Shown: in pieces, positions 1 through 64,000 of the stretch
Numbering within the stretch: the first letter of the stretch is position 1
Layout: every line of letters begins with the position of its first letter
Source of the DNA: Pedobacter yonginensis
GTDB lineage: Bacteria > Bacteroidota > Bacteroidia > Sphingobacteriales > Sphingobacteriaceae
Length of the DNA stretch: 64,000 bases
Direction of reading: 5' to 3'
Assembly (NCBI RefSeq): GCF_003173595.1
Contig: NZ_QGNZ01000001.1
Location: forward strand, 1,054,001 to 1,118,000
The notes under the pieces: model-generated
Seen by the model: the letters and a program-made list of their open reading frames with translations, nothing else
The model's database searches: none
Told to the model about the DNA's origin: nothing
Program-made: the position numbers and the translations under genes

Positions 1-87
1 AACAACAGATCTTTTAAAATTTGGATCGGCCATAAAGGGTTCTGAGATCAGTATTCGGCCTGTTTTTGGTTTTATATTGTTCAGCAT
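1..87 (-). CDS. YqgE/AlgH family protein, N-terminal 29 residues only
   Basis: The complement of the first 87 bases encodes an open N-terminus beginning MLNNIKPKTGRILISEPFMA and continuing DPNFKRSVV before it leaves the window. The pattern 'G.lLISEPFm.Dp.FkRsVV' is the characteristic start of the YqgE/AlgH (UPF0301) family, a small cytosolic protein of unclear biochemical role that is widespread in Gram-negative bacteria. It is divergent from pdxH, separated by 46 bases that carry the pdxH promoter. The identification rests on the N-terminal motif alone. Confidence 0.8.
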   Translation of the reverse strand, partial: MLNNIKPKTGRILISEPFMADPNFKRSVV

Positions 88-98
88 GATAAATATCA

Positions 99-129
99 TT
101 TGTAGCACCATAAAAGATGCCTATTTTTG
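99..129 (+). promoter_or_regulatory. Bacteroidota-type promoter of pdxH
   Basis: TTTG at 99-102 is followed after 19 bases by TATTTTTG at 122-129, an excellent match to the Bacteroidota sigma-A consensus TTG-N17-23-TAnnTTTG. The pdxH ATG is only four bases after the -7 box, so the transcript probably starts at or right next to the start codon. Confidence 0.75.
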
Positions 130-133
130 TTAA

Positions 134-784
134 ATGCAAGTTACAAATGAATTTCTACAAAACCTGCGCCAAGATTACAAAAGCGCAACATTAGACGAAA
201 CTGACGTAGATGATAACCCCATTACTCAGTTTAAAAAATGGTTCGACCACGCCGTTGAAGCAAAAATTTATGAGCCTAATGTGATGACTTTGGCTACCGC
301 AGATAAATCAGGCAGACCCGATGCTCGCATCGTATTACTGAAAGGTGTTGATGAAGATGGATTCCGCTTCTTTACCAATTACTTAAGCGCAAAGGGGAAA
401 GAATTAAAAAGGAACCCTTATGCCTGCCTAGTTTTCTTTTGGCCAGAGTTGGAGAGACAGGTAAGAATAGAAGGATCTGTTGAGAAACTAGATAAGGAAA
501 CCTCTGAGGCTTACTTCCTTACCCGCCCAAAAGCAAGTCAAATCGGAGCCATTGTATCTCCACAAAGCCAGGTAGTTCCCGACAGAGCTTTTTTAGAAGA
601 ACGTTTCGAAGAATTTAGTAAAAAGAATGAGGATAAAATGGTAGCCAAACCGGCGCACTGGGGTGGGTACATTGTTAAGCCAACAAGGATAGAATTTTGG
701 CAAGGCAGACGCAGCCGTTTACACGACAGGATTAACTACGAATGGATCAAAAAAGAATGGGTGAAAACTAGATTAGCCCCATAA
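134..784 (+). CDS. pdxH: Pyridoxamine 5'-phosphate oxidase
   Basis: Cytosolic FMN enzyme that oxidises pyridoxine/pyridoxamine 5'-phosphate to pyridoxal 5'-phosphate, the last step of vitamin B6 synthesis and salvage. The 216 residues match the usual family length. Visible signatures are the N-terminal 'LRQDY' segment, the FMN-binding stretch around 'RIVLLKGVDEDGFRFFTNY', 'KGKELKRNPYACLVFFW', and the C-terminal 'RIEFWQGRRSRLHDR' with the arginines and histidine that hold FMN and PLP. The family begins just before 'LRQDY', which supports the ATG at 134 even though it leaves almost no leader after the promoter. Runs in the same direction as hbd, 69 bases apart. PLP made here would serve the aminotransferases BioA and the AspC-like enzyme in this window. 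Confidence 0.95.
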   Translation: MQVTNEFLQNLRQDYKSATLDETDVDDNPITQFKKWFDHAVEAKIYEPNVMTLATADKSGRPDARIVLLKGVDEDGFRFFTNYLSAKGKELKRNPYACLVFFWPELERQVRIEGSVEKLDKETSEAYFLTRPKASQIGAIVSPQSQVVPDRAFLEERFEEFSKKNEDKMVAKPAHWGGYIVKPTRIEFWQGRRSRLHDRINYEWIKKEWVKTRLAP

Positions 785-853
785 TTTAAGATTTATAGGA
801 CAAAACCAACTTACAAAAAAACTCAATCTTTTTAAGTCGAAAAACTAACCAAA

Positions 854-1756
854 ATGATAGAAAAAATTTCAGTCATCGGATCGGGTACAATGGGCAATGG
901 CATTGCACATACCTTTGCTCAATTCGGTTTTCAAGTTAATCTTATCGATGTAAATCCAAATGCGCTCGATCAGGCATTGCAAACCATCACTAAAAATTTA
1001 GACAGACAAGTTTCGAAAGGCACGTTGACAGATGATCAGAAAACAGCGACGCTAAAAAACATACTCACTTTCACCTCTATTTCAGAGGGTGTAAAAGAAG
1101 CTGATTTAGTAGTAGAAGCGGCAACTGAAAACATCGATCTAAAGCTGAAGATTTTTAAAGAGATTGATCAATCAGCGCCAAATGAAGCTATTTTGGCATC
1201 AAATACATCCTCTATTTCCATTACTCAAATTGCATCTGTTACTCAACGTGGCGATAAAGTAATTGGAATGCACTTTATGAATCCCGTACCCGTAATGAAA
1301 TTGGTTGAGGTGATTAGAGGTTATCAAACCAGTGACGAAACGACTCAGCTGATTATGTCACTTTCCGAAAGCCTGCAAAAAGTCCCGGTTGAGGTAAACG
1401 ATTACCCTGGTTTTGTAGCCAACAGAATTTTAATGCCAATGATTAATGAGGCCATATACACTTTGTTTGAGGGTATAGCAGGTGTTTATGAGATTGATAC
1501 CGTTATGAAATTGGGGATGGCACATCCGATGGGGCCTTTACAATTGGCAGATTTTATCGGTCTAGATGTTTGTTTGGCTATTTTAAAGGTTTTGCACGAT
1601 GGTTTTGGAAATCCTAAATATGCACCATGTCCGTTATTGGTTAATATGGTTGCTGCTGGAAGAAAAGGCATCAAAACTGGTGAAGGCTTTTACAAATACA
1701 CCGCCGGATCAAAAGATATGGTGGTTTCTGATAAATTTAAAAAACCGAATTCTTAA
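854..1756 (+). CDS. hbd: 3-hydroxybutyryl-CoA (3-hydroxyacyl-CoA) dehydrogenase
   Basis: NAD-dependent oxidation/reduction between (S)-3-hydroxyacyl-CoA and 3-oxoacyl-CoA, used in beta-oxidation or butanoyl-CoA metabolism in the cytosol. The 300-residue protein has the short single-function architecture. An N-terminal Rossmann motif 'VIGSGTMGNGIAHTFAQ' (residues 6-22) binds NAD, 'ASNTSSISITQIA' and 'GMHFMNPVPVMKLVEVI' carry the catalytic Ser and His, and 'NDYPGFVANRILMPMINEAI' opens the C-terminal helical domain. No thiolase or enoyl-CoA hydratase gene is adjacent, so which chain length it serves cannot be read here. Confidence 0.9.
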   Translation: MIEKISVIGSGTMGNGIAHTFAQFGFQVNLIDVNPNALDQALQTITKNLDRQVSKGTLTDDQKTATLKNILTFTSISEGVKEADLVVEAATENIDLKLKIFKEIDQSAPNEAILASNTSSISITQIASVTQRGDKVIGMHFMNPVPVMKLVEVIRGYQTSDETTQLIMSLSESLQKVPVEVNDYPGFVANRILMPMINEAIYTLFEGIAGVYEIDTVMKLGMAHPMGPLQLADFIGLDVCLAILKVLHDGFGNPKYAPCPLLVNMVAAGRKGIKTGEGFYKYTAGSKDMVVSDKFKKPNS

Positions 1757-1869
1757 ACACCACTTTACCGAAAACAAAATGCTAATAATTTGAGTATTTT
1801 GTTTTAATTTAGCCAAATATTGCAGTATAGTATTCGACCATACCATAACACCAACACCTGATATCAAAT

Positions 1870-2892
1870 ATGAATGAAAATCTGGATCCAGAGGCAAGCC
1901 ACTTAACCCCAACTGATCGCGATATAGAGCGGGTTTTAAGACCACAAGCTTTCGAAGATTTTACGGGGCAGGAAAAAGTAATGGAAAATCTCAGGATTTT
2001 TGTTCAGGCCGCTAAACTGCGTGGCGAAGCTTTGGATCATGTGTTGCTGCATGGACCTCCGGGATTGGGCAAAACTACACTTTCTTACATCATAGCGAAT
2101 GAAATGGGTGCTGGCATTAAAGTTACTTCTGGCCCAGTGCTGGATAAACCTGGCGACTTAGCGGGCTTGTTAACAGGTTTAGATACCGGTGATATTTTAT
2201 TTATTGATGAAATTCATCGTTTATCTCCCCTTGTTGAAGAGTATTTATATTCTGCCATGGAAGATTTCAAAATAGACATCATGTTAGAAACTGGACCAAA
2301 TGCCCGTTCTGTACAGATCTCTTTGAACCCATTTACGCTCGTTGGTGCAACTACACGCTCTGGTTTGTTAACGGCCCCATTAAGAGCCCGTTTTGGCATC
2401 AATGCACGTTTAGCTTATTACGACGCCAAACTATTAACCACAATCGTATTACGGTCATCAGATATTTTAAAAACTCCAATTAACGACGAGGGTGCATATG
2501 AGATTGCCCGCAGAAGCCGTGGGACACCCCGTATCGCCAATGCACTACTGCGAAGAACAAGAGATTTTGCACAAATTAAAGGTAATGGCAACATCGACAC
2601 CGAAATTGCTCGCTATGCCTTAAATGCGTTAAATGTTGATGAGCATGGCTTGGATGAAATGGACAACAAAATTCTGGTAACGATAATTGATAAATTTAAA
2701 GGTGGCCCAGTGGGTTTAAAAACCATTGCAACTGCTGTTGGAGAAGACGAGGGTACCATCGAAGAGGTTTATGAGCCATTTTTAATTCAGGAGGGCTACA
2801 TCATGCGTACATCTAGAGGTCGTGAGGTTACGGAGGCAGCTTACAAACATTTGAAGAAAAATTATCCAGGGCAAACAGGAAAGTTGTTCTAG
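1870..2892 (+). CDS. ruvB: Holliday junction branch migration helicase RuvB
   Basis: Hexameric AAA+ motor that, with RuvA, drives branch migration of Holliday junctions for RuvC resolution. The 340-residue length is typical. Walker A is '[11 protein letters not shown]' (about residues 62-72), Walker B '[10 protein letters not shown]', sensor 1 region '[21 protein letters not shown]' and arginine-finger '[18 protein letters not shown]'. A C-terminal winged helix begins near '[19 protein letters not shown]'. ruvA and ruvC are not in this window, which is usual for Bacteroidota. A 113-base AT-rich gap separates it from hbd. Confidence 0.97.
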
Positions 2893-2999
2893 TTCCAAGA
2901 TTTCCCTCAAATTTCAAACGATAAAACGACCAATCAAGACAGATTTAGGTCACAACATTTATTATCGCACCAACCCTTATACCCAAAAACTAAAATTTA

Positions 3000-3249
3000 T
3001 CTCCTTAAATCTGCGTCCCTTATCTGTGCCCATCTGCGGGAAAAAAAATCCATCCCCTAGATTCAATCCGTGCTATCTCCTTAAATCTGCGTCCCTTATC
3101 TGCGTCCATCTGCGGGGAAAAAAATAAAAAATCCTTCCCCAAGTTCAATTCTTCGTGTCTCCTTAAATCTGCGTCCCTTATCTGCGTCCATCTGCGGGGA
3201 AAAAAGAAAAAATCCTTCCTATCTCCTCAAATCTCCCACCCTTATCTGC
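3000..3249. repeat. Degenerate tandem repeat, units of about 50 bp with CTGCG core
   Basis: Three long copies start at 3000, 3076 and 3158, each reading close to TCTCCTTAAATCTGCGTCCC followed by TTATCTGCGTCCATCTGCGG and an A-rich tail; a fourth, truncated copy starts at 3222. Spacing is 76, 82 and 64 bases, so the conserved blocks are separated by variable filler. The array fills the gap between ruvB and the 3' end of the broken GxxExxY gene. No coding potential is visible in it. Confidence 0.85.
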
Positions 3250-3260
3250 AAAAAACAACT

Positions 3261-3662
3261 TCAAAAATCTTTCAAACCATAAGCTTTCCTATAAATACTA
3301 TCTGCAATGTTATCCGTATTAAAATTAACCAACAAACCGAGTTTAATCCCCGATAACTTTAAATAGGTAAGTAATTGCTTATGATGAACTTTCAGCATCA
3401 TTTCAACAGATTTTAACTCAATAATTACTTTAACTTCTACTACCAAATCCAATCTATAACCAACATCAACTCAAATATTTTCGTAAATCATCGGTAAGGC
3501 AACCTGACTTCGAACCTGTAATCCAGATTTCTCCAATTCATATTTCAAAGCTGCCTCGTAAGCCGATTCTAAAAGTCCAGGACCAAGCGTGTTGTACACT
3601 CTAAAAATACTCCCTCTTATAATGTATATAATTTCATTTTCTGTCATGATTAAACATACCAA
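3261..3662 (-). pseudogene. GxxExxY family protein, interrupted by an in-frame stop
   Basis: The two halves of a GxxExxY protein lie in one frame, separated only by a TGA at 3473-3471. The N-terminal half (start 3662, or the better ATG at 3647, MTENEIIY) contains the name-giving motif 'GPGLLESAYEAAL'; the C-terminal half reads VDVGYRLDLVVEVKVIIELK and then 'HKQLLTYLKLSGIKLGLLVNFN', the expected PD-(D/E)xK-like core. Intact, it would be about 133 residues, the normal length. The family's function is unknown; the fold suggests a nuclease. The single nonsense codon indicates recent inactivation or a sequencing error, and there is no sign of selenocysteine insertion. Confidence 0.85.
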
Positions 3663-3777
3663 ATAAAACTATTTATTCCTAAAAGGAGTATGGTAATTTA
3701 TATTTTTTAGCGGTAAAGTGATCCGAAAACAAACATTGAAGCATCTGTTCTGTTCCTAATTGTAAACCAAACATTTT

Positions 3778-5286
3778 ATGAATATCGAATTACGAAAATT
3801 AACCCTCGAAGATTATAACGATTTAAAGGAATCCATGCTGCAAGCCTATGATAGTATGGGCGGATCAATTTGGCCAAAATCAAGCATCGCTAAACTTTTA
3901 ACGATCTTTCCAGAAGGGCAACTCTGTATTGCAGTTGATGATAAAGTAGTAGCCTGTTCGTTGGCCATAATTGTAGAGTATGATGAATATGGAGATCGGC
4001 ATACCTATAAACTGATTACCGGCGATTACTCCTTTTCTACCCACGATCCTAATGGCGACACACTTTACGGAATCGAAATTTTTGTCCATCCAGAGTTTAG
4101 GGGCTTGCGATTGGGTAGAAGGTTATATGAAGCCCGAAAAGAACTTTGCGAAAGCTTAAACTTAAAAAGTATCATTGCCGGCGGACGTATTCCAGGCTAC
4201 CATGCCCATGCAAAGGAATTAAGTCCGAGACAATATATAGACAAAGTAAAATCCAAAGAAATTTACGATCCAACCTTAACCTTTCAAATTTCAAATGACT
4301 TCCACGTTAGAAAGGTATTAAAAAACTATTTACCTGGCGATCGTGAGTCGAAAGAATATGCAACTTTGATTGAATGGAATAACATTTACTATCAAGGAAT
4401 AGATGCATCGGCACGTTCGGCCATGACCATTCGCTTAGGTTTGGTACAGTGGGAAATGCGCTTATTCCCCGATATGGATGTTTTTTATGAGCAGGTGGAA
4501 TTTTTTGTCGATGCATTGAGCGGTTACAAATCAGATTTTATCATGTTTCCAGAGCTGTTCAATACGCCGCTCCTTCAGCCCTACAATCACTTACCAGAAG
4601 TTGAGGCCATGCGGAAATTGGCAGAAAAAACGAAGGAAATTGTGGATAGGATGCACGAGTATGCCCTCAGTTATAACGTAAATATCATCACCGGAAGCAT
4701 GCCTTTGCTGGAAGATGGTAAATTATACAATGCTACATACTTATGCCATAGAACTGGAAAAATTGATGAGTATAGAAAAATCCACATCACACCCAACGAG
4801 CAAAAGTATTACGGAATGGTGGGCGGCGACAAGGTACAGGTATTTGATACCGATTGTGGCAAAGTGGGCATTTTGATCTGTTACGATGTAGAATTTCCAG
4901 AGTTGAGTCGTATTTATGCAGATCAAGGGATGCAAATATTATTTGTTCCATTTTTAACTGATACCCAAAATGGCTATACACGTGTGCGCCACTGCGCCCA
5001 AGCCAGAGCCATAGAAAATGAATGTTATGTAGCTATTGCAGGCTGCGTGGGTAACCTCCCGAAGGTAAACAACATGGATATACAGTTTGCACAATCTGCG
5101 GTGTTTACTCCTTCAGATTTTGCCTTTCCTACCAATGCCGTGAAGGCCGAAGCAACCCCAAATACGGAGATGGTTCTTGTGGTAGATGTGGATTTGCATT
5201 TATTGGATGAATTGCATCACTATGGCACTGTAAAGGTTTTAAAAGACAGAAGAACAGATTTGTATCAAACAAAGCTTTTAAAATAA
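3778..5286 (+). CDS. GNAT acetyltransferase fused to carbon-nitrogen hydrolase (nitrilase superfamily)
   Basis: A 502-residue two-domain protein. Residues 1 to about 150 are a GNAT acetyltransferase, with acetyl-CoA loop 'VHPEFRGLRLGRRLYEARKE'. Residues about 220-495 are a carbon-nitrogen hydrolase with the full catalytic triad: Glu259 in 'MFPELFN', Lys334 in 'EYRKIHITPNE' and Cys368 in 'ILICYDVEFPE'. The arrangement is an established fusion in Bacteroidota and Proteobacteria; the hydrolase part resembles amidases such as omega-amidase or N-carbamoylputrescine amidase, but the substrate is not known. It stands alone between the broken GxxExxY gene and a terminator hairpin. Confidence 0.9.
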   Translation: MNIELRKLTLEDYNDLKESMLQAYDSMGGSIWPKSSIAKLLTIFPEGQLCIAVDDKVVACSLAIIVEYDEYGDRHTYKLITGDYSFSTHDPNGDTLYGIEIFVHPEFRGLRLGRRLYEARKELCESLNLKSIIAGGRIPGYHAHAKELSPRQYIDKVKSKEIYDPTLTFQISNDFHVRKVLKNYLPGDRESKEYATLIEWNNIYYQGIDASARSAMTIRLGLVQWEMRLFPDMDVFYEQVEFFVDALSGYKSDFIMFPELFNTPLLQPYNHLPEVEAMRKLAEKTKEIVDRMHEYALSYNVNIITGSMPLLEDGKLYNATYLCHRTGKIDEYRKIHITPNEQKYYGMVGGDKVQVFDTDCGKVGILICYDVEFPELSRIYADQGMQILFVPFLTDTQNGYTRVRHCAQARAIENECYVAIAGCVGNLPKVNNMDIQFAQSAVFTPSDFAFPTNAVKAEATPNTEMVLVVDVDLHLLDELHHYGTVKVLKDRRTDLYQTKLLK

Positions 5287-5314
5287 AGCTTAGCAAATCC
5301 TAACTAAAATAAAA

Positions 5315-5340
5315 ATGCCGGCAACATCACTTACCGGCAT
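5315..5340. terminator. Hairpin terminator between convergent genes
   Basis: ATGCCGG (5315-5321) pairs with CCGGCAT (5334-5340) around a 12-base loop. The strand read leftwards is followed by TTTTATTTT, so it should end the 5363-5569 transcript; rightwards it is followed by TTCAAATTT and may weakly end the upstream gene. Confidence 0.7.
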
Positions 5341-5362
5341 TTCAAATTTAATCTAAAGCTAA

Positions 5363-5569
5363 TTATTTTCTAAGCGCTAACCACACAATTAAGCCTATAA
5401 TCACGGCGATTGGCAGAATCCATTTCAAAACCGAGCCTGCTCCATTTTCATCCCTTTCGGTTACAGCAGGTTTCGCGGGTCCTGGATCTTCTTTATGACT
5501 TTCGTAATCTTTCTCTATCGGTTTCGGAGCTTCCCCAGACTCGACATGTTTTGGATCTATATTTTCCAT
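5363..5569 (-). CDS. Small single-pass membrane protein, function unknown
   Basis: A 68-residue protein from the ATG at 5569 (an upstream in-frame start at 5599 would add ten residues that look non-coding). The first 45 residues are highly charged and proline-rich ('PKHVESGEAPKPIEKDYES'), followed by one hydrophobic C-terminal segment 'VLKWILPIAVIIGLIVWLAL' ending in RK. This is a tail-anchored layout with the charged part on the cytosolic or periplasmic face. I do not recognise the family. It ends at a good terminator, which supports it as a real transcription unit. Confidence 0.6.
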   Translation of the reverse strand: MENIDPKHVESGEAPKPIEKDYESHKEDPGPAKPAVTERDENGAGSVLKWILPIAVIIGLIVWLALRK

Positions 5570-5678
5570 TTTCTTATTTGAGTAAAGGCTTCTAACCATT
5601 CAGAAGCCAGTAATTAATTAATTTAGTTTTCTTATTTTACAACAAGCGATTAGTAAAAAGGTTTTAAAACATAAGCCC

Positions 5679-5686
5679 TATCTTTG
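5679..5686 (+). promoter_or_regulatory. Candidate -7 box of queG
   Basis: TATCTTTG matches TAnnTTTG and lies seven bases before the GTG start of queG. No convincing TTG box is seen 17-23 bases upstream, so this is a partial promoter match. Confidence 0.45.
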
Positions 5687-5693
5687 TAAATCT

Positions 5694-6629
5694 GTGTACA
5701 ACAATTCTGCAAAATATAGCCAATTAATTAAAGATGAAGCCATTCGCCTAGGCTTTTTATCTTGTGGAATTTCGAAAGCCGAGTTTTTAGAAGAAGAAGC
5801 CCCCCGCTTAGAGAAATGGCTGAAAAATAACCACCATGGAGAAATGAAATACATGGAAAATTACTTCGATAAACGATTAGACCCACGGTTATTGGTTGAT
5901 GATGCGAAGTCTGTAATCTCCTTATCTTTAAACTATTATACAAAAGAAAACCAAACAGATGTTCATGCACCAAAAATTTCCAAATACGCTTATGGGCAGG
6001 ATTATCACACGGTAATCAAAGAAAAGCTAAAATTCCTCTTATCCTTTATTGAAGAAAATATCGGTGAAGTATCTGGCAGAGCTTTCGTTGATTCGGCTCC
6101 GGTTTTGGATCGGGCTTGGGCCAAAAAATCTGGAATCGGTTGGGTTGGGAAAAACTCGAATCTGATTAGCAAAACGGATGGTTCTTTCTTCTTTTTGGCA
6201 GAATTAATTATTGATTTGGAGCTGGACTACGATTATCCTTTCCAAACCGACCACTGTGGTACGTGTACGCGCTGCTTGGATGCCTGCCCTACTGACGCCA
6301 TCATTGCTCCACAAGTTGTAGATGCATCAAAGTGTATTTCTTACCTCACCATCGAGTTGAAAGAAGAAATCCCAACAGAGTTTAAAGATAAAATGGCCAA
6401 TTGGATGTTTGGCTGCGATATTTGTCAGGACGTTTGCCCTTGGAACCGTTTTTCTAAAGCACACAATGAAGAAGCTTTTAATCCGCAAAAAGGCTTGCTG
6501 GATTTAAATGAGAAAGACCTCATCGAGCTAACGGATGAGGTCTTCACCAAAGTCTTTAAAGGTTCTGCGGTTAAGCGCACCAAGTTTAAAGGTTTAAAAA
6601 GAAATATCGATTTCTTAAAATCTTCTTAA
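5694..6629 (+). CDS. queG: Epoxyqueuosine reductase QueG
   Basis: Cobalamin- and iron-sulfur-dependent reductase that converts epoxyqueuosine to queuosine at the tRNA wobble position 34, the last step of the pathway. The 311 residues include the cobalamin-site stretch '[20 protein letters not shown]' and two [4Fe-4S] motifs, '[16 protein letters not shown]' and '[11 protein letters not shown]'. The start is a GTG; the family N-terminus aligns well there and no ATG lies upstream in frame. QueA, the enzyme that makes its substrate, is encoded at 41.25 kb. It is convergent with the M1 peptidase gene, 10 bases between stops. Confidence 0.95.
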
Positions 6630-6639
6630 ACTAAATCCC

Positions 6640-8502
6640 TTAATTAACCGAATAACTATTATCACTTTTCACTTTATCTGGTATGTGGGCACTACCCATC
6701 ACTACTTTTTCAAGTGTTTTATTGGTTTTAATGTCAATTACAACCTGTTTGTTTCCTTTTTCCCAAACGCCAATTGTACTGTGATTTTTTTCAACAGTTC
6801 CGTTGCTGTAGCTTAGCGTTAAGTCGATTGGTAAAGGCTTAATGCTCTTATTTTCAATGATAATTGAATAGCCATCTGCTGTTTTGCTTACGGCTTTGAT
6901 GGCCATGTCTGTAACGCCCCCTTCAAAGAACCAAGCTTTCCAAAACCAATTCAAATTTTTGCCACTGCCAGCATTTATGCTGTAAAAGAAATCATAGGGC
7001 ATAGGGTGTTTACCATTCCAATTTTTGATGTAAGTGTGCAAAGCTTTTGTAAACAATTCTTCCCCCAAATAATCTTTTATGTATAAATAGGCTAAACCAG
7101 GCTTTGGGTAAGAGTTGGTAAAGGAACCAGAACCTCTAAGATCTGGGGTAAGCGTCATAATTGGAGTATCATCTTTTCCACCTGATGATGAGGCTGTTGG
7201 CTGGATGCCGTATTCATCAACTATCGTAGAATCAATCATCGGCGATATAAGCCACTCACCTATTGTGGCCCAACCTTCATCCATCCAACCGTATTTGGTT
7301 TCGTTTATGCCCATGTAAAAAGGGAACATCGTATGAAAAATTTCATGATCTGTTAAAGTAATGGCATCAGCCCGATTGTCAACTGGATTATCATTAACCA
7401 TCATTGGATATTCCATTTGGTCTAAGCCATCAAAAATAGTTTCGTGATTGTAAGGAAAGGGCCATTTTGGGAACTTATAACTCATGGATTCGACCGTTTT
7501 GCGGGCAAAATCAATCACTTCATAATAATCTTTATGCTTTGGATTAAAAACAGCATCAACGCGGGTTCTCCTTTTTGTAGTCGGATCTACAACCAAACTG
7601 GAAGATTTCCATAAATAATGGTCGCTCAAAGCAAAAACAAAATCGGTAACATTCTTCGCTTCAAACTTGAATGTATTGAACGGATTTGGCTGGGTAACTT
7701 TCTTTTCGGCTAAATCTTTTTCCGTGATTACATCTATAACAGCATCATTTTTTTCGGCCGATAACATTCGTTTCACCACATCTTTTTGAAAAACAGAAGA
7801 TGCATTTTTTAAATCGCCAGTGGCCCAAACCCCATAACCACCCGGTACGGTAATTTCGGCATTGAAATGATCAAAGTCGTTATAAAATTCTTCCGAACCG
7901 GTATATGGAAATTTATTCCAACCATCTACATCATCATAAACGGCAATTCGAGGAAAAAAATAAGCCACAAAATGCGAACCTTCATCTACCTGTCCGGTGC
8001 GCATGTGCGACCCCCGATTTAATGTGTAATGGTAATCAATAGAAAAGGTGATGGATTTTCCTGGCAACACCGCAGGAACATTAACGGTCATGTTGGTTCC
8101 GTCAATCTTAAAATTGCTTATCGTTTTCCCATTGGAAACCATTTTGTTGATGTTCACCCCTTCACCCAAATCCGATTCTGCAAATTTAGTCTTTCTTGGC
8201 GTACCCTTCTTGTACAAATTAGGGTAAAGCTTAAACCAAATTTCTTTTAAGGTATCTGGACTGTGGTTGGTGTACACCACCTCGACACTTCCTTTTAGCA
8301 GTCGGCTAGCTGGGTTAAAATTAACCTTTAAGTTATAATTAGCGATATTTTGCCAATATTTTTGACCTGGTTTACCATCTACATTTCTAGTACCTTTCGC
8401 GTACGTATTTTGAAAGATTGGCTCTATAGGCAACTGTGTTTGTGCGCAAACTGATCCTGCGAGAATGGATAAGGCAAAAACAATTTTAAAAAACTTTATC
8501 AT
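6640..8502 (-). CDS. Secreted M1 family zinc metallopeptidase
   Basis: Zinc aminopeptidase-like protein of 620 residues with an N-terminal signal peptide (MIKFFKIVFALSILAGSVCA, cleavage before QTQ). The zinc motif HEIFH lies at residues 386-390 and the third ligand Glu409 is in 'GWMDEGWA', exactly the HExxH-18-E spacing of M1/gluzincin peptidases. 'DGLDQMEYPMMV' just upstream is the GAMEN-like exopeptidase loop. It is therefore predicted to act on peptides in the periplasm or outside the cell. The C-terminal 130 residues are a beta-rich domain. Substrate preference cannot be read from the sequence. Confidence 0.92.
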   Translation of the reverse strand: MIKFFKIVFALSILAGSVCAQTQLPIEPIFQNTYAKGTRNVDGKPGQKYWQNIANYNLKVNFNPASRLLKGSVEVVYTNHSPDTLKEIWFKLYPNLYKKGTPRKTKFAESDLGEGVNINKMVSNGKTISNFKIDGTNMTVNVPAVLPGKSITFSIDYHYTLNRGSHMRTGQVDEGSHFVAYFFPRIAVYDDVDGWNKFPYTGSEEFYNDFDHFNAEITVPGGYGVWATGDLKNASSVFQKDVVKRMLSAEKNDAVIDVITEKDLAEKKVTQPNPFNTFKFEAKNVTDFVFALSDHYLWKSSSLVVDPTTKRRTRVDAVFNPKHKDYYEVIDFARKTVESMSYKFPKWPFPYNHETIFDGLDQMEYPMMVNDNPVDNRADAITLTDHEIFHTMFPFYMGINETKYGWMDEGWATIGEWLISPMIDSTIVDEYGIQPTASSSGGKDDTPIMTLTPDLRGSGSFTNSYPKPGLAYLYIKDYLGEELFTKALHTYIKNWNGKHPMPYDFFYSINAGSGKNLNWFWKAWFFEGGVTDMAIKAVSKTADGYSIIIENKSIKPLPIDLTLSYSNGTVEKNHSTIGVWEKGNKQVVIDIKTNKTLEKVVMGSAHIPDKVKSDNSYSVN

Positions 8503-8549
8503 ATATAGTTAACTCAAGGATAACATGTTATCGAATTGGGGCAGTAGGA

Positions 8550-9503
8550 TTATTTCCCAAACTTCATTTTCAACTGCTCTAACATGTCGGTGTTAATCGG
8601 CTCGGCAGGTTTTTCCTTTTTTGGCTGAGGTGCCGGTTTTTGGTAAGGCTTGTTTGCTGGAGATGGATTTTGTGGACGTGGTGCTCTATTCTCATGTTTC
8701 TTGGCATTAAACTTAGCCCATTCTTCGTCCAATTTCTTTTTGGTGTATAACGGAAAATCACCTTGTTTCATCCATGCATAGTAGCTCGGTTCCACAGAGA
8801 AAACCTGTTCGGTAGTTTTACCTTTGTGCTTGCCAAAATTGAAACAAACTTCGTTATTGTCGTTGTAAACCATTCTTCCCGCAAAATCTACAGGCTTATT
8901 GATGTTGGTAAAAACATGCAGTGCATCAACATCATTTACCACAGGAATGCTTTTTACCCCTTGCTTACTTTCAAACTCCGTTTCCTTGTACATTTCCAAC
9001 TGTCCCAACAAAACCTTGTAAGTTGCAATAACATCTGCCTCTGCGGCATGGGCATTAACTAAATCTTCCTGACAATAAAATTTATAGGCTGCCTTTAGTG
9101 TACGTTGCTCCATCTGGTGGAAAATGTTTTGCACATCAACAAACTTTCTGTCGTTCATATCAAAATCCACATCAGCCCTTAAAAATTCTTCTAACAGCAT
9201 TGGAATATCAAATTTGTTCGAGTTGTAACCGGCTAAATCGCTTTCTCCAATAAATTCGGCAATTTCTGGCGCTAGGGTTTTAAATGTGGGCGCATCTGCA
9301 ATGTCTTCATCATAAATTCCATGAATCAGGGATGTTTGTAGTGGAATGGGCATTTCTGGATTTACACGCCACGTTTTAACCACTTCCGAACCATCTGGCA
9401 TGGCTTTTAAAACTGCAATTTCGACAATTCTATCCGCGCCAACATTTACACCAGTAGCCTCTAAATCGAAAAATGCTAAGGGACGTTTTAAATTTAATTT
9501 CAT
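8550..9503 (-). CDS. DEDDh 3'-5' exonuclease (DnaQ/epsilon-like)
   Basis: The first 170 residues form a DnaQ-family exonuclease with 'FFDLEATGVNVGADRIVEIA' (first Asp/Glu pair), 'LAGYNSNKFDIPMLLEEF' and the closing 'HAAEADVIATYKVL' His-x4-Asp motif. A region near residues 200-250 ('CFNFGKHKGKTTEQV...YYAWMKQGDFP') is a second small domain shared with Bacteroidota homologues, and the tail is rich in proline, lysine and asparagine. It is 317 residues long, larger than bare epsilon subunits, so a stand-alone repair or RNA/DNA-trimming exonuclease is more likely than the replicative proofreading subunit. Confidence 0.88.
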   Translation of the reverse strand: MKLNLKRPLAFFDLEATGVNVGADRIVEIAVLKAMPDGSEVVKTWRVNPEMPIPLQTSLIHGIYDEDIADAPTFKTLAPEIAEFIGESDLAGYNSNKFDIPMLLEEFLRADVDFDMNDRKFVDVQNIFHQMEQRTLKAAYKFYCQEDLVNAHAAEADVIATYKVLLGQLEMYKETEFESKQGVKSIPVVNDVDALHVFTNINKPVDFAGRMVYNDNNEVCFNFGKHKGKTTEQVFSVEPSYYAWMKQGDFPLYTKKKLDEEWAKFNAKKHENRAPRPQNPSPANKPYQKPAPQPKKEKPAEPINTDMLEQLKMKFGK

Positions 9504-9689
9504 TATTTTATGATGTGAGATTGAGACATTGATTTGTCACCAACGTTCTAAACTATTTTTATTCAAAAATGCTAAAAAGGTTTCATTACTTCCTTAAAAG
9601 CGGTAACTAATTTGAAAATATAATTGTAAAATTATTTCTTAATCTTACTTGCTAACTTTAAATTGCCATTTAATTATTAAACGCTCTTA

Positions 9690-11657
9690 ATGAAAAATAC
9701 GCTAGCCACAATTATCCTATTTCTATTAAGCTTTTCCGCTTACGCTCAAAACTTTAGCTTCGGAACCATCACATTTGATGATTATCAATTCGATAAAAAA
9801 CAACTCGATAGTAATGCCAATGCTGTGGTTTTAAAAGAGTTTGGAACCGCTTCTATTCAGCTAAACGATAGTAAGGGATCTTTAGAACTCGTTTTCGAAC
9901 ACCATGTTAAAATCAAAATCTATTCCAAAGAAGGCTTTGATCATGCCAACATCATCATCCCTTTGTATAAGGATAAAACCAGAGAAGAAACCATTACCGA
10001 TTTAAAAGCATCAACATTTAATTTTGAAAATGGCCAATTCGTGGCAACTGCTATGGATAAAAAGAGTGTTTTTCTTGAAAATAAATCCAAATATTTAATG
10101 CTCGCTAAATTCACATTGCCCAACCTTAAAGAGGGTTCTGTTATAGAGTATAGCTATCGTTTAAACTCTCCAAACTTATTTAACTTCAAAACTTGGGAAT
10201 TTCAAAGCAATATCCCCAAAGTACATAGCGAATATCTGGTTTACATCCCGGGCATTTACACATACAATGTTTCCCTGCGCGGAAGTCAAAAATTATCTGA
10301 TCAAAAGGTAGAACTTGCTAAAGAATGTTTAAGGTTATCTGGCGCAACCATTGATTGTTCGAAAATTACCTATCTCATGAAAAACGTGCCCGCATTTATT
10401 GAGGAAGAAAATATGACAGCACCGAGCAACTTCAAATCTGCCATTTACTTTGAATTAGCTGAGGTACAAAATCTTAATGGCGGCAAAACAGCCTACACAA
10501 AAAAATGGGAAGACATCAATTATGAGTTGGCAACCGATAAAAGTTTCGGGTTACAGATGAAACGAAAAGATGTGTACAAAGATCTTATCCCAACCATAAC
10601 GAAAGATGCAACTGACGATTTAAGCAAAGCCAAAGCCATTTATAATTACGTAAAAAAACAAATTAAGTGGAACAATTATGTTGGCATGTACTCTGAAGAC
10701 AACATTAAAAAATCCTTGGAACTTCGATCAGGAAATACTGGCGACATCAACTTAAATCTAATTTCGGCACTCCTAACCGCAAATTTAGATGCAGAAGCCG
10801 TAATTCTTTCTACCCGTGATAATGGAACGGTAAACAAGCTGTACCCTGTGGTAAGCGATTTTAATTATGTGGTGGCCAAAGTAAATATCGGCGATCAAAG
10901 CTACCTTTTAGATGCATCAGAACCGCTCCTACCCTTCGGATTATTACCACTGCGTTGCATAAACGATCAAGGTAGAGTAATTAATTTAAAAAAGGCCTCT
11001 TACTGGATGGATTTAAAAGCATCGCAAAAAACGATGACCAGCTACATTTTAACAGGCAAACTGAATGAAGACGGTAAAATTATCGGCACCATTACCACGC
11101 ACAGTTTTGGATATGCAGCTTATAACAAAAGAAAAGACATCAAACGTTACAGTTCTACCGATGAGTATGTAGAGAAATTGGATGATCGACTGCCCAAAAT
11201 TAAGATTTTAAATCAAACAATTGAAAATTTGGATAGCGTAGAAAATGCTTTAACTGAGCGTTACGACGTAGAATTTACGGTTTACGATGGCATTACATCG
11301 CAATTCTATTTAAGTCCGTTTTTCATTAATACCATTACCAAAAACCCATATAACTTAAATGACAGAACCTATCCAATCGATTTAGGTACAGCTTCTGATG
11401 AACGAATAATCATCAATATCGCCATGCCAGATCAATATGAATTACTGGAAAAACCCAAGGACATGGCTATTGGCCTACCGAACAATGGTGGAAAATACTT
11501 GCTCCAAACTACTTTTCAGGATCATTCAATTTCCTGCAACCAAATTTTACAGTTTAATAATGCCATATACCCGGCAGAAGAATATTTGGTACTGAAGGCG
11601 TTTTACAGTAAAATTATCCAAAACCAAAAAACAGAACTTCTATTTAAAAAACGCTAA
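9690..11657 (+). CDS. Secreted DUF3857 protein with degenerate transglutaminase domain
   Basis: A 655-residue exported protein (signal peptide MKNTLATIILFLLSFSAYAQ). The first half is a DUF3857 beta-sandwich, followed by a transglutaminase-like fold around residues 320-420. At the position where active members have 'GDCK' this protein reads 'GNTGDINL', and the partner His is replaced ('SDFNYVVAKV'), so the cysteine protease/transglutaminase triad is lost. It probably binds rather than cuts. Its stop codon directly abuts the ATG of the next gene, a paralogue with the Cys and His retained, and the two are surely co-transcribed. Role unknown. Confidence 0.85.
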   Translation: MKNTLATIILFLLSFSAYAQNFSFGTITFDDYQFDKKQLDSNANAVVLKEFGTASIQLNDSKGSLELVFEHHVKIKIYSKEGFDHANIIIPLYKDKTREETITDLKASTFNFENGQFVATAMDKKSVFLENKSKYLMLAKFTLPNLKEGSVIEYSYRLNSPNLFNFKTWEFQSNIPKVHSEYLVYIPGIYTYNVSLRGSQKLSDQKVELAKECLRLSGATIDCSKITYLMKNVPAFIEEENMTAPSNFKSAIYFELAEVQNLNGGKTAYTKKWEDINYELATDKSFGLQMKRKDVYKDLIPTITKDATDDLSKAKAIYNYVKKQIKWNNYVGMYSEDNIKKSLELRSGNTGDINLNLISALLTANLDAEAVILSTRDNGTVNKLYPVVSDFNYVVAKVNIGDQSYLLDASEPLLPFGLLPLRCINDQGRVINLKKASYWMDLKASQKTMTSYILTGKLNEDGKIIGTITTHSFGYAAYNKRKDIKRYSSTDEYVEKLDDRLPKIKILNQTIENLDSVENALTERYDVEFTVYDGITSQFYLSPFFINTITKNPYNLNDRTYPIDLGTASDERIIINIAMPDQYELLEKPKDMAIGLPNNGGKYLLQTTFQDHSISCNQILQFNNAIYPAEEYLVLKAFYSKIIQNQKTELLFKKR

Positions 11658-13562
11658 ATGAGGTCAATCATCACTTTTATATTGCTCTGTTTCCTATCAA
11701 ATCCTGTTTTTTGCCAAGACAATTACGACGTTGATTTAATTCCTTCAAATCTGCGCAATAGGGCCAATTCTTGCATTAGGAATGAGGAACGCGTTGTGGA
11801 TATGCAATCTCCCGACAATGTGATGCTTAATGTAAAAAAGGCAATTACCGTATTTAATGAGAATGGTGAAGAAGATGCTCGATTGGTTTTGCATTATGAT
11901 AAAAACGTATCTATCAAAAGTATCAAAGGAGAGATATACAACGCATCAGGCATGCTCATCAGTAAATTTAACCAAAACAATTTCGCCGATGTTAGCGCAG
12001 CAGATGGTTTCTCTTTATTTGTGGATAGCCGTATAAAGCACTACCTACCCTCTATTAATCAATTTCCATATACCATAGTTTATAATTTCGAAATTAGGAG
12101 CAAGCAAAACCTGATTATACCAGACTGGGTACCGAAACCCGGTAACGATGTTTCGATTGAAAAAAGCAGGTACACCTTTATTTGTAGACCCACGGATGTG
12201 GTTAGAATTAAAGCTCAAAATTTTTCTGGTGAACCTGAAGAAAGCCGTACCGAAAAGCAAATAACACGCATTTGGAAAGTAAGCAATGTGGTAGCGGTAA
12301 AAACAGAACCCTACAGTCCGGATGCCGAAAGCTATGAAACGAGCGTAAAAATTGCCCCTCAACAATTTACTTATTTTGGTAAAAGGGGAAGCTATTCCAA
12401 TTGGCAGGATTTAGGCAAATGGATTTATGATGATTTATTGAAAGGAAGAAATGAACTCGCTCCATCTACAATTGAGTACATTAAAAATCTTGTGAAAGAT
12501 GAAAAGACGGATCAAGATAAAGCCAGAAAAATTTACCAATATCTCCAAGATAAAACCCGTTATATCAGTGTTCAAATCGGAATAGGTGGTTTCCAACCCG
12601 TGCCGGCCTCAGAGGTAGATCGATTGGGATATGGGGATTGCAAAGCATTAGTAAACTATATGCAAAGCCTATTGAGGGCAGTAAACATCGATTCTTATTA
12701 CTGCGTGGTAGAGGCTGGCAGTACCAAAAAAAGTTTCGATGCAAGTTATGCCAGCATGGTGCAAGGCAATCACATCATTTTATGCATGCCGCTAAAGGGC
12801 GATACCACTTGGCTGGAATGTACGAGTCAAAAAATTCCATTCGGCTTTTTAAGTGATTTTACAGACGATAGGCTAGTATTAGCCTGTACAGCTGAAGGTG
12901 GAAAATTGCTCCACACGCCAAAATTGACCACAGAAAACAACCTTCAGATTAGAAAGGCAGATTTGATTTTGAAAGCCGATGGAAACGTTACGGGAAAAGT
13001 AAATACTGTTTTTTCTGGTGCCCAGTACGATAATCAAGAGCACATTATTGGTAAACCCGTCGCCGAACAGCACAAACTGCTTAAAGATTATTACGACATA
13101 GATAATATTGATTTTCAATCAGTTATCTATAGTCAAAAAAAAGATATACATCCAGAAGTTACTGAAAATATCGACATCAACATTAAAAATTACGCGCCGG
13201 TTAATGCGCAGAAGATGTTTTTACAACTGAACGCATTCAACATTAAAAAATCGATTCCTGAGGTGCGGAACAGAACCTTGCCTGTGTACCTGAATCGTGG
13301 ATTTACCGATGAGGATGAAATTACTTACACGCTACCCGATAACGTTCAAATGGAATTTATTAAGCCAGAGCGCAAAAATTTGAAAAGTCCTTTTGGTGAG
13401 TATATTTCAAAAACTACTATCGATGGCAAAAAGCTCACTTATTACAGAAAATTTGTGCTGAATGATGGTACGTTCCCCGCTACAAGTTATGAAGCCTTTT
13501 CGAAGTTTATTGCGGATGTAAATTCGGCAGATTATTTGAAATTGGCGCTTAGCTTAAAATAA
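11658..13562 (+). CDS. Secreted DUF3857 / transglutaminase-like protein
   Basis: A 634-residue exported protein (signal MRSIITFILLCFLSNPVFCQ) with an N-terminal DUF3857 domain and a central transglutaminase-like domain. The nucleophile is visible in 'LGYGDCKALVNYMQSLL' and the His in 'VQGNHIILCMPL'; the third residue region 'TTWLECTSQ' lacks the usual Asp. It immediately follows its degenerate paralogue with no gap (TAA then ATG). These proteins are common in Bacteroidota and sit in the periplasm or at the surface; no substrate is established. The pairing of an apparently active and an inactive copy suggests they work together. Confidence 0.87.
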   Translation: MRSIITFILLCFLSNPVFCQDNYDVDLIPSNLRNRANSCIRNEERVVDMQSPDNVMLNVKKAITVFNENGEEDARLVLHYDKNVSIKSIKGEIYNASGMLISKFNQNNFADVSAADGFSLFVDSRIKHYLPSINQFPYTIVYNFEIRSKQNLIIPDWVPKPGNDVSIEKSRYTFICRPTDVVRIKAQNFSGEPEESRTEKQITRIWKVSNVVAVKTEPYSPDAESYETSVKIAPQQFTYFGKRGSYSNWQDLGKWIYDDLLKGRNELAPSTIEYIKNLVKDEKTDQDKARKIYQYLQDKTRYISVQIGIGGFQPVPASEVDRLGYGDCKALVNYMQSLLRAVNIDSYYCVVEAGSTKKSFDASYASMVQGNHIILCMPLKGDTTWLECTSQKIPFGFLSDFTDDRLVLACTAEGGKLLHTPKLTTENNLQIRKADLILKADGNVTGKVNTVFSGAQYDNQEHIIGKPVAEQHKLLKDYYDIDNIDFQSVIYSQKKDIHPEVTENIDINIKNYAPVNAQKMFLQLNAFNIKKSIPEVRNRTLPVYLNRGFTDEDEITYTLPDNVQMEFIKPERKNLKSPFGEYISKTTIDGKKLTYYRKFVLNDGTFPATSYEAFSKFIADVNSADYLKLALSLK

Positions 13563-13628
13563 CCTAGGTGAAAAATTAGCATATAACCTGAAAGACATTC
13601 TATAATCATCTTTTGACTTAGTCCGTAA

Positions 13629-13700
13629 TGCCGAATTGATTTCAGCACCTTATAATGGATGTTGATTTGTTTTAGCCTTTCTCAATTAGGCCTAAACCGA
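13629..13700. repeat. Dispersed hairpin repeat, copy 1
   Basis: The hairpin TGCCGAATTGATTTCAGCA (13629-13647) is followed by a block ending AGGCCTAAACCGA. The same order of hairpin, 'cTTAATGGnTnTTGATTTG' block and 'TTAAACCGA' end is seen at 49340-49408, so the unit is about 70 bp long. Further copies of the hairpin occur at 43099, 43151 and 63711. Confidence 0.75.
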
Positions 13701-13702
13701 AC

Positions 13703-13825
13703 TTAGCTCAAAATAAGAATGCCGAGGGCAATACCAATAATCATAATCAAATACATAATAATTTCTGTAGATGCGAAACGCTTGTATTTGGTCCAGAAAG
13801 AATAATCTTTATCTTGATTAGGCAT
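13703..13825 (-). CDS. 40-residue single-pass membrane protein
   Basis: A short open reading frame from ATG at 13825 to TAA at 13703. Its first 21 residues are polar (MPNQDKDYSFWTKYKRFAST) and the rest is one hydrophobic helix rich in Ile, Leu and Gly, ending GIALGILILS. The clean polar-then-transmembrane layout and its place 36 bases downstream of the SDR gene on the same strand argue for a real small gene, possibly co-transcribed. I do not recognise a family, and the size alone would hide it from most gene callers. Confidence 0.5.
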   Translation of the reverse strand: MPNQDKDYSFWTKYKRFASTEIIMYLIMIIGIALGILILS

Positions 13826-13861
13826 TTGTTTGATATTAAGCCGTAAAAATAGACAAATGAT

Positions 13862-15310
13862 TTAACTTTCTGGTTTATATGTTGTAATCTGCTTCGCCAT
13901 CCCCTTAAATAACACAACGTGGAAAGGCCACATGGCGTACCAATACATTCTGCCCCATAAGCCTTTTGGCCTAAAAGTAGCAATTTGCGATAGAAAAGCT
14001 TTGCCATGAAAATCAATTAATTTCAGTTCCAGCCAAGCTTCTCCAGGCACTTTCATTTCGGCAAACAAGAGCAACCTTTTACTTTTCTTATCGGCAAGCA
14101 GTACCCGCCAAAAATCCAAAACATCGCCAGCTTGTATATCGGTATTGCTGGTGCGCCCCCTTCTGGTGCCAACGCCTCCAAACATTTTATCTAAGAATCC
14201 TCTAAAGTGCCAAAGCCAATCCATATAGTACCAGCCCCGATTGCCCCCTATGCTCCAAATGTTATCGAAAACCTCTTCAGCCTTACGCTCAAAAGGCATT
14301 CTAACTTTATATTGTAAAGTGCCATTTTGCGGAACTTTGATTTGATCCATAAAGTTTGAAGTCAGATAACCTCTATTAAGCGCATCTTTCCAACTCGAAA
14401 CAATAGAATTCTGATCAATCTTTTCGAAAGCTAAATGAAGTGCTTCAGCGTAGGTTAAACATTTTCTGGGTACCACTTCGTGTATTCTATTGTCTTTACA
14501 AACCACTTCGTTCTTCATGCTATCCACCAAACTACGGGCAAGCGAATAAGGTACGGGTGTGATGATGTTTAACCAAAGAGATGATAACCTGGGTGTTAAC
14601 ACGGGCAAGGTAATGATCCACCGTTTCAGGCCCCTTTCATCTGCATAGCCCTGAAGCATAGCTCGATAGGTTAACACATCAGGCCCACCAATATCGAAGG
14701 TTTCATTATATGATTTCTCATTATGCAAAACACCTGTTAAATAAGCCAATACATCTCTAATACCAATGGGCTGACAGCGTGTTTTCACCCACTTCGGGGT
14801 GATCATAACCGGAATCTTTTCGGTTAAATCTCTAATAATTTCAAATGAAGCACTTCCAGAACCAATTATAATTGCTGCCCTCAAAATTGTACAAGCAATT
14901 CCTGATGCTTTAAGTTCATCTTCAACAGCCAACCGAGATCCTAAATGTTTTGATAAATGATCGTCGTTGGCAATGCCAGTTAAGTAGATAATTTGCTTGC
15001 AATTGGTTTTTTGTATCGCCGAGGAGAAATTTTCCGAAGATGTTTTCTCCATCTCTTCAAACTTTGCATCGCTTGATGACATGGAATGCACCAGATAATA
15101 GGCCGCATCAATATCATTAGGAATTTCTGTTAAGGTGTCTGCATTTAATAAATCACCATTAATAATGGTAACCTCGTCACTCAAATCAGATTGCAGCGCA
15201 AATCTTCTTTTATCGCGGACCATACAAACCACTTCGTGCTTCTCTTCTAAAAGCAATGGCAAAAGTCGAGTTCCAATATAACCGTTTGCGCCTGTAAGTA
15301 AAATTTTCAT
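13862..15310 (-). CDS. NAD(P)-binding SDR-like protein with C-terminal DUF2867 domain
   Basis: A 482-residue protein. The N-terminus is an atypical short-chain dehydrogenase/NmrA-like Rossmann domain with 'KILLTGANGYIGTRLLPLL' and 'AAYYLVHSMSSSDAKFEEME', running to about residue 290. The C-terminal 150 residues form a DUF2867 domain ('GWYYMDWLWHFRGFLDKMFGG...RRGRT' and 'PKGLWGRMYWYAMWPFHVVLFKGM'). This fusion is common in Bacteroidota and Actinobacteria; the reaction is unknown, although lipid or sugar-nucleotide substrates are often guessed. It is divergent from the L,D-transpeptidase-like gene. Confidence 0.85.
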   Translation of the reverse strand: MKILLTGANGYIGTRLLPLLLEEKHEVVCMVRDKRRFALQSDLSDEVTIINGDLLNADTLTEIPNDIDAAYYLVHSMSSSDAKFEEMEKTSSENFSSAIQKTNCKQIIYLTGIANDDHLSKHLGSRLAVEDELKASGIACTILRAAIIIGSGSASFEIIRDLTEKIPVMITPKWVKTRCQPIGIRDVLAYLTGVLHNEKSYNETFDIGGPDVLTYRAMLQGYADERGLKRWIITLPVLTPRLSSLWLNIITPVPYSLARSLVDSMKNEVVCKDNRIHEVVPRKCLTYAEALHLAFEKIDQNSIVSSWKDALNRGYLTSNFMDQIKVPQNGTLQYKVRMPFERKAEEVFDNIWSIGGNRGWYYMDWLWHFRGFLDKMFGGVGTRRGRTSNTDIQAGDVLDFWRVLLADKKSKRLLLFAEMKVPGEAWLELKLIDFHGKAFLSQIATFRPKGLWGRMYWYAMWPFHVVLFKGMAKQITTYKPES

Positions 15311-15502
15311 TCTGTAAAGCTTTAAATGACAACATCTAAGGTCGTGCTTTGTTGGTGATAATCACACATTTAATTTCAAAGGGCATTCCAAATGGTTATA
15401 AAAAGATCTATTATTGTCATCTTAATGTAAAGGAACACTGCTAAACATCCTGACAATTTAAACAGACACAACAAATCTATTTTCTCATCGTAATACTTAT
15501 TC

Positions 15503-15510
15503 TATATTTG
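15503..15510 (+). promoter_or_regulatory. Candidate -7 box of the YkuD_2 gene
   Basis: TATATTTG fits TAnnTTTG and stands 17 bases before the ATG at 15528. An imperfect TTTC lies about 18 bases upstream in the -33 position. Confidence 0.5.
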
Positions 15511-15527
15511 AAACAAACATCCTTTTA

Positions 15528-16313
15528 ATGAAGAGAAACATCTTGGGCATTGCTACGATTATTTTGGTGAGTATCAGCATTGTCGGAACAGGTTGGAAAG
15601 CGAAAGAAGCTCCACACACACAAGAACAAACGGTAAAAAATATAGCGCAAGACAGTTTATACAGTCGCTACATTTCAAACTTATATCACACCGCACATTT
15701 AGATTCTGCTGGATTAAGCGAAGTCGTTTTCGAAAAGGCTTTAACTGGATTTTACAACTTGAAATATGCTGGTTTGCTGCATTCAAAATCCATTTTAACC
15801 ATTGCCGATTTCGATCAAGAAAGTTCTAAAAAGCGTCTTTATATTATTGATTTAGATAAAAAAGAACTGCTTTTGAATACTTGGGTAGCACATGGACAAA
15901 ACAGTGGAGGCGATAAACCAAGCAGTTTTTCCAATAACATCAATTCAAACCAAAGCAGCATCGGCTTCTATTTAACAGGCGAAACTTACTTTGGTAAGCA
16001 CGGGCGCTCTTTGAAATTAGATGGAATGGATTTGGGTTTTAACAACAACGCCAGAGAAAGGGCTATAGTGGTACATGGTGCAGATTACGTTTGCCAGGAA
16101 AGTATCAATCAATTGGGTAGATTGGGCAGAAGTCAGGGTTGCCCTGCGGTAAACTCCAAATTGGCCAATCAAGTCATTAATACCATTTCTGATCGAACGG
16201 TGATGTTCATCAACAATTCAGATCAAGCTTATAATTCACAGTTTTTAAACGAGCAATTGGCGGCAAGTATGGTTTTAAACCGAGAAGATGTGTTGGCAGC
16301 AAATATGGATTAA
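15528..16313 (+). CDS. Murein L,D-transpeptidase catalytic domain protein (YkuD_2 type)
   Basis: A 261-residue exported protein with an uncleaved-looking N-terminal hydrophobic segment ('ILGIATIILVSISIVGTGW'). The C-terminal half has the YkuD_2 pattern: 'AWVAHGQNSGGDKPSSFSN'-type region, the conserved His in 'AIVVHGADYV' and the nucleophile in 'LGRSQGCPAVNSKLA'. It is predicted to act on peptidoglycan stem peptides in the periplasm, either cross-linking or trimming. Its stop codon overlaps that of the convergent gene at 16310. Confidence 0.85.
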   Translation: MKRNILGIATIILVSISIVGTGWKAKEAPHTQEQTVKNIAQDSLYSRYISNLYHTAHLDSAGLSEVVFEKALTGFYNLKYAGLLHSKSILTIADFDQESSKKRLYIIDLDKKELLLNTWVAHGQNSGGDKPSSFSNNINSNQSSIGFYLTGETYFGKHGRSLKLDGMDLGFNNNARERAIVVHGADYVCQESINQLGRLGRSQGCPAVNSKLANQVINTISDRTVMFINNSDQAYNSQFLNEQLAASMVLNREDVLAANMD

Positions 16314-16753
16314 TGCTGTTTTAACTTGGTTGAATTGAGTTTTTTGGGTAAAAGTTTAACAATCTGTAATTTATATCTCGCTAAATAATCCCACAGCCAC
16401 CGATTGCTATCAACGCCTTTTTCACCGCAATCTACAATTTCCGCCCTTTTCAAAAGTTTGGTCACTAACCTTTGTATCAAACTAATTTTCACTAAACGAT
16501 TGAAGATCAATCCAATGTAATCGCAATATACATGGGCAACAATTTCTACAATTAGAGAATCATTGGTTATCATTAATGGCTTTCCAAGATGATTTTCATA
16601 ATCTTTCTTGATGGTATCTATCAACACATCAAACCTTAAACTCGGCGCTCCATCCAAAAAACGCCACAATTCTGCATTGCCATACACCCGAATAAGTTTA
16701 GGTTCTATATCCACCTTAATCGTACACCCTTCTAATTCGTAAAGCTGATTCAT
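16310..16753 (-). CDS. Hypothetical protein, 147 residues
   Basis: Not recognised. The protein starts MNQLYELEGCTIKVDIEPKL, has no signal peptide and no clear transmembrane segment, and ends with a lysine-rich tail (LLPKKLNSTKLKQH). Its stop codon overlaps the stop of the convergent YkuD_2 gene by three bases, a tight packing that supports both ends. Moderately hydrophobic helices around 'VEIVAHVYCDYIGLIF' suggest a folded soluble protein. Confidence 0.65.
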   Translation of the reverse strand: MNQLYELEGCTIKVDIEPKLIRVYGNAELWRFLDGAPSLRFDVLIDTIKKDYENHLGKPLMITNDSLIVEIVAHVYCDYIGLIFNRLVKISLIQRLVTKLLKRAEIVDCGEKGVDSNRWLWDYLARYKLQIVKLLPKKLNSTKLKQH

Positions 16754-16920
16754 ATCTATTTTTTAGATTTTAATAAATCGATTTTGTTACTAAAAGCTAC
16801 CCTGCGAACACAAAAATGCAGAAAAGGTTTCTAAGCCAATAGGTTATGTTGTGAGTAAAAAATTAGGTTGTACACAAATAATTTTAATCATCTTTGGGGT
16901 TTAGAAAACCATTTCAATTC

Positions 16921-18771
16921 ATGAAGATTGTAATTGCAGAAAAGCCCTCTGTTGGTCGTGAACTTGCTAAAGTTTTTGGAGCGACTACCAGAAAAGATGG
17001 ATACATTGAAGGTAAAGGATATTCCTTTACTTGGGCTTTTGGGCATCTCTTACAATTGGCACCACCGCAAGATTATGGTTTTATTGGCTGGCGAAAACAG
17101 CATTTACCTATGCTGCCTCAAAAATTTAAGCTCGCCATTCGGAAAATAAAAACCAAAGATGGTTTTGTTGAAGACCCTGCCGTTAGAAAACAGCTGGACA
17201 CCATCAAAAAATTGTTTGATGAAGCATCTGAAATTATTGTCGCAACGGATGCTGGACGCGAGGGCGAACTGATTTTTAGATACATTTATTATTATTTGAA
17301 ATGCAAAAAGCCATTTAAACGCTTGTGGATTTCATCGCAAACGGATGAAGCCATTAAAGATGGTTTTAGAAATTTAAAACCTGGCACAGATTACGATACC
17401 CTTTTCAATTCCGCACACTGCCGATCAGAATCTGATTGGCTGGTGGGTATGAACGCTACCCAAGCCCTTAGTATTTCGGCAGGGAATAGAACTGTTCTTT
17501 CCCTAGGAAGGGTCCAAACGCCTACCCTTGCCATGATTTGTGCTCGTTTTTTGGAAATAAAAAATTTTGTACCACAAACGTACTATCAAATTAGCATTCA
17601 ACTGATTAAAGACGAGCAAACCTTTAAAGCCGTTTCCATTAGCAATTATAAGGATAAAGCAGAGGCCGAAAAACTTTTTGGATTAATTGAAGATGTACCA
17701 TCAGGCTTTGCAAACGGCGGAAATATAACGGCTGTAGAAGCAAAGCCAAGGAAAGAACCGCCACCTTTATTGCACGATTTAAGCAGCTTGCAACAAGAAG
17801 CCAATAAAAAGAAAGGATTTACAGCCGATCAAACCCTCAACATTTTACAAAATTTGTACGAAAGCAAATTGGTTTCCTATCCGCGTACAGGAAGCCGCTA
17901 CATTGGCGATGATGTTTTCGCTGGCGTACCCGATTTGATTTCAAAATTTACCGATCATCCCGATTTTGGAAAACAAGCTCAGTTTTTACAAACGGCAAAA
18001 CTGAATAAACGCAGTGTCAACGCGAAGAAAGTAACCGATCACCATGCCGTTCTACCCACAGGGGAAGCTGCCTATGGCCTAAGCAGTGATAAACAGGCCG
18101 TTTATGACATGGTTGTTGGACGAATGATTGAAGCTTTTCATCAGGAATGTTTAAAGGAAATTACAAAGATTACGATACAATCTGGCCTAACTTTTATTGC
18201 CAATGGAACGGTAATCCGCTCTGCGGGATGGCGCGCTGTTTTTAACGAAACAGAAGATGATAAAAAAGATGAAGACAATGCAGCCTTACCAAAAGTTGCG
18301 GTTGGTGAACAACTGCCAATAACAGAAAAGTCTTTACTAGAAAAGCAAACCAAGCCAAAACCCATGTACAACGAAGCCTCTTTGTTAAAGGCATTAGAAA
18401 CTTCGGGCAAGGAAATTGAAGATGAAGAACTTCGTTATGCCATGAAAGACAGTGGATTGGGTACCCCGGCAACGCGTGCCTCAATTATAGAAACGCTCAT
18501 TACCAGAGAATACATTACCAGAGAGAAACGCAATCTGGTGCCAACAACAAAGGGATTAGCCGTTTACGAGGTTGTAAAAGACAAACAAATTGCCCAAGCT
18601 GAACTTACAGGCCAGTGGGAAAAAAGACTAGAAGAAATTAGGTCAGGTGCTTCAGTTAAAGATTTTAAAGCCGAAATTATCGAATATACCAAAACAATCA
18701 CCCAAGAACTATTAGTTGCCGGCGCATCAATTTCTGGCAAACTCGAAGATCAAAAATTACAAAAAGTTTAG
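16921..18771 (+). CDS. topB: DNA topoisomerase III (type IA)
   Basis: Type IA topoisomerase that passes single strands to decatenate DNA and dissolve recombination intermediates. I place the start at the ATG of 'MKIVIAEKPSVGRELAKVFG' (616 residues), which is the normal Toprim N-terminus; a TTG at 16894 would add nine unrelated residues. 'IIVATDAGREGELIFRYIY' holds the Toprim acidic residues, and the catalytic Tyr is about residue 320 in 'LVSYPRTGSRYI'. The C-terminal 'YAMKDSGLGTPATRASIIETL' is typical of TopB. It has no zinc fingers. It converges on a response regulator, overlapping by 4 bases. Confidence 0.95.
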   Translation: MKIVIAEKPSVGRELAKVFGATTRKDGYIEGKGYSFTWAFGHLLQLAPPQDYGFIGWRKQHLPMLPQKFKLAIRKIKTKDGFVEDPAVRKQLDTIKKLFDEASEIIVATDAGREGELIFRYIYYYLKCKKPFKRLWISSQTDEAIKDGFRNLKPGTDYDTLFNSAHCRSESDWLVGMNATQALSISAGNRTVLSLGRVQTPTLAMICARFLEIKNFVPQTYYQISIQLIKDEQTFKAVSISNYKDKAEAEKLFGLIEDVPSGFANGGNITAVEAKPRKEPPPLLHDLSSLQQEANKKKGFTADQTLNILQNLYESKLVSYPRTGSRYIGDDVFAGVPDLISKFTDHPDFGKQAQFLQTAKLNKRSVNAKKVTDHHAVLPTGEAAYGLSSDKQAVYDMVVGRMIEAFHQECLKEITKITIQSGLTFIANGTVIRSAGWRAVFNETEDDKKDEDNAALPKVAVGEQLPITEKSLLEKQTKPKPMYNEASLLKALETSGKEIEDEELRYAMKDSGLGTPATRASIIETLITREYITREKRNLVPTTKGLAVYEVVKDKQIAQAELTGQWEKRLEEIRSGASVKDFKAEIIEYTKTITQELLVAGASISGKLEDQKLQKV

Positions 18772-19148
18772 CTCGCAAACAGCTGATCAACAAGTTCAGT
18801 GGTGGAAGCATTCATATTTTCGTCCTTTTGAATAAAACCAACAGCACCAGCCTCGTAGTAACTGTGGGCGAACAAAGCTTTGTCGTTTGAAGAAAACATG
18901 CACACTTTTAAATCGGGCTGCATGGCATGGATTTCTTGCACGGTCTTGGGGCTGCTATCGCCATCCGGCATGTTGATATCTAAGATCAATAGGTCAAAAG
19001 TTTCACCTTTTAGTAATTCAAAGGTTTCGGATAGACTGGATGTTTGTTTGATTTCTGGCGAAATGAGCAATTTGGTAAAAAAGCCCCTCATTACAATTCG
19101 CATCAACTCGCTATCATCAGCAATTAAAATTTTCAGATTTGTAGTCAT
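18768..19148 (-). CDS. Single-domain response regulator (receiver only)
   Basis: A 126-residue CheY-like receiver. The acidic pocket is 'IADDSE', the phospho-acceptor is Asp57 in 'LLILDINMPDG', 'CMFSSND' gives the Ser/Thr position and 'GAVGFIQKDEN' the conserved Lys. There is no output domain, so it would work by protein contact, for example as a phosphorelay shuttle. No kinase gene is adjacent. It overlaps the 3' end of topB on the other strand by 4 bases. Confidence 0.88.
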   Translation of the reverse strand: MTTNLKILIADDSELMRIVMRGFFTKLLISPEIKQTSSLSETFELLKGETFDLLILDINMPDGDSSPKTVQEIHAMQPDLKVCMFSSNDKALFAHSYYEAGAVGFIQKDENMNASTTELVDQLFAS

Positions 19149-19239
19149 TTGAGAGATTTTGATATAGGACGATTTTTTTCAAATTTAACAAAATTAATGA
19201 TTTCAACAGTATTCCAAAAAGTGATAAAGATCATTTTTT

Positions 19240-21153
19240 TTATAATTCCACAAATTCCCATGCACTGTGATATCCACCTAAATTTTCTGCATATTGAATA
19301 AAATTGGCATAAAATGCTGATTTCGATAAGGTTGAGCCATCTCCAACAACTACAAGTTTTTTCTTGGCCCTAGTCATGGCAACATTCATTCTTCTAGTAT
19401 CCGCCAGAAAACCAATTGAGCCCTCAGGATTGCTCCGTGTTAAACTGATGTAAACCACATCGCGCTCCTGCCCTTGAAAACTATCTATCGTATTTACCGA
19501 AATATAAGCCTGATAAGGAAATAGCTTTTCTTCCTCCTTTACCAAACGCTGTAAAATTTGAATTTGTTGCTTGTATGGTGAAATGATTGCAAATGTTGGA
19601 AAGCTATTCGTTAGTTTTTTTTGTGCTAAATCTTCCACAAGCTTAACTAAGTGTTTAATCAAGAAATTGGCTTCATCTGGATTGGTTGTACTCGTTCCAT
19701 CCAATTTCTCATCAAAACTACATCCCGCCGTATCAATAAAGCTTAATGCCTCATCTTCTGCAAAAAGTAAATGATGGGCAACCGAATCATGTGCGCTCAA
19801 TTGATCCTCATAAAATACCTGCGATGAGTATTTCATAATTTTTTCATTCATTCTATACTGCTCATTAAGCAATACCACAGCTTCTGGATGGAGGTGCACA
19901 GATTTCTCCAGCAAAGTTTTGCTTAGCCCATTTCTGGCGGCTTCGTTTGATTTTATAGTAGGTGATAATTGAAAATGATCACCTGCCAATACCACCTTTT
20001 GTGCTTTCAAAATAGGAATCCAACAGGCAGGTTCTAAAGCCTGGCCAGCCTCGTCGATGATAATGGTATTGTAAGTAAGGTTTCTTACCGTGTAATGATT
20101 TGCACCAACTAAAGTAGCAGTGATAATTTGTGCCTTGTTGAACAAATTATCCATAATGTATTGCTCCAACTGTTCTACTTCCTTGCCAATCTTATGTGCC
20201 TCATTAAAAAGGGCTTTGCGCTGATCTCTTTCCGCTTTACCGAAACTACGCTTATACTTATGAGCCATATTTTTATACTCATTGGCCTGCTTTTTTAAGG
20301 TTTTGATGTTCTTCATTTCGGCATGGTCTGCCATTTTATGATCAAGCGTAGCGGCCATTAAATGTTCAGAAACCCGAGCTGGATTTCCAACCCGAATAAC
20401 GTTTAAACCTTCTTTTGCAAGCTTTTCGGTCAATAAGTCAACCGCTGTATTGCTGGGTGCAACCACCAAAATCTTTTGGTCGCTGTGCTTTACCAACGAT
20501 TTAATGGCCTGTACAAGAGTGGTAGTTTTACCCGTTCCAGGCGGACCATGAACAATCGCTAAATGATCTGCGGAAACAATTTTATTTACCGCAAGTTGCT
20601 GCGATGCATTCAGGGCATTTGGGAGGATAAACTTTTCTTCCGATTGAAAAGATGGTTTATCCCCCTTGGTTAATATTTTGATGAGCTTATTTTCTGATGG
20701 TTGATCGGCGAGGTTGGTTGCTTGTTTCAGCGCCAATTGCATTTCATCATAACTGTTGTTATCAAATAGCAAATCAACGCCAAGCTTACCATCTCTTGCC
20801 CAGTCGGGCATTTCATCTATCCGAAGGCTAATCTTCATTTTATGGCCACCTACATGTGTAATCACGCCGTCTATACGATCAACCTTAGCATCGTGGTTAG
20901 AAAATAAAACAGCTGATGATCCAAATCTAAATTGATGTGAAAATTCGTGATGTGTGGTGCGCTCCAATTCAACGGTTAAATAATCGCCACGACCAATTTC
21001 AGTATTTCTGATTGCAATTGGGTACCAAGTTAAACCCAACGCACGCCTATCCGCAGCAGAAGTATTTTCGGTAAGTTTTAAATATGATTGTAAATCTTCT
21101 TCGCGTTCTACGTGAAGTAAGTCTTGAAGATTTTTGAAATATTCTTTAGGCAA
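19240..21153 (-). CDS. SF1 AAA DNA/RNA helicase of the UPF1/IGHMBP2 type
   Basis: A 637-residue superfamily 1 helicase. Motif I is 'IVHGPPGTGKTTTLVQAI', motif II 'TIIIDEAGQALEPACW', motif III 'VVLAGDHFQLSPTI', and the C-terminal 'VNTIDSFQGQERDVVYISLTRSN' and 'RRMNVAMTRAKKKLVVVGD' are motifs V and VI. The N-terminal 170 residues include a beta-barrel like the 1B/stalk region of IGHMBP2-like proteins, and there is a helical insertion rich in Lys/Glu ('MKNIKTLKKQANEYKNMAHK'). Likely a DNA repair or RNA helicase; substrate not known. It lies downstream of the HipA-like/DUF3037 pair on the same strand, 69 bases away. Confidence 0.9.
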   Translation of the reverse strand: MPKEYFKNLQDLLHVEREEDLQSYLKLTENTSAADRRALGLTWYPIAIRNTEIGRGDYLTVELERTTHHEFSHQFRFGSSAVLFSNHDAKVDRIDGVITHVGGHKMKISLRIDEMPDWARDGKLGVDLLFDNNSYDEMQLALKQATNLADQPSENKLIKILTKGDKPSFQSEEKFILPNALNASQQLAVNKIVSADHLAIVHGPPGTGKTTTLVQAIKSLVKHSDQKILVVAPSNTAVDLLTEKLAKEGLNVIRVGNPARVSEHLMAATLDHKMADHAEMKNIKTLKKQANEYKNMAHKYKRSFGKAERDQRKALFNEAHKIGKEVEQLEQYIMDNLFNKAQIITATLVGANHYTVRNLTYNTIIIDEAGQALEPACWIPILKAQKVVLAGDHFQLSPTIKSNEAARNGLSKTLLEKSVHLHPEAVVLLNEQYRMNEKIMKYSSQVFYEDQLSAHDSVAHHLLFAEDEALSFIDTAGCSFDEKLDGTSTTNPDEANFLIKHLVKLVEDLAQKKLTNSFPTFAIISPYKQQIQILQRLVKEEEKLFPYQAYISVNTIDSFQGQERDVVYISLTRSNPEGSIGFLADTRRMNVAMTRAKKKLVVVGDGSTLSKSAFYANFIQYAENLGGYHSAWEFVEL

Positions 21154-21222
21154 TTGAAATCAGTATAAAAGGGTTAAAAATGAGTAAAGCTAACCTTTAG
21201 GTAGCCAAGAAAATGAAAAAAA

Positions 21223-21606
21223 TCACAAAACCAAAGCCTCATGTAGTTTCATCAAGGTTTCATTTGGATCATCACAGAAACCAGGATGAACTTTTGAACA
21301 TTGTAAAACCGTACTTCTGGTTGCGGTAAGCCATCTGAAGCGGGATGGCTGATCGTATTTGCCTATTGGCCCAGAACCCTCTAATCCATTACTAATTTTC
21401 TCAAAAGCTTTCAGATTAGCGGTTATTTCATCCAAATCAATATCCTTTGAGAATGCAAGTAATTTGCTTTCATCTAAATAGAAAATGCTTTGGAGATATT
21501 TCTTTTTAGCGCAAAATAAAATAATACCCACGTTAAGAAATTCTTCGCGTTCTACCCTAGGCATCACCCGAATTACAGCATACTCAAATAAGAATTTCTC
21601 TTGCAT
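21223..21606 (-). CDS. DUF3037 family protein
   Basis: A 127-residue protein beginning MQEKFLFEYAVIRVMPRVER, with 'EREEFLNVGIILFCAKKKYL' close behind, the hallmark of DUF3037. Its start lies 23 bases inside the end of the HipA-like kinase gene, so translation of the two is coupled. The pairing of DUF3037 with a HipA-like kinase recurs in many bacteria and suggests a functional pair, but no activity is established for DUF3037. Cytosolic; no membrane segments. Confidence 0.85.
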   Translation of the reverse strand: MQEKFLFEYAVIRVMPRVEREEFLNVGIILFCAKKKYLQSIFYLDESKLLAFSKDIDLDEITANLKAFEKISNGLEGSGPIGKYDQPSRFRWLTATRSTVLQCSKVHPGFCDDPNETLMKLHEALVL

Positions 21607-22381
21607 GCTGTGCTTCCTTTAAAAATATATCAGAATGTGCCAATCGCGTTTCTAAAAAATACGCATAAGCATCACGATGTTCTTCTTTGCTTTCGAAATT
21701 TGTTTCCTCTTCAAGCCACACATCTGGAATCAAATCAACAACAGCACGAATGTTTTCGGTATTCAAAATGGCTTTAAACTCCCTATCAACCAATTCCAAT
21801 TCGGATGCCCAAGGCAGCAGAACATGATCTTTGACTAAAACAAAGGGTTTTTCTGCTTGCACTTTCCAATTTTGCCAAGAATGGTGAAAGTATAAGGCAG
21901 CACCATGATCGATTAACCACAACTCTTTATGCCATAGCAACATATTTGTATTTCGGCATGTTCGGTCCATATTGGTTAAAAAACAATCTAACCACACAAT
22001 TTGGGATGCCAATTTCGAAGCCACCACAGTAACAGTGGGATCGAATGTAATTGCGCCAGAAAGGTAATGCAAGGCCAAATTTAAACCCACACTAGCCTTT
22101 AATAAATCCTGAATTTCTTCATCAGGTTCAGTTCTGCCGAAAGCTTCATCTAAGTGAGCAAAAACCAATTCAGGCACTTTGAAACCTAAAATTCTGGCAA
22201 TTTCGCCACCAATCAACTCAGCAATTAACGCTCTAGGCCCCTGCCCCGCTCCACGAAATTTTAAAACGTATAAAAAACCATCGTCGGCTTCGGCAATTGC
22301 GGGCATAGAGCCACCCTCTCGCAAAGGAGTAACATAGCGGGTAACATTAACCGTTCGTAAACTTAATTCGAAATTATTCAT
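21584..22381 (-). CDS. HipA-like (HipA_2) kinase-fold protein
   Basis: A 265-residue kinase-fold protein related to, but shorter than, the HipA persistence kinase. 'GGSMPAIAEADDGFLYVLKF' carries the glycine-rich strand and ATP-binding Lys; 'DCFLTNMDRTCRNTNMLL' is the catalytic loop (D-x4-N) and 'LWLIDHGAALYF' the metal-binding Asp. All core residues are present, so it should bind ATP. It is followed, with 23 bases overlap, by DUF3037. No HipB-like DNA-binding antitoxin is next to it, so a classical toxin-antitoxin role is not supported. Confidence 0.85.
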   Translation of the reverse strand: MNNFELSLRTVNVTRYVTPLREGGSMPAIAEADDGFLYVLKFRGAGQGPRALIAELIGGEIARILGFKVPELVFAHLDEAFGRTEPDEEIQDLLKASVGLNLALHYLSGAITFDPTVTVVASKLASQIVWLDCFLTNMDRTCRNTNMLLWHKELWLIDHGAALYFHHSWQNWKVQAEKPFVLVKDHVLLPWASELELVDREFKAILNTENIRAVVDLIPDVWLEEETNFESKEEHRDAYAYFLETRLAHSDIFLKEAQHAREILI

Positions 22382-22483
22382 AAAGGTGAGCGGATGGATT
22401 TAAGAAAAAACCTCCAACATGCTGCAAATTTAAAAAGAAATACCTGAATAATCGGATCAAAGAATTTTGAATGAGCACTGATG

Positions 22484-22672
22484 TTAGTCGTGTCCCAGAT
22501 AGGCAATTCCAGCAGGGGTTATGGCTGATGCCCATTGTATGGAATCGCGATTTATGGTGATTAAACCCATCGTTTCAAGTTCTTCATACGCATCATCCAT
22601 TCCGCCTAAAACCGAAGAACTTACTTGTTGATTGATGACCTCAAGTAGAGATCTAATTTCTGTTCTTTCCAT
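22484..22672 (-). CDS. Small hypothetical protein, possibly a winged-helix fragment
   Basis: A 62-residue protein starting MERTEIRSLLEVINQQVSSS and ending 'ITPAGIAYLGHD'. The pattern of helices followed by 'YEELETMGLITI...IQWASAITPAGIAYL' resembles the last helix and wing of winged-helix regulators, where 'aLT.aG..yL' is frequent. It is not long enough for dimerisation. It stands 102 bases upstream of the HipA-like gene on the same strand and could be its leader gene. I do not recognise the family. Confidence 0.5.
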   Translation of the reverse strand: MERTEIRSLLEVINQQVSSSVLGGMDDAYEELETMGLITINRDSIQWASAITPAGIAYLGHD

Positions 22673-22782
22673 AATAGTTTATTGGTAAACATAAATGTAA
22701 ACAAAATGTTTATGGCTTAAGCAAAACATTATTTACAAATTGAGGTTGTCTAAACAATCCCTCTTAACATTTTTTCATCCTC

Positions 22783-23166
22783 ATGGAATCACACATTTAC
22801 AACCTATTTATTCTCGCACTTCCTGTGGCCTGCATCGCATGGACGGTTACCAAGGAAGAAATTTTTAGAGAAGCAAGAGAATTTTGCGTGGGTAAATCAA
22901 AAGACTGCAATAAACTCATTAAGCGCAAGTTCTTTTATGTTTTTACCTGCGAATACTGTTTTAGTCATTATGTTACTCTAATCATCCTGCTGATTACTAA
23001 ATATACACTACTTTATGATGATTGGAGAGGCTACATCGTTGCGGGCTTTTCAATCGTATGGATGGCAAATGTTTACATGAGTTTGTACAACATCATCCGT
23101 ATCGACTTAAAGAAAGAAAAAATACGGGTGGCCAAAGAAGAATCAGAGTTAAAGAACGAATCCTGA
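22783..23166 (+). CDS. Membrane protein, function unknown
   Basis: A 127-residue protein with three likely membrane segments: residues 5-22 ('YNLFILALPVACIAWTV'), about 60-76 ('VTLIILLITKYTLLY') and 84-103 ('YIVAGFSIVWMANVYMSLYN'). A 'CEYCFSHYV' motif precedes the second, reminiscent of the Cys-x2-Cys found in small membrane proteins of the DUF1360 type. The C-terminus is charged and cytosolic. It heads a likely operon with the KTSC and glycosylase genes, 22 bases ahead of the first. Confidence 0.6.
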   Translation: MESHIYNLFILALPVACIAWTVTKEEIFREAREFCVGKSKDCNKLIKRKFFYVFTCEYCFSHYVTLIILLITKYTLLYDDWRGYIVAGFSIVWMANVYMSLYNIIRIDLKKEKIRVAKEESELKNES

Positions 23167-23188
23167 GCATTACATCACTTTAGCAAAT

Positions 23189-23392
23189 ATGCCATCATCC
23201 GTAATTAGTCATTTCAGTTATGATGCAACTTCCAAATCATTAACCATAACCTTTGTTACCGGAATGGTTTATCAGTATAAAAATGTACCGTTAAAAACCT
23301 TTGAAATGCTCAAGTCTTCCGTATCGAAAGGGAGATATTTCAACCATTTCATTAAAAAGAATTTCAAATTTAAAAAAGTAAAAACCGCTTAA
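23189..23392 (+). CDS. KTSC domain protein
   Basis: A 67-residue protein consisting of one KTSC domain ('SSVISHFSYDATSKSLTITF', 'GMVYQYKNVPLKTFEMLKSS', 'GRYFNHFIKKNFKF'). KTSC domains are small beta folds found alone or at the end of lysyl-tRNA synthetases and are thought to bind nucleic acid, although this is not demonstrated for solitary ones. It is one base from the glycosylase gene, whose ATG immediately follows its stop, so the two are an operon. Confidence 0.85.
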   Translation: MPSSVISHFSYDATSKSLTITFVTGMVYQYKNVPLKTFEMLKSSVSKGRYFNHFIKKNFKFKKVKTA

Positions 23393-23393
23393 C

Positions 23394-24131
23394 ATGCCAG
23401 AGGGACCATCCATTGTAATTTTAAAAGAACTGATCGATGATCTTCCTCTGCATAAGCCTGAAATTATTGAGGTTTCTGGAAATGTAAAAACCATTGCTAA
23501 AGACAGACTTCTGCACCAAAAAGTGCAGGAATTTAGAACTTTAGGTAAGCATTTTTTAATTTGTTTTAATGATTTTACCATTCAAATCCACTTGATGCTT
23601 TTTGGCACCTACCTCATTAATGACACCAAGAAAACACCCTTAAAACTCGGCTTAACTTTTAAAAAAGATCAAATTAACTTCTACACCTGCAAAGTTGATT
23701 TATTGGAAGGCAATGCCAAGGATTTATATGATTGGTCGATAGATATTATGTCTGATCAATGGGATGATAAACAGGCCATCAAAACCTTGAAAGAAAATCC
23801 AGAATCCCACATTTGCGATATACTTTTAGATCAACACATTTTTGCAGGTGTAGGCAACATCATCAAAAATGAAGCACTATACCGTGCAAAAATTCATCCT
23901 CTAAGTAAAATTAAAGATTTACCCCTTGCAAAAATCAAATTGCTCATCAAAGCGGTTGTCGCCTACAGTTTCGATTTTCTAAAGTGGAGAAAGGAAGGAA
24001 CTTTAATCAAACACTGGGAAGTATATAATCAGAAAACCTGTCCAAAAGGGCATCCCATAGAAAAGAAAGAATTAGGGAAAACCCACAGACAAACCTACTA
24101 CTGTTCAAATTGTCAGAAAAAATATAGTTAA
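23394..24131 (+). CDS. Fpg/Nei family DNA glycosylase (endonuclease VIII-like)
   Basis: Base-excision repair glycosylase/AP lyase of 245 residues. It begins MPEGPSIVILKELIDDL, where Pro2 is the Schiff-base nucleophile after Met removal and Glu3 the partner acid. The helix-two-turn-helix is 'QHIFAGVGNIIKNEALYRAK', and the C-terminus has a zinc finger 'CPKGHPIEKKELGKTHRQTY' then 'CSNCQ'. The 'PEGPS' start is nearer to Nei than to MutM. It closes the three-gene unit starting at 22783. Confidence 0.92.
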   Translation: MPEGPSIVILKELIDDLPLHKPEIIEVSGNVKTIAKDRLLHQKVQEFRTLGKHFLICFNDFTIQIHLMLFGTYLINDTKKTPLKLGLTFKKDQINFYTCKVDLLEGNAKDLYDWSIDIMSDQWDDKQAIKTLKENPESHICDILLDQHIFAGVGNIIKNEALYRAKIHPLSKIKDLPLAKIKLLIKAVVAYSFDFLKWRKEGTLIKHWEVYNQKTCPKGHPIEKKELGKTHRQTYYCSNCQKKYS

Positions 24132-24268
24132 ACATCTATTTTAATGATAGTCAAACAATTAAATAAAGAAAAGTGAAAAGTTTTAATCAGCCTTCAAGTT
24201 TTTTATCATACTATTATAATATAAACGTAACAGAATTGTTAATCACTAGCCGAGTATGGAAAAAAGCC

Positions 24269-24276
24269 TATATTTG
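24269..24276 (+). promoter_or_regulatory. Orphan -7 promoter box
   Basis: TATATTTG matches TAnnTTTG exactly but has no protein gene downstream on this strand for more than 2.7 kb. It is followed within 25 bases by a strong terminator hairpin. The best TTG upstream (24236-24238) is spaced 30 bases away, which is too far, so the -33 element is weak. Confidence 0.45.
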
Positions 24277-24281
24277 TCCTC

Positions 24282-24338
24282 GAGAGCGTTAATTTAGATA
24301 CGGGTATATGGCTTAGGCTGTATGCCCGTTTTTATTTT
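24282..24338 (+). ncRNA. Candidate small RNA of about 55 nt
   Basis: After the -7 box at 24269-24276 comes an 18-base single-stranded stretch and then a hairpin at 24300-24329: ACGGGTATATGGC pairs with GCTGTATGCCCGT over 13 pairs (three of them G-U) around a TTAG loop. It is followed by TTTTTATTTT, a classical intrinsic terminator in the + direction. No + strand gene lies between promoter and terminator. The 3' part overlaps the end of idi on the opposite strand, so it could also act as an antisense RNA to the idi 3' end. Read on the other strand the hairpin has no U-tract. Confidence 0.4.
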
Positions 24339-24856
24339 GAGTCCATTTCGGTACGAAGAATCACCTTGTCTAAACAGATTTTAAGCCAAGGTGTGTACAT
24401 TTCAGGATGAGAATCAATATCTAATTTTAAAGAAGCTAGATTGACATACCGATAGCTTTCTACCTCATCCTTATTAATTACAGGAAGATCATCAGATATA
24501 CCAAAGAATACATGATCGAATTCATGCTCAATCAAGCCACTTTCAAAATGTGCTTTATAGATAAAGTTGAATCCATATTCTAAATTGCAACGCATCCCCA
24601 TTTCTTCGAAAAGTCTGCGATTTGCGGCATCCATATTACTTTCTCCTACGCGTTGGTGACTACAGCAGGTATTTGTCCACAAACCACCAGAGTGGTACTT
24701 ATCTAATGCACGTTGTTGAAGAAGCAATTCATTATTAAAATTGAAGATGAAAATAGAAAAAGCTCTGTGAAGCTCGCCCTTAACATGAGCCTCCATTTTT
24801 TCCATATGCCCAATGGGCAGATCATTTTGATCAACTAATATAACTTGTTCGGTCAT
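24332..24856 (-). CDS. idi: Isopentenyl-diphosphate delta-isomerase, type I
   Basis: Metal-dependent isomerase interconverting isopentenyl and dimethylallyl diphosphate. The 174 residues contain the Nudix-like core with the catalytic Cys in 'GLWTNTCCSHQRVGESNMDA', the Glu motif 'RLFEEMGMRCNLEYGFNFIY' and 'EHEFDHVFFG'. It begins MTEQVILVDQNDLPIG. It is the last gene of a run with crtB and the MerR regulator, 16 bases after crtB, which places it in carotenoid supply rather than essential isoprenoid synthesis (the MEP pathway already yields both isomers). Confidence 0.95.
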   Translation of the reverse strand: MTEQVILVDQNDLPIGHMEKMEAHVKGELHRAFSIFIFNFNNELLLQQRALDKYHSGGLWTNTCCSHQRVGESNMDAANRRLFEEMGMRCNLEYGFNFIYKAHFESGLIEHEFDHVFFGISDDLPVINKDEVESYRYVNLASLKLDIDSHPEMYTPWLKICLDKVILRTEMDSK

Positions 24857-24872
24857 TGAGCGGAATTAGTCC

Positions 24873-25739
24873 TTAAATCACGTTGAGTTTATGGCGAATA
24901 ACAGAATCAAACATTAAACCAATTTTGTGGTGGTTCGGGATTCGGATTCTCTCTGTCATTATCCGTTCTGCGCTTAAGCCTTTAATTTTGTTAAACAGCT
25001 TTTTGTAGTAAACATAAGCTAAGTAAACGCCATTTCTTGAGTGTAATGGTAACATTTTTATGCCAACAAGTGCATCGTTAAATTCGGCTTCAATTTCCTC
25101 CTCAATTTGTTTCTTTTGGTTATCACAGAATACCGCTAAATCTACATTCGGGAAGTAACTTCTTTTCAATGCCTGATGATCGGCCTTTACATCCCTTAAA
25201 AAATTAACTTTTTGAAAAGCTGAACCCAGCTTCATTGCGTAAGGTTTTAAACGTTGATATTCCTGCTCATCCCCTTTTGTAAAAACCTTTAAACACATTA
25301 AACCCACCACCTCTGCCGAACCCAGCACGTACGCATCATACAGCGCTGGTGTGTAAACCTGCTCACTCAAATCCATTTCCATGCTTCTCAAAAAAAGCGT
25401 AATCAACTCATGGTCAATTTGATATTGGTTAATTATCTTTTGAAAAGCATTTAATACAGGGTTTAAGCTTATGCCCATTTCTATCGCCTCAAAAGTATCT
25501 TCCTTAAATTTTTGCAATAAATATTTTTTATCGAATTGATGGAAACTATCAACAATTTCATCGGCTAGGCGAACGAAACCATAAATTGAATATATGGGTT
25601 GTCTAATCTCCTTGCCTAAAAAATAAATGCCAAGCGAAAAGCTTGTGCTGTACCTTTTCGTGGTGAGCTTACTGCATTCTGCGGATAATTGATCAAACAG
25701 TTCTTTCATGGGGTAAATGGGTTGGGATGGCATTTTCAA
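24873..25739 (-). CDS. crtB: Phytoene synthase
   Basis: Condenses two geranylgeranyl diphosphates to phytoene, the first committed carotenoid step. The two aspartate-rich motifs are 'RLADEIVDSFHQF' and 'NFLRDVKADHQALKRSYFPN'; both have the Asp residues needed for Mg-diphosphate binding. From 25739 the protein would have 288 residues and overlap the regulator gene by 47 bases; the ATG at 25709 (MKELFDQLSAECSKL) removes ten residues that do not look conserved and may be the true start. Phytoene desaturase, cyclase and hydroxylase genes are not next to it, so the pathway must continue elsewhere. Confidence 0.92.
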   Translation of the reverse strand: MKMPSQPIYPMKELFDQLSAECSKLTTKRYSTSFSLGIYFLGKEIRQPIYSIYGFVRLADEIVDSFHQFDKKYLLQKFKEDTFEAIEMGISLNPVLNAFQKIINQYQIDHELITLFLRSMEMDLSEQVYTPALYDAYVLGSAEVVGLMCLKVFTKGDEQEYQRLKPYAMKLGSAFQKVNFLRDVKADHQALKRSYFPNVDLAVFCDNQKKQIEEEIEAEFNDALVGIKMLPLHSRNGVYLAYVYYKKLFNKIKGLSAERIMTERIRIPNHHKIGLMFDSVIRHKLNVI

Positions 25740-26598
25740 AATCGTTTAAACTTTTTATCCAATTGATGTGATCTGATTTTCTAATTTTTTCAAAGATATT
25801 TACATTACCAGCCAAATGAATTGGGGTTGATGGAAATATTGCTTCCAGTTGGTCGATATAATGCTGAGCATAACTAATCTGCCTAGCTTTAACCATAAAC
25901 AGCAACACATGATCTATTTTATGTGTCGCTAAAACCTTCTCGAGCGAGCTTAAAGGAACCTTACTCCCTAAAAAAATCACCTTTTGATTGACCGATCGAA
26001 GAAAATAATTGGCATAAAGAAGGCCAATATCATGGTCTTCATCCTCTGGAAGAAAAAGCAACCAAGTATTGTTATCTTCTTCAACTATTGGAATTTGATC
26101 TATGGCAGAGAAAAGTTTCTGCCTGATAATGTTGGTTAAAAAATGTTCATGGGCCGGACAAATATCGTCTTTTAACCACATAAAACCCAATCTTACCAAA
26201 ATCGGGTACATAATTTTTTTATAAGTGTTGGATATACCATTTATGCTGATGGCCTGATCCAGTAAACTGCAAAATGATTTTTCGTCAAAATCGATCCCAA
26301 ACTTTATTAACTGCGTAATGTAATATTCCGATTGTAGATCTAATGAATCTTGATGGTATTCTTTATCCAGAAGACGCTTAACATCAGCTTCAGAAAGTTT
26401 ACAAATTTTGGAAATTTTTAAACCAGACTGATTTAAACTTACAATATTTAAAAGTTTAACCAGCTGTTTATCATCATAAAACCGCGTATTGCCCTCAGAC
26501 CGCATTGGAGTAAGCGCATTATACCTTTGCTCCCATATCCTTATGGTATGAGATTGAATGCCCGAAAGCTGTTCAAGATCCGCAATGGTATAAGTCAT
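25693..26598 (-). CDS. MerR-family regulator with cobalamin-binding domain (CarH-like)
   Basis: A 301-residue regulator. Residues 2-70 are a MerR winged helix ('YTIADLEQLSGIQSHTIRIW', 'RFYDDKQLVKLLNIV'). The C-terminus is a B12-binding fold with the photosensor hallmarks: Trp141 and Glu151-His152 in a W-x9-EH arrangement ('WLKDDICPAHEHF'), and the lower axial ligand His189 in an E-x-H-x-x-G motif ('EDEDHDIGLLY'). CarH-type proteins repress carotenoid genes as adenosylcobalamin-bound tetramers in the dark and fall apart in light. It precedes crtB and idi on the same strand with overlap. The ligand is inferred from residues, not shown. Confidence 0.85.
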   Translation of the reverse strand: MTYTIADLEQLSGIQSHTIRIWEQRYNALTPMRSEGNTRFYDDKQLVKLLNIVSLNQSGLKISKICKLSEADVKRLLDKEYHQDSLDLQSEYYITQLIKFGIDFDEKSFCSLLDQAISINGISNTYKKIMYPILVRLGFMWLKDDICPAHEHFLTNIIRQKLFSAIDQIPIVEEDNNTWLLFLPEDEDHDIGLLYANYFLRSVNQKVIFLGSKVPLSSLEKVLATHKIDHVLLFMVKARQISYAQHYIDQLEAIFPSTPIHLAGNVNIFEKIRKSDHINWIKSLNDFENAIPTHLPHERTV

Positions 26599-26601
26599 TT
26601 A

Positions 26602-26665
26602 TTTTGTTTAAACATTAAGAATCATTATTTAAACAAAACTACATTTAAAAAGTTTCTTTTTTCAA
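26602..26665 (-). promoter_or_regulatory. Promoter and operator of the CarH-like regulator
   Basis: Reading leftwards, TTG (26665-26663) is followed after 21 bases by TAGTTTTG (26641-26634), a good Bacteroidota promoter. A perfect 11-bp inverted repeat, TTTTGTTTAAA at 26602-26612 and TTTAAACAAAA at 26628-26638 with a 15-base spacer, overlaps the -7 box and runs to within four bases of the ATG. Position and symmetry suit an autoregulatory operator. Confidence 0.65.
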
Positions 26666-27044
26666 TTAAAGTTAAACAATATTTAGCCGTTAAAAGCCAA
26701 CACGCAAAATCGAGAAAACACAATTTTCCCAATTTACAATACTTGGCATTCGGCTTTGCAATTTTTCGCTTTTAACATTTTTTCGACTGAGCGCATGTTG
26801 TATTATAATTTGGCATGTTGTAATAGACGAGGTAGCAGGAAATCCTTTTAAAACATTCAGAAAGGATTTTAATTGGTTCAAAATGAATTGATTAGAAAAT
26901 AATAGGCAAATACATTTATAAATTTTATATGAGCAGCACGATATCCTTTACGAACGTAATAAAAACCCTTACAAACGCAATTTATTTCTTAATTTGAGAT
27001 TCAAGCCTTAATTTGCCGATAAAATTATCCTACTCAATCGAAAA
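26666..27044. other. Intergenic stretch, no gene seen
   Basis: AT-rich gap between the divergent regulator genes. I see TTAATTTG twice (near 26993 and 27010), each one base off the TAnnTTTG box and possible promoters for the LytTR gene at 27045. No other gene or structure is evident. Confidence 0.5.
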
Positions 27045-27785
27045 ATGAAATTAAAATGTATTGTAATCGACGATGACATTCACGCGATTAATGGCATAAA
27101 GTCTTACATCAACACATTATCAAACATTCAACTTACGCATGCTTATACCGACCCTTTAGAGGCGCTTACTGAAATTTCCGCAGGTAACGATGTAGATATT
27201 GTGTTTATGGATGTAGATATGCCCATGATTTCTGGAATCGAACTTTCAAAAGCCATACGTCATAAAACCAGCAAATTGATATTCACTACATCGCATTCCA
27301 AATATGCTTATGAGGCATTTGAGATGCATGCAAGTGCATATTTACTAAAGCCATACACTTTTGCTCGCTTTGCCGAAACCATAAACCGATTGTTCCCCCT
27401 AACGCCAACTCTGCCCACTATAAACATTCAGCAAGAAGACGACTACTTTTTCGTTAGGAACAAAAATGATCGAAATAACCTCATCAAGGTGCGTTACCGC
27501 GACATTGTAGCTGTAGAGAGTTTGCAAAATTATGTTCGGATTTACACGGTGGAAGAAACCATCGTGACTTACATTGCACTTTCAGAAATTAAAGTGATTT
27601 TAAAGGAATTTTCAAACTTTGCGCAAGCGCATCGTTCTTTCATCATCGCCAAAAATTATATCGAAAAAGTAGAAGGCAACATGCTAAAAATGGTTAACGG
27701 CCTAACGGTAAATATTGGCAACAATTATAGAGATGAAATACAGGCATACATCAAAGAAAAAACAATAAGAACAGGCAGATCATAG
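27045..27785 (+). CDS. LytTR-family response regulator
   Basis: A 246-residue regulator with an N-terminal receiver (acidic 'VIDDD', Asp56 in 'DIVFMDVDMPMISG', Lys in 'AYLLKPYT') and a C-terminal LytTR DNA-binding domain ('FFVRNKNDRNNLIKVRYRDI', 'NYVRIYT...FAQAHRSFIIAK'). LytTR proteins usually pair with LytS-like kinases; such a kinase is encoded 230 bases downstream. It is a clear paralogue of the regulator at 29255. The stop codon lies in the loop of a terminator hairpin. Confidence 0.93.
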   Translation: MKLKCIVIDDDIHAINGIKSYINTLSNIQLTHAYTDPLEALTEISAGNDVDIVFMDVDMPMISGIELSKAIRHKTSKLIFTTSHSKYAYEAFEMHASAYLLKPYTFARFAETINRLFPLTPTLPTINIQQEDDYFFVRNKNDRNNLIKVRYRDIVAVESLQNYVRIYTVEETIVTYIALSEIKVILKEFSNFAQAHRSFIIAKNYIEKVEGNMLKMVNGLTVNIGNNYRDEIQAYIKEKTIRTGRS

Positions 27786-27799
27786 AGCTGCCTGTTCTT
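27767..27799. terminator. Hairpin overlapping the LytTR stop codon
   Basis: AAGAACAGGCAG (27767-27778) pairs perfectly with CTGCCTGTTCTT (27788-27799). The loop contains the TAG stop of the + gene. It sits between convergent genes and is followed by AAAATTTT, so it may end both transcripts. Confidence 0.65.
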
Positions 27800-27807
27800 A
27801 TAAAATT

Positions 27808-27951
27808 TTAACGTTTTTGAATAAAGGTCATGTTTCCTCCAGATACGGATGTTGAAATTGGATCGGTTGGATCGGTTGAATAATTAAAGGTTAAGCCGTT
27901 TCTTTTAAAAACGAAAACTGTTTTTTTGGTGATTTTTTGTAGCTTTTTCAT
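27808..27951 (-). CDS. 47-residue small protein with TDPTDP motif
   Basis: A short gene convergent to the LytTR regulator, ending at TAA 27808. It starts MKKLQKITKKTVFVFKRNG, a basic amphipathic leader-like segment, and continues with 'NYSTDPTDPISTSVSGGNM' and a basic tail. Small proteins with a similar basic start and a T-D-P-T-rich middle occur in Sphingobacteriaceae as far as I recall, but I know of no function. Length, the basic leader and position between a LytTR regulator and a LytS-like kinase make a secreted or modified signal peptide conceivable; no processing enzyme is adjacent. A longer in-frame form from a GTG at 28089 is unlikely. Confidence 0.5.
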   Translation of the reverse strand: MKKLQKITKKTVFVFKRNGLTFNYSTDPTDPISTSVSGGNMTFIQKR

Positions 27952-28014
27952 AGTGGTTTTTTCTATGAAAATAGCCTGATAATCAACCAGATAAAAAATC
28001 CTTACACATACAAT

Positions 28015-29103
28015 ATGGTATCCTACACGGACAATATGAACGCCGATACGAAAGGTTTTTTGGGCTTTATCAAGAAGAAAAGAATCCACATCATAACATG
28101 GACTTTCTTCATCATCTATGAAGCAATTATAGCGGGCTTACTAAGTGGTAGGTTTGGTACATTGCGCAACTATGTAATACACTATGCGCTCAACATTACT
28201 TTATTTTACGTTCATGCCCATTATGTTTTAACTTTTAGTCTTAAAGATGCCAAACAAGTATATTGGAGGCTTCCCCTTTTCTTGATAACCGAGATTGGAA
28301 TTTATTTTTTTGCGATTTATGGGATCGAATTTTTATCCATTAAATATGGTGGCTATGTGAGCATTAAGAAATTCGAGCTTAGCGTATCTTATTTTATAGG
28401 TCCGCTGTACAGATGGACATTTTTTACAGGCTTTGCAACCGGCTATTACTTTTTAATCAACTTTTTTAAAGAACGAAAAAAAACAGCAAAGCTCGAACAA
28501 CAACGCTTAAACAACATTATTCAAATTGCAAAATCAGAAAATGCCTTTTTGAGGGCCCAGATTCAGCCTCACTTTTTGTTTAACACTTTGGATTTCATTT
28601 ATCACAATGCCAGAGAAGCCTCACCCATCGCCGCAGAAACCATTCTATCGCTGTCAGAAATGATGCGGTATGCCGTTGATAGTAACCAAGAGGGAGAATT
28701 TATTTTACTAGGCGATGAAATTGATCAGGTAGAAAATTTAATTAATCTGCATCAGCTTCGGCAAAACCATTCGCTCCAAATTAGATTCGATTACGATGAC
28801 GAAGTGAGGGCCTTGAAAATTATCCCTCTGGTTTTGATTACGCTCGTGGAGAATATTTTTAAACATGGCAACCTAAATGATATGAACCACCCTGCCGAAA
28901 TTTATATTGACCAAAATGATGGCAATTTAACTATAGAAACCTCAAACCTGGCCAATTTAAAACCCAATGCAAGCGGTTTAAATTCTGGGATGGAGAACAT
29001 TAGAAAGCGTTTAGCCTATTCTTACCATAATTTAGCTTCGTTTGATTACTATACCGATGATAATCAATATTTTAGGGCGAAATTGGTTATTATTAAAGTT
29101 TAA
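28015..29103 (+). CDS. LytS/YehU-type membrane sensor histidine kinase
   Basis: A 362-residue kinase. About four membrane segments lie in residues 25-155 ('IHIITWTFFIIYEAIIAGLL', 'YALNITLFYVHAHYVLTF', 'LITEIGIYFFAIYGIEFL', 'FTGFATGYYFLINFF'), followed by a short coiled linker. The phospho-acceptor His is in 'LRAQIQPHFLFNTLDFIYH' and the ATP-binding N-box in 'LITLVENIFKHG', typical of the His_kinase family that works with LytTR regulators. The start may be the ATG at 28036 (MNADTKG). It is flanked by two LytTR regulators, either of which could be the partner. Confidence 0.9.
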   Translation: MVSYTDNMNADTKGFLGFIKKKRIHIITWTFFIIYEAIIAGLLSGRFGTLRNYVIHYALNITLFYVHAHYVLTFSLKDAKQVYWRLPLFLITEIGIYFFAIYGIEFLSIKYGGYVSIKKFELSVSYFIGPLYRWTFFTGFATGYYFLINFFKERKKTAKLEQQRLNNIIQIAKSENAFLRAQIQPHFLFNTLDFIYHNAREASPIAAETILSLSEMMRYAVDSNQEGEFILLGDEIDQVENLINLHQLRQNHSLQIRFDYDDEVRALKIIPLVLITLVENIFKHGNLNDMNHPAEIYIDQNDGNLTIETSNLANLKPNASGLNSGMENIRKRLAYSYHNLASFDYYTDDNQYFRAKLVIIKV

Positions 29104-29254
29104 ATTTAAATCGGATCAAACAAATATTGTTTTTTAACTTAAATACACGGAAATTGGTTTTTCCGTTACCAACTAACTGCAATACTTTATGAAATCTCGA
29201 TTTTTCGATATTTGATTTTGAAATTGTAAATTTGATAAACCAAAACTAAATTAA

Positions 29255-30016
29255 ATGTCAATAAGTTGCATCGCTATCGATGATGACCCGCATTCTCTTG
29301 AAAGCTTAAAAGCCTATATGAACAAGTTGCCTGATTTACAACTTGTTCAAAGCTTTACCGAGCCACTTAAAGCCCTTGCAGAAATTTCTGTATCAAATCC
29401 TGTTGATATTATTTTTATGGATGTAGAAATGCCTGCCATATCTGGAATTGAATTGGCTACGTTGCTCAGAAAAAAAACCAAACACCTCATTTTTACAACC
29501 GCACATGCCCGTTATGCAATAGACGCTTTTAAAGTTGATGCAGATGCGTATCTGTTGAAACCGTATTCTATTCTTCATTTTGCAAAGACCATAAATAACC
29601 TTTATCCTACCGGGAAAAAAACATTTTTACCTTTTTCAATATTTGAAGATCATTTTTTCTACATTCCGCTCCAGAACGCTGAAGGCGATTTGGTAAGAAT
29701 TGATTTAAATGAGTTAATCGCTATAGAAGAAATGAAAGAAGAAATATATTTTAGAACGATTAAAGATTCGTACCTAAGCTCTAAAGTAAGCTTCGTAAAG
29801 ATGATCAAAATGTTAAAAAAACATCCGGCATTTATCCAGATCAGTCAAACGGCAATTGTATCTAAGCAACACATAAAAAGTGTGTTGGGCAATCAGGTGG
29901 TATTATCAGGGGGTGTATCTTATACATTAACCAATCCTTATAAAGACATATTCACAAATTTCATCAAAAATAACCTGCTTAAAAACAAATCGAAGGCCAT
30001 TAACAAAGAAGATTAG
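29255..30016 (+). CDS. LytTR-family response regulator (second copy)
   Basis: A 253-residue paralogue of the regulator at 27045, with the same order of domains: receiver with Asp56 in 'DIIFMDVEMPAISG' and 'AYLLKPYS', then LytTR ('DHFFYIPLQNAEGDLVRIDL', 'HPAFIQISQTAIVSKQHI'). The LytTR part is more diverged than the receiver, so the two regulators probably read different DNA sites. The 151-base gap after the kinase holds no obvious terminator. Confidence 0.92.
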   Translation: MSISCIAIDDDPHSLESLKAYMNKLPDLQLVQSFTEPLKALAEISVSNPVDIIFMDVEMPAISGIELATLLRKKTKHLIFTTAHARYAIDAFKVDADAYLLKPYSILHFAKTINNLYPTGKKTFLPFSIFEDHFFYIPLQNAEGDLVRIDLNELIAIEEMKEEIYFRTIKDSYLSSKVSFVKMIKMLKKHPAFIQISQTAIVSKQHIKSVLGNQVVLSGGVSYTLTNPYKDIFTNFIKNNLLKNKSKAINKED

Positions 30017-30142
30017 CTAGGCCAAACGTCAAAAATACCCCTCAATATCAATGAGATAATCAATTCTAGTAACAAAATAAAACATTATCCAATTCAATTT
30101 GTATTAGGAGTGTTTATTTGATTAACTAATTGATTATCTCCA

Positions 30143-30505
30143 TTGAAAAGAATATTGGTCGTAGATGATGACCCAGATATATTAGAAGTTTTCCAACTCG
30201 CCTTAGAGTCTGAGAATTACCGTGTTTATCCTTTATTATCGCCCAGATATATCTTTAAAACTGTTCGAGAGTTCAATCCAGATTTAATCATACTGGACAT
30301 TATGCTTAATGGCATGGATGGCAGAGCTGTGTTTAAAGAATTAAGATCGAACCCAGCAACCGAAACCATTCCAGTAATAATGGCATCTGCCAGGTATGAT
30401 GAAGATTATATTGTATCTCAACAACATCATCCAGATGATTATCTAGAAAAACCATTTGATATTGCAGAAATGCTGCAAAAAGTAAACCTGTTAACCGAAA
30501 ATTGA
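30143..30505 (+). CDS. Single-domain response regulator
   Basis: A 120-residue receiver starting at TTG (MKRILVVDDDPDILEVFQLA). Asp52 in 'LIILDIMLNGMDG' is the phosphorylation site and 'DDYLEKPFD' holds the conserved Lys. The TTG start is supported because the first beta strand begins immediately after it and no ATG is near. It ends six bases before the outer-membrane protein gene and is probably co-transcribed with it. Confidence 0.88.
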   Translation: MKRILVVDDDPDILEVFQLALESENYRVYPLLSPRYIFKTVREFNPDLIILDIMLNGMDGRAVFKELRSNPATETIPVIMASARYDEDYIVSQQHHPDDYLEKPFDIAEMLQKVNLLTEN

Positions 30506-30510
30506 TCAAT

Positions 30511-31140
30511 ATGAAATTAAAACTACTAGGTGGAATGATGTTGTTAGCTATAGCAATAACCACAAATGTTAAAGCACAAACTGGAAGACCAGATAAATTG
30601 TATTCCATGAGTGGAATTGGTTTTGCCTTTCCCATGGGAGAAACATCCGACTATTTGAAACCAAAATTCTCAACCAGTTTGGGCATAAATTTAGGTTTAG
30701 GAGATGGTGGATTGTTTTTATATCCAAAAGTTAGCTTACATGCTTTTACCTTTAATCAGATTACCCCAGATGCTGGTTATACCTACACATTGCAAAATGG
30801 TCGCGCAACTACATACCTTTTAAATGTTGCCTTAGGTTACAGAAAAATTGTAGATAAATGGGCATTTTATGGTTTCGCTGGCGGCGGCGGTGGATTTATT
30901 TTAACCCCCCAAGCAGGTGTAAATTCGGCAACATTGCAAGTAAATATGGACAACAAAACCAACTCTATGGGCATTATAGAAGCTGGTGGTGGTATCGAAT
31001 ACAACATAGGTGGCGCAAATTTATTTGTTGAAGCCAGTTATATGTATGGTACTGGTAAAATCCAAAACAGGGTGTTCAATACTGTGCCCATCTCTATCGG
31101 TATAAAACCAAATTTGAGTAAACTTTTAAGTAAGCTTTAA
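30511..31140 (+). CDS. Outer-membrane beta-barrel protein
   Basis: A 209-residue exported protein beginning MKLKLLGGMMLLAIAITTNV with cleavage after KAQ. The mature part has alternating hydrophobic strands and glycine/aromatic residues ('GIGFAFPMGETSDYLKPKFS', 'WAFYGFAGGGGGFILTP', 'GIEYNIGGANLFVEASYMYG'), the pattern of OmpW/PorT-like eight-stranded barrels in Bacteroidota. Exact family not assigned. It follows the receiver gene with 5 bases between and ends at a terminator hairpin. Confidence 0.8.
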   Translation: MKLKLLGGMMLLAIAITTNVKAQTGRPDKLYSMSGIGFAFPMGETSDYLKPKFSTSLGINLGLGDGGLFLYPKVSLHAFTFNQITPDAGYTYTLQNGRATTYLLNVALGYRKIVDKWAFYGFAGGGGGFILTPQAGVNSATLQVNMDNKTNSMGIIEAGGGIEYNIGGANLFVEASYMYGTGKIQNRVFNTVPISIGIKPNLSKLLSKL

Positions 31141-31163
31141 TTAAAACGAAATATCAATATACA

Positions 31164-31196
31164 AGCGATTGCATTTATTATGCAGTCGCTTTTTTT
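31164..31196 (+). terminator. Intrinsic terminator after the barrel gene
   Basis: AGCGATTGCA (31164-31173) pairs with TGCAGTCGCT (31181-31190), with one G-U pair and a seven-base loop, and is followed directly by TTTTTT. It lies 24 bases after the stop codon. Confidence 0.85.
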
Positions 31197-31298
31197 ATGC
31201 TCAAAAAATTTCTGAGTGCATATTTTGGCAAAACCCTGTTTACACCCACAAATTGTAAAAAAGCCTGAAACAGATTTTTATTACTAAATATTTTAGTA

Positions 31299-31306
31299 TA
31301 GCTTTG
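31299..31306 (+). promoter_or_regulatory. Candidate -7 box
   Basis: TAGCTTTG fits TAnnTTTG and lies 19 bases before the ATG at 31326, downstream of a terminator, so a new transcript is expected here. Confidence 0.55.
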
Positions 31307-31325
31307 TATTATAATCGAGCTTTAG

Positions 31326-32699
31326 ATGTTATATGCAATTGTAGATATAGAAACAACAGGTGGTCATGCTTCAGCAAATGGCATTACTGAAGTCGCCATT
31401 AACATCCATGATGGCAATCAAGTTGTTGATTCCTACACTACGCTCATTAATCCTAAGCGAGAAGTTCCAATTTACATTACCGCATTAACAGGTATCGATA
31501 ATGAGATGCTTGCAAATGCGCCAACTTTTGAAGAAGTAGCGCCAAGAATTTATGAGCTACTGTATGATAAGGTTTTTGTTGCGCACAATGTAAATTTCGA
31601 CTATTCCTTTCTGAAACACCACCTTTCTTATGCGGGGTACGATTTGCAAACCAAAAAACTTTGTACGGTAAGGCTAAGCAGGAAATTAATTCCGGGCAAG
31701 GTTTCCTATAGCTTAGGTAAACTTTGCAGTGCGCTAAATATTCCAATTCAAAACCGACACCGTGCAGGTGGAGATGCAGATGCCACCAGCATTCTTTTCA
31801 ATCTTCTTTTAGAAGCAGATCAAGAAGGGGTTATTGCAGAAATGCTGAAAAAAACATCCAAAGAACAGGTATTGCCGCCCCATTTGGATAAAAAAGCGAT
31901 TCTGAATCTTCCCAATCAACCTGGTGTATATTATTTTAAGGATAATAAAGGCAAAATTATTTATGTAGGAAAGGCCAAAGACCTGAAAAAGAGAGTAACC
32001 AGTCATTTCACGGGCAATAAGCCAAATAGGCAACGTCAAGATTTTCTGCGAACCATTTATAACGTTGATTATGTAATTTGCGGGACTGAGTTAATGGCGC
32101 TCATTTTAGAAGCAAACGAAATAAAACGTTTATGGCCCGAGAATAATCGAGCAATGAAGCGCTACGAGCATAAATATGACCTGTATGTTTTTGAAGATCA
32201 GAATGGCTACCTCCGTTTAGCAATTGATAAGCATAAGAAAAATAATAAGGCCTTACAAAGCTTTAATAACTTATTAGATGGCTATAATTTTCTGAATCAA
32301 CTGGTTAATCAATACCAACTTTGTGCTAAACTTTGTTATTTACAAAAAACGGCTACAAAATGTACCGCTCATGAAAATGGCCAATGTTTTGGCGCATGCA
32401 GCGGAATTGAAACCGTTGCCATTTACAACAAAAGATTAAATAATGCCTTGCAAGAGCTTCAAAATATGCAGCCCAGCTTCGCATTGGTTGATGAGGGTAG
32501 AAAAGATGAAGAGTTTAGCTGCCTCGTGGTAGAAAAAGGAAAGTTTTATGGTATGGGCTATTTTACCGATAAAAACTATTTGGCTGATGGACTAGCGCCA
32601 ATTAAAGAAAATCTGTCAACTTATCAATCCAACAGCTATATTCTCAATTTAATTTTAAACCATGCAGAACAACATCCGCAAAAATTATTTAAATTGTAA
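31326..32699 (+). CDS. DEDDh exonuclease fused to GIY-YIG nuclease domain
   Basis: A 457-residue fusion. Residues 1-175 are a DnaQ-like exonuclease ('YAIVDIETTGGHASANGITE', 'VFVAHNVNFDYSFLKHHLSY', 'HRAGGDADATSILF'). Residues about 198-275 are a GIY-YIG endonuclease of the UvrC/Cho type ('LPNQPGVYYFKDNKGKIIYV', 'GKAKDLKKRVTSHFTG'), followed by the UvrC-like C-terminal segment with 'CTAHENGQCFGACSG'. The fusion combines incision and strand-trimming activities and is common in Bacteroidota; a repair role is inferred. It is followed 18 bases later by the MmcQ/YjbR gene. Confidence 0.92.
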   Translation: MLYAIVDIETTGGHASANGITEVAINIHDGNQVVDSYTTLINPKREVPIYITALTGIDNEMLANAPTFEEVAPRIYELLYDKVFVAHNVNFDYSFLKHHLSYAGYDLQTKKLCTVRLSRKLIPGKVSYSLGKLCSALNIPIQNRHRAGGDADATSILFNLLLEADQEGVIAEMLKKTSKEQVLPPHLDKKAILNLPNQPGVYYFKDNKGKIIYVGKAKDLKKRVTSHFTGNKPNRQRQDFLRTIYNVDYVICGTELMALILEANEIKRLWPENNRAMKRYEHKYDLYVFEDQNGYLRLAIDKHKKNNKALQSFNNLLDGYNFLNQLVNQYQLCAKLCYLQKTATKCTAHENGQCFGACSGIETVAIYNKRLNNALQELQNMQPSFALVDEGRKDEEFSCLVVEKGKFYGMGYFTDKNYLADGLAPIKENLSTYQSNSYILNLILNHAEQHPQKLFKL

Positions 32700-32717
32700 T
32701 TTAAGCCAGATAAAGTA

Positions 32718-33053
32718 ATGAATGCCGAAACGTTTACAACACTAGCACAATCATTTAACGAAACCATAGAGCAGCCTCATTTCGAGAAAACTTCATTTAG
32801 GGTAAATAAAAAGATTTTTGCTACGTTAGATGTAGAAAAGCTAAAAGTAGGCTTGAAACTTTCTCCAATAGATCAGTCTGTATTTTGTGATTTTAAGCCT
32901 GAGTACATCTTTCCCGCTACAGACGCTTGGGGGAAACAAGGCTGGACGATTTTTGACATTAAACATCTACAAGATGAGATGATACAAGACGCCCTTACCT
33001 TATCCTATTGTAATGTTGCACCTAAAAAGCTTGCAGAGCTTTATAAAATTTAG
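32718..33053 (+). CDS. MmcQ/YjbR family DNA-binding protein
   Basis: A 111-residue CyaY-like fold protein with the family signature 'PHFEKTSFRVNKKIFATLDV', 'LKLSPIDQSVF' and 'WGKQGWTIFDI...DALTLSYCNVAPKKLAELY'. E. coli YjbR binds DNA weakly and the role is unclear. It may be co-transcribed with the nuclease fusion upstream. Confidence 0.88.
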   Translation: MNAETFTTLAQSFNETIEQPHFEKTSFRVNKKIFATLDVEKLKVGLKLSPIDQSVFCDFKPEYIFPATDAWGKQGWTIFDIKHLQDEMIQDALTLSYCNVAPKKLAELYKI

Positions 33054-33149
33054 CTAATCTGTCTCAAAACACCCCCTAAAATTTCGCTATTGGCTCGCTC
33101 AAATACTGAGTTACTCACCTATCTTTACACACAACAAAATATAAACGTT

Positions 33150-33566
33150 ATGACAAAATCACTTTGGATCAATCTTCCTGTTAAGGATGTGAATAAATCA
33201 AAAGAATTTTTTACTCAATTGGGTTTCAAACTCAACCTTAAATTCGGAAGTCGCGAAGATTCTGCCTGTTTTATGGTTGGAGATGACAATTTTATCGTTA
33301 TGTTATTCGAAGAACCTCTATTTGAGGGTTTTATTGCGACTAAAATTTCAGATCCAAAATTAGGCACTGAAGTGCTTTTTTCTATCGATGCAGAAAGTGT
33401 TGAAGAAGTAAATGAAATGGCAAAAAAGGCAGTTGATGCAGGGGGCGCACTATATGCAGAACCCGGCTTTAAAGATGGTTGGATGTATGGTTGTGGTTTT
33501 GTTGATTTAGATGGCCACCGCTGGAACATTCTTTATATGGATACTACAAAAATGCCGCTTGGCTAA
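33150..33566 (+). CDS. VOC (glyoxalase/dioxygenase superfamily) protein
   Basis: Starting at the ATG of 'MTKSLWINLPVKDVNKSKEF' gives 138 residues, the normal size of this family; an upstream in-frame ATG at 33090 adds 20 residues with no resemblance. 'INLPVKDVNKSKEFFTQLGF' is the first beta-alpha-beta module, 'FVDLDGHRWNILYMD' the last strand with the metal-binding-type 'DGH.w'. Homologues include PhnB-like and bleomycin-resistance-like proteins; substrate unknown. Convergent with the MRJP gene. Confidence 0.85.
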   Translation: MTKSLWINLPVKDVNKSKEFFTQLGFKLNLKFGSREDSACFMVGDDNFIVMLFEEPLFEGFIATKISDPKLGTEVLFSIDAESVEEVNEMAKKAVDAGGALYAEPGFKDGWMYGCGFVDLDGHRWNILYMDTTKMPLG

Positions 33567-33620
33567 TCGATAGACCGTGATTTTTGGTTGGTGCATCGCC
33601 AACCAATTTCTAACCCCATT

Positions 33621-33655
33621 ACCTATCGGCCGATTGGAATACTCGACCGATAGGT
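33621..33655. terminator. Hairpin between convergent genes
   Basis: ACCTATCGGCC (33621-33631) pairs with GACCGATAGGT (33645-33655), ten of eleven bases, around a 13-base loop. The following GTAATTTTAA is only moderately T-rich, so termination is likely but not certain. Confidence 0.5.
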
Positions 33656-33710
33656 GTAATTTTAATAAACAAGTATCTTATTGGTGCCTATTGTACAAAA
33701 TCATTCACAA

Positions 33711-34790
33711 TCAGTTTATTTTCATTTTGTATATAAAATATGGTGGTTTTCCTAAATCCGTCGTGCCAGTAAAAGCTGGTGTTTTATCAAGTTGATTAAC
33801 AGCCATATAGATATATCCGCCTTGCAAGCTCACGTTATCTAACCAAAGTAATCTAGCATCCCTAATTACGGGTTCTAGTTTTTTTGTTTTAGCATTCCAT
33901 TTATCTATGCCTTTATCACACAAATTTGTGTAGTAATGATTACCATTACTATCCGTTGCAACACCATCTGAAATAGGCTTGCTTCCCACTTTCTTTATCG
34001 TTGATGAAATTTCATCATCTTTCTTGTTTTCTCTTATTGCTCTTGCTGAAATGCTGTACCATGTCTTTCCATTCATTGCGCCATAAAACAGTGTTTCTTT
34101 ATCTGCCGAAATCGTAATTGGATTTACACCTACTCGTGCCGGCTTACCTCCAAAATTGATCACCTTTGAATCAATAATCATATCAATATCTTCGCTTAAA
34201 AAAGAAGGATGTTGTTTTAAACGTTTTACCTCCTTTTTGCTGATATTAACCACCAGAATTCCCGGATTGGCAATATCTGCGAGATAAATAAAGCCATTTT
34301 TTATGTCAACAGCCAAATCTTGAATAAATGATCCCTTTGGAGCTACTTCTTCAGGAAAGGTTAAAGAAAAAATATTTTCTTTACTTTTTGCATTAAAGCC
34401 AAACAGTCTTGTTTGTCCGAAATTCAAACCCATATCAATTACCCATACATTACCATTTTCATCAGTATTAATGCCCAAAGGCGTATCAAAAGAATGCGCT
34501 GTGGCCATCTTTCCGGCCTCTCTCTGCCAACTTGAGTTTGGAAATGGTTCAATTTTGTTTTCACCTTTGATAAGGGCTAACTGTACGGACGGATTTCCTA
34601 AAGGATGAAGCGTTGCAAAAATAACACCTTGATTATTAACGGCAACGTTTCCGGGACGAATGTTCATTTTTGAAACTACTACCAATTGCTTGGTTGCATC
34701 ACTTTTTACTTGGGCATATACCTCTACTTTGAAGTTTACAACAAAGAAAGCAACGAATACCAACAGTGGAAATAAATTATTTTTTTTCAT
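33711..34790 (-). CDS. Secreted major royal jelly-related protein (MRJP/yellow family)
   Basis: A 359-residue exported protein (hydrophobic N-terminus 'LFPLLVFVAFFVVNFKVEVYA'). The body is a six-bladed propeller of the MRJP/L-dopachrome tautomerase-related family: 'THSFDTPLGINTDENGNVWV' style strand 'LGINTDENGNVWVIDMGLN', 'IQDLAVDIKNGFIYLADIA', 'GVNPITISADKETLFYGAMN' and 'ISDGVATDSNGNHYYTNL'. Bacterial members have no firmly known substrate. It is divergent from an HxlR-type regulator 94 bases away, which probably controls it. Confidence 0.85.
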   Translation of the reverse strand: MKKNNLFPLLVFVAFFVVNFKVEVYAQVKSDATKQLVVVSKMNIRPGNVAVNNQGVIFATLHPLGNPSVQLALIKGENKIEPFPNSSWQREAGKMATAHSFDTPLGINTDENGNVWVIDMGLNFGQTRLFGFNAKSKENIFSLTFPEEVAPKGSFIQDLAVDIKNGFIYLADIANPGILVVNISKKEVKRLKQHPSFLSEDIDMIIDSKVINFGGKPARVGVNPITISADKETLFYGAMNGKTWYSISARAIRENKKDDEISSTIKKVGSKPISDGVATDSNGNHYYTNLCDKGIDKWNAKTKKLEPVIRDARLLWLDNVSLQGGYIYMAVNQLDKTPAFTGTTDLGKPPYFIYKMKIN

Positions 34791-34828
34791 TTCTTTAAAG
34801 AGTTTTTTAACTATATTTTTTATAGCTA

Positions 34829-34864
34829 CAAACCTAATTATAGTTGCTTATATTTGCAATAACT
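34829..34864. promoter_or_regulatory. Face-to-face promoters and candidate HxlR operator
   Basis: On the - strand TTG (34859-34857), 20 bases, TAGGTTTG (34836-34829) drives the MRJP gene. On the + strand TATATTTG (34849-34856) is the hxlR -7 box. The imperfect inverted repeat AGTTGC (34842-34847) / GCAATAACT (34856-34864) covers the + box and the - strand TTG, a position where a bound regulator would block both. Confidence 0.6.
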
Positions 34865-34884
34865 GTTAAAATTGATAGTAATAG

Positions 34885-35229
34885 ATGTATTGTATAGATA
34901 ATAAAGAATTTCCTTGCAGCACAAGCCTGACAATGAAATACATAGGTGGAAAATGGAAAGCTGTAATCCTTATTCATTTAATTGAAAAAAAACGTTACAA
35001 TGAACTTCGTAAGGAGCTTTCAATGGTTACTGAACGAACAATTAGTTTACAATTAAAAGAATTAGAAGCTGACGGGCTTATAAAGCGCACCGTTTATACC
35101 TCAAAGCCACCGTTAAGGGTTGAATATGAGCTAACAAAATTTGGAGCAACATTAATACCACTACTAACCGAGATGGCAAAATGGGGTAAAGAGACTGCTA
35201 AAAATAACACAAAAATCATAAAAAAATGA
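34885..35229 (+). CDS. HxlR-family winged-helix transcriptional regulator
   Basis: A 114-residue regulator with the HxlR/DUF24 pattern: Cys near the N-terminus ('KEFPCSTSLTMKYIGGKWKA'), 'YNELRKELSMVTERTISLQL' recognition helix and 'RVEYELTKFGATLIPLL'. In many members that N-terminal Cys senses electrophiles or disulfide stress. It is divergently transcribed from the MRJP gene, its likely target. The first Met, three residues before Cys3, is also plausible as a redox context. Confidence 0.92.
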   Translation: MYCIDNKEFPCSTSLTMKYIGGKWKAVILIHLIEKKRYNELRKELSMVTERTISLQLKELEADGLIKRTVYTSKPPLRVEYELTKFGATLIPLLTEMAKWGKETAKNNTKIIKK

Positions 35230-35503
35230 GTCGTAATTGTTATTCTTCTCTGTGCGGTATAACACTTTCTTGTCGTTAACTTTCTGTTGATGAGCCATAG
35301 AACATCGTTAATCTCTTAAATTTATTACAGGTTTTTTGCTCGTTTTAAGGGATGTTTTTGTTACAGCGAACTCAATTATTAAGTTAACCTGAATTCAGTT
35401 TAAGTTTTAAGGAAAAAAGATAAAAGTTAATTAAAATTCATTAAGATGGAAAATGAGTTCGGATGAAAGATGGATATTAAAATTTAATTTCCTACCGCTG
35501 CTA

Positions 35504-36802
35504 TCAAATTTCCTCTAAAGCCGATTTGATAGCACCGTAAACATAGTCCAAGTCCTCGTTACTGATGATGTAGGGCGGTAAAATATAAATGATGTTTCCT
35601 AAAGGTCTTAAAATTATTCCCTTATCTAAAAAATAAGCATAAAGTAAATTCCGAAGATTGCTTAAATACGAAGTTTCGTTACCTGTCTCCCACTCTATTG
35701 CGATAATGGTTCCGGTTTGGCGGATGGCTTTTACTTTAACATGGTTTTTTATTTCTTGTAAAAAGACAGCGTGTTTGGCTTCTATTCTCTTAATATTTTC
35801 CAGCGTGGTACTTTCTAAAAGAATATCCAAACTCGCTAATGAGGCGACACAAGAAATCGGATTTGCAGTAAAAGAATGACCATGATACAGGGTTTTCAAT
35901 TTATCATCACTTAAAAAAGCATTGTAAATTTCATTTGTACAGGTAGTTACGCCTAGGGGCATGGTTCCACCGGTTAAACCTTTACTCAAGCAAAAAATAT
36001 CGGGCTTATGCGTTAATTTTTCGCAGGCAAAATAGGTACCTGTACGGCCGAAGCCTGTCATTACCTCATCTGCAATGGTCAGAATATTATTCTGTTTGCA
36101 AGTGGCTACCAATTCATCCAGATATTGGGCCTCATACATCAACATACCACCCGAACCTAAAATTAAAGGTTCGAAAATAAAGCAGGCTACTTCTGCTTTA
36201 AGGTTTGCTATCTGTGCTTTCAGTGTTTCGATATTATCTGCATTCGGCAAATCAATAAACGCTACATCAAACAACAAACTATTAAAAGCATCGGTAAAAA
36301 TACTTCGCCCACTAACAGACATTGCCCCAAAGGTATCGCCATGGTAGGCGTTTTTAAACGCCAGAATTTTATTCTTGGGTTGTTGTTTGTTATCCCAATA
36401 TTGCAAGCACATTTTTAGTGCTACTTCAACCGCAGTTGATCCATTATCGGTATAAAACACCTTATCTTGCTGCCCAGGAAGAAGTGGCAATAATCGTTCA
36501 GCCAATAAAACCGCTGGTTCATGGGTAAAGCCGGCAAAAATTACGTGTTCTAAAACGGTGAGCTGTTCAGCTACTTTTTTAGCGATGTGGGGGTGTGTGT
36601 GGCCGTGAATATTTACCCACCAAGAAGAAACCGCATCAATATATCTTTTCCCATGCTCATCAAATACATATACCCCTTCTCCCCTTACAATAGGGATATG
36701 CGGCAAGGCATTTTTCATTTGGGTGTAAGGGTGCCAGATTACCTTTTGATCTCTTTCTGTTAAATTAAGTTGAGCGTTTTCGGGTTGTAAAGAATCGGAC
36801 AT
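35504..36802 (-). CDS. bioA: Adenosylmethionine-8-amino-7-oxononanoate aminotransferase
   Basis: PLP enzyme that turns 7-keto-8-aminopelargonate into 7,8-diaminopelargonate with S-adenosylmethionine as amino donor (biotin synthesis). The 432 residues show 'IWHPYTQMKNALPHIPIVRG' (the class-specific start), 'VSSWWVNIHGHTHP', the PLP Asp in 'TIADEVMTGFGRTGTYFACE', and the Schiff-base Lys in 'FCLSKGLTGGTMPLGVT'. No other biotin gene is adjacent. Five bases separate its start from the Nudix gene upstream. Confidence 0.96.
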   Translation of the reverse strand: MSDSLQPENAQLNLTERDQKVIWHPYTQMKNALPHIPIVRGEGVYVFDEHGKRYIDAVSSWWVNIHGHTHPHIAKKVAEQLTVLEHVIFAGFTHEPAVLLAERLLPLLPGQQDKVFYTDNGSTAVEVALKMCLQYWDNKQQPKNKILAFKNAYHGDTFGAMSVSGRSIFTDAFNSLLFDVAFIDLPNADNIETLKAQIANLKAEVACFIFEPLILGSGGMLMYEAQYLDELVATCKQNNILTIADEVMTGFGRTGTYFACEKLTHKPDIFCLSKGLTGGTMPLGVTTCTNEIYNAFLSDDKLKTLYHGHSFTANPISCVASLASLDILLESTTLENIKRIEAKHAVFLQEIKNHVKVKAIRQTGTIIAIEWETGNETSYLSNLRNLLYAYFLDKGIILRPLGNIIYILPPYIISNEDLDYVYGAIKSALEEI

Positions 36803-36807
36803 GAAAT

Positions 36808-37269
36808 TTATATTGAAGAATCTGCAAATTGTTTTTTTAAAAGTTCGGCAACGGTTTTATCGGTTCGAAAGGTAATTTCATCAATTGATAAATTATTAAT
36901 TTTTACCCAACGGAAAGCTTGAAGCAATTCGCCATCGCCATCAAAATCGTATATTTTTGTTTTAAAAGCAAGTTTCAAAGGCGCCTTTTCTTTTACGAGA
37001 TAGTAAATACTAATCAACTGGCTATCGTTGAATGATGATTTTTCAAAAAAATCGGTGGTGTAAAAATGAGCGAGCACCTCAATTTCTGCTTGGCATTCTT
37101 CTACGAACTCGCGTTTTAAGCCATCAATAAGCCCTTCGCCAAGCTCTAAGCCACCACCTGGAAACTTACTAAACCTGATGCCGTATTCCTGCTCATCACT
37201 TACCAAAACCTCATTGTTGTGGTTAATGAGCAAACCATATACCCGAACGTTAAAGTAACTCACGATCAA
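36808..37269 (-). CDS. Nudix hydrolase
   Basis: A 153-residue Nudix domain with box 'GGGLELGEGLIDGLKREFVE' continuing 'ECQAE', which supplies the metal-binding glutamates (GX5EX7REVXEE-like). The substrate, a nucleoside diphosphate linked to X, is not predictable. It overlaps the CDF transporter gene by 20 bases and precedes bioA by 5, so the three form one operon-like unit without obvious shared function. Confidence 0.88.
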   Translation of the reverse strand: MIVSYFNVRVYGLLINHNNEVLVSDEQEYGIRFSKFPGGGLELGEGLIDGLKREFVEECQAEIEVLAHFYTTDFFEKSSFNDSQLISIYYLVKEKAPLKLAFKTKIYDFDGDGELLQAFRWVKINNLSIDEITFRTDKTVAELLKKQFADSSI

Positions 37270-38236
37270 AATGCTTTTTATTTTTTATCACGATTTCTGG
37301 CGTCCATACAATTTCATCTTTAAATGCCTCTTTTCTAACAGGGCATTCACTCATATGGCAATAGTGGCAACACTCTGGCAAACATGGGTCGGCATGTATA
37401 AAAAGCTCAGCCTTTCGGAAACCATTTTTATTAATGAGCTCATCAATTTGAGAAATCTCGCGATGAACTTTATTTAAATCGAAATAATAGGGCAAAGTTA
37501 CGTGGCAGTCGATGTGAAATTCTGGGCCATACTGCTGTGTACGCAGGTTATGAACATCAATCCAAGGATTATGTCTGTTTTTTTGTAGTACATCCACCAC
37601 CTCTTCAACCAAAGTAAAATCGCTTTCATCCATAAGGCCTCCAACAGAGCCACGTGTAAGCTTGTATCCGGAGTAAACAATGTAAAAGCCAACCAGAACG
37701 GATAATAAACTGTCCATCCAGATAATGCCTGTAATTTGAATGAGAATTAGCCCAACAACAATAGCTACACTTGTATAGGTATCTGTTAATAAGTGCTTTC
37801 CATCGGCCTTTAGGGTAACGGAGTGATGTTTGTTCCCTACGTTAATAAGATACAAACCTACAACCATATTGATTAAGCCAGTGATGCCAATAATAAGCGT
37901 ACCTTCTAATAAATTGCCAACCTGATGCGGATAAACTAAATTGTAAGAAGATTTAAAAATGATAATTACCCCTGCAATCAAAATCAAAATTCCCTCAACA
38001 AATGCAGAGAAAAATTCTACTTTACCATGCCCGTATGGATGATTTTCATCACGCGGTCGAGTACTCAAATAAATGCTGTAAAATGCGAAACTGCCGGCTA
38101 TAACGTTTACAATACTTTCTGCGGCATCGGTTAAAATGGCGTTAGATTCTGTTATGAAATAGGCCACAAATTTGGCCAGCATCAAAACCACACTCACCAC
38201 CAACGAAATTACAATTGCTTTCTTCTTAACCGTCAC
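37250..38236 (-). CDS. Cation diffusion facilitator transporter
   Basis: A 328-residue inner-membrane exporter of divalent metals (Zn, Fe, Co or Cd) using the proton gradient. Six membrane helices span residues 8-205; transport-site acids are visible in 'NAILTDAAESIVNVIAG' and 'KHLLTDTYTSVAIVVG', and 'ENHPYGHGKVEFFSAFVEG' is the conserved loop after helix 2. The C-terminal cytosolic domain ends unusually in a Cys/His cluster, 'CLPECCHYCHMSECPVR', which could add a metal-sensing site. The upstream region is shared with the divergent aminotransferase gene. Confidence 0.92.
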   Translation of the reverse strand: MTVKKKAIVISLVVSVVLMLAKFVAYFITESNAILTDAAESIVNVIAGSFAFYSIYLSTRPRDENHPYGHGKVEFFSAFVEGILILIAGVIIIFKSSYNLVYPHQVGNLLEGTLIIGITGLINMVVGLYLINVGNKHHSVTLKADGKHLLTDTYTSVAIVVGLILIQITGIIWMDSLLSVLVGFYIVYSGYKLTRGSVGGLMDESDFTLVEEVVDVLQKNRHNPWIDVHNLRTQQYGPEFHIDCHVTLPYYFDLNKVHREISQIDELINKNGFRKAELFIHADPCLPECCHYCHMSECPVRKEAFKDEIVWTPEIVIKNKKHFDRELL

Positions 38237-38322
38237 GAGGATTTTTTTTCAAAAATACGGTTATCAAATAAATTAATTGACAAAAACTCCGTCTTTTTTA
38301 GTGCAGAATAATATTTGGTTTA

Positions 38323-38330
38323 TATATTTG
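38323..38330 (+). promoter_or_regulatory. Candidate -7 box of the aminotransferase gene
   Basis: TATATTTG matches TAnnTTTG, 18 bases before the ATG at 38349. Confidence 0.55.
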
Positions 38331-38348
38331 CGCTCAAAGTAATTAACC

Positions 38349-39545
38349 ATGAGCACCTTATCCAAAAGAATTAACAGTTTATCAGAATCTGCAACCCTTA
38401 AAATGACCAAACTTGGCCGTGAATTATCTGCCAAAGGCGTAAATGTAATCAGTTTAAGTGTTGGCGAACCCGATTTTAATACGCCTGACCATGTTAAAAA
38501 TGCAGCTAAAACTGCGTTAGATCAAAATTATACTCGTTACTCGCCAGTACCAGGCTATCCTGATCTTCGTCAGGCCATTGCGAACAAACTAAAAACAGAA
38601 AATAACTTAGATTACGATGCATCACAAATTGTAGTTTCTACAGGTGCCAAACAATCTTTGTCAAATGTGATTTTAACCTTAATTGATCCTGACGATGAAG
38701 TAATTATTCCAACTCCTTATTGGGTTTCGTATTCAGAAATGGTTACGCTAGCCGAAGGAAAATCAGTTTTTATTGATACTGACCTAGAGAGCAACTTCAA
38801 AATAACGGCCGAGCAATTAGAGGCTGCCATTACCCCGAAAACAAAGCTGTTTATGTTTTCTTCACCTTGCAACCCAACTGGATCTGTTTATAACAAAGCA
38901 GAGCTTGAAGCATTAGCTAAGGTTTTTGAAAAACATCCAAACATTTATATCCTTTCTGATGAGATTTATGAACACATTAACTTTGTGGATAAACATGAAT
39001 CCATCGCACAATTTGATAGCATCAAAGACCGCGTAATTATTGTAAACGGTTTCTCTAAAGCATTTGCCATGACTGGCTGGCGTTTAGGCTACATTGCGGC
39101 TAACAAAGAAATTGCTGCTGCTAACGATAAACTACAAGGTCAAACCACATCTGGAACTTGCTCCATTGCACAGAGAGCAGGTATTGTTGCCTACGAGCAA
39201 GGTTTAGAAAGTGTTTTAGAAATGAAAAAAGCTTTCTTACGCAGAAGAGAACTTGTTTATAATTTATTAAATGAAATTCCTGGTGTTAAAACCAATTTAC
39301 CTGATGGCGCATTTTATTTCTTCCCAGAGATTAATGCCTTCTTCGGTAAAAAAGATGCTGAAGGCAATGTGATTAAAGATTCTTCAGATTTATCACTTTA
39401 CTTACTAAACGTTGGACACGTGGCTACCGTAGGTGGCGATTCATTCGGAAACAACAACTACATACGCTTATCTTATGCCGCATCAGATGAAAGTTTGGTG
39501 GAAGCACTAAAGAGAATTAAAGAAGCTTTAGCAAAATTAAATTAA
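38349..39545 (+). CDS. Class I PLP aminotransferase, aspartate aminotransferase-like
   Basis: Transfers amino groups between amino acids and 2-oxoglutarate; subgroup I-beta/gamma-type aspartate aminotransferases of 398 residues. The start MSTLSKRINSLSESATLKMT is typical of Bacteroidota AspC. PLP ligands are 'STGAKQSLSNVI', 'FSSPCNPTGSVY', 'SDEIYEHINF' and the Schiff-base Lys in 'VNGFSKAFAMTGWRLGYIA'. Arg in 'NYIRLSYAAS' binds the alpha carboxylate. Monocistronic: own promoter and a strong terminator. Confidence 0.93.
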   Translation: MSTLSKRINSLSESATLKMTKLGRELSAKGVNVISLSVGEPDFNTPDHVKNAAKTALDQNYTRYSPVPGYPDLRQAIANKLKTENNLDYDASQIVVSTGAKQSLSNVILTLIDPDDEVIIPTPYWVSYSEMVTLAEGKSVFIDTDLESNFKITAEQLEAAITPKTKLFMFSSPCNPTGSVYNKAELEALAKVFEKHPNIYILSDEIYEHINFVDKHESIAQFDSIKDRVIIVNGFSKAFAMTGWRLGYIAANKEIAAANDKLQGQTTSGTCSIAQRAGIVAYEQGLESVLEMKKAFLRRRELVYNLLNEIPGVKTNLPDGAFYFFPEINAFFGKKDAEGNVIKDSSDLSLYLLNVGHVATVGGDSFGNNNYIRLSYAASDESLVEALKRIKEALAKLN

Positions 39546-39564
39546 TTACCTAAAGCTGAACCAA

Positions 39565-39607
39565 CAAAACCCCTTGATAAATTAAATTATTGAGGGGTTT
39601 TGTTTTT
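39565..39607 (+). terminator. Intrinsic terminator
   Basis: AAAACCCCT (39566-39574) pairs with AGGGGTTTT (39593-39601) and is followed by GTTTTTT. It is 20 bases after the aminotransferase stop. Confidence 0.88.
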
Positions 39608-39811
39608 TATCTAGATTAATGTGAACGCTGTTTAAGGCCCAATGGAAAATTCCTATAGCCAATTAACATGATTAATAGGCTTGGATAATTTTTAATGTAT
39701 GATACCGGTCACCACGTACCATCGATATAAAGATATTCTTACCGACAAAGCCTGTAGAAATCAATTAATTGTTTCGCGAAGACAGGAACCACGGCGATAG
39801 ATGATTTAGGG

Positions 39812-41053
39812 TTAACTTCTAATCGCCTCAACAGGATCTAACCTCGAAGCAGAGTATGCTGGCCAAAAGCCTGATATGGTGCCGATAATAACGGAAATTC
39901 CGATGCCAAGTATGATATTATTGAAACCCAAAATCACTTCGAAGCCCGATGCCGCTGTGATAATTTTGGCGAAAATAAACACGAAGAATAAGCCGAGCAA
40001 TCCGCCCAAAATACAAAGTGATATGGATTCGAAAATAAACTGAAGCAAGATAAAGTAGTTTTTTGCCCCTAGCGATTTTTGAATACCAATAATGTTTGTA
40101 CGCTCTTTCACCGATACGAACATGATGTTTGCTATACTAAATCCCCCAACTAAAATAGAGAAGCCCCCAATTACCCATCCTGCAAGGTTTACCATATTGA
40201 ACATGGTATCTAACTGATTGGAAATCATAGTGGTTTTATTGAGTGCAAAGTCGTCCTCCTGACCTGGTTTAATTCGGTGAATAGAACGCATTAAGCCCGT
40301 TAATTCACTTTCAACTTCCTCTAAAGAAACATTAGTAGAACCTCTAACGGTAATTTGTGGATTGTATCTTTCGTTTTGAACATCCAAAATGCCTTTGGCG
40401 AAGTTAATCGGAATGTTTACACTTTTATCCAGTGAAGTGCCAAGCATATCTTCACCTTCTTTTTTGAATACGCCAACTACCGTAACCCTACGCCCTAAAA
40501 TTTGAGCTTGTTTGCCAATTGGATCTTCACTTCCAAATAATCCTTCGGCAATATCCGCGCCCATTAAACAAACCGGCGATCCGTTTTTACTCTCATTATC
40601 TGTAAAATACCTACCCGCTTGTAATTCGAAACTCCAAGTTTTGTTAAAATCTTGAGAAGCACCTGTAACCGATATGCCCTCAACCGAACTACTTCTGTAT
40701 TTTATCGTTCTATTTCCTGTCGAAATTTCAAAGGTAATGCCATCTGCATTTTCCATTCTATCACGAAGTGCAGCAAAATCTCTTAGCGAGGGCTCTGGGC
40801 GATTGACATATTTCCACCAAGGATAATCTCCAAAAATCCAGGGCCATTTCTGAACATATAAGGTATTCGAACCCAGCTTATCAACACTTGATTGCAATTT
40901 TGCCCTAAAACTATCTACTGCCGAAAATACGGCAATGATGGTAAAGATACCAATAGTGATTGCCAGAAGCGATAACATAGTACGCAACTTATTTTGACGC
41001 AACGCATCAAATGCAAAACGGAAGCTCTCGCCAATTAGCCTGAAGATTATCAT
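39812..41053 (-). CDS. MacB/FtsX-type ABC transporter permease
   Basis: A 413-residue inner-membrane protein with the MacB topology: one N-terminal helix (about 20-42, 'MLSLLAITIGIFTIIAVFSA'), a large periplasmic MacB_PCD domain to about residue 285, then three helices ('LAGWVIGGFSILVGGFSIAN', 'ILLQFIFESISLCILGGLLG', 'GFNNIILGIGISVIIGTISG') with FtsX signature 'RTNIIGIQKSLGAKNYFILL'. The fitting ATPase, MacB-like, is at 44588-45346, not adjacent. Probable role is export or lipoprotein/mechanical coupling; substrate unknown. Confidence 0.9.
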   Translation of the reverse strand: MIIFRLIGESFRFAFDALRQNKLRTMLSLLAITIGIFTIIAVFSAVDSFRAKLQSSVDKLGSNTLYVQKWPWIFGDYPWWKYVNRPEPSLRDFAALRDRMENADGITFEISTGNRTIKYRSSSVEGISVTGASQDFNKTWSFELQAGRYFTDNESKNGSPVCLMGADIAEGLFGSEDPIGKQAQILGRRVTVVGVFKKEGEDMLGTSLDKSVNIPINFAKGILDVQNERYNPQITVRGSTNVSLEEVESELTGLMRSIHRIKPGQEDDFALNKTTMISNQLDTMFNMVNLAGWVIGGFSILVGGFSIANIMFVSVKERTNIIGIQKSLGAKNYFILLQFIFESISLCILGGLLGLFFVFIFAKIITAASGFEVILGFNNIILGIGISVIIGTISGFWPAYSASRLDPVEAIRS

Positions 41054-41222
41054 AATTAGAGTTTAGACACAGAGGATAACAAAAGGTTACAACCCATTTT
41101 CAAAACTAATTAATTTTATACGATGGATGCAGTATAACAACACATTTTTGACCAAATAACAATCAAAACATAATATAGTACAAATGCGTTTGATAAAATA
41201 AGAAAAAGAAAAATTAAATTCG

Positions 41223-41230
41223 TATTTTTG
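41223..41230 (+). promoter_or_regulatory. Candidate -7 box of queA
   Basis: TATTTTTG fits TAnnTTTG, 22 bases before the ATG. The nearest upstream TTTG (41189-41192) is spaced 30 bases away, outside the usual range. Confidence 0.55.
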
Positions 41231-41252
41231 CACCTCAAAAAATTCATCAGGA

Positions 41253-42302
41253 ATGAAATTATCACAATTCAAATTCAACTTACCAGAATCTCTTATTGCC
41301 AACAATCCGGCCGAACAACGCGACGAAGCACGTTTGATGGTGTTGCATAAAGACAGTGGTAAAATTGAGCATAAAATATTTAAAGATGTTTTAGGTTATT
41401 TCGACGACAAAGACGTAATGATTCTAAACAACACGAAAGTTTTCCCAGCCCGTTTATATGGTAACAAAGAAAAAACTGGTGCTACAATCGAGGTTTTCTT
41501 ATTGCGTGAATTAAATAAAGAGTTGCGTTTGTGGGATGTTTTAGTAGATCCTGCTCGTAAAATTCGTGTTGGTAATAAGTTATATTTTGGTGATAACGAT
41601 TTATTGGTGGCTGAGGTTGTAGATAACACAACTTCCCGCGGTCGTACCATCCGTTTCTTATTTGAAGGAACTGACGAGGAGTTTAGAAGAAATGTTGAAA
41701 TTTTAGGCGAAACACCGCTTCCAAAATACATTAAGCGCAAGGCTACTGCCGAAGATAAAGAACGTTACCAAACCATTTTTGCTAAGCATGAAGGTGCTGT
41801 GGCGGCTCCAACCGCAGGTTTACACTTTAGCCGTGAGTTGATGAAACGTTTAGAACTGAAAGGCGTTAACTTTGCTGAGGTAACATTACACGTTGGTTTA
41901 GGCACTTTTAGAACTGTGGAGGTTGAAGATTTGACTAAACACAAAATGGATTCTGAGCAATTTATCATTGAGCAAAAGGACGCCAACATCGTTAATAAAG
42001 CTTTAGAAGAGAAAAGAAGAATCTGTGCAGTAGGAACTACGTCTATGCGCTCTATCGAATCGGCTGTTTCCGCAAACAGAACTTTAAAGGCGGCAAACGA
42101 CTGGACCAGTAAATTCATCTTCCCTCCATACGATTTCAGCATAGCCAACTCTATGATTACCAATTTTCATACACCAGAATCAACTTTATTGATGATGGTA
42201 AGTGCATTTGGTGGTTACGAAAACGTGATGAATGCGTATGAAGTTGCCGTAAAAGAAAAATATAAGTTTTATAGTTATGGCGATGCCATGCTAATTATCT
42301 AG
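41253..42302 (+). CDS. queA: S-adenosylmethionine:tRNA ribosyltransferase-isomerase QueA
   Basis: Transfers and isomerises the ribosyl moiety of S-adenosylmethionine onto preQ1 in tRNA, giving epoxyqueuosine. The 349 residues have '[20 protein letters not shown]' at the start, '[14 protein letters not shown]', '[20 protein letters not shown]' and '[26 protein letters not shown]', all QueA hallmarks. The product is reduced by QueG, encoded at 5.7 kb. ispD follows 68 bases later on the same strand. Confidence 0.97.
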
Positions 42303-42315
42303 CTTTCAGTCAAGT

Positions 42316-42355
42316 AAATATCAAGTATCTAACTCAAACGAGGTACTTGATATTT
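42316..42355 (+). terminator. Hairpin between queA and ispD
   Basis: AAATATCAAGTA (42316-42327) is perfectly complementary to TACTTGATATTT (42344-42355). The following AAACTTTG is not a T-tract, so it may be a weak terminator or a processing/stability hairpin between queA and ispD. Confidence 0.45.
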
Positions 42356-42370
42356 AAACTTTGATCCCTA

Positions 42371-43039
42371 ATGATAAAATACTACGCTATAATTGTGGCA
42401 GGCGGTTCTGGTAATCGGATGCAGACTGAAACCCCAAAACAATTTCTGTTGCTTAACAACCTTCCGGTTTTAATGCATACGGTTAAAGCTTTTGCTTTAA
42501 GCGATTCTCAACCTAAAATTTTAATTGTACTCAATCAAGAACAGCATAACTATTGGGCTAGATTATGCGAGGAATTTAATTTTCGCATTCCACATGAGGT
42601 TATATCAGGTGGAACTGAACGATTCCATTCGGTAAAGAATGCAATAGATTCTATTGAAGGAGAAGGCGTTGTAGCGATACATGATGCTGTGCGTCCTTTA
42701 GTTTCAAAAACGCTGATTGACAACTGTTTTAACCATGCTGTGAAGACTGGAAATGCCATTGCAGCGGTACAATCAAGCGATAGCGTTCGGTTGCTCAAGG
42801 GTGAGAAAACTTCGGCCTTAAACCGAGATGAAATCTATTTGGTACAAACGCCACAAACTTTCAGCTTGGCCATTCTTAAAGAAGCCTATCAACAAGCATT
42901 TAATGCTAACTTTACCGATGATGCAAGCGTGGTAGAGGCCATTGGTTATGATATTAACATCACCGAAGGCGAAAGAAACAACATTAAAATAACTTACCCG
43001 ATCGATTTAGAATTGGCAGAATTGCTCCTTAAAAAATAA
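42371..43039 (+). CDS. ispD: 2-C-methyl-D-erythritol 4-phosphate cytidylyltransferase
   Basis: Third enzyme of the MEP isoprenoid pathway, coupling CTP to methylerythritol phosphate. The 222 residues contain the nucleotide-binding start 'AIIVAGGSGNRMQTETPKQF', 'GGTERFHSVKNAI', 'VAIHDAVRPLVS' and 'TDDASVVEAIGYDINITEGE'. Its product ultimately supplies the isopentenyl diphosphate used by Idi and CrtB here. Confidence 0.96.
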   Translation: MIKYYAIIVAGGSGNRMQTETPKQFLLLNNLPVLMHTVKAFALSDSQPKILIVLNQEQHNYWARLCEEFNFRIPHEVISGGTERFHSVKNAIDSIEGEGVVAIHDAVRPLVSKTLIDNCFNHAVKTGNAIAAVQSSDSVRLLKGEKTSALNRDEIYLVQTPQTFSLAILKEAYQQAFNANFTDDASVVEAIGYDINITEGERNNIKITYPIDLELAELLLKK

Positions 43040-43070
43040 GTTCTTTTTTTTGAAATCACTTAAAGCCAAT

Positions 43071-43200
43071 CCGTGATGCTGAATAAGCCATCCGGAATGC
43101 TGAATTTATTTCAGCCCCTTAATCATAATTAAAACCTAAGTCAAACCATCTGCTGAATTTATTTCAGCATTTTAATCCATTTGGGTTTTGTATTAAACCG
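43071..43200. repeat. Dispersed hairpin repeat, double copy
   Basis: Two hairpins of the same type lie in tandem: GCTGAATTTATTTCAGC at 43099-43115 and TGCTGAATTTATTTCAGCA at 43151-43169, each followed by a 'CTTAAT'/'TTTTAAT' block; a partial CCGTGATGCTGAA precedes them. They match copies at 13.6, 49.3 and 63.7 kb. Located 3' of ispD. Confidence 0.75.
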
Positions 43201-43218
43201 ACCCACATTAAAATATAA

Positions 43219-43254
43219 AAAAAGGGAAGCTCAAAATAATGAGGTTCCCTTTTT
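43219..43254. terminator. Bidirectional intrinsic terminator
   Basis: AAAAAGGGAAGCTC (43219-43232) pairs with GAGGTTCCCTTTTT (43241-43254) with one mismatch around an eight-base loop. It can end ispD transcription and the opposing small membrane gene. Confidence 0.8.
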
Positions 43255-43311
43255 AAGTTTTACTGATTTTAAGCTATGCTTATCTAATCAATAATGCTCG
43301 CTTTATGTTTA

Positions 43312-43470
43312 TTATGCTGCCCTGCCAATCACTTTAAGCAAGATTGCAATTACTGCGATCACCAATAAAACGTGGATTATTCCGCCCACATCGCCGAAGC
43401 CGTGAAACACAAATCCTATGACCCAAAGTATTACCAATACTACTGCGACCAAATACAATAAATTTCCCAT
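43312..43470 (-). CDS. lmo0937/DUF5670 family small membrane protein
   Basis: A 52-residue protein, too short for many callers: MGNLLYLVAVVLVILWVIGF at the start, a central 'HGFGDVGGIIHVLL' turn and a second hydrophobic helix ending KVIGRAA. The two-helix hairpin with central Gly-rich loop fits the lmo0937 family found across Firmicutes and Bacteroidota; it is often linked with envelope stress but has no proven function. A perfect 9-bp inverted repeat (AGTGTTAAT 43471-43479, ATTAACACT 43506-43514) sits directly upstream of its ATG. Confidence 0.75.
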   Translation of the reverse strand: MGNLLYLVAVVLVILWVIGFVFHGFGDVGGIIHVLLVIAVIAILLKVIGRAA

Positions 43471-43616
43471 AGTGTTAATTTTTTTTAAGTAATTAAGTTT
43501 GATGTATTAACACTATGATTATACTTTTGTTTAAAAAATGTAAAGAAAAGTTCGAAATTGTTTTTCTGTATAGAGCCTACGGGCGTAGAAAAGTCGCAAT
43601 TAGTTGGCAAAAAAAA

Positions 43617-43643
43617 AGCCCTGAATACTTCAAATTCAGGGCT
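43617..43643 (-). terminator. Intrinsic terminator
   Basis: On the - strand AGCCCTGAA (43643-43635) pairs with TTCAGGGCT (43625-43617) and runs into TTTTTTTT. It follows the DUF2795 gene by 15 bases. Confidence 0.85.
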
Positions 43644-43657
43644 TTACATGTTGGTTT

Positions 43658-43879
43658 TTAATATTCGTCTTCGTTGAAGAAAAAATCTTCTTTGGTCGGG
43701 TAATCTGGCCAAATTTCTTCAATCGTTTCATAAGGCTCGCCATCATCCTCTAATGCTTGTAAGTTTTCGATCACTTCAACAGGGGCGCCAGAGCGGATTC
43801 CGTAATCAATTAATTCATCTTTAGTTGCAGGCCATGGTGCGTCTTCCAAGTGCGATGCTAGTTCTAATGTCCAATACAT
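43658..43879 (-). CDS. DUF2795 family protein
   Basis: A 73-residue acidic protein: MYWTLELASHLEDAPWPATK, then 'DELIDYGIRSGAPVEVIENL' and an acidic tail. The 'APWPATKDELIDYGIRSGAP..VIENLQAL' pattern is the DUF2795 domain as found in Bacteroidota. Function unknown. It has its own terminator and is 85 bases from the adenosyltransferase gene on the same strand. Confidence 0.85.
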   Translation of the reverse strand: MYWTLELASHLEDAPWPATKDELIDYGIRSGAPVEVIENLQALEDDGEPYETIEEIWPDYPTKEDFFFNEDEY

Positions 43880-43964
43880 ATCTTCAATTATATTAAATTC
43901 TTGTTCTTAATAATGCGCAAAGTATATTAAAATTTTTGAGCAAAACAAACTTATTTATCAACTA

Positions 43965-44513
43965 TTAAATTCGAGGAATCCAAATGTTTTCTTCTGCCTC
44001 AAAATCCATATTCAGTTTTCGTGCCAAAACAAATAAATAATCACTCAAACGATTCAAATAAATGGTTACACGCTCCTCTACAAAGCTATTTTCTGCAAGT
44101 TCTACTGTTAATCTTTCTGCTCTCCTACACACGCATCTGGCAATATGGCAGTATGAAACAACTGTATTTCCGCCAGGTAAAATAAAATGTTGTAATGCGG
44201 GTAGAAGTTCGTTCATGTCGTCCATCTCCTTTTCTAACAAGCTAATATCTGCATCATGCAAATCGGGGATCTTCATTTTAGATTTTTCCGGATCAGCCGC
44301 TAATGATGCGCCAATCGTAAAAAGTCTGTCTTGAATTTCTTTAAGCAACTTCTGATAAAGCGGATCAATGGCCTGACACATGATTAATCCAATATACGAG
44401 TTTAACTCATCTACGGTTCCGTAGGTTTCAATCCTTAAATGATATTTGGGTACACGGGTTCCGCCAATTAAAGATGTTTGGCCCTTATCTCCGGTTTTGG
44501 TATAGATTTTCAT
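43965..44513 (-). CDS. ATP:cob(I)alamin adenosyltransferase, PduO type
   Basis: Attaches the 5'-deoxyadenosyl group from ATP to cob(I)alamin, giving adenosylcobalamin. The 182 residues begin MKIYTKTGDKGQTSLIGGTR, which forms the ATP-binding loop, and include 'YGTVDELNSYIGL', 'FILPGGNTVVSYCHIARCVC RRAER' and the C-terminal 'YLNRLSDYLFVLARKLN'. Adenosylcobalamin is needed by any methylmalonyl-CoA mutase or diol dehydratase and, in this genome, probably by the CarH-like regulator. Confidence 0.94.
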   Translation of the reverse strand: MKIYTKTGDKGQTSLIGGTRVPKYHLRIETYGTVDELNSYIGLIMCQAIDPLYQKLLKEIQDRLFTIGASLAADPEKSKMKIPDLHDADISLLEKEMDDMNELLPALQHFILPGGNTVVSYCHIARCVCRRAERLTVELAENSFVEERVTIYLNRLSDYLFVLARKLNMDFEAEENIWIPRI

Positions 44514-44587
44514 TTCAAAAAGGTTAAAAATGGGATAATTTAAGGGCTATTTTTTGAAACCCAGAAAATTCACAATAAACCTCGAAA

Positions 44588-45346
44588 TTAATTAATTTTT
44601 TCCCAATCGCTACCACTTTCATTTAGTGCCTGTAAGCGTGGCGATACGGATTTAATTTCTGTATTTTGATAGTCGTTTTCAATCAATCCATCTCTCATAC
44701 GTACAATTCGGTGTGCATGTTGGGCAATATCTTCCTCGTGGGTTACCAAAATAATGGTGTTGCCCTTGCTGTGGATTTCTTCGAGCAGCGCCATAATCTC
44801 AATAGATGTTTTTGTATCTAAGTTTCCTGTAGGCTCATCGGCAAGGATGATAGAAGGGTTGTTGATTAATGCTCTGGCAACGGCTACACGTTGGCGCTGA
44901 CCTCCAGAGAGTTCGTTCGGCTTATGATCCATACGATTACCTAAACCAACATTCTCAAGTGCTTTTGCCGCTCTGGCATCCCTGTCCTTCTTACTCGTGC
45001 CAGCGTAAATTAAAGGGAGTGCAACATTATCTAAAGAGGTTGAGCGTGGTAGCAAGTTAAAGGTTTGGAAAACAAAACCAATCTCTTTATTTCGAACCTC
45101 TGCAAGTGCATCGTCCGTCATTTGGCTTACATTGGTTCCGTTTAAAATATAGGTGCCGCTAGATGGGGTATCTAAACAGCCTAAAATATTCATCAAAGTT
45201 GATTTACCAGAACCTGAAGGACCCATTAATGCCACAAATTCTCCCTTGTTAATATCTAATGAAACCGATTTTAAAGCGTGTATAACTTCTGTTCCAATTA
45301 CATATTTACGACCAATTTCTTTTATAGTAATGAGCGGTTTCTCCAT
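44588..45346 (-). CDS. ABC transporter ATP-binding protein, MacB/LolD type
   Basis: A 252-residue ATPase. Walker A is '[17 protein letters not shown]', the Q-loop '[20 protein letters not shown]', signature '[15 protein letters not shown]', Walker B '[13 protein letters not shown]' and the switch His in '[16 protein letters not shown]'. Closest in kind to MacB/LolD/FtsE ATPases that work with MacB-type permeases; one such permease is encoded 3.5 kb upstream on the same strand but is separated by other genes. A 35-residue C-terminal extension follows the ATPase core. Confidence 0.92.
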
Positions 45347-45399
45347 GTTTTTTCTTTTTTAGACAAGCTGAATGGTCGAGATGTTACAGTCGAGGAAAA

Positions 45400-45690
45400 T
45401 TACTTTTCAATAATTTTAGGAACCATAAAAAACTGATCGCTGTGTTTAGCGGAATTTTTTAAACCATCTGCTGTCGAAATTTCTTGTTTAACCACATCTT
45501 CTCTCCAAACATTTACGGCTTCGTTCATGTACACCAATGGTTTAACCTGAGTGGTATCCAGCTCGTTTAATTTTTCCATAAAAGACAAAATCTTGTTCAT
45601 TTCTGGAATGAGGGTATCTACCTCTTGCTCATCAATATGAATTCTAGCCAAATCGGCAATTTTATAAATGGTTTTTGCGTCTAAATTCAT
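45400..45690 (-). CDS. gatC: Aspartyl/glutamyl-tRNA amidotransferase subunit C
   Basis: Small subunit (96 residues) of GatCAB, which amidates Glu-tRNA(Gln) or Asp-tRNA(Asn). Matches include 'IYKIADLARIHIDEQEVDTL', 'KILSFMEKLNELDTTQVKPL' and 'VWREDVV'. gatA and gatB are not adjacent, which is usual in Bacteroidota. Its ATG is two bases from the plsC stop upstream. Confidence 0.93.
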   Translation of the reverse strand: MNLDAKTIYKIADLARIHIDEQEVDTLIPEMNKILSFMEKLNELDTTQVKPLVYMNEAVNVWREDVVKQEISTADGLKNSAKHSDQFFMVPKIIEK

Positions 45691-45692
45691 AT

Positions 45693-46418
45693 CTATTCTA
45701 TCTTACTATCAATCAGTTGGAAAACCTTTTCTTTCAATATATCGGCATCCAAATCAGCCAATTTTGAGGTATCAATCGGTTTGTGAATGTAAATATCGCA
45801 AATTCCCGGCTTACTTCCATACTTCGCGCCATCATCCCAATTGATTTTCCAAACATTAACAATGCTAACAGGCACTAAGGGAATGTTTTTGTCTATTGCC
45901 AATCGAAATGGCCCGTTTTTAAATTCACCGAGCTTTGGCGGATAGTTATCATCTATTTTCCCCTCCGGAAAAATGATTAAGCTCATCCCCTTTTCTAAAT
46001 TTTCACCTGCCTTTTTAAAGGCTCGAAATGCCGATATTTTGCTATCTCGATTAACGGCAATATCGATGGTTTTAAAAAAAATGCCCAGAACGGGATTGTT
46101 TAGCAACTCTTCTTTCCCCATAAAATGAAATTTACCGTGGCACATGATGCAAAAAACCATAATATCCAAGTTTGAAGTATGGTTGGCACAATAAATATAG
46201 GTTTGCCTATCGCTTAATTTCTCTTCGTATGTATAGCGAAAAACAACACCTGAAAATAGACTACACAGGAAACTATTGGCTTTTCTGCAAAAGTTTAGCA
46301 ATACATAGTGCTTCGGATTGCGAGATGTTAAGTAATACATCGGGTAAAAGAGCGCGAAGAAAAAGAGTATCCAGAATAAAAACCATATTCGGTGTACTTG
46401 CCTTAGAAAGTGAATCAT
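45693..46418 (-). CDS. plsC: 1-acyl-sn-glycerol-3-phosphate acyltransferase
   Basis: Membrane acyltransferase adding the second fatty acid to make phosphatidate. The 241 residues have an N-terminal hydrophobic segment ('IWFLFWILFFFALFYPMYYL'), the H-x4-D motif 'CANHTSNLDIMVFCI', 'MGKEELLNNPVLGIFFKTID', and 'IIFPEGKIDDN', in line with PlsC. It is followed by gatC on the same strand. Confidence 0.9.
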   Translation of the reverse strand: MIHFLRQVHRIWFLFWILFFFALFYPMYYLTSRNPKHYVLLNFCRKANSFLCSLFSGVVFRYTYEEKLSDRQTYIYCANHTSNLDIMVFCIMCHGKFHFMGKEELLNNPVLGIFFKTIDIAVNRDSKISAFRAFKKAGENLEKGMSLIIFPEGKIDDNYPPKLGEFKNGPFRLAIDKNIPLVPVSIVNVWKINWDDGAKYGSKPGICDIYIHKPIDTSKLADLDADILKEKVFQLIDSKIE

Positions 46419-46717
46419 AGATGTGTCAAAAATAGAAATTAGTTTGATAATTCATAAATCCCAACAAGATGGTCATATCCCTCTCTCATTTCCAGCGCAT
46501 TACAATACACTAAATCTTCAAACTATACCATTCTGACAAATGGTCTATTGGTTGAATGGAGTATGGATACCGTACTCAATTTCAACAGCATAAAGCAGTT
46601 AGATTATTGATCTACAACATCAAATTCAGTTTGATTAGGCCGTTCAACTTGATAGAATCGGATAAAATTAAATCTATACCATAATTGCTGGTAATTTATT
46701 TTTAATTTCGTGCCATT
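46419..46717. other. Intergenic region, no gene seen
   Basis: About 300 bases between the divergent plsC and trpS genes. It is AT-rich and must hold both promoters, but I find no clear TAnnTTTG box, hairpin or small gene. Confidence 0.5.
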
Positions 46718-47716
46718 ATGAAAGAAACAGTGGTGAGTGGCATTAGGCCAACAGGAAAGCTACATTTAGGTAATTATTTTGGTGCGGTAACGAATTTTGT
46801 GAAGATGCAGTACGATTACAACTGCTATTTTTTTATCGCCGATTTACATTCTTTAACCACCCACCCTACTCCTGGTGATTTACATGGCTATGTGAAACAC
46901 GTTTTGGTAGAGTATTTAGCTTGTGGAATAAATCCTGAGGAAACGACAATTTACGTTCAATCAGACGTTCCAGAGGTTTCGGAGCTCTATTTATACTTAA
47001 ACATGAATGCCTATTTGGGCGAATTGGAGCGCAGTGCCTCTTTTAAAGATAAGATTCGTTCGCATCCAGAAAACGTGAATGCGGGTTTGTTAACCTACCC
47101 TACTTTAATGGCGGCCGATATTTTAATCCACAGGGCAACGAAAGTGCCTGTTGGTAAAGATCAGGAGCAACATTTGGAAATGACCAGAACTTTTGGAAAC
47201 CGTTTTAACAGATTATACAATGCAGATTATTTCCCTGAATCTTTTGCTTTTAATTATGCTGAAAATCTGGTAAAAGTGCCGGGATTGGAAGGAAAAGGTA
47301 AAATGAGCAAATCTGACGGCGATGGCAATTGCATTTATTTGGCCGATAGCCCAGAAGTTATTCGTAAAAAGGTTGCCAGAGCGGTTAGTGATAGCGGACC
47401 AACGGAGGAAAACCAAACGAAGCCGGAAGCCATTCAAAACCTATTTGATTTGATGAAGATTGTTTCTACGCCAGATACCATTGAACATTTTGACGGTTTG
47501 TATAACAAAATGCAAATCCGTTATGGCGATATGAAAAAGCAGTTGGCAGAAGATATGATTGTTTTCAACACTCCAATACGCGAGCGTATAGAAGAATTAT
47601 CGAAAGATGAAACCTATTTACGTCAAGTAGCGAAACACGGTGCATTAAAAGCCAGAGAAAGTGCACAAAAAACCATTAGGGATGTGCGTAATTTAATTGG
47701 GTTTAAAAGTTTTTAA
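46718..47716 (+). CDS. trpS: Tryptophanyl-tRNA synthetase
   Basis: Class I synthetase charging tRNA(Trp). The 332 residues carry the HIGH-like motif 'SGIRPTGKLHLGNYFGAVTN', the tryptophan pocket 'YPTLMAADILIHRATKVPVG', 'KDQEQHLEMTRTFGNRFN' and the KMSKS loop 'GKGKMSKSDGDGNCIYL'. No T-box or leader peptide is visible. Confidence 0.97.
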   Translation: MKETVVSGIRPTGKLHLGNYFGAVTNFVKMQYDYNCYFFIADLHSLTTHPTPGDLHGYVKHVLVEYLACGINPEETTIYVQSDVPEVSELYLYLNMNAYLGELERSASFKDKIRSHPENVNAGLLTYPTLMAADILIHRATKVPVGKDQEQHLEMTRTFGNRFNRLYNADYFPESFAFNYAENLVKVPGLEGKGKMSKSDGDGNCIYLADSPEVIRKKVARAVSDSGPTEENQTKPEAIQNLFDLMKIVSTPDTIEHFDGLYNKMQIRYGDMKKQLAEDMIVFNTPIRERIEELSKDETYLRQVAKHGALKARESAQKTIRDVRNLIGFKSF

Positions 47717-47769
47717 TAATTTTAATAGATTTGAGAAGCAATTGTTTTAACAGCTTTCGCAAAGCTCAA

Positions 47770-47915
47770 ATCTATTCACTTATAAGCAGCATCTTAACTC
47801 AAATCTAATATCTCTTATCTAATACCTTTTAACTAATATCTCTTATCTAATATCTCGTATCTCAAATCTATTATCTCGTATCTCAAATCTATTATCTCAA
47901 ATCTCATAATCTCTA
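47770..47915. repeat. Degenerate 10-bp repeat array (TATCT / AAATCT)
   Basis: After the trpS end, the sequence consists of irregular repeats such as TATCTCTTATCTAATA and TATCTCGTATCTCAAATC, with a period near ten bases, running up to six bases before the kinase ATG at 47922. Low complexity, no coding potential. Confidence 0.8.
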
Positions 47916-47921
47916 ATAAAA

Positions 47922-48536
47922 ATGCACATAGCAATCGTAGGAAACATAGGCGCGGGTAAAACTACATTAACTGGTTTATTGGCAAAGCATTATGGGTGGG
48001 AAGCTTTATACGAAGCGGTGGACAATAACCCCTATCTGGAAGATTTTTATAGCGACATGAAACGTTGGAGCTTTAACCTTCAAATTTACTTCTTGAACAG
48101 TCGTTTTCAGCAGATTACCGAAATTGAAGTAAACAAAAGAAATGTTATTCAGGATAGAACCATTTATGAGGATGCGCATATTTTTGCTGAAAACTTGCAT
48201 GACATGGCCCTAATGACCACAAGAGACCATGATAACTATAGAGCCATTTTTGACAACATCACTTCCTTTATAAAACCGCCAGATTTGTTGGTGTATTTAC
48301 GTGCCTCGGTGCCCACTTTAGTTAATAACATCCAAAGACGTGGACGTGAGTACGAAGCGGGTATTCGGATTGATTATCTTTCTAAACTGAACGAAAAGTA
48401 CGAGGCCTGGATTAAGGGCTACGATTTGGGTAAGCTGTTGATTTTGGATAAGGATAAATTGGATTTCACCAATAACCCTGAAGATTTAGGAACGGTAATT
48501 CAATCTATAGAAGCTGAAATAAACGGTTTGTTTTAA
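47922..48536 (+). CDS. Deoxynucleoside kinase
   Basis: A 204-residue deoxyadenosine/deoxyguanosine-type kinase. P-loop 'IAIVGNIGAGKTTLTGLLA', substrate-base loop 'ALYEAVDNNPYLEDFYSDMK', and the 'QDRTIYEDAHIFAENLH' motif that carries the catalytic acid and Arg. It salvages deoxynucleosides to monophosphates in the cytosol. kdsB follows 13 bases later, so the two are co-transcribed, without a shared pathway. The upstream leader is the repeat array. Confidence 0.93.
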   Translation: MHIAIVGNIGAGKTTLTGLLAKHYGWEALYEAVDNNPYLEDFYSDMKRWSFNLQIYFLNSRFQQITEIEVNKRNVIQDRTIYEDAHIFAENLHDMALMTTRDHDNYRAIFDNITSFIKPPDLLVYLRASVPTLVNNIQRRGREYEAGIRIDYLSKLNEKYEAWIKGYDLGKLLILDKDKLDFTNNPEDLGTVIQSIEAEINGLF

Positions 48537-48549
48537 TAAAGTATATCAT

Positions 48550-49305
48550 ATGCCAAAAATCATCGGAATTATCCCTGCACGCTATGCTTCTACCCGTTTT
48601 CCTGGGAAACCCTTAGTGGATATTGCTGGAAAAAGCATGATTCGACGGGTATATGAGCAAGCCATGAAAGCCGGCAGTTTATCAAAAGTGGTTGTAGCCA
48701 CTGATGATGAAAGGATTGCTGATGAAGTAAAAAGTTTTGGCGGCGAGTCTGTTTTTACGGCTTCAACCCACCAGAGCGGAACGGATCGATGTGCAGAAGT
48801 TGCGGAGCAATTGCCCGAATACGACATTGTTATCAACATACAGGGTGATGAACCTTTTATTGAGCCTGCTCAGATTGATTTGTTGGCCAGTTGCTTTACA
48901 GAAGATAAGGTACAGCTGGCTACTTTAATTAAATCGATAGAAAGTCAGGAAAGTGTGTACAACCCAAATAGTCCAAAGGTGGTAATTGATGTTAATGGAA
49001 GGGCAATTTACTTCAGCCGAAGTCCCATTCCATTTATTAGAAACGGTGAACCAGGCGTTTGGGCAGAGAAACATCAGTTTTATAAACACGTGGGTATTTA
49101 TGGGTACCGAACTGAATCCTTAAAAGCGATTACCAAGCTCCCTCCATCCTCATTAGAAATTGCAGAAAGTTTAGAGCAATTGCGATGGATAGAAAATGGA
49201 TTTTACATTCAAACCAAAGTTACTGATTTAGAAACGGTTGCGATTGATACGCCAGAAGATCTTAAAAAGTTAAATAAACTTTTGAAAGCCCTGAAATTAG
49301 AATAA
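48550..49305 (+). CDS. kdsB: 3-deoxy-manno-octulosonate cytidylyltransferase
   Basis: Activates Kdo with CTP for lipid A-core assembly, which tells that this is an outer-membrane-bearing organism. The 251 residues contain 'IGIIPARYASTRFPGKPLVD', 'VVVATDDERIADEVKSFGGE', 'TSHQSGTDRCAE'-like 'STHQSGTDRCAEVAEQL', and 'INIQGDEPFIEPAQID'. Directly downstream of the deoxynucleoside kinase. Confidence 0.96.
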   Translation: MPKIIGIIPARYASTRFPGKPLVDIAGKSMIRRVYEQAMKAGSLSKVVVATDDERIADEVKSFGGESVFTASTHQSGTDRCAEVAEQLPEYDIVINIQGDEPFIEPAQIDLLASCFTEDKVQLATLIKSIESQESVYNPNSPKVVIDVNGRAIYFSRSPIPFIRNGEPGVWAEKHQFYKHVGIYGYRTESLKAITKLPPSSLEIAESLEQLRWIENGFYIQTKVTDLETVAIDTPEDLKKLNKLLKALKLE

Positions 49306-49339
49306 AAGCCAAATAACCATCTTTTAAATTCGTCGGTCG

Positions 49340-49408
49340 TGCTGAATTTATTTCAGCATCTTAATGGGTATTGATTTGCTCCAGTCTTTCACTTATAAGC
49401 TTAAACCG
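49340..49408. repeat. Dispersed hairpin repeat, copy 3
   Basis: TGCTGAATTTATTTCAGCA at 49340-49358 followed by TCTTAATGGGTATTGATTTG and a block ending GCTTAAACCGA. It aligns along its whole length with 13629-13700. It lies between the convergent kdsB and GNAT genes. Confidence 0.75.
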
Positions 49409-49415
49409 AAACAAT

Positions 49416-49910
49416 TTATTTTATAGTGTATTCCATTTGAATATTGCATCTGTTGTAAGGCGTTGGCTTACCTTCAACTTTTGTAAAGCCTAATTTGTGG
49501 TATAAATTAATGGCTGGCTCTAAAATGGTATTGCTTTCTAGGTAAACTTTAGATGCGCCTAAAGATTTGGCTTTATCCAGAACGGCGGTTGCCAGCAAAA
49601 AACCGATATTTTTCCCTTGTGCCTTCGGCGAAACCGCCATTTTTGCCAACTCATAATCGTATTCGTCATCAGCCATTTTAATTAGCGCACACACGCCTAC
49701 CACCACGCCTTGATACCGCGCCATTAAAATACAGCCTCCTTGATCTAAAATATAGCCTTGTGGGTTATCCAAAGCCTTGTAATCGGCGGCCTCCATGGTG
49801 AAATAGGTCGAAATCCATTCCTCATTTAGTGCTTTAAATACCGCTTGATATTCTGGTTTATAGTCGATGATTTCTATTTCTGGGCTGTATCTCTCTTTTT
49901 TATTTTCCAT
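49416..49910 (-). CDS. GNAT N-acetyltransferase
   Basis: A 164-residue acetyltransferase. The acetyl-CoA binding loop is 'MAVSPKAQGKNIGFLLATAV', followed by 'ASKVYLESNTILEPAINLYH KLGF'. Early sequence 'EIEIIDYKPEYQAVFKALNE' is the usual N-terminus of the family. Acceptor unknown. Confidence 0.9.
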   Translation of the reverse strand: MENKKERYSPEIEIIDYKPEYQAVFKALNEEWISTYFTMEAADYKALDNPQGYILDQGGCILMARYQGVVVGVCALIKMADDEYDYELAKMAVSPKAQGKNIGFLLATAVLDKAKSLGASKVYLESNTILEPAINLYHKLGFTKVEGKPTPYNRCNIQMEYTIK

Positions 49911-50285
49911 TAATTTTCTAAATACTAAGTTTGATTATCGGGGTGTTAAAGGGCTTTAATCATTAAGATAGAAGCTCAATTAAATTTCTTATAATCAGTT
50001 ATTTACACGCTATCACGGTTAATTTGTGGCTATAAAATTAGTTATATTTTTTGTGTTTTTATTTCGCTAAATTGACTTTGAAATGCGAATGAAATATACT
50101 TTATGCCTGTGCTAATTATTAAGCAGTTGCAAAGTTTTTAATCTTGTTTGTTATCGAATTTAAAATAGATGCATGCAAATATGCAAGTTTCTCCGTTGAA
50201 CACACGATGTCAGAGATTACGTCATTAAGCTATCTTACTGCAAGTTATCTCAACCTAATTTATTAGTAGAAAATGTAAACTTTTG
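49911..50285. other. Intergenic region left of the Hachiman cassette
   Basis: About 375 AT-rich bases between the GNAT gene and the hamA promoter. No open reading frame, no repeat and no hairpin is evident; it is the resident chromosomal side of the cassette boundary. Confidence 0.5.
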
Positions 50286-50293
50286 TATATTTG
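50286..50293 (+). promoter_or_regulatory. Candidate -7 box upstream of hamA, outside the cassette edge
   Basis: TATATTTG fits TAnnTTTG. It lies four bases left of the first cassette boundary repeat, so a transcript would begin about at the boundary and run into hamA, 52 bases before its ATG. Confidence 0.5.
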
Positions 50294-50296
50294 AGA

Positions 50297-50310
50297 GTTA
50301 GGCGTTATGC
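50297..50310. repeat. Left boundary repeat of the Hachiman cassette
   Basis: GTTAGGCGTTATGC, matching GTTAGCTGTCATGC at 53638-53651 in 11 of 14 positions. The last seven bases, GTTATGC, are the exact complement of GCATAAC at 53515-53521, the outer arm of the right-hand element. GTTAGGC fits the integron core-site consensus GTTRRRY. Confidence 0.6.
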
Positions 50311-50344
50311 CATTAACGACTGCAAACCAAAAACAGATGAACGA

Positions 50345-51244
50345 ATGAGACAATCATTACTTGACCTAATAGAGAAAACAATTGTTTATCAATATGACTT
50401 GCCAAATACAACTGCAGGAATAACAAAAACTATTGTTTCAGTTGATAATGACCAATGTTTCAAATCAGTTAACAAAAACGACTTTACTGAAATTATCTAC
50501 AATTCAATTTTAGAATACTCATTTAACGAATTTGAAATTGAAAATAAGGATTATGACAAATTACACTACATAGCCTTACAAAAAAGATTAAAATACAACC
50601 CAGATTTAGACCTTGACAAAAAAATTAAATACGGCTTTTTAGGAGAGGTTATATTGTTTAGTGTTTTATATGTTTTGTTTAAATCTCAGCCATTAATTGC
50701 AAGAGGATACTTCTATAATCCATTAGAAAATTCAGAAACGAAAGGATATGATTCTTACCATTTAATTGAAAATAATAATCAAACAGAACTCTGGTTTGGA
50801 GAAGTAAAATTCCATAGGAATTATAAAACTGGAGTAGATAGTATTTTTAAAAATATCGATAAAGCTATTTCAGATGATTATTTGAGGACAAATGTATTTG
50901 CAATTTCAAATCAAATTAATAATCTATATTATAAAGGTTCTAAAATAGAAACAGTAATTAAAGACTGGGAAGAAAACCCATATTTATCAATAATTGACGA
51001 ACTTAAACAACATAATATGAAACTGGTTTATCCAGTAATGTTATTGTATGAAGAAGACGATTTAGGATATGATGATAGTATTAAAAATATTCCAAAATAT
51101 ATTATTGAAAAATACGCAGCGAATACTTTCAGTATAACTCTTGACTATTCTATTTTTTTTATTTTGGTACCCATGAAAGACGTAAAAGCAATTAAAGAAG
51201 ATGTAATTAAATGGATAGAATTGAAGAAACCACTAATGTCTTAA
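50345..51244 (+). CDS. hamA: Hachiman defence protein HamA (DUF1837 nuclease)
   Basis: A 299-residue protein from the ATG at 50345; an in-frame TTG at 50291 lies inside the promoter box and cannot be the start. Residues 97-160 hold the HamA/DUF1837 nuclease core: Glu101 in 'YGFLGEVIL', Asp136 in 'ETKGYDSYHLI' and Glu153-x-Lys155 in 'ELWFGEVKFHRNY', a PD-(D/E)xK arrangement. HamA is the effector nuclease of Hachiman, held inactive by HamB until phage damage is sensed. Its 3' end overlaps hamB by 34 bases. The gene is visibly AT-richer than its neighbours, a sign of transfer. Confidence 0.88.
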   Translation: MRQSLLDLIEKTIVYQYDLPNTTAGITKTIVSVDNDQCFKSVNKNDFTEIIYNSILEYSFNEFEIENKDYDKLHYIALQKRLKYNPDLDLDKKIKYGFLGEVILFSVLYVLFKSQPLIARGYFYNPLENSETKGYDSYHLIENNNQTELWFGEVKFHRNYKTGVDSIFKNIDKAISDDYLRTNVFAISNQINNLYYKGSKIETVIKDWEENPYLSIIDELKQHNMKLVYPVMLLYEEDDLGYDDSIKNIPKYIIEKYAANTFSITLDYSIFFILVPMKDVKAIKEDVIKWIELKKPLMS

Positions 51245-53520
51245 GACAAATAAACAAATTCAATTCAAAAGAAATATCTGATGATATTCTTATTAAATCT
51301 GTATGCGATTATTTCAACGAAATAAAAAATGATACCCTAAATCAATCTGACTTAAAATTTCTAAAATACATTTCCAATGTTGCAGGCATACCTCATTATT
51401 TTGACATATTGAATCGCCAGTTCAATCAAGAGACAGAAATAGAAGAATATAATTTAAACACTTTTTCCTCATTGCTTTACGAAAGTACTTTACACACAAA
51501 TGAGAATTTAAAAGTCCATAAATATCAAATGAAAATTATGGACCTGTTTCAAATAGGGAAATTGAACAGATATTTTTTATCAGCAAGCACTTCGTTTGGT
51601 AAAACTCATATTGTTTTTGAAATTATTAAAAAAATGAACTACGAAAACGTAGTGTTAATTTTCCCAACTATTGCGTTACTTTCTGAAAATCTCGAAAAGT
51701 TAATATCCGATGACAACTATGAGTATTTTAGAGGGAAATACAAAATTCATACTTTAAGCGAAGTCAGTGAATTTGAAGAAAACAACCTATTTATTTACAC
51801 ACCTGAACGATTTTTATCTTTCAAAGAAAAAAATCCAACTAGTATAACATTTAATTTCGCTTTTGTTGATGAGATTTATAAAATTGACAACGAATATTTA
51901 ATTGATGAGGAAGTAAAAGAAAATGAAAGAGATGTTGCATATCGTTTGTCTGTGTTTTATGCTTTGGAAAATAATGTTGATGTCTTATTAGCCGGTCCAT
52001 ATATAGATTTTTATGATTCTACAAAAACAGGATATAATGGCTCATTTGACAAATTTCTTACTCAAAACGAAATTGAATTAATAAATTACAACCAGTATGA
52101 AATTGTAAGCAAATCGTATGAAGATATTAAGTCTAAGAAGCATATTGAAATTAATAAATTTTTAGAATTTGATTTTGTGTCCAATAAGAAAACAGATAGA
52201 CTTATTGAGATAGTCAAAAAAATCAATGAAATCAATGAAAATACTATAATTTATTGTTCGACAAGAAATTACTCGGAGACATATGCTACAACACTTTTAG
52301 AATCAGATGTTTTGAATAATCATTCTGACAGTGATTATTCAGATTTCATAAAACATATATCTAAAAATTTCAGCAAAGATTGGACAATAATAAAAGCTTT
52401 ACAAAAGGGAATTGGTGTTCACCACGGTTTAATACCAAAGTATATTCAAAAAGAGATTATCTCATTATTTAATACAGGTCAGTTAAAAGTTCTGTTATCA
52501 ACAACTACAATTACAGAAGGCGTTAATACTTCTGCAAAAAACTTAATTGTACTTCATAGTAAAAAAGGAGATAAAGAACTTAAGAAATTTGACGCCAAAA
52601 ATATTGCTGGAAGAGCAGGGCGTTTCTTATATCATTATTCAGGAAGAGTTATCGTTCTCCAGAATGACTTTATGAAAGCAATTGAATCTGAACCAGAAGG
52701 AATCAAACATAAAAATTATGATTTACAAGCACCAAAGGACGAAATTGACTTGTTTTACTCAAAGGACGAGTTTCTTTCAAAAGCCGACCAAGATAGAAAA
52801 AAAGATATAAAAGCTGAACAAGAAATAAGAGGAATTCCAGATGAAATATTTAACTTGTACAAGGTTGTAAGTAGACTTGATAAGATAACAATTTATGATG
52901 AAATCAAAAAATTATCGGCTTCTGAAATAGAATCAATTAAAACACTTATTAGGGTTGTCAATTATAAGATGGATATTGATTATGATGGTTTCCAAGTTAT
53001 CTTGAAAGTAATTCGACCAATAGTAAAAAATCAGAAACTAATTTTCTTAATTGACTATAAAGGTTTAAATGGTGAATTTTCGACTTTAACTCATTTATTG
53101 CATTTCTATTTGACAGGTGGTTTTATTGGTTCTATAAAATATAAAATTTCACAGAATGTAAAAATTGACAAAGCAATTTCGGACACAGCCGAATTTGTTT
53201 ATAACACCTTAAAATATCAGGTTGTAAAATACCTTGGCGTTTTTAACATTATGTATCGCTTTATACAAGCTCAAGACATTGGTAAAGCGTTTGAAGATGT
53301 TGCTGGTATTGACAAACTTTTAGTCAAACTTGAATATAATGCTTTGACAGATAATGGAAGAATTGCTAGTGACTATGGAGTACCCTCAAGTGTTTTAGAA
53401 TATTACGAGAATATTGACAAATCAAAAGATATAAAAGCAAATTTTGACAATTACGAAATCAAAATATTTGACAGAATAGAAACAATTATCAACAGAACAG
53501 ATAAAAGTACAAACGCATAA
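51211..53520 (+). CDS. hamB: Hachiman defence helicase HamB
   Basis: A 769-residue superfamily 2, Ski2-like helicase. Motif I is 'LSASTSFGKTHIVFEI' (Lys131), motif II 'FAFVDEIYKI' (Asp220-Glu221), then 'GIGVHHGLIPKYIQ', 'LLSTTTITEGVNTSAKNLIV' (motif V) and 'NIAGRAGRFLYHYSGRVIVL' (motif VI). With HamA upstream and overlapping, this is the standard two-gene Hachiman system in the usual order. HamB scans DNA and releases HamA upon sensing abnormal ends, leading to DNA degradation. The stop codon lies inside GCATAAC, the left arm of the attC-like element. Low GC throughout. Confidence 0.88.
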   Translation: MDRIEETTNVLRQINKFNSKEISDDILIKSVCDYFNEIKNDTLNQSDLKFLKYISNVAGIPHYFDILNRQFNQETEIEEYNLNTFSSLLYESTLHTNENLKVHKYQMKIMDLFQIGKLNRYFLSASTSFGKTHIVFEIIKKMNYENVVLIFPTIALLSENLEKLISDDNYEYFRGKYKIHTLSEVSEFEENNLFIYTPERFLSFKEKNPTSITFNFAFVDEIYKIDNEYLIDEEVKENERDVAYRLSVFYALENNVDVLLAGPYIDFYDSTKTGYNGSFDKFLTQNEIELINYNQYEIVSKSYEDIKSKKHIEINKFLEFDFVSNKKTDRLIEIVKKINEINENTIIYCSTRNYSETYATTLLESDVLNNHSDSDYSDFIKHISKNFSKDWTIIKALQKGIGVHHGLIPKYIQKEIISLFNTGQLKVLLSTTTITEGVNTSAKNLIVLHSKKGDKELKKFDAKNIAGRAGRFLYHYSGRVIVLQNDFMKAIESEPEGIKHKNYDLQAPKDEIDLFYSKDEFLSKADQDRKKDIKAEQEIRGIPDEIFNLYKVVSRLDKITIYDEIKKLSASEIESIKTLIRVVNYKMDIDYDGFQVILKVIRPIVKNQKLIFLIDYKGLNGEFSTLTHLLHFYLTGGFIGSIKYKISQNVKIDKAISDTAEFVYNTLKYQVVKYLGVFNIMYRFIQAQDIGKAFEDVAGIDKLLVKLEYNALTDNGRIASDYGVPSSVLEYYENIDKSKDIKANFDNYEIKIFDRIETIINRTDKSTNA

Positions 53521-53651
53521 CAGGGGTTGTGCAAAAGCGGGGCATTTGTACTAAATGTGAGCATTGGAATTCTAATCAACATTTCTGAGAAATTGAACAT
53601 TTGTACTTCTAATTCCCCACCTTCGCAAAGCTCCAACGTTAGCTGTCATGC
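53515..53651. repeat. attC-like inverted-repeat element at the right cassette edge
   Basis: A 137-base element starting GCATAACAG and ending CTGTCATGC (8 of 9 complementary). Inside, GTGCAAAAGCGGGG pairs imperfectly with CCCCACCTTCGCAAAG (53615-53630 region), and CCAACGTTAGCT precedes the end. The long imperfect palindrome with GTTAG core and the stop codon of the cassette gene within its first arm is the organisation of an integron attC site. No integrase gene is in the window. Confidence 0.55.
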
Positions 53652-53832
53652 TATAGCGAATGTGCAAAGATCATACTTTGGAACAAATCAAGATAGAGAT
53701 GGACAAAGATTTTAAATATTGGTTGAGTTAGATTGAGGTTTTACCAATCCAATTAATTGCAAGAGGAACTACGAATTCTACCCCCACCCCAAATTTTAAC
53801 TGCCATTTAGCATAAAATTATTAGTTTTGGAT

Positions 53833-54372
53833 ATGAGAAATTTTTCGCTCCTATTTATTTGCCTAATTGCTTTGATGGCCTGTAACTCCAACAACAAAAA
53901 AGAGTCGGCATCAATAGAATTTAAAAATGTTAACCAAAGCATTACCAAATCATTTTCTAGTTTAAAAACGCTTGATACGTTTAAAATTGAGCTTACCGGG
54001 CGAAAGCCAGAAGAAATGGTTCTGAATTTTAGCATTAAAAATGCTGATGGCAAGGAAATTTACAGCACCAAAATTAAAGGCACCGAGTTGTTGGGTAGCA
54101 CCGATCCTAATGTAGATTTATCGAAAGAAAAAGATCAGATTATTTTTGTAAAAACCATTGCGGATGATTTTTTTAGTGAGGATAACTTTTTGGAACCTGC
54201 TGTACTGCCAGAGGATAAAGCGGATGGTTACGTTCCGGATAAAGCCTTGTATGAGGAATTAAAAAAATCGGGACTGAACGGCTTTAAATATCGCTTAGGC
54301 AAAGAGAATAACCTTTATATTGCCTGGAGCGAAAAGGAACAAAAAGTTAAAATTTACTATAATTGCTGTTAA
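53833..54372 (+). CDS. Lipoprotein of unknown function
   Basis: A 179-residue protein from the ATG at 53833 (MRNFSLLFICLIALMACNSN) with a clear lipobox 'ALMAC', so it is lipidated at Cys and held in the inner or outer membrane. The rest is a small beta-rich domain ending 'IYYNCC'. Not recognised. A TAGTTTTG box (53822-53829) ends only three bases before the ATG. It may be co-transcribed with the next gene, 28 bases after its stop. Confidence 0.75.
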   Translation: MRNFSLLFICLIALMACNSNNKKESASIEFKNVNQSITKSFSSLKTLDTFKIELTGRKPEEMVLNFSIKNADGKEIYSTKIKGTELLGSTDPNVDLSKEKDQIIFVKTIADDFFSEDNFLEPAVLPEDKADGYVPDKALYEELKKSGLNGFKYRLGKENNLYIAWSEKEQKVKIYYNCC

Positions 54373-54400
54373 ACTTTTACCACACCCTATTGATTATAAA

Positions 54401-54868
54401 GTGATTAAATATTTCACACACAGCCTTTCTATCGCGTTTATTTCATGGATTGTTGGCATGATAATCAACGCATTATTAATTAAAACTACCTTCTACGAAA
54501 AAAACTTAACCCATCTGAATTTCATTAAAAGCAAGAAGCTGAACAAATTTTTAGGTATCGGAATTTTTAAGTGGATTGTGAAAAATACTTTCTTCAAATT
54601 CTTCAATCCGAAGCTTAAACTTAAAAATAAGGTAGAACCTGCTGAATTGGATCATTTGTGCAACGAAATGACGCTTGCAGAAATCAACCACTTAATTGCT
54701 TTCCTCGCCGTTTGTATTTATGCGCTCGTTCTAATGTTTAAAGCTAAATTCTTATTTGCGTTGATTATGATGCTGGTGAACATTTTGATGAACTTATACC
54801 CCTCCTTATTGCAGCAAGAAAACAAACGAAGGATTGATGTATTTAGGAAAAGGTTTAAGGCATTATGA
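54401..54868 (+). CDS. Integral membrane protein resembling CrtO-type acyltransferase family
   Basis: From GTG at 54401 the product has 155 residues; a TTG at 54320 inside the preceding gene is less likely. Three hydrophobic stretches are visible, 'SLSIAFISWIVGMIINALLI', 'LIAFLAVCIYALVLMFKA' and 'FLFALIMMLVNILMNLYPSL'. The pattern 'W/FKWIVKN...EMTLAEINHLIAF...NILMNLYPSLLQQENKRRI' resembles the small glycosyl-diaponeurosporenoate acyltransferase (CrtO) family of Staphylococcus. I infer homology from this pattern only; the role may differ. Confidence 0.5.
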   Translation: MIKYFTHSLSIAFISWIVGMIINALLIKTTFYEKNLTHLNFIKSKKLNKFLGIGIFKWIVKNTFFKFFNPKLKLKNKVEPAELDHLCNEMTLAEINHLIAFLAVCIYALVLMFKAKFLFALIMMLVNILMNLYPSLLQQENKRRIDVFRKRFKAL

Positions 54869-54930
54869 TTTTGCAACCTTGCAACTGAAGTAGCAAAGCA
54901 CCGAATTAAGTTTATAAACCTGGGTGAAGC

Positions 54931-55000
54931 GGTATCCTTTTTTGTTGCAGAGTTTTTCGTTTCGTAGCCATACAAACAAAAAAGATTTAGCGAAAAACAG
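54931..55000. repeat. Structured intergenic element (long hairpin)
   Basis: ATCCTTTTTTGTT (54934-54946) pairs with AACAAAAAAGAT (54975-54986) around 28 bases; outer GCGG/AGCG bases extend the pattern. The arrangement 'GCGGTATCCTTTTTTG ... AGCCATACAAA ... GATTTAGCG' is a motif I have seen between many Flavobacteria and Sphingobacteria genes. Function unknown. Confidence 0.5.
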
Positions 55001-55141
55001 GACAAACGCTTAATAATTGCTGTGTATTTGCTTTACATGAAATTAGAATTGGGCAAATGGACTAGTTAATTTTCTGAATCACATGGCTTTATAATTTTTA
55101 AAATATCTTGCTTTAAAAACTATAGAAACAAGGAATTTTCT

Positions 55142-55149
55142 TACCTTTG
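55142..55149 (+). promoter_or_regulatory. Candidate -7 box of pyrG
   Basis: TACCTTTG fits TAnnTTTG, 52 bases before the pyrG ATG. No ideal -33 box is seen. Confidence 0.5.
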
Positions 55150-55201
55150 TATCCCGTACAAAAAGCAGCAATTATTACATCAGCTGTAAAAAACCACAAT
55201 C

Positions 55202-56818
55202 ATGACAAAGTATATTTTTGTTACGGGCGGTGTTACTTCCTCTCTTGGAAAGGGCATCATTTCCGCTTCTTTAGCTAAACTTTTACAAGCACGTGGCTAC
55301 CGTGTAACCATCCAAAAATTCGATCCGTACATTAATATCGATCCGGGAACTTTAAATCCTTACGAACATGGCGAATGCTTTGTTACTGAAGATGGTGCTG
55401 AAACGGATTTGGATCTTGGTCATTACGAGCGTTTTTTAAACGTTCCAACTTCTCAGGCAAACAACATTACCACAGGGCGCATTTACCAGAACGTAATCAA
55501 TAAAGAGCGTAAAGGCGAATATTTGGGTAAAACGGTTCAAGTGGTGCCGCACATTACCGATGAAATTAAACGCAACATGCGCATTTTGGGCGATAGCGGC
55601 GACTACGATATTGTGATTACGGAACTTGGTGGTACGGTTGGCGACATTGAATCGTTACCGTTTATTGAGGCGGTACGCCAGTTTAAGTGGGAAGAAGGAA
55701 GCACCAATGCCATTGTAATTCACTTAACGCTTGTGCCTTATTTGGCTGCTGCTGGCGAATTAAAAACAAAACCGACACAACACTCGGTTAAAGCTTTATT
55801 GGAATATGGTATTCAGCCCGATATTTTGGTTTGCCGTACAGAACACCATATCTCTCAAGACATTAGAAAAAAAATAGCGCTTTTCTGTAACGTTAACATC
55901 AATGCTGTAATCGAATCGATGGATGCATCTACCATTTACGATGTTCCATTGCTGATGTTAAAAGAACAACTGGATAAAACGGTATTATCGAAATTAAAGC
56001 TTCCAACGAAGAACGACCCGGATATGGAGAGCTGGAAAGATTTCCTTGGTCGGTTGAAAAACCCAACGGCCGATGTTAAAATTGGTTTGATTGGTAAATA
56101 TGTGGAGTTACCCGATGCTTATAAATCGATTATCGAATCTTTTGTACATGCTGGTTCGAAAAACGAATGTAAGGTTAGGGTTGAGTACATTCATTCTGAA
56201 GGTTTGTTTCCTGATAACGTAAAAGAAAAACTCGGCCACTTACATGGTGTTTTAGTTGCTCCCGGCTTTGGTAGTCGTGGTATTGAGGGAAAAATTGATG
56301 CCATTAAATACGTGCGCGAGCATAATATTCCTTTCTTCGGAATTTGTTTGGGCATGCAGTGTGCGGTTATCGAATTTGGGCGCAATGTTTTGGGTTTAAA
56401 AGATGCGCATACGACAGAAATCGAAGAAAATGCGGCAAATCCGGTTATTAATATGATGGAGGAGCAGAAAAAAATAACCAACAAAGGTGGCACCATGCGT
56501 TTGGGTGCTTACCCTTGCGACATTAAAAAGGGTACAAAAGCTTTTTCTATTTATGGGAAACAGCATATTACGGAACGCCACCGCCACCGTTACGAGTTCA
56601 ACAACGATTATTTGAAGCAATATGAAGATGCTGGAATGATTGCTTCTGGTATAAATCCTCAAACCAATTTGGTTGAAATTGTGGAGCTTAAAAACCATCC
56701 ATTTTTTGTTGGCGGACAATTTCACCCCGAATTAAAATCAACAGTTGCAAATCCTCACCCACTTTTTGTTAAATTTGTGGCCGCTGCGATGGAGTTTGCG
56801 AAAAAGAAAACGAATTAA
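55202..56818 (+). CDS. pyrG: CTP synthase
   Basis: Makes CTP from UTP, glutamine and ATP. The 538 residues hold the synthetase domain ('[20 protein letters not shown]', '[20 protein letters not shown]', '[17 protein letters not shown]') and a C-terminal glutamine amidotransferase domain with the nucleophile in '[15 protein letters not shown]' and '[10 protein letters not shown]'. Full length. yidC follows 20 bases later; the pair is often seen together in Bacteroidota. Confidence 0.98.
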
Positions 56819-56838
56819 AAGCAGTATAAACATAAATA

Positions 56839-58632
56839 ATGGATAGAAATACCTTTACAGGATTGTTCCTGATTATGATCATTTTGGCCGGATCATTCTA
56901 CTTTTTTAAGCCTAGCGAGGCTGAAATGAAAAAGGCCAAAGAAACAGAGAAGGCTGACTCTTTAAAAAAAGCTGGCGTAGTTGCTCCTAAATTAGATACT
57001 ACAAAAAAGGTTGCTTCAACCCAACCAGTTGTTGATTCATTAGCCTTAAAGGGCCCTTTTGGTACTGCGTTAACGGGTACTGAACAAAATGTAACCTTAG
57101 AAAACGAAAATTTATTAATCACCCTGAGCAATAAAGGTGGTAAAATATCTTCAGTAGAAATTAAAGGTCAGAAAACATTTAGTGGTCAGCCTTTGGTTTT
57201 GTTTAATGGTAAGCAGAACAATTTTGGTTTAAACCTAAACGCCGCTGGCAAGGTTATTAACACTAACGATTTATTTTTTAAACCTACAAAGGCTGGTAAT
57301 ACTTTAACCATGCGTGCCGATTATGGTGCAAACGCTTATGTAGAATATGTTTATGATTTAAAACCTTCGAGCAACAAGGTTGGGTTTAACATTAACTTAG
57401 TGGGCATGCAACAAGTTATTTCTGGTAACAGCATCGGCTTAAACTGGGAAACTGTTTTATTGCAACAAGAAAAATCTCTTGAAAGCGAACACCGCTATTC
57501 TGCACCTTATTACAAATATCTGGACGGAGACGTGAATCACTTAAGTGTTTCTAAAGATGAAAAAGAAGATTTAACGAAGGGTAAAATCCAATGGTTTTCG
57601 TTTAAACAACACTTTTTCTCGGCTTCTTTAATTGCTAAACAGGCTTTTGAGAAAGGAAGTTTAGAAGTTAAAATTCCAACTACACCTGGCGAAGTTAAAT
57701 TTTACGGTGCGCACATGCAGTTGCCATACAGCCATTTAGCTAACCAAGCTTACGAAATGGAATTTTACTTTGGCACAAACAAATTTTCTGCTTTAAAAGC
57801 TCAAGGATATGATTTGGAGCAACAGGTGGATATGGGTTACTGGCCATTAAAATACATTAACCGTTTCATTGTATTGCCTGTGTTTAATTTCTTAAACAGC
57901 TTTGGATGGAATTATGGCTTAATCATTTTGGTGCTGACCATTTTACTTAAAGTTGCATTATCTCCACTTACTTACAAGTCATATTTATCGATGGCTAAAA
58001 TGAGGGTTTTAAAACCTGAAATGGATGAGATTAAAGCTAAAGTAGGTGAAGATAACCCGACCCTTGTACAACAAGAATATTTGAAATTGTATAAGAAGGC
58101 TGGCGTAAATCCGCTTGGTGGTTGTTTACCGATGGTTTTACAATTGCCGCTGGTTATGGCATTCTTCTTCTTCTTCCCGAATTTGTTCGAGTTGAGGGGC
58201 GAAAGTTTCCTTTGGATGAAAGATTTATCTACTTATGATGAATTTATCCGTTTTGGCGTGAAGATACCTTTTATTGGCGACCACTTAAGTTTGATGTGTG
58301 TATTGATGACCATCTCTACCTTAATCATGACTTATTTCAACAATCAGGTTTCGGGTGCTACCGGACAAATGAAGTACATTGGTTATATCATGCCTGTAAT
58401 TTTCTTGGGTGTTTTAAATAGCTACCCAGCGGGTTTAAATTATTACTATTTCTTAGCCAACTTAATGACTTTTGGACAGCAGTTCTTAATTCGTAAAATG
58501 GTTGATGACGATAAAATTCACGCTTTAATTCAACAGAACAAAGCTAGACCTGTTGATGAGAAAAAGAAAAAATCTAAATTCCAAACGCGTTTGGATGATT
58601 ACATGCGTCAACAACAACAAGCAAAAAAATAA
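56839..58632 (+). CDS. yidC: Membrane protein insertase YidC
   Basis: Inserts and folds inner-membrane proteins, alone or with SecYEG. The 597 residues comprise an N-terminal helix ('FTGLFLIMIILAGSFYFF'), a large periplasmic beta domain up to about residue 350 and the conserved five-helix core with 'LSPLTYKSYLSMAKMRVLKP', 'GGCLPMVLQLPLVMAFFFFF' and 'GVLNSYPAGLNYYYFLANLM'. The tail is basic (KKKKSKFQTRL). Same unit as pyrG, closed by a strong terminator. Confidence 0.97.
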   Translation: MDRNTFTGLFLIMIILAGSFYFFKPSEAEMKKAKETEKADSLKKAGVVAPKLDTTKKVASTQPVVDSLALKGPFGTALTGTEQNVTLENENLLITLSNKGGKISSVEIKGQKTFSGQPLVLFNGKQNNFGLNLNAAGKVINTNDLFFKPTKAGNTLTMRADYGANAYVEYVYDLKPSSNKVGFNINLVGMQQVISGNSIGLNWETVLLQQEKSLESEHRYSAPYYKYLDGDVNHLSVSKDEKEDLTKGKIQWFSFKQHFFSASLIAKQAFEKGSLEVKIPTTPGEVKFYGAHMQLPYSHLANQAYEMEFYFGTNKFSALKAQGYDLEQQVDMGYWPLKYINRFIVLPVFNFLNSFGWNYGLIILVLTILLKVALSPLTYKSYLSMAKMRVLKPEMDEIKAKVGEDNPTLVQQEYLKLYKKAGVNPLGGCLPMVLQLPLVMAFFFFFPNLFELRGESFLWMKDLSTYDEFIRFGVKIPFIGDHLSLMCVLMTISTLIMTYFNNQVSGATGQMKYIGYIMPVIFLGVLNSYPAGLNYYYFLANLMTFGQQFLIRKMVDDDKIHALIQQNKARPVDEKKKKSKFQTRLDDYMRQQQQAKK

Positions 58633-58664
58633 TTGTTCAATAAATAATAAATTATAAGCGTATA

Positions 58665-58699
58665 AAATCCCGATTGTTTAGAAGCAATCGGGATTTTTT
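58665..58699 (+). terminator. Intrinsic terminator after yidC
   Basis: AAATCCCGATTG (58665-58676) pairs perfectly with CAATCGGGATTT (58685-58696), followed by TTT. Loop TTTAGAAG. Confidence 0.9.
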
Positions 58700-58781
58700 G
58701 TTGGCGCTAGTTAAAGCCAACCTTTGGGCTTATGTGGATTGGAGATTCACAACTCAGTAAGCGAGAAAACATTTACAGCAC

Positions 58782-58877
58782 CATCGTTTCGACCGCCGTG
58801 GAGAAATCTTTTAAAGAGATTCTTGTTATTGGGTTCAAAGATCTCTCCGTTTCGCTGCGCTCCAGTCGAGAGGACGG
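58782..58877. repeat. REP-like inverted pair
   Basis: A left arm CATCGTTTCGACCGCCGTGG with AGAAATCT (58782-58808) and a right arm AGATCTCTCCGTTTCGCTGC continuing GCTCCAGTCGAGAGGACGG (58839-58877) are imperfect inverted copies of one another separated by about 30 bases. The second arm also folds on itself (CTCTCC/GAGAGG). Noncoding; between yidC and the peptidase gene. Confidence 0.55.
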
Positions 58878-59002
58878 ATTACAGAAATCGAGTCAAAAGA
58901 GGTGAGAAATTGTAATATTTGGCATACATGTTTCTTAATAAGCTAAAATTTTCCAATTTTAGGAGATTGAATTCTCAAACAACTCATTTATTTATCCTTA
59001 AG

Positions 59003-61858
59003 ATGCAAAAAAGACTTACAATAATTCTGTTATTCGTTGTCAGCTTTGCTTACGCACAAAAAAAACCTTTAGATCATTCTGTTTATGATACCTGGGAAGC
59101 TGTAGGCATTAAGCAATTATCAAACAATGGCCTTTGGGCATTATACGGTGTGGTACAACAGGAAGGCGATGCGAAACTGTACCTTTCTAATTTGAAAACC
59201 AATACCAAAATGACCATTCCGAGGGGGGTGAATGGGGAATTTAGCAACGACTCTAAGTTCGCCGCATTTAACATCCGCCCTCTGTACAAAGATATACGTC
59301 AGGCAAAAATTAAGAAGAAAAAGGCAGATGATATGCCAAAGGATTCTTTAGGGATTGTCAATTTGACCACCAATACCCTCACCAAAATAGCTCGGGTTAA
59401 ATCCTTCAAATTTCCGGAGGATGGTTTTGGTTTTATGGCTTACCAATTGGATAAATTAGACACCGCTAAAAAAGCCCCCGCTGTTGACAAAAAAGACAGT
59501 GATGCTGATTTTGCTGATGATGAACCAAGTGCAAGTGCAAAAAAAGATGAAGGGACGGATTTGGTGGTTAAGAATTTGTTAACGGGCGTGGATAAAACCT
59601 ATAAATTTGTTACCGAATATGTTTTCAGCAAAAATGGTAAACAATTGGTTTTTGCTTGTAGCGGTTCCAAAAAAGATAAAACTGCTCCTCAAGGCGTATT
59701 CTTACTGGATACCGAAAAAGGTACACTAAAAACCCTCGTTAAGGGAAAAGGTTCATTCAAAAACTTTGTGTTTGATAGTGAGAGCGAACACATTGCATTT
59801 GTTGGAGAACAAAGTCCTGAAAAACAAGAGATAAAAAATTACAACGTTTATTTTAGTTCTTTAACCTTAGATACTGCGCAAACCATTGTTGATTTTGATA
59901 TGCTTGGTTTACCTGCAAAATGGTCGGTTAGTGGCGATGGACGTGTAAACTTTAGTAAGGATGGTAAAAAATTGTTCTTCGGCATTGCGCCAATTAAAAA
60001 GCCAAAAGATACCACCATTGTAGATTTTGAAGTGGCTAAAGTTGATGTATGGAATTATAAAGATGATTACTTACAACCCATGCAGCTTAAAAATGCAGAG
60101 CGAGACAGTAAAAAAAGTTATTTGGCAGTGATTGATGTTTACAGCAGCGATCCAAAAGTTATTCCTCTAACTGATTTGAATTTACCTGATGCGAATATGG
60201 TTGCCGAGGGTGATGCAAATTTTGTTTTGGCATCAACTGATTTTGGCCGTCGGGTTGAATCGCAATGGAGTGGCTCTACCGATAAAGATTATTATCTGGT
60301 TGATACCAAAACGGGTCAGCGTAAAAAAATAATAGAAAGTTTAAATGGTTATGCGATGACCTCTCCTGCTGGAAATTATGTTTTATACTTCGATCGTAAA
60401 ACGGCTAACTGGTACACTTATAATGTGGCAACTGCAAAGATAACCCCACTAACTTCGGGCTTAAATGTAAAATTTGTAAACGAAGAAAATGATGTTCCTG
60501 ATTTGCCTTGGGCTTATGGTATTGCCACTTGGACAGAAGACGACAAAGCTGTTTTACTGAATGACAGATACGACATTTGGTCTTTTTCGCCGGAAGGCAA
60601 AACGCAACCAAAAAACATTACAGCTGGCTTTGGAAGGGCAAATAAGATTACGTTCCGCTATCAAAGAACCGAAGAAACCAATCGGTTAGAAAGAAATGCA
60701 GATGCCAAATTTGTGAAATCTAATGAACTGGTTTGGTTGGATGGGTTTAATAATTTAACCAAAGAAAATGGTTTTTATCGTACCAATGTGGGTTCGGTAA
60801 AAGCACCAGAATTGGTTGTAATGGCTAAGAGCAAGTATTCAAATTTGTTGAAAGCTAAAGATACCGATGTGTACATTTACGACAAAGCAAATTATGTAGA
60901 ATCGCCAAATGTGTATGTTACTACAGATTTCAAAACCGAAACAAAGCTAACAAGTACAAACCCTCAGCAGCAAAATTACAATTGGGGCACCGCCGAATTG
61001 GTGAAATGGACCACGCCAAAGGGTTATTCATCTGAAGGGATCTTGTATAAACCCGAAAATTTCGATCCAAATAAAAAATATCCAATGATTGTTTATTTCT
61101 ACGAAAAACTATCAGAAGGTTTATACACTTATCAAGCACCTGCGCCTACTCCATCGCGTTTAAACATTCCATTTTTTGTAAGTAATGGATATTTAGTTTT
61201 TGCTCCGGATATTAGTTATGAAACTGGTCATCCCGGTCAATCGGCTGTAGAGTTTATTAATTCTGGTGTAGAAAGCTTAAAGAAAAACAATTGGGTTGAT
61301 GGCAGCAAAATAGGGATACAAGGACAAAGCTGGGGTGGCTACCAAGTGGCTTATTTAATTACCCAGAACAATCTGTATGCGGCCGCTTGGGCTGGTGCTC
61401 CTGTGGCTAACATGACCTCTGCATACGGTGGAATTCGTTGGGAATCGGGCGCTAACCGTCAGTTTCAATATGAAAAAACACAAAGTAGAATTGGTGCAAC
61501 GCTTTGGGAAAAACCTGAATTGTATATCGAAAATTCTCCTCTCTTTATGTTTCCAAAGGTAAATACTCCTGTAGTGGTTATGGCAAATGATGGAGATGGA
61601 GCTGTGCCTTGGTATCAAGGTATTGAAATGTTTACAGGCTTACGCAGATTGGGCAAACCGGTTTGGTTGTTAAATTATAACGGTGAAGCACATAATTTGG
61701 TTCAACGCCAAAACCGTAAGGATATTCAAATTCGAGAACAGCAATTTTTCGATTATTATTTGAAGGGTGCTAAAGCCCCTGCGTGGATGACAAATGGGAT
61801 TCCAGCAACTGAAAAAGGAAAAACCTGGGGTTTTGAATTAACGGATGCTAAACCCTAA
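59003..61858 (+). CDS. Secreted S9 family prolyl-oligopeptidase-like peptidase
   Basis: A 951-residue exported serine peptidase; the ATG at 59003 gives a clean signal peptide (MQKRLTIILLFVVSFAYAQ), whereas an ATG at 58919 adds 28 odd residues. The first 600 residues are a long beta-propeller, the C-terminal 270 an alpha/beta hydrolase with the nucleophile Ser (about residue 776) in 'IGIQGQSWGGYQVAYLI', Asp in 'VVMANDGDGAVPWYQGIEMF' and His in 'NGEAHNLVQRQNRKDIQI'. Predicted to cut peptides in the periplasm or outside. Substrate not known; acylaminoacyl- or dipeptidyl-peptidase-like. Confidence 0.9.
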   Translation: MQKRLTIILLFVVSFAYAQKKPLDHSVYDTWEAVGIKQLSNNGLWALYGVVQQEGDAKLYLSNLKTNTKMTIPRGVNGEFSNDSKFAAFNIRPLYKDIRQAKIKKKKADDMPKDSLGIVNLTTNTLTKIARVKSFKFPEDGFGFMAYQLDKLDTAKKAPAVDKKDSDADFADDEPSASAKKDEGTDLVVKNLLTGVDKTYKFVTEYVFSKNGKQLVFACSGSKKDKTAPQGVFLLDTEKGTLKTLVKGKGSFKNFVFDSESEHIAFVGEQSPEKQEIKNYNVYFSSLTLDTAQTIVDFDMLGLPAKWSVSGDGRVNFSKDGKKLFFGIAPIKKPKDTTIVDFEVAKVDVWNYKDDYLQPMQLKNAERDSKKSYLAVIDVYSSDPKVIPLTDLNLPDANMVAEGDANFVLASTDFGRRVESQWSGSTDKDYYLVDTKTGQRKKIIESLNGYAMTSPAGNYVLYFDRKTANWYTYNVATAKITPLTSGLNVKFVNEENDVPDLPWAYGIATWTEDDKAVLLNDRYDIWSFSPEGKTQPKNITAGFGRANKITFRYQRTEETNRLERNADAKFVKSNELVWLDGFNNLTKENGFYRTNVGSVKAPELVVMAKSKYSNLLKAKDTDVYIYDKANYVESPNVYVTTDFKTETKLTSTNPQQQNYNWGTAELVKWTTPKGYSSEGILYKPENFDPNKKYPMIVYFYEKLSEGLYTYQAPAPTPSRLNIPFFVSNGYLVFAPDISYETGHPGQSAVEFINSGVESLKKNNWVDGSKIGIQGQSWGGYQVAYLITQNNLYAAAWAGAPVANMTSAYGGIRWESGANRQFQYEKTQSRIGATLWEKPELYIENSPLFMFPKVNTPVVVMANDGDGAVPWYQGIEMFTGLRRLGKPVWLLNYNGEAHNLVQRQNRKDIQIREQQFFDYYLKGAKAPAWMTNGIPATEKGKTWGFELTDAKP

Positions 61859-61890
61859 TTTGCTGGCAATCAAGAATTAAAAAATACATT

Positions 61891-61937
61891 AGATTCGTGG
61901 TGCGTAGTTTTTACTGCTCATCCACGAATCTTTTGTT
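61891..61937 (+). terminator. Hairpin terminator after the S9 peptidase
   Basis: AGATTCGTGG (61891-61900) pairs with CCACGAATCT (61922-61931), followed by TTTGTT. The loop is 21 bases long, so strength is moderate. Confidence 0.6.
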
Positions 61938-62048
61938 AAATTTTAACTGAAATATCCAAGATTGGGTTATATTCACTTCCTTACGCTTTTATGATTTTTA
62001 AAGTAAAAGCACTAATTTACAAGCTCAAATAAAACCTAAATAACCCTA

Positions 62049-63320
62049 ATGGCATTAAGCAGAATTTGGTCGGCGTTTATTATTATTGCTATCGTTGTAG
62101 CCAGTATTAAATGTTCCTTTTTCGGACAGAGCGATATATTTAACTGGATGGTGATTGGAAAATCTTCTGACCCATCGAACCCGCTAAAATTAGATGGAAT
62201 TATAGAAACCTGTTGGATTGCGGTTGATCTTTGTATTAAATTAATCGGAACACTGGCTTTGTTTATGGGTTTAATGAGCATTGCCGAAAAAGCGGGCGGG
62301 ATTCGTTTATTATCTAGAATTATAGGTCCTTTCTTTTCGAAATTATTTCCTGACATTCCTCAAGGACATCCATCAATGGGCCATATGATCCTTAATTTTT
62401 CGGCAAATTTATTAGGATTGGATAATGCCGCTACCCCATTTGGCATTAAGGCCATGGAGAGTTTGCAGGAGTTAAATCCAAATAAGGATACGGCCAGCAA
62501 CTCCCAAATCATGTTTCTGTGCCTTCATGCTGCTGGGCTTTGCTTAATCCCAGTGAGTGTAATTGCTATCCGATCTACCCAAAATGCACAAGACCCTACA
62601 GATATTTTCATTCCTTGCTTAATTGTAACTTTTGTTGGCACAATGGCTGCCATGCTCATTGTATCTTTTAGGCAACGAATTAACCTGCTTCAACCCGTAA
62701 TTATAACCTGGGTATTGAGTATTTCGGCCATCATCGGACTGTTAGTATGGTATGTAAGCAAATTAAACGCAGAGGGCATCAAATCTTTTTCAGGTTTGTT
62801 GAGTGGTGGGATTATCTTATTGATTTTCTTACTGATTGTACTTGGTGCGCTTTATAAAAAGATTGATGTTTTTGATGCTTTTGTGGATGGTGCCAAAGGT
62901 GGATTTGAGACAGCCTTAAAAATTATCCCCTATTTGGTTGGAATCTTGGTTGCGGTAAGTATGCTAAGAACCAGCGGAACCTTTGATGTGGTAATGACGG
63001 GGATTAAGAATGCTTTTGTTTTTTTTGGTGCTGATACAAAATTTGTTGATGCGCTGCCAACCGCGCTGATTAGGCCGTTAAGTGGTGGTGCGGCTCGTGG
63101 AATGATGGTGAGTACCATGATTTCTAGCGGTCCGGATTCCTTTGCAAGCAAACTTTCTGGCGTTTTCCAAGGGGCTTCTGATACTACATTTTATGTGGTT
63201 GCCGTTTATTTTGGCTCAGTTGGTATAAAAAATACACGTTATGCCATTGGCTCGATGTTATTGGCTGATTTAGTTGGCGTTTGTACTGCCATTGCCCTGA
63301 GTTACATGTTTTTTGGATAG
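62049..63320 (+). CDS. Fused SpmA-SpmB-like membrane protein (nucleoside-recognition Gate domains)
   Basis: A 423-residue inner-membrane protein. The first half resembles SpmA ('IWSAFIIIAIVVASIKCSFF', 'GPFFSKLFPDIPQGHPSMGH', 'MILNFSANLLGLDNAATPFG'), the second SpmB ('GFETALKIIPYLVGILVAVS', 'PTALIRPLSGGAARGMMVST', 'GASDTTFYVVAVYFGSVGIK'). Two Gate domains with about ten helices suggest a transporter. In endospore formers these proteins affect spore core dehydration; Bacteroidota do not sporulate, so the role here is unknown. Confidence 0.85.
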   Translation: MALSRIWSAFIIIAIVVASIKCSFFGQSDIFNWMVIGKSSDPSNPLKLDGIIETCWIAVDLCIKLIGTLALFMGLMSIAEKAGGIRLLSRIIGPFFSKLFPDIPQGHPSMGHMILNFSANLLGLDNAATPFGIKAMESLQELNPNKDTASNSQIMFLCLHAAGLCLIPVSVIAIRSTQNAQDPTDIFIPCLIVTFVGTMAAMLIVSFRQRINLLQPVIITWVLSISAIIGLLVWYVSKLNAEGIKSFSGLLSGGIILLIFLLIVLGALYKKIDVFDAFVDGAKGGFETALKIIPYLVGILVAVSMLRTSGTFDVVMTGIKNAFVFFGADTKFVDALPTALIRPLSGGAARGMMVSTMISSGPDSFASKLSGVFQGASDTTFYVVAVYFGSVGIKNTRYAIGSMLLADLVGVCTAIALSYMFFG

Positions 63321-63651
63321 TGCACAAAGATGATTAATAATTGGTGCTTTAAAACTTGATCACAAGACGTCGGTCTAAGAAAAATATCGTTTAAAAAAGC
63401 TAAGTATGCTATATGATAAACGAAAAGTAGGTTTGGCAGACAAAATTTTATTTTTTTGAACCACAAAAGAAACAAAAGGGCATAAACGTAGCGATGCAAT
63501 ATTTGCAAGCACAATTTGAATTGAAATCAATTTGGCTTTTTGTTGCAAAATATTATTTGGCGACCTCAGAGCTAAATTGAATTATGATAAAGCCTCAACG
63601 AGGCTTTAAATCGTGAGTTCGGACTAATGAAAATATCGTTGGAAAAACTAA
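63321..63651. other. Intergenic region, mostly without features
   Basis: About 330 bases after the SpmAB gene. A phrase near AAAATATCGTT followed by AAAA occurs twice (about 63382 and 63630). I see no gene or hairpin. Confidence 0.5.
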
Positions 63652-63729
63652 CCCTGAAATAAATTCAGGGTGACGATTTTCGATGAGCCGCTTTCAAAAG
63701 GCGTTCGTCATGCTGAATTTATTTCGGCA
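63652..63729. repeat. REPIN-like pair of hairpins in inverted orientation
   Basis: CCCTGAAATAAATTCAGGG (63652-63670) followed by TGACG, and CGTCA followed by TGCTGAATTTATTTCGGCA (63711-63729), are two copies of the dispersed hairpin facing each other (CGTCA flank on each), about 40 bases apart. This is the head-to-head arrangement of REP doublets. Confidence 0.7.
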
Positions 63730-63780
63730 TCTTAATGGATATAAAATGTATTAAGTGTTTCTAACTGAGAGCTTAAATCA

Positions 63781-63818
63781 AAAAATCCCTGCTGAAAATT
63801 TAATCAGCAGGGATTTTT
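63781..63818. terminator. Bidirectional intrinsic terminator
   Basis: AAAAATCCCTGCTGA (63781-63795) pairs with TCAGCAGGGATTTTT (63804-63818), perfect 15-base stem with T-tract on both strands. It can end the gene entering from the right edge and anything from the left. Confidence 0.88.
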
Positions 63819-63869
63819 TTAATATTGGGGCTAAAGAACGTTTGAGAATTAGATGAGTTTTGGTTTTGT

Positions 63870-64000
63870 TTAAGAAACCTGCGCAGGCAAAGAAATTCGA
63901 TTAATAATTTCGTCAATGGCGTCAGGATCAATGGCAACATTTTTTGAAGAACACCACTTTTCGTTTTTGTTATCTAACCAGATACAAAAAGAATGATAGC
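63870..64000 (-). CDS. C-terminal end of a gene cut by the window
   Basis: The - strand reads open from the window edge and stops at TAA (63872-63870), giving a 43-residue C-terminus that contains HSFCIWLDNKNEKWCSSKN and ends INRISLPAQVS. Its codon use and position before a good terminator support a real gene. I do not recognise the family from this fragment; the start lies outside. Confidence 0.6.
   Translation of the reverse strand, partial: YHSFCIWLDNKNEKWCSSKNVAIDPDAIDEIINRISLPAQVS

Follow-up and report, generated by a model that had tools for sequence, protein, structure and literature searches.

A GxxExxY gene with a single in-frame stop codon, lying beside a tandem array of ATCTGYG units, raises the question of whether the protein and the repeat belong together and, if so, what kind of genetic unit they form. 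The pair lies in the window analyzed here, a stretch of 64,000 nucleotides from the genome of Pedobacter yonginensis (genome G000), and we have followed it into related genomes, into other GxxExxY loci and into other occurrences of the repeat.

The GxxExxY gene and its array in the window

The gene (TIGR04256, PF13366) occupies positions 3261–3647 on the minus strand, 128 codons and a stop, and the minus-strand frame from 3647 to 3261 encodes a full-length GxxExxY protein apart from a single internal TGA at codon 59 (3471–3473, read as 3473–3471). Each half of the frame matches TIGR04256 (5.6e-15 and 7.3e-20 in profile searches) as well as PF13366 and exceeds the curated cut-offs of both, in agreement with the initial annotation, which had described a gene intact except for one TGA. 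The whole frame scores 138 bits with the GxxExxY profile against a cut-off of 35, and it retains the PD-(D/E)XK residues D67, E77 and K79 together with G22-E27-Y30. TIGR04256 and PF13366 were the only matches in the profile searches with this gene, and no DDE domain was found. The genome holds four GxxExxY genes.

Tandem Repeats Finder (TRF) places an array with an 82-bp period and 2.8 copies at 2998–3219 on the plus strand (score 316), each copy consisting of three ATCTGYG units and a spacer. The three repeat blocks, all on the plus strand, lie at 3009–3038 (units at 3009, 3022 and 3032), 3085–3114 (units at 3085, 3098 and 3108) and 3167–3196 (units at 3167, 3180 and 3190), with unit spacings of 13 and then 10 bp in all three copies; a further, degraded copy follows at 3211–3249 on the same strand. 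The array comes to within 41 bp of the gene's stop codon and thus abuts its 3' end as had been described at the outset, with a repeat unit of about 82 bp instead of the 50 bp then proposed, since the TRF period is 82 bp. On the far flank of the gene (3648–3777) we see no repeat, so that the element is one-sided, and because the upstream side lacks a repeat and the gene carries the TGA, the window copy is probably dead or inactive. We note that a separate degenerate tandem array with 21-, 14- and 7-bp periods is present at 47798–47914 of the window and is, as far as seen, unrelated to these observations.

The neighbors at the insertion site, both named by inspection and both on the plus strand, are ruvB on the left (1870–2892) and an acetyltransferase-nitrilase-like gene on the right (3778–5286). 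Every one of the 61 family genomes in the sample has some match to the nitrilase-like protein, and ruvB lies beside the nitrilase-like gene in eight of the 30 loci fetched, the window's own included; among these eight, a GxxExxY gene lies between the two only in G000 and in a sibling genome, G080. The G080 orthologue occupies the corresponding position (G080:C7:206519-206860) and is listed as lacking a stop; with the stop codon left out, it has 76% protein identity to the window gene over 125 codons. The G080 array has a unit spacing like the 13/10 pattern of the window and a different spacer sequence. The site is empty in a sibling genome of the same genus, G138, where neither gene nor array is found and 168 bp separate ruvB from the nitrilase-like gene. 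Gene and array are thus present at this locus in some genomes and absent in others, and because the empty region of G138 aligns with the filled loci only near the downstream gene, the locus yields no exact junction.

A search of the P. yonginensis genome with one degenerate pattern, ATCTGCGNNNATCTGCGGG (up to 2 mismatches), gave 28 matches compared to none for the reversed control, and these make up five ATCTGCG-type arrays and one stray match. The arrays are direct repeats with a short core common to all five and a spacer that differs at each locus, the spacers within the window array being copies of one another. Of the five, the array in the window alone has a GxxExxY gene next to it, and no GxxExxY remnant was found near the other four in the roughly 4–5 kb fetched on each side. 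Another locus of this genome (L003, C11:163911-167255) has a GxxExxY gene with long CACGGAA/TTCCGTG arrays on both sides, one of which has an 81-bp period and eight copies.

An AlphaFold model of the G080 orthologue, built with a 95-row alignment, has a pLDDT of 95 and a pTM of 0.88. Its best structural match is SSO0001 (4ic1; Z 9.7, rmsd 3.3 over 99 residues), which we take to be a Cas4, followed by a restriction-endonuclease-like protein (Z 8.7); Holliday-junction resolvases match at Z 5.6–6.9, a range in which a common arrangement suffices. The invariant alignment columns are G22, E27, Y30, D67, K79, N108 and F109, and the nearly invariant ones include E77, Q91 and Y95, giving a pattern D...ExK...QxxxY of which the QxxxY part is presumably comparable to that of Cas4/RecB-type nucleases. 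A sequence search of the PDB gave no clear relative (one match at E 0.56), and searches of PADLOC and PHROGs yielded weak matches, Cas4-like, endonuclease or unnamed, for part of the 95 members. From the model we confidently predict a PD-(D/E)XK-like nuclease fold with its catalytic residues for GxxExxY.

Repeats at GxxExxY genes and their relation to protein clade

Inverted repeats around GxxExxY genes were sought by aligning the 150 bp upstream of each gene to the reverse complement of the 150 bp downstream, with a score cut of 18 that was fixed before the first result and left unchanged in later sets. In the first set of 104 loci, three were dropped for short flanks, and with orthologous loci of related genomes entered separately, 58 of the remaining 101 scored at least 18, compared to 0/101 at a distance of 500 bp, 3/101 in cross-locus pairings and 13/483 for ORFs other than GxxExxY. 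The fraction was 44/68 in the sample of the window's phylum, taken to be Bacteroidota (70 fetched; 24/68 below the cut), 14/29 in genomes picked for the ATCTGCG repeat (30 fetched) and 0/4 for the GxxExxY genes of the window's own genome; in the F clade of the protein it was 9/24 (30 fetched) versus 0/24 in the control. Each inverted arm strings together a few units about 10 bp long; CRCNRAK is frequent on the upstream side, its complement on the downstream side. Locus-specific inverted repeats of such units enclose many of the GxxExxY genes. Of 150 GxxExxY loci, 62 have a TRF array at a distance of up to 300 bp and 14 have one at 600–900 bp, the 150 including at least two loci entered twice (L255/L312 and L315/L393). 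No Rfam family matched in 16 GxxExxY loci or in the window stretch. The suggestion that had accompanied the discovery of this locus, that of an unrecognised repeat-gene system, therefore gains support from both the arrays (62/150 versus 14/150) and the inverted repeats (58/101 versus 13/483 other ORFs), and in a broader form than first conceived.

Adjacency of repeat and gene, compared with expectation, is enriched when it is approached from the gene: TCTGYG unit pairs occur at 15 of 34 GxxExxY loci (four from the window's genome and 30 from its phylum) versus 0.4 expected from Markov shuffles, many of them just outside the gene, and the inverted-repeat score is at least 18 at 22/28 loci of the Verrucomicrobia phylum sample (29 fetched), with 1/27 in the control and 1/28 cross-locus. 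Plain ATCTGCG adjacency approached from the repeat was tried as well and is weak (3/80, then 6/118, among the matches listed). A scan of a species-genome collection with ATCTGCGTNNATCTGCGGG gave at least 118 stretches, from many phyla by their record titles, and among the matches listed, six of 118 stretches with a strict ATCTGCG pair have a GxxExxY gene or fragment, four of them within about 150 bp, and 112 do not. Three are among the first 80 listed (L110 and L170, tight, and L101, about 2.4 kb off) and three among the further 38: L180, L175 with GxxExxY fragments about 0.1 kb from the repeat, and L210 with a gene or fragment about 2.5 kb off. The link thus runs from gene to repeat and for the most part not from repeat to gene (6/118 listed stretches; 1/5 arrays of the window's genome), and the signal emerged on starting at the gene and admitting related units, not plain ATCTGCG. 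The statement in the initial annotation that ATCTGCG repeats often sit beside GxxExxY genes elsewhere is upheld as to gene-side enrichment, with ATCTGCG being only one among several repeat types.

Several individual loci deserve mention in their own right. L046 (G162) has 47-bp ATCTGTG arrays in the same orientation on either side of its GxxExxY gene, at 647–1432 (about 17 copies) and 1995–2188 (about 4 copies). In L180 (4555–4985), on a Phycisphaerae contig and thus in another phylum, ATCTGCG-type pairs flank a GxxExxY gene on either side at a distance of no more than about 50 bp. The Runella defluvii contig L141 carries near-identical palindromes at 2378–2492 and 6359–6473, in opposite orientations, separated by about 4 kb and with similar flanks. 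With the longest open stretch to either side of the gene taken as the neighbor ORF, F-clade loci (L393–L422) are often found in type I restriction-modification loci, their 55 neighbor ORFs including HsdS 12 times, N6_Mtase four times and HSDR_N four times. For other GxxExxY genes, 54 of 60 neighbor ORFs were used, three orthologous loci having been dropped, and among the 25 of 99 Pfam families listed for these 54 there are neither HsdS, N6_Mtase or HSDR_N nor cas genes.

Of 50 genomes with a strict ATCTGCG pair that were searched whole, from the 66 first listed, 42 contain GxxExxY and eight do not; the corresponding figures are 101/198 for the window's phylum and 46/96 for the Verrucomicrobia sample, the groups being unmatched. 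Where repeat blocks lie within 400 bp of each other in the 80 stretches listed, 31 pairs are inverted as they are around the gene (R-F) and nine have the opposite polarity (F-R).

The type of repeat tends to follow protein clade, as judged from a protein tree of 123 rows, 106 of which carry repeat labels assigned by regular expression and used in shuffles; the labels of the F clade and of the window gene were set by hand and excluded. Repeat type changes 30 times on the tree versus 46–60 times in 300 shuffles, and 12 times versus 26–33 when two similar types are merged, relatedness not being allowed for in either comparison. For the 68 rows not picked for the repeat the tie is weak (22 changes versus 21–34, mean 28.9, in shuffles), with seven changes versus 8–10 after merging, and types A and B alone give 18 changes versus 18–29. 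The window gene falls in a starred clade of nine rows, eight of which are labelled CRCDGAT, a pattern that includes CGCAGAT, and five of which come from genomes picked for that repeat. ATCTGCG is one of several types.

Within a single genome, G246, GxxExxY paralogues have different repeat types. AACCACATAGATACATAG (up to 2 mismatches) is present in 41 copies in G198, 42 in G246 and five in G207, genomes that hold genes flanked by AACCACATAGATACATAG, and in no copies in G000 and one in G080, with none for the reversed control. The P. yonginensis gene L001 belongs to the same starred tree set as CACATAG-flanked genes, yet the CACATAG repeat has no copies in G000. For the F repeat, AATCCTGATTCAGACA, we tallied matches with at most one mismatch across 149 genomes from a single order, which were also searched with an F-clade protein; the reversed control gave four matches over all 149. 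All 11 genomes with at least five copies have the F clade, compared to 47/149 overall (p 1.3e-6, with the F-clade limit of E < 1e-28 set after the protein search results were seen, and with one of the 11, G246, being the center of the sample and chosen for having the repeat). With at least three copies the F clade is present in 14/18, four genomes with three or four copies lacking it. Genomes with the F clade average 3.60 copies, those whose GxxExxY genes are all of other clades 0.39 and those without GxxExxY 0.31, G246 and G418 together accounting for 73 of the copies in the F-clade group. The strict F motif is found at 9/26 F-clade loci, and the others end in TGTCTGAAC-like forms.

Whole units, empty sites and gene-less forms

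Comparison of genomes reveals the gene and its ends as a unit. G198 has two copies 16.5 kb apart that have in common a 467-bp block, 83.5% identical, consisting of the gene and its inverted ends; the block ends at about AACCACATAG...CTATGTGGTT, and the sequences outside are unrelated. G246 has three copies with 82–88% protein identity, their common blocks of 379–453 bp being 74–78% identical at the DNA level. In the eight genomes of genus g47, a complete GxxExxY gene is present in four (G054, G100, G163 and G026, with filled sites of 472–565 bp), a remnant in one and an empty site in three (G175, G069 and G065), where the marker-flanked genes are 50 bp apart with no repeat between them. The remnant, a 382-bp stretch with both ends in G038, resembles a decayed copy and gave no profile match at E < 0.01.

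Gene-less palindromes with the same ends measure 67–213 bp in G198, where five of 126 bp have a common interior, and similar gene-less elements of 102–129 bp are found in G246. A 272-bp form (L347, G198:C219:65250-66250) carries the 3' half of a GxxExxY gene between intact ends; in this truncated gene an ATG is present and the D...ELK segment is preserved. At L326 (G207:C33:290600-294000), three GxxExxY 3' fragments spaced at about 385 bp lie beside a longer copy. No target-site duplication was recognised by eye at the G198 and G246 duplicates and gene-less elements, whose ends are not fixed to the base. The protein is maintained, as dN/dS is 0.02–0.13 in nine GxxExxY gene pairs; synonymous sites are saturated between the window gene and its sibling and in one G246 pair, which hence give no ratio. 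With a single query, GxxExxY was found in eight of 72,556 plasmid records and in none of 50,697 phages.

Inverted ends, a tie to clade, duplication of whole units, empty and decayed sites and gene-less miniatures are thus documented by genome comparison. From these we consider it likely that gene and repeats are the remains of a minimal mobile element with a lone PD-(D/E)XK nuclease and miniature, non-autonomous derivatives, and we infer that GxxExxY acts on or spreads the repeat, as the initial annotation had supposed. An autonomous copy would span about 450–500 bp, with one GxxExxY nuclease of about 125 residues between inverted ends built from about three units, each about 10 bp long and with a sequence that tends to be peculiar to the protein clade. 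The protein may bind at both ends of the element, where the units follow an approximately helical spacing, or on the arms of an extruded palindrome, and its D67/E77-x-K79 site may nick or cut at the repeat ends, after which host replication or repair would finish copying the unit into a new intergenic site. Gene-less palindromes would be moved in trans, and slippage or unequal exchange may give rise to tandem arrays like that of the window, with the spacer homogenized separately at each locus. The window copy is a decaying example of such a mobile-element-like unit. Several observations count against this reading: the failure to recognise a target-site duplication, the one-sided window copy and the four genes of its genome that all fall under the inverted-repeat cut, the 112 listed stretches and the eight genomes that have the ATCTGCG pair and no GxxExxY gene, the four genomes with three or four F repeats and no F clade, the strict F motif at only 9/26 F-clade loci, the L001 exception, the weak tie to clade in rows not picked for a repeat and for types A and B alone, and the scarcity of the family in plasmid and phage records.

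The main rival is a homing-like route, in which the palindromes spread first by other means and GxxExxY cuts gene-less palindromes, repair through arm homology then copying the gene in. It would accommodate the position of the gene between arms whose polarity is that of the more frequent class of gene-less pairs (31 R-F, nine F-R), the ends that the gene-less palindromes and the truncated-gene form have in common, and the failure to recognise a target-site duplication. However, homing needs a palindrome at the target first, so that the three empty sites in genus g47 with no repeat between the genes count against it, as does the 467-bp duplication that carries arms and gene together, and we regard this route as unlikely.

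Alternatively, another enzyme could mobilize the repeats while GxxExxY, as a host-side or passenger nuclease, processes or controls them or hitch-hikes, for example by removing cruciforms. The eight of 50 repeat-bearing genomes that lack GxxExxY, the 24 of 68 genes of the window's phylum that fall under the inverted-repeat cut and the presence of Holliday-junction resolvases among the structural matches (Z 5.6–6.9) are in keeping with this; but such a passenger would not predict that paralogues in the same genome differ in repeat type and that the type tends to go with clade, or that copy number tracks the cognate clade (3.60 versus 0.39 and 0.31, two genomes holding 73 copies), and we find the explanation quite improbable. 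That the repeats have nothing to do with the protein, being ordinary terminators, mRNA-stabilizing hairpins or products of local tandem duplication, as their mostly intergenic, often palindromic nature and the arrays found elsewhere (14/150 loci at 600–900 bp) might suggest, is hardly credible given that the arms pair across the GxxExxY gene (compared to 13/483 other ORFs), that no Rfam family matches in 16 loci or the window stretch and that arms and gene are duplicated together.

A larger claim can be built on the minimal mobile element, and we put it forward as a conjecture that may well prove wrong: GxxExxY might found a separate class of prokaryotic mobile element, in which a Cas4/RecB-like nuclease moves a unit of about 450 bp and miniature palindromes without DDE, HUH or tyrosine- or serine-recombinase chemistry, reading clade-specific, helically spaced ends of about 10 bp, and so explaining many extragenic palindromes and arrays across phyla.

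Relation to known systems

GxxExxY genes are present in about half of the genomes sampled in the window's phylum and the Verrucomicrobia, and published mentions, in the portions of the sources available, come from an RT classifier paper and an algal virus genome paper. In the literature searched, which leaves most subscription papers and all preprints outside, we found no functional account of GxxExxY and no description of the repeat element. Through the tie to cognate repeats, GxxExxY acquires a testable function, and a class of extragenic palindromes and arrays would find an explanation. Should the nuclease move the unit, one more enzyme fold would join the short list of those that drive DNA mobility, and the clade-matched pairs of protein and repeat offer a natural set for learning how small nucleases read DNA.

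Cas4 and RecB resemble GxxExxY in the best structural match (SSO0001), in weak Cas4 profile matches and in the D...ExK...QxxxY pattern. Unlike Cas4, the GxxExxY alignment has no invariant cysteine, and in contrast to a CRISPR Cas4 the window gene has ruvB and a nitrilase-like gene as neighbors, not cas genes, and the spacers of its array are not unique.

Insertion sequences with DDE transposases and their MITEs combine a short coding element with inverted ends, truncated and miniature derivatives and empty sites. GxxExxY elements resemble them in terminal inverted repeats common to miniature derivatives, in a truncated form and in empty sites; they differ in that the GxxExxY matches lack a DDE domain and no target-site duplication was recognised by eye, and in their rarity in the plasmid collection and absence from the phage collection (one query). 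Among PD-(D/E)XK proteins, the YhgA-like family (PF04754), whose members are described in the accessible part of one report (PMC1913061) as belonging to this superfamily and being annotated as putative transposases, shares the fold class with GxxExxY and belongs to another Pfam family, the comparison being by annotation.

The closest parallel is with REPIN-RAYT systems, in which, according to the part of the source available (PMC3116915), palindromic repeats lie beside a gene, distinct transposase genes lie by distinct repeat groups, and gene-less inverted doublets and tandem clusters occur. Likewise, GxxExxY genes are flanked by inverted repeats of their own type in part of the loci, the window copy on one side only, and GxxExxY-type repeats form dispersed gene-less inverted doublets in other genomes, the arrays of the window's genome being direct. 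GxxExxY differs in being PD-(D/E)XK-like (PF13366) and not a Y1 tyrosine transposase, and in arms that are runs of units of about 10 bp. By analogy, the best reading is that the GxxExxY element would work like a REPIN-RAYT system, with an unrelated enzyme.
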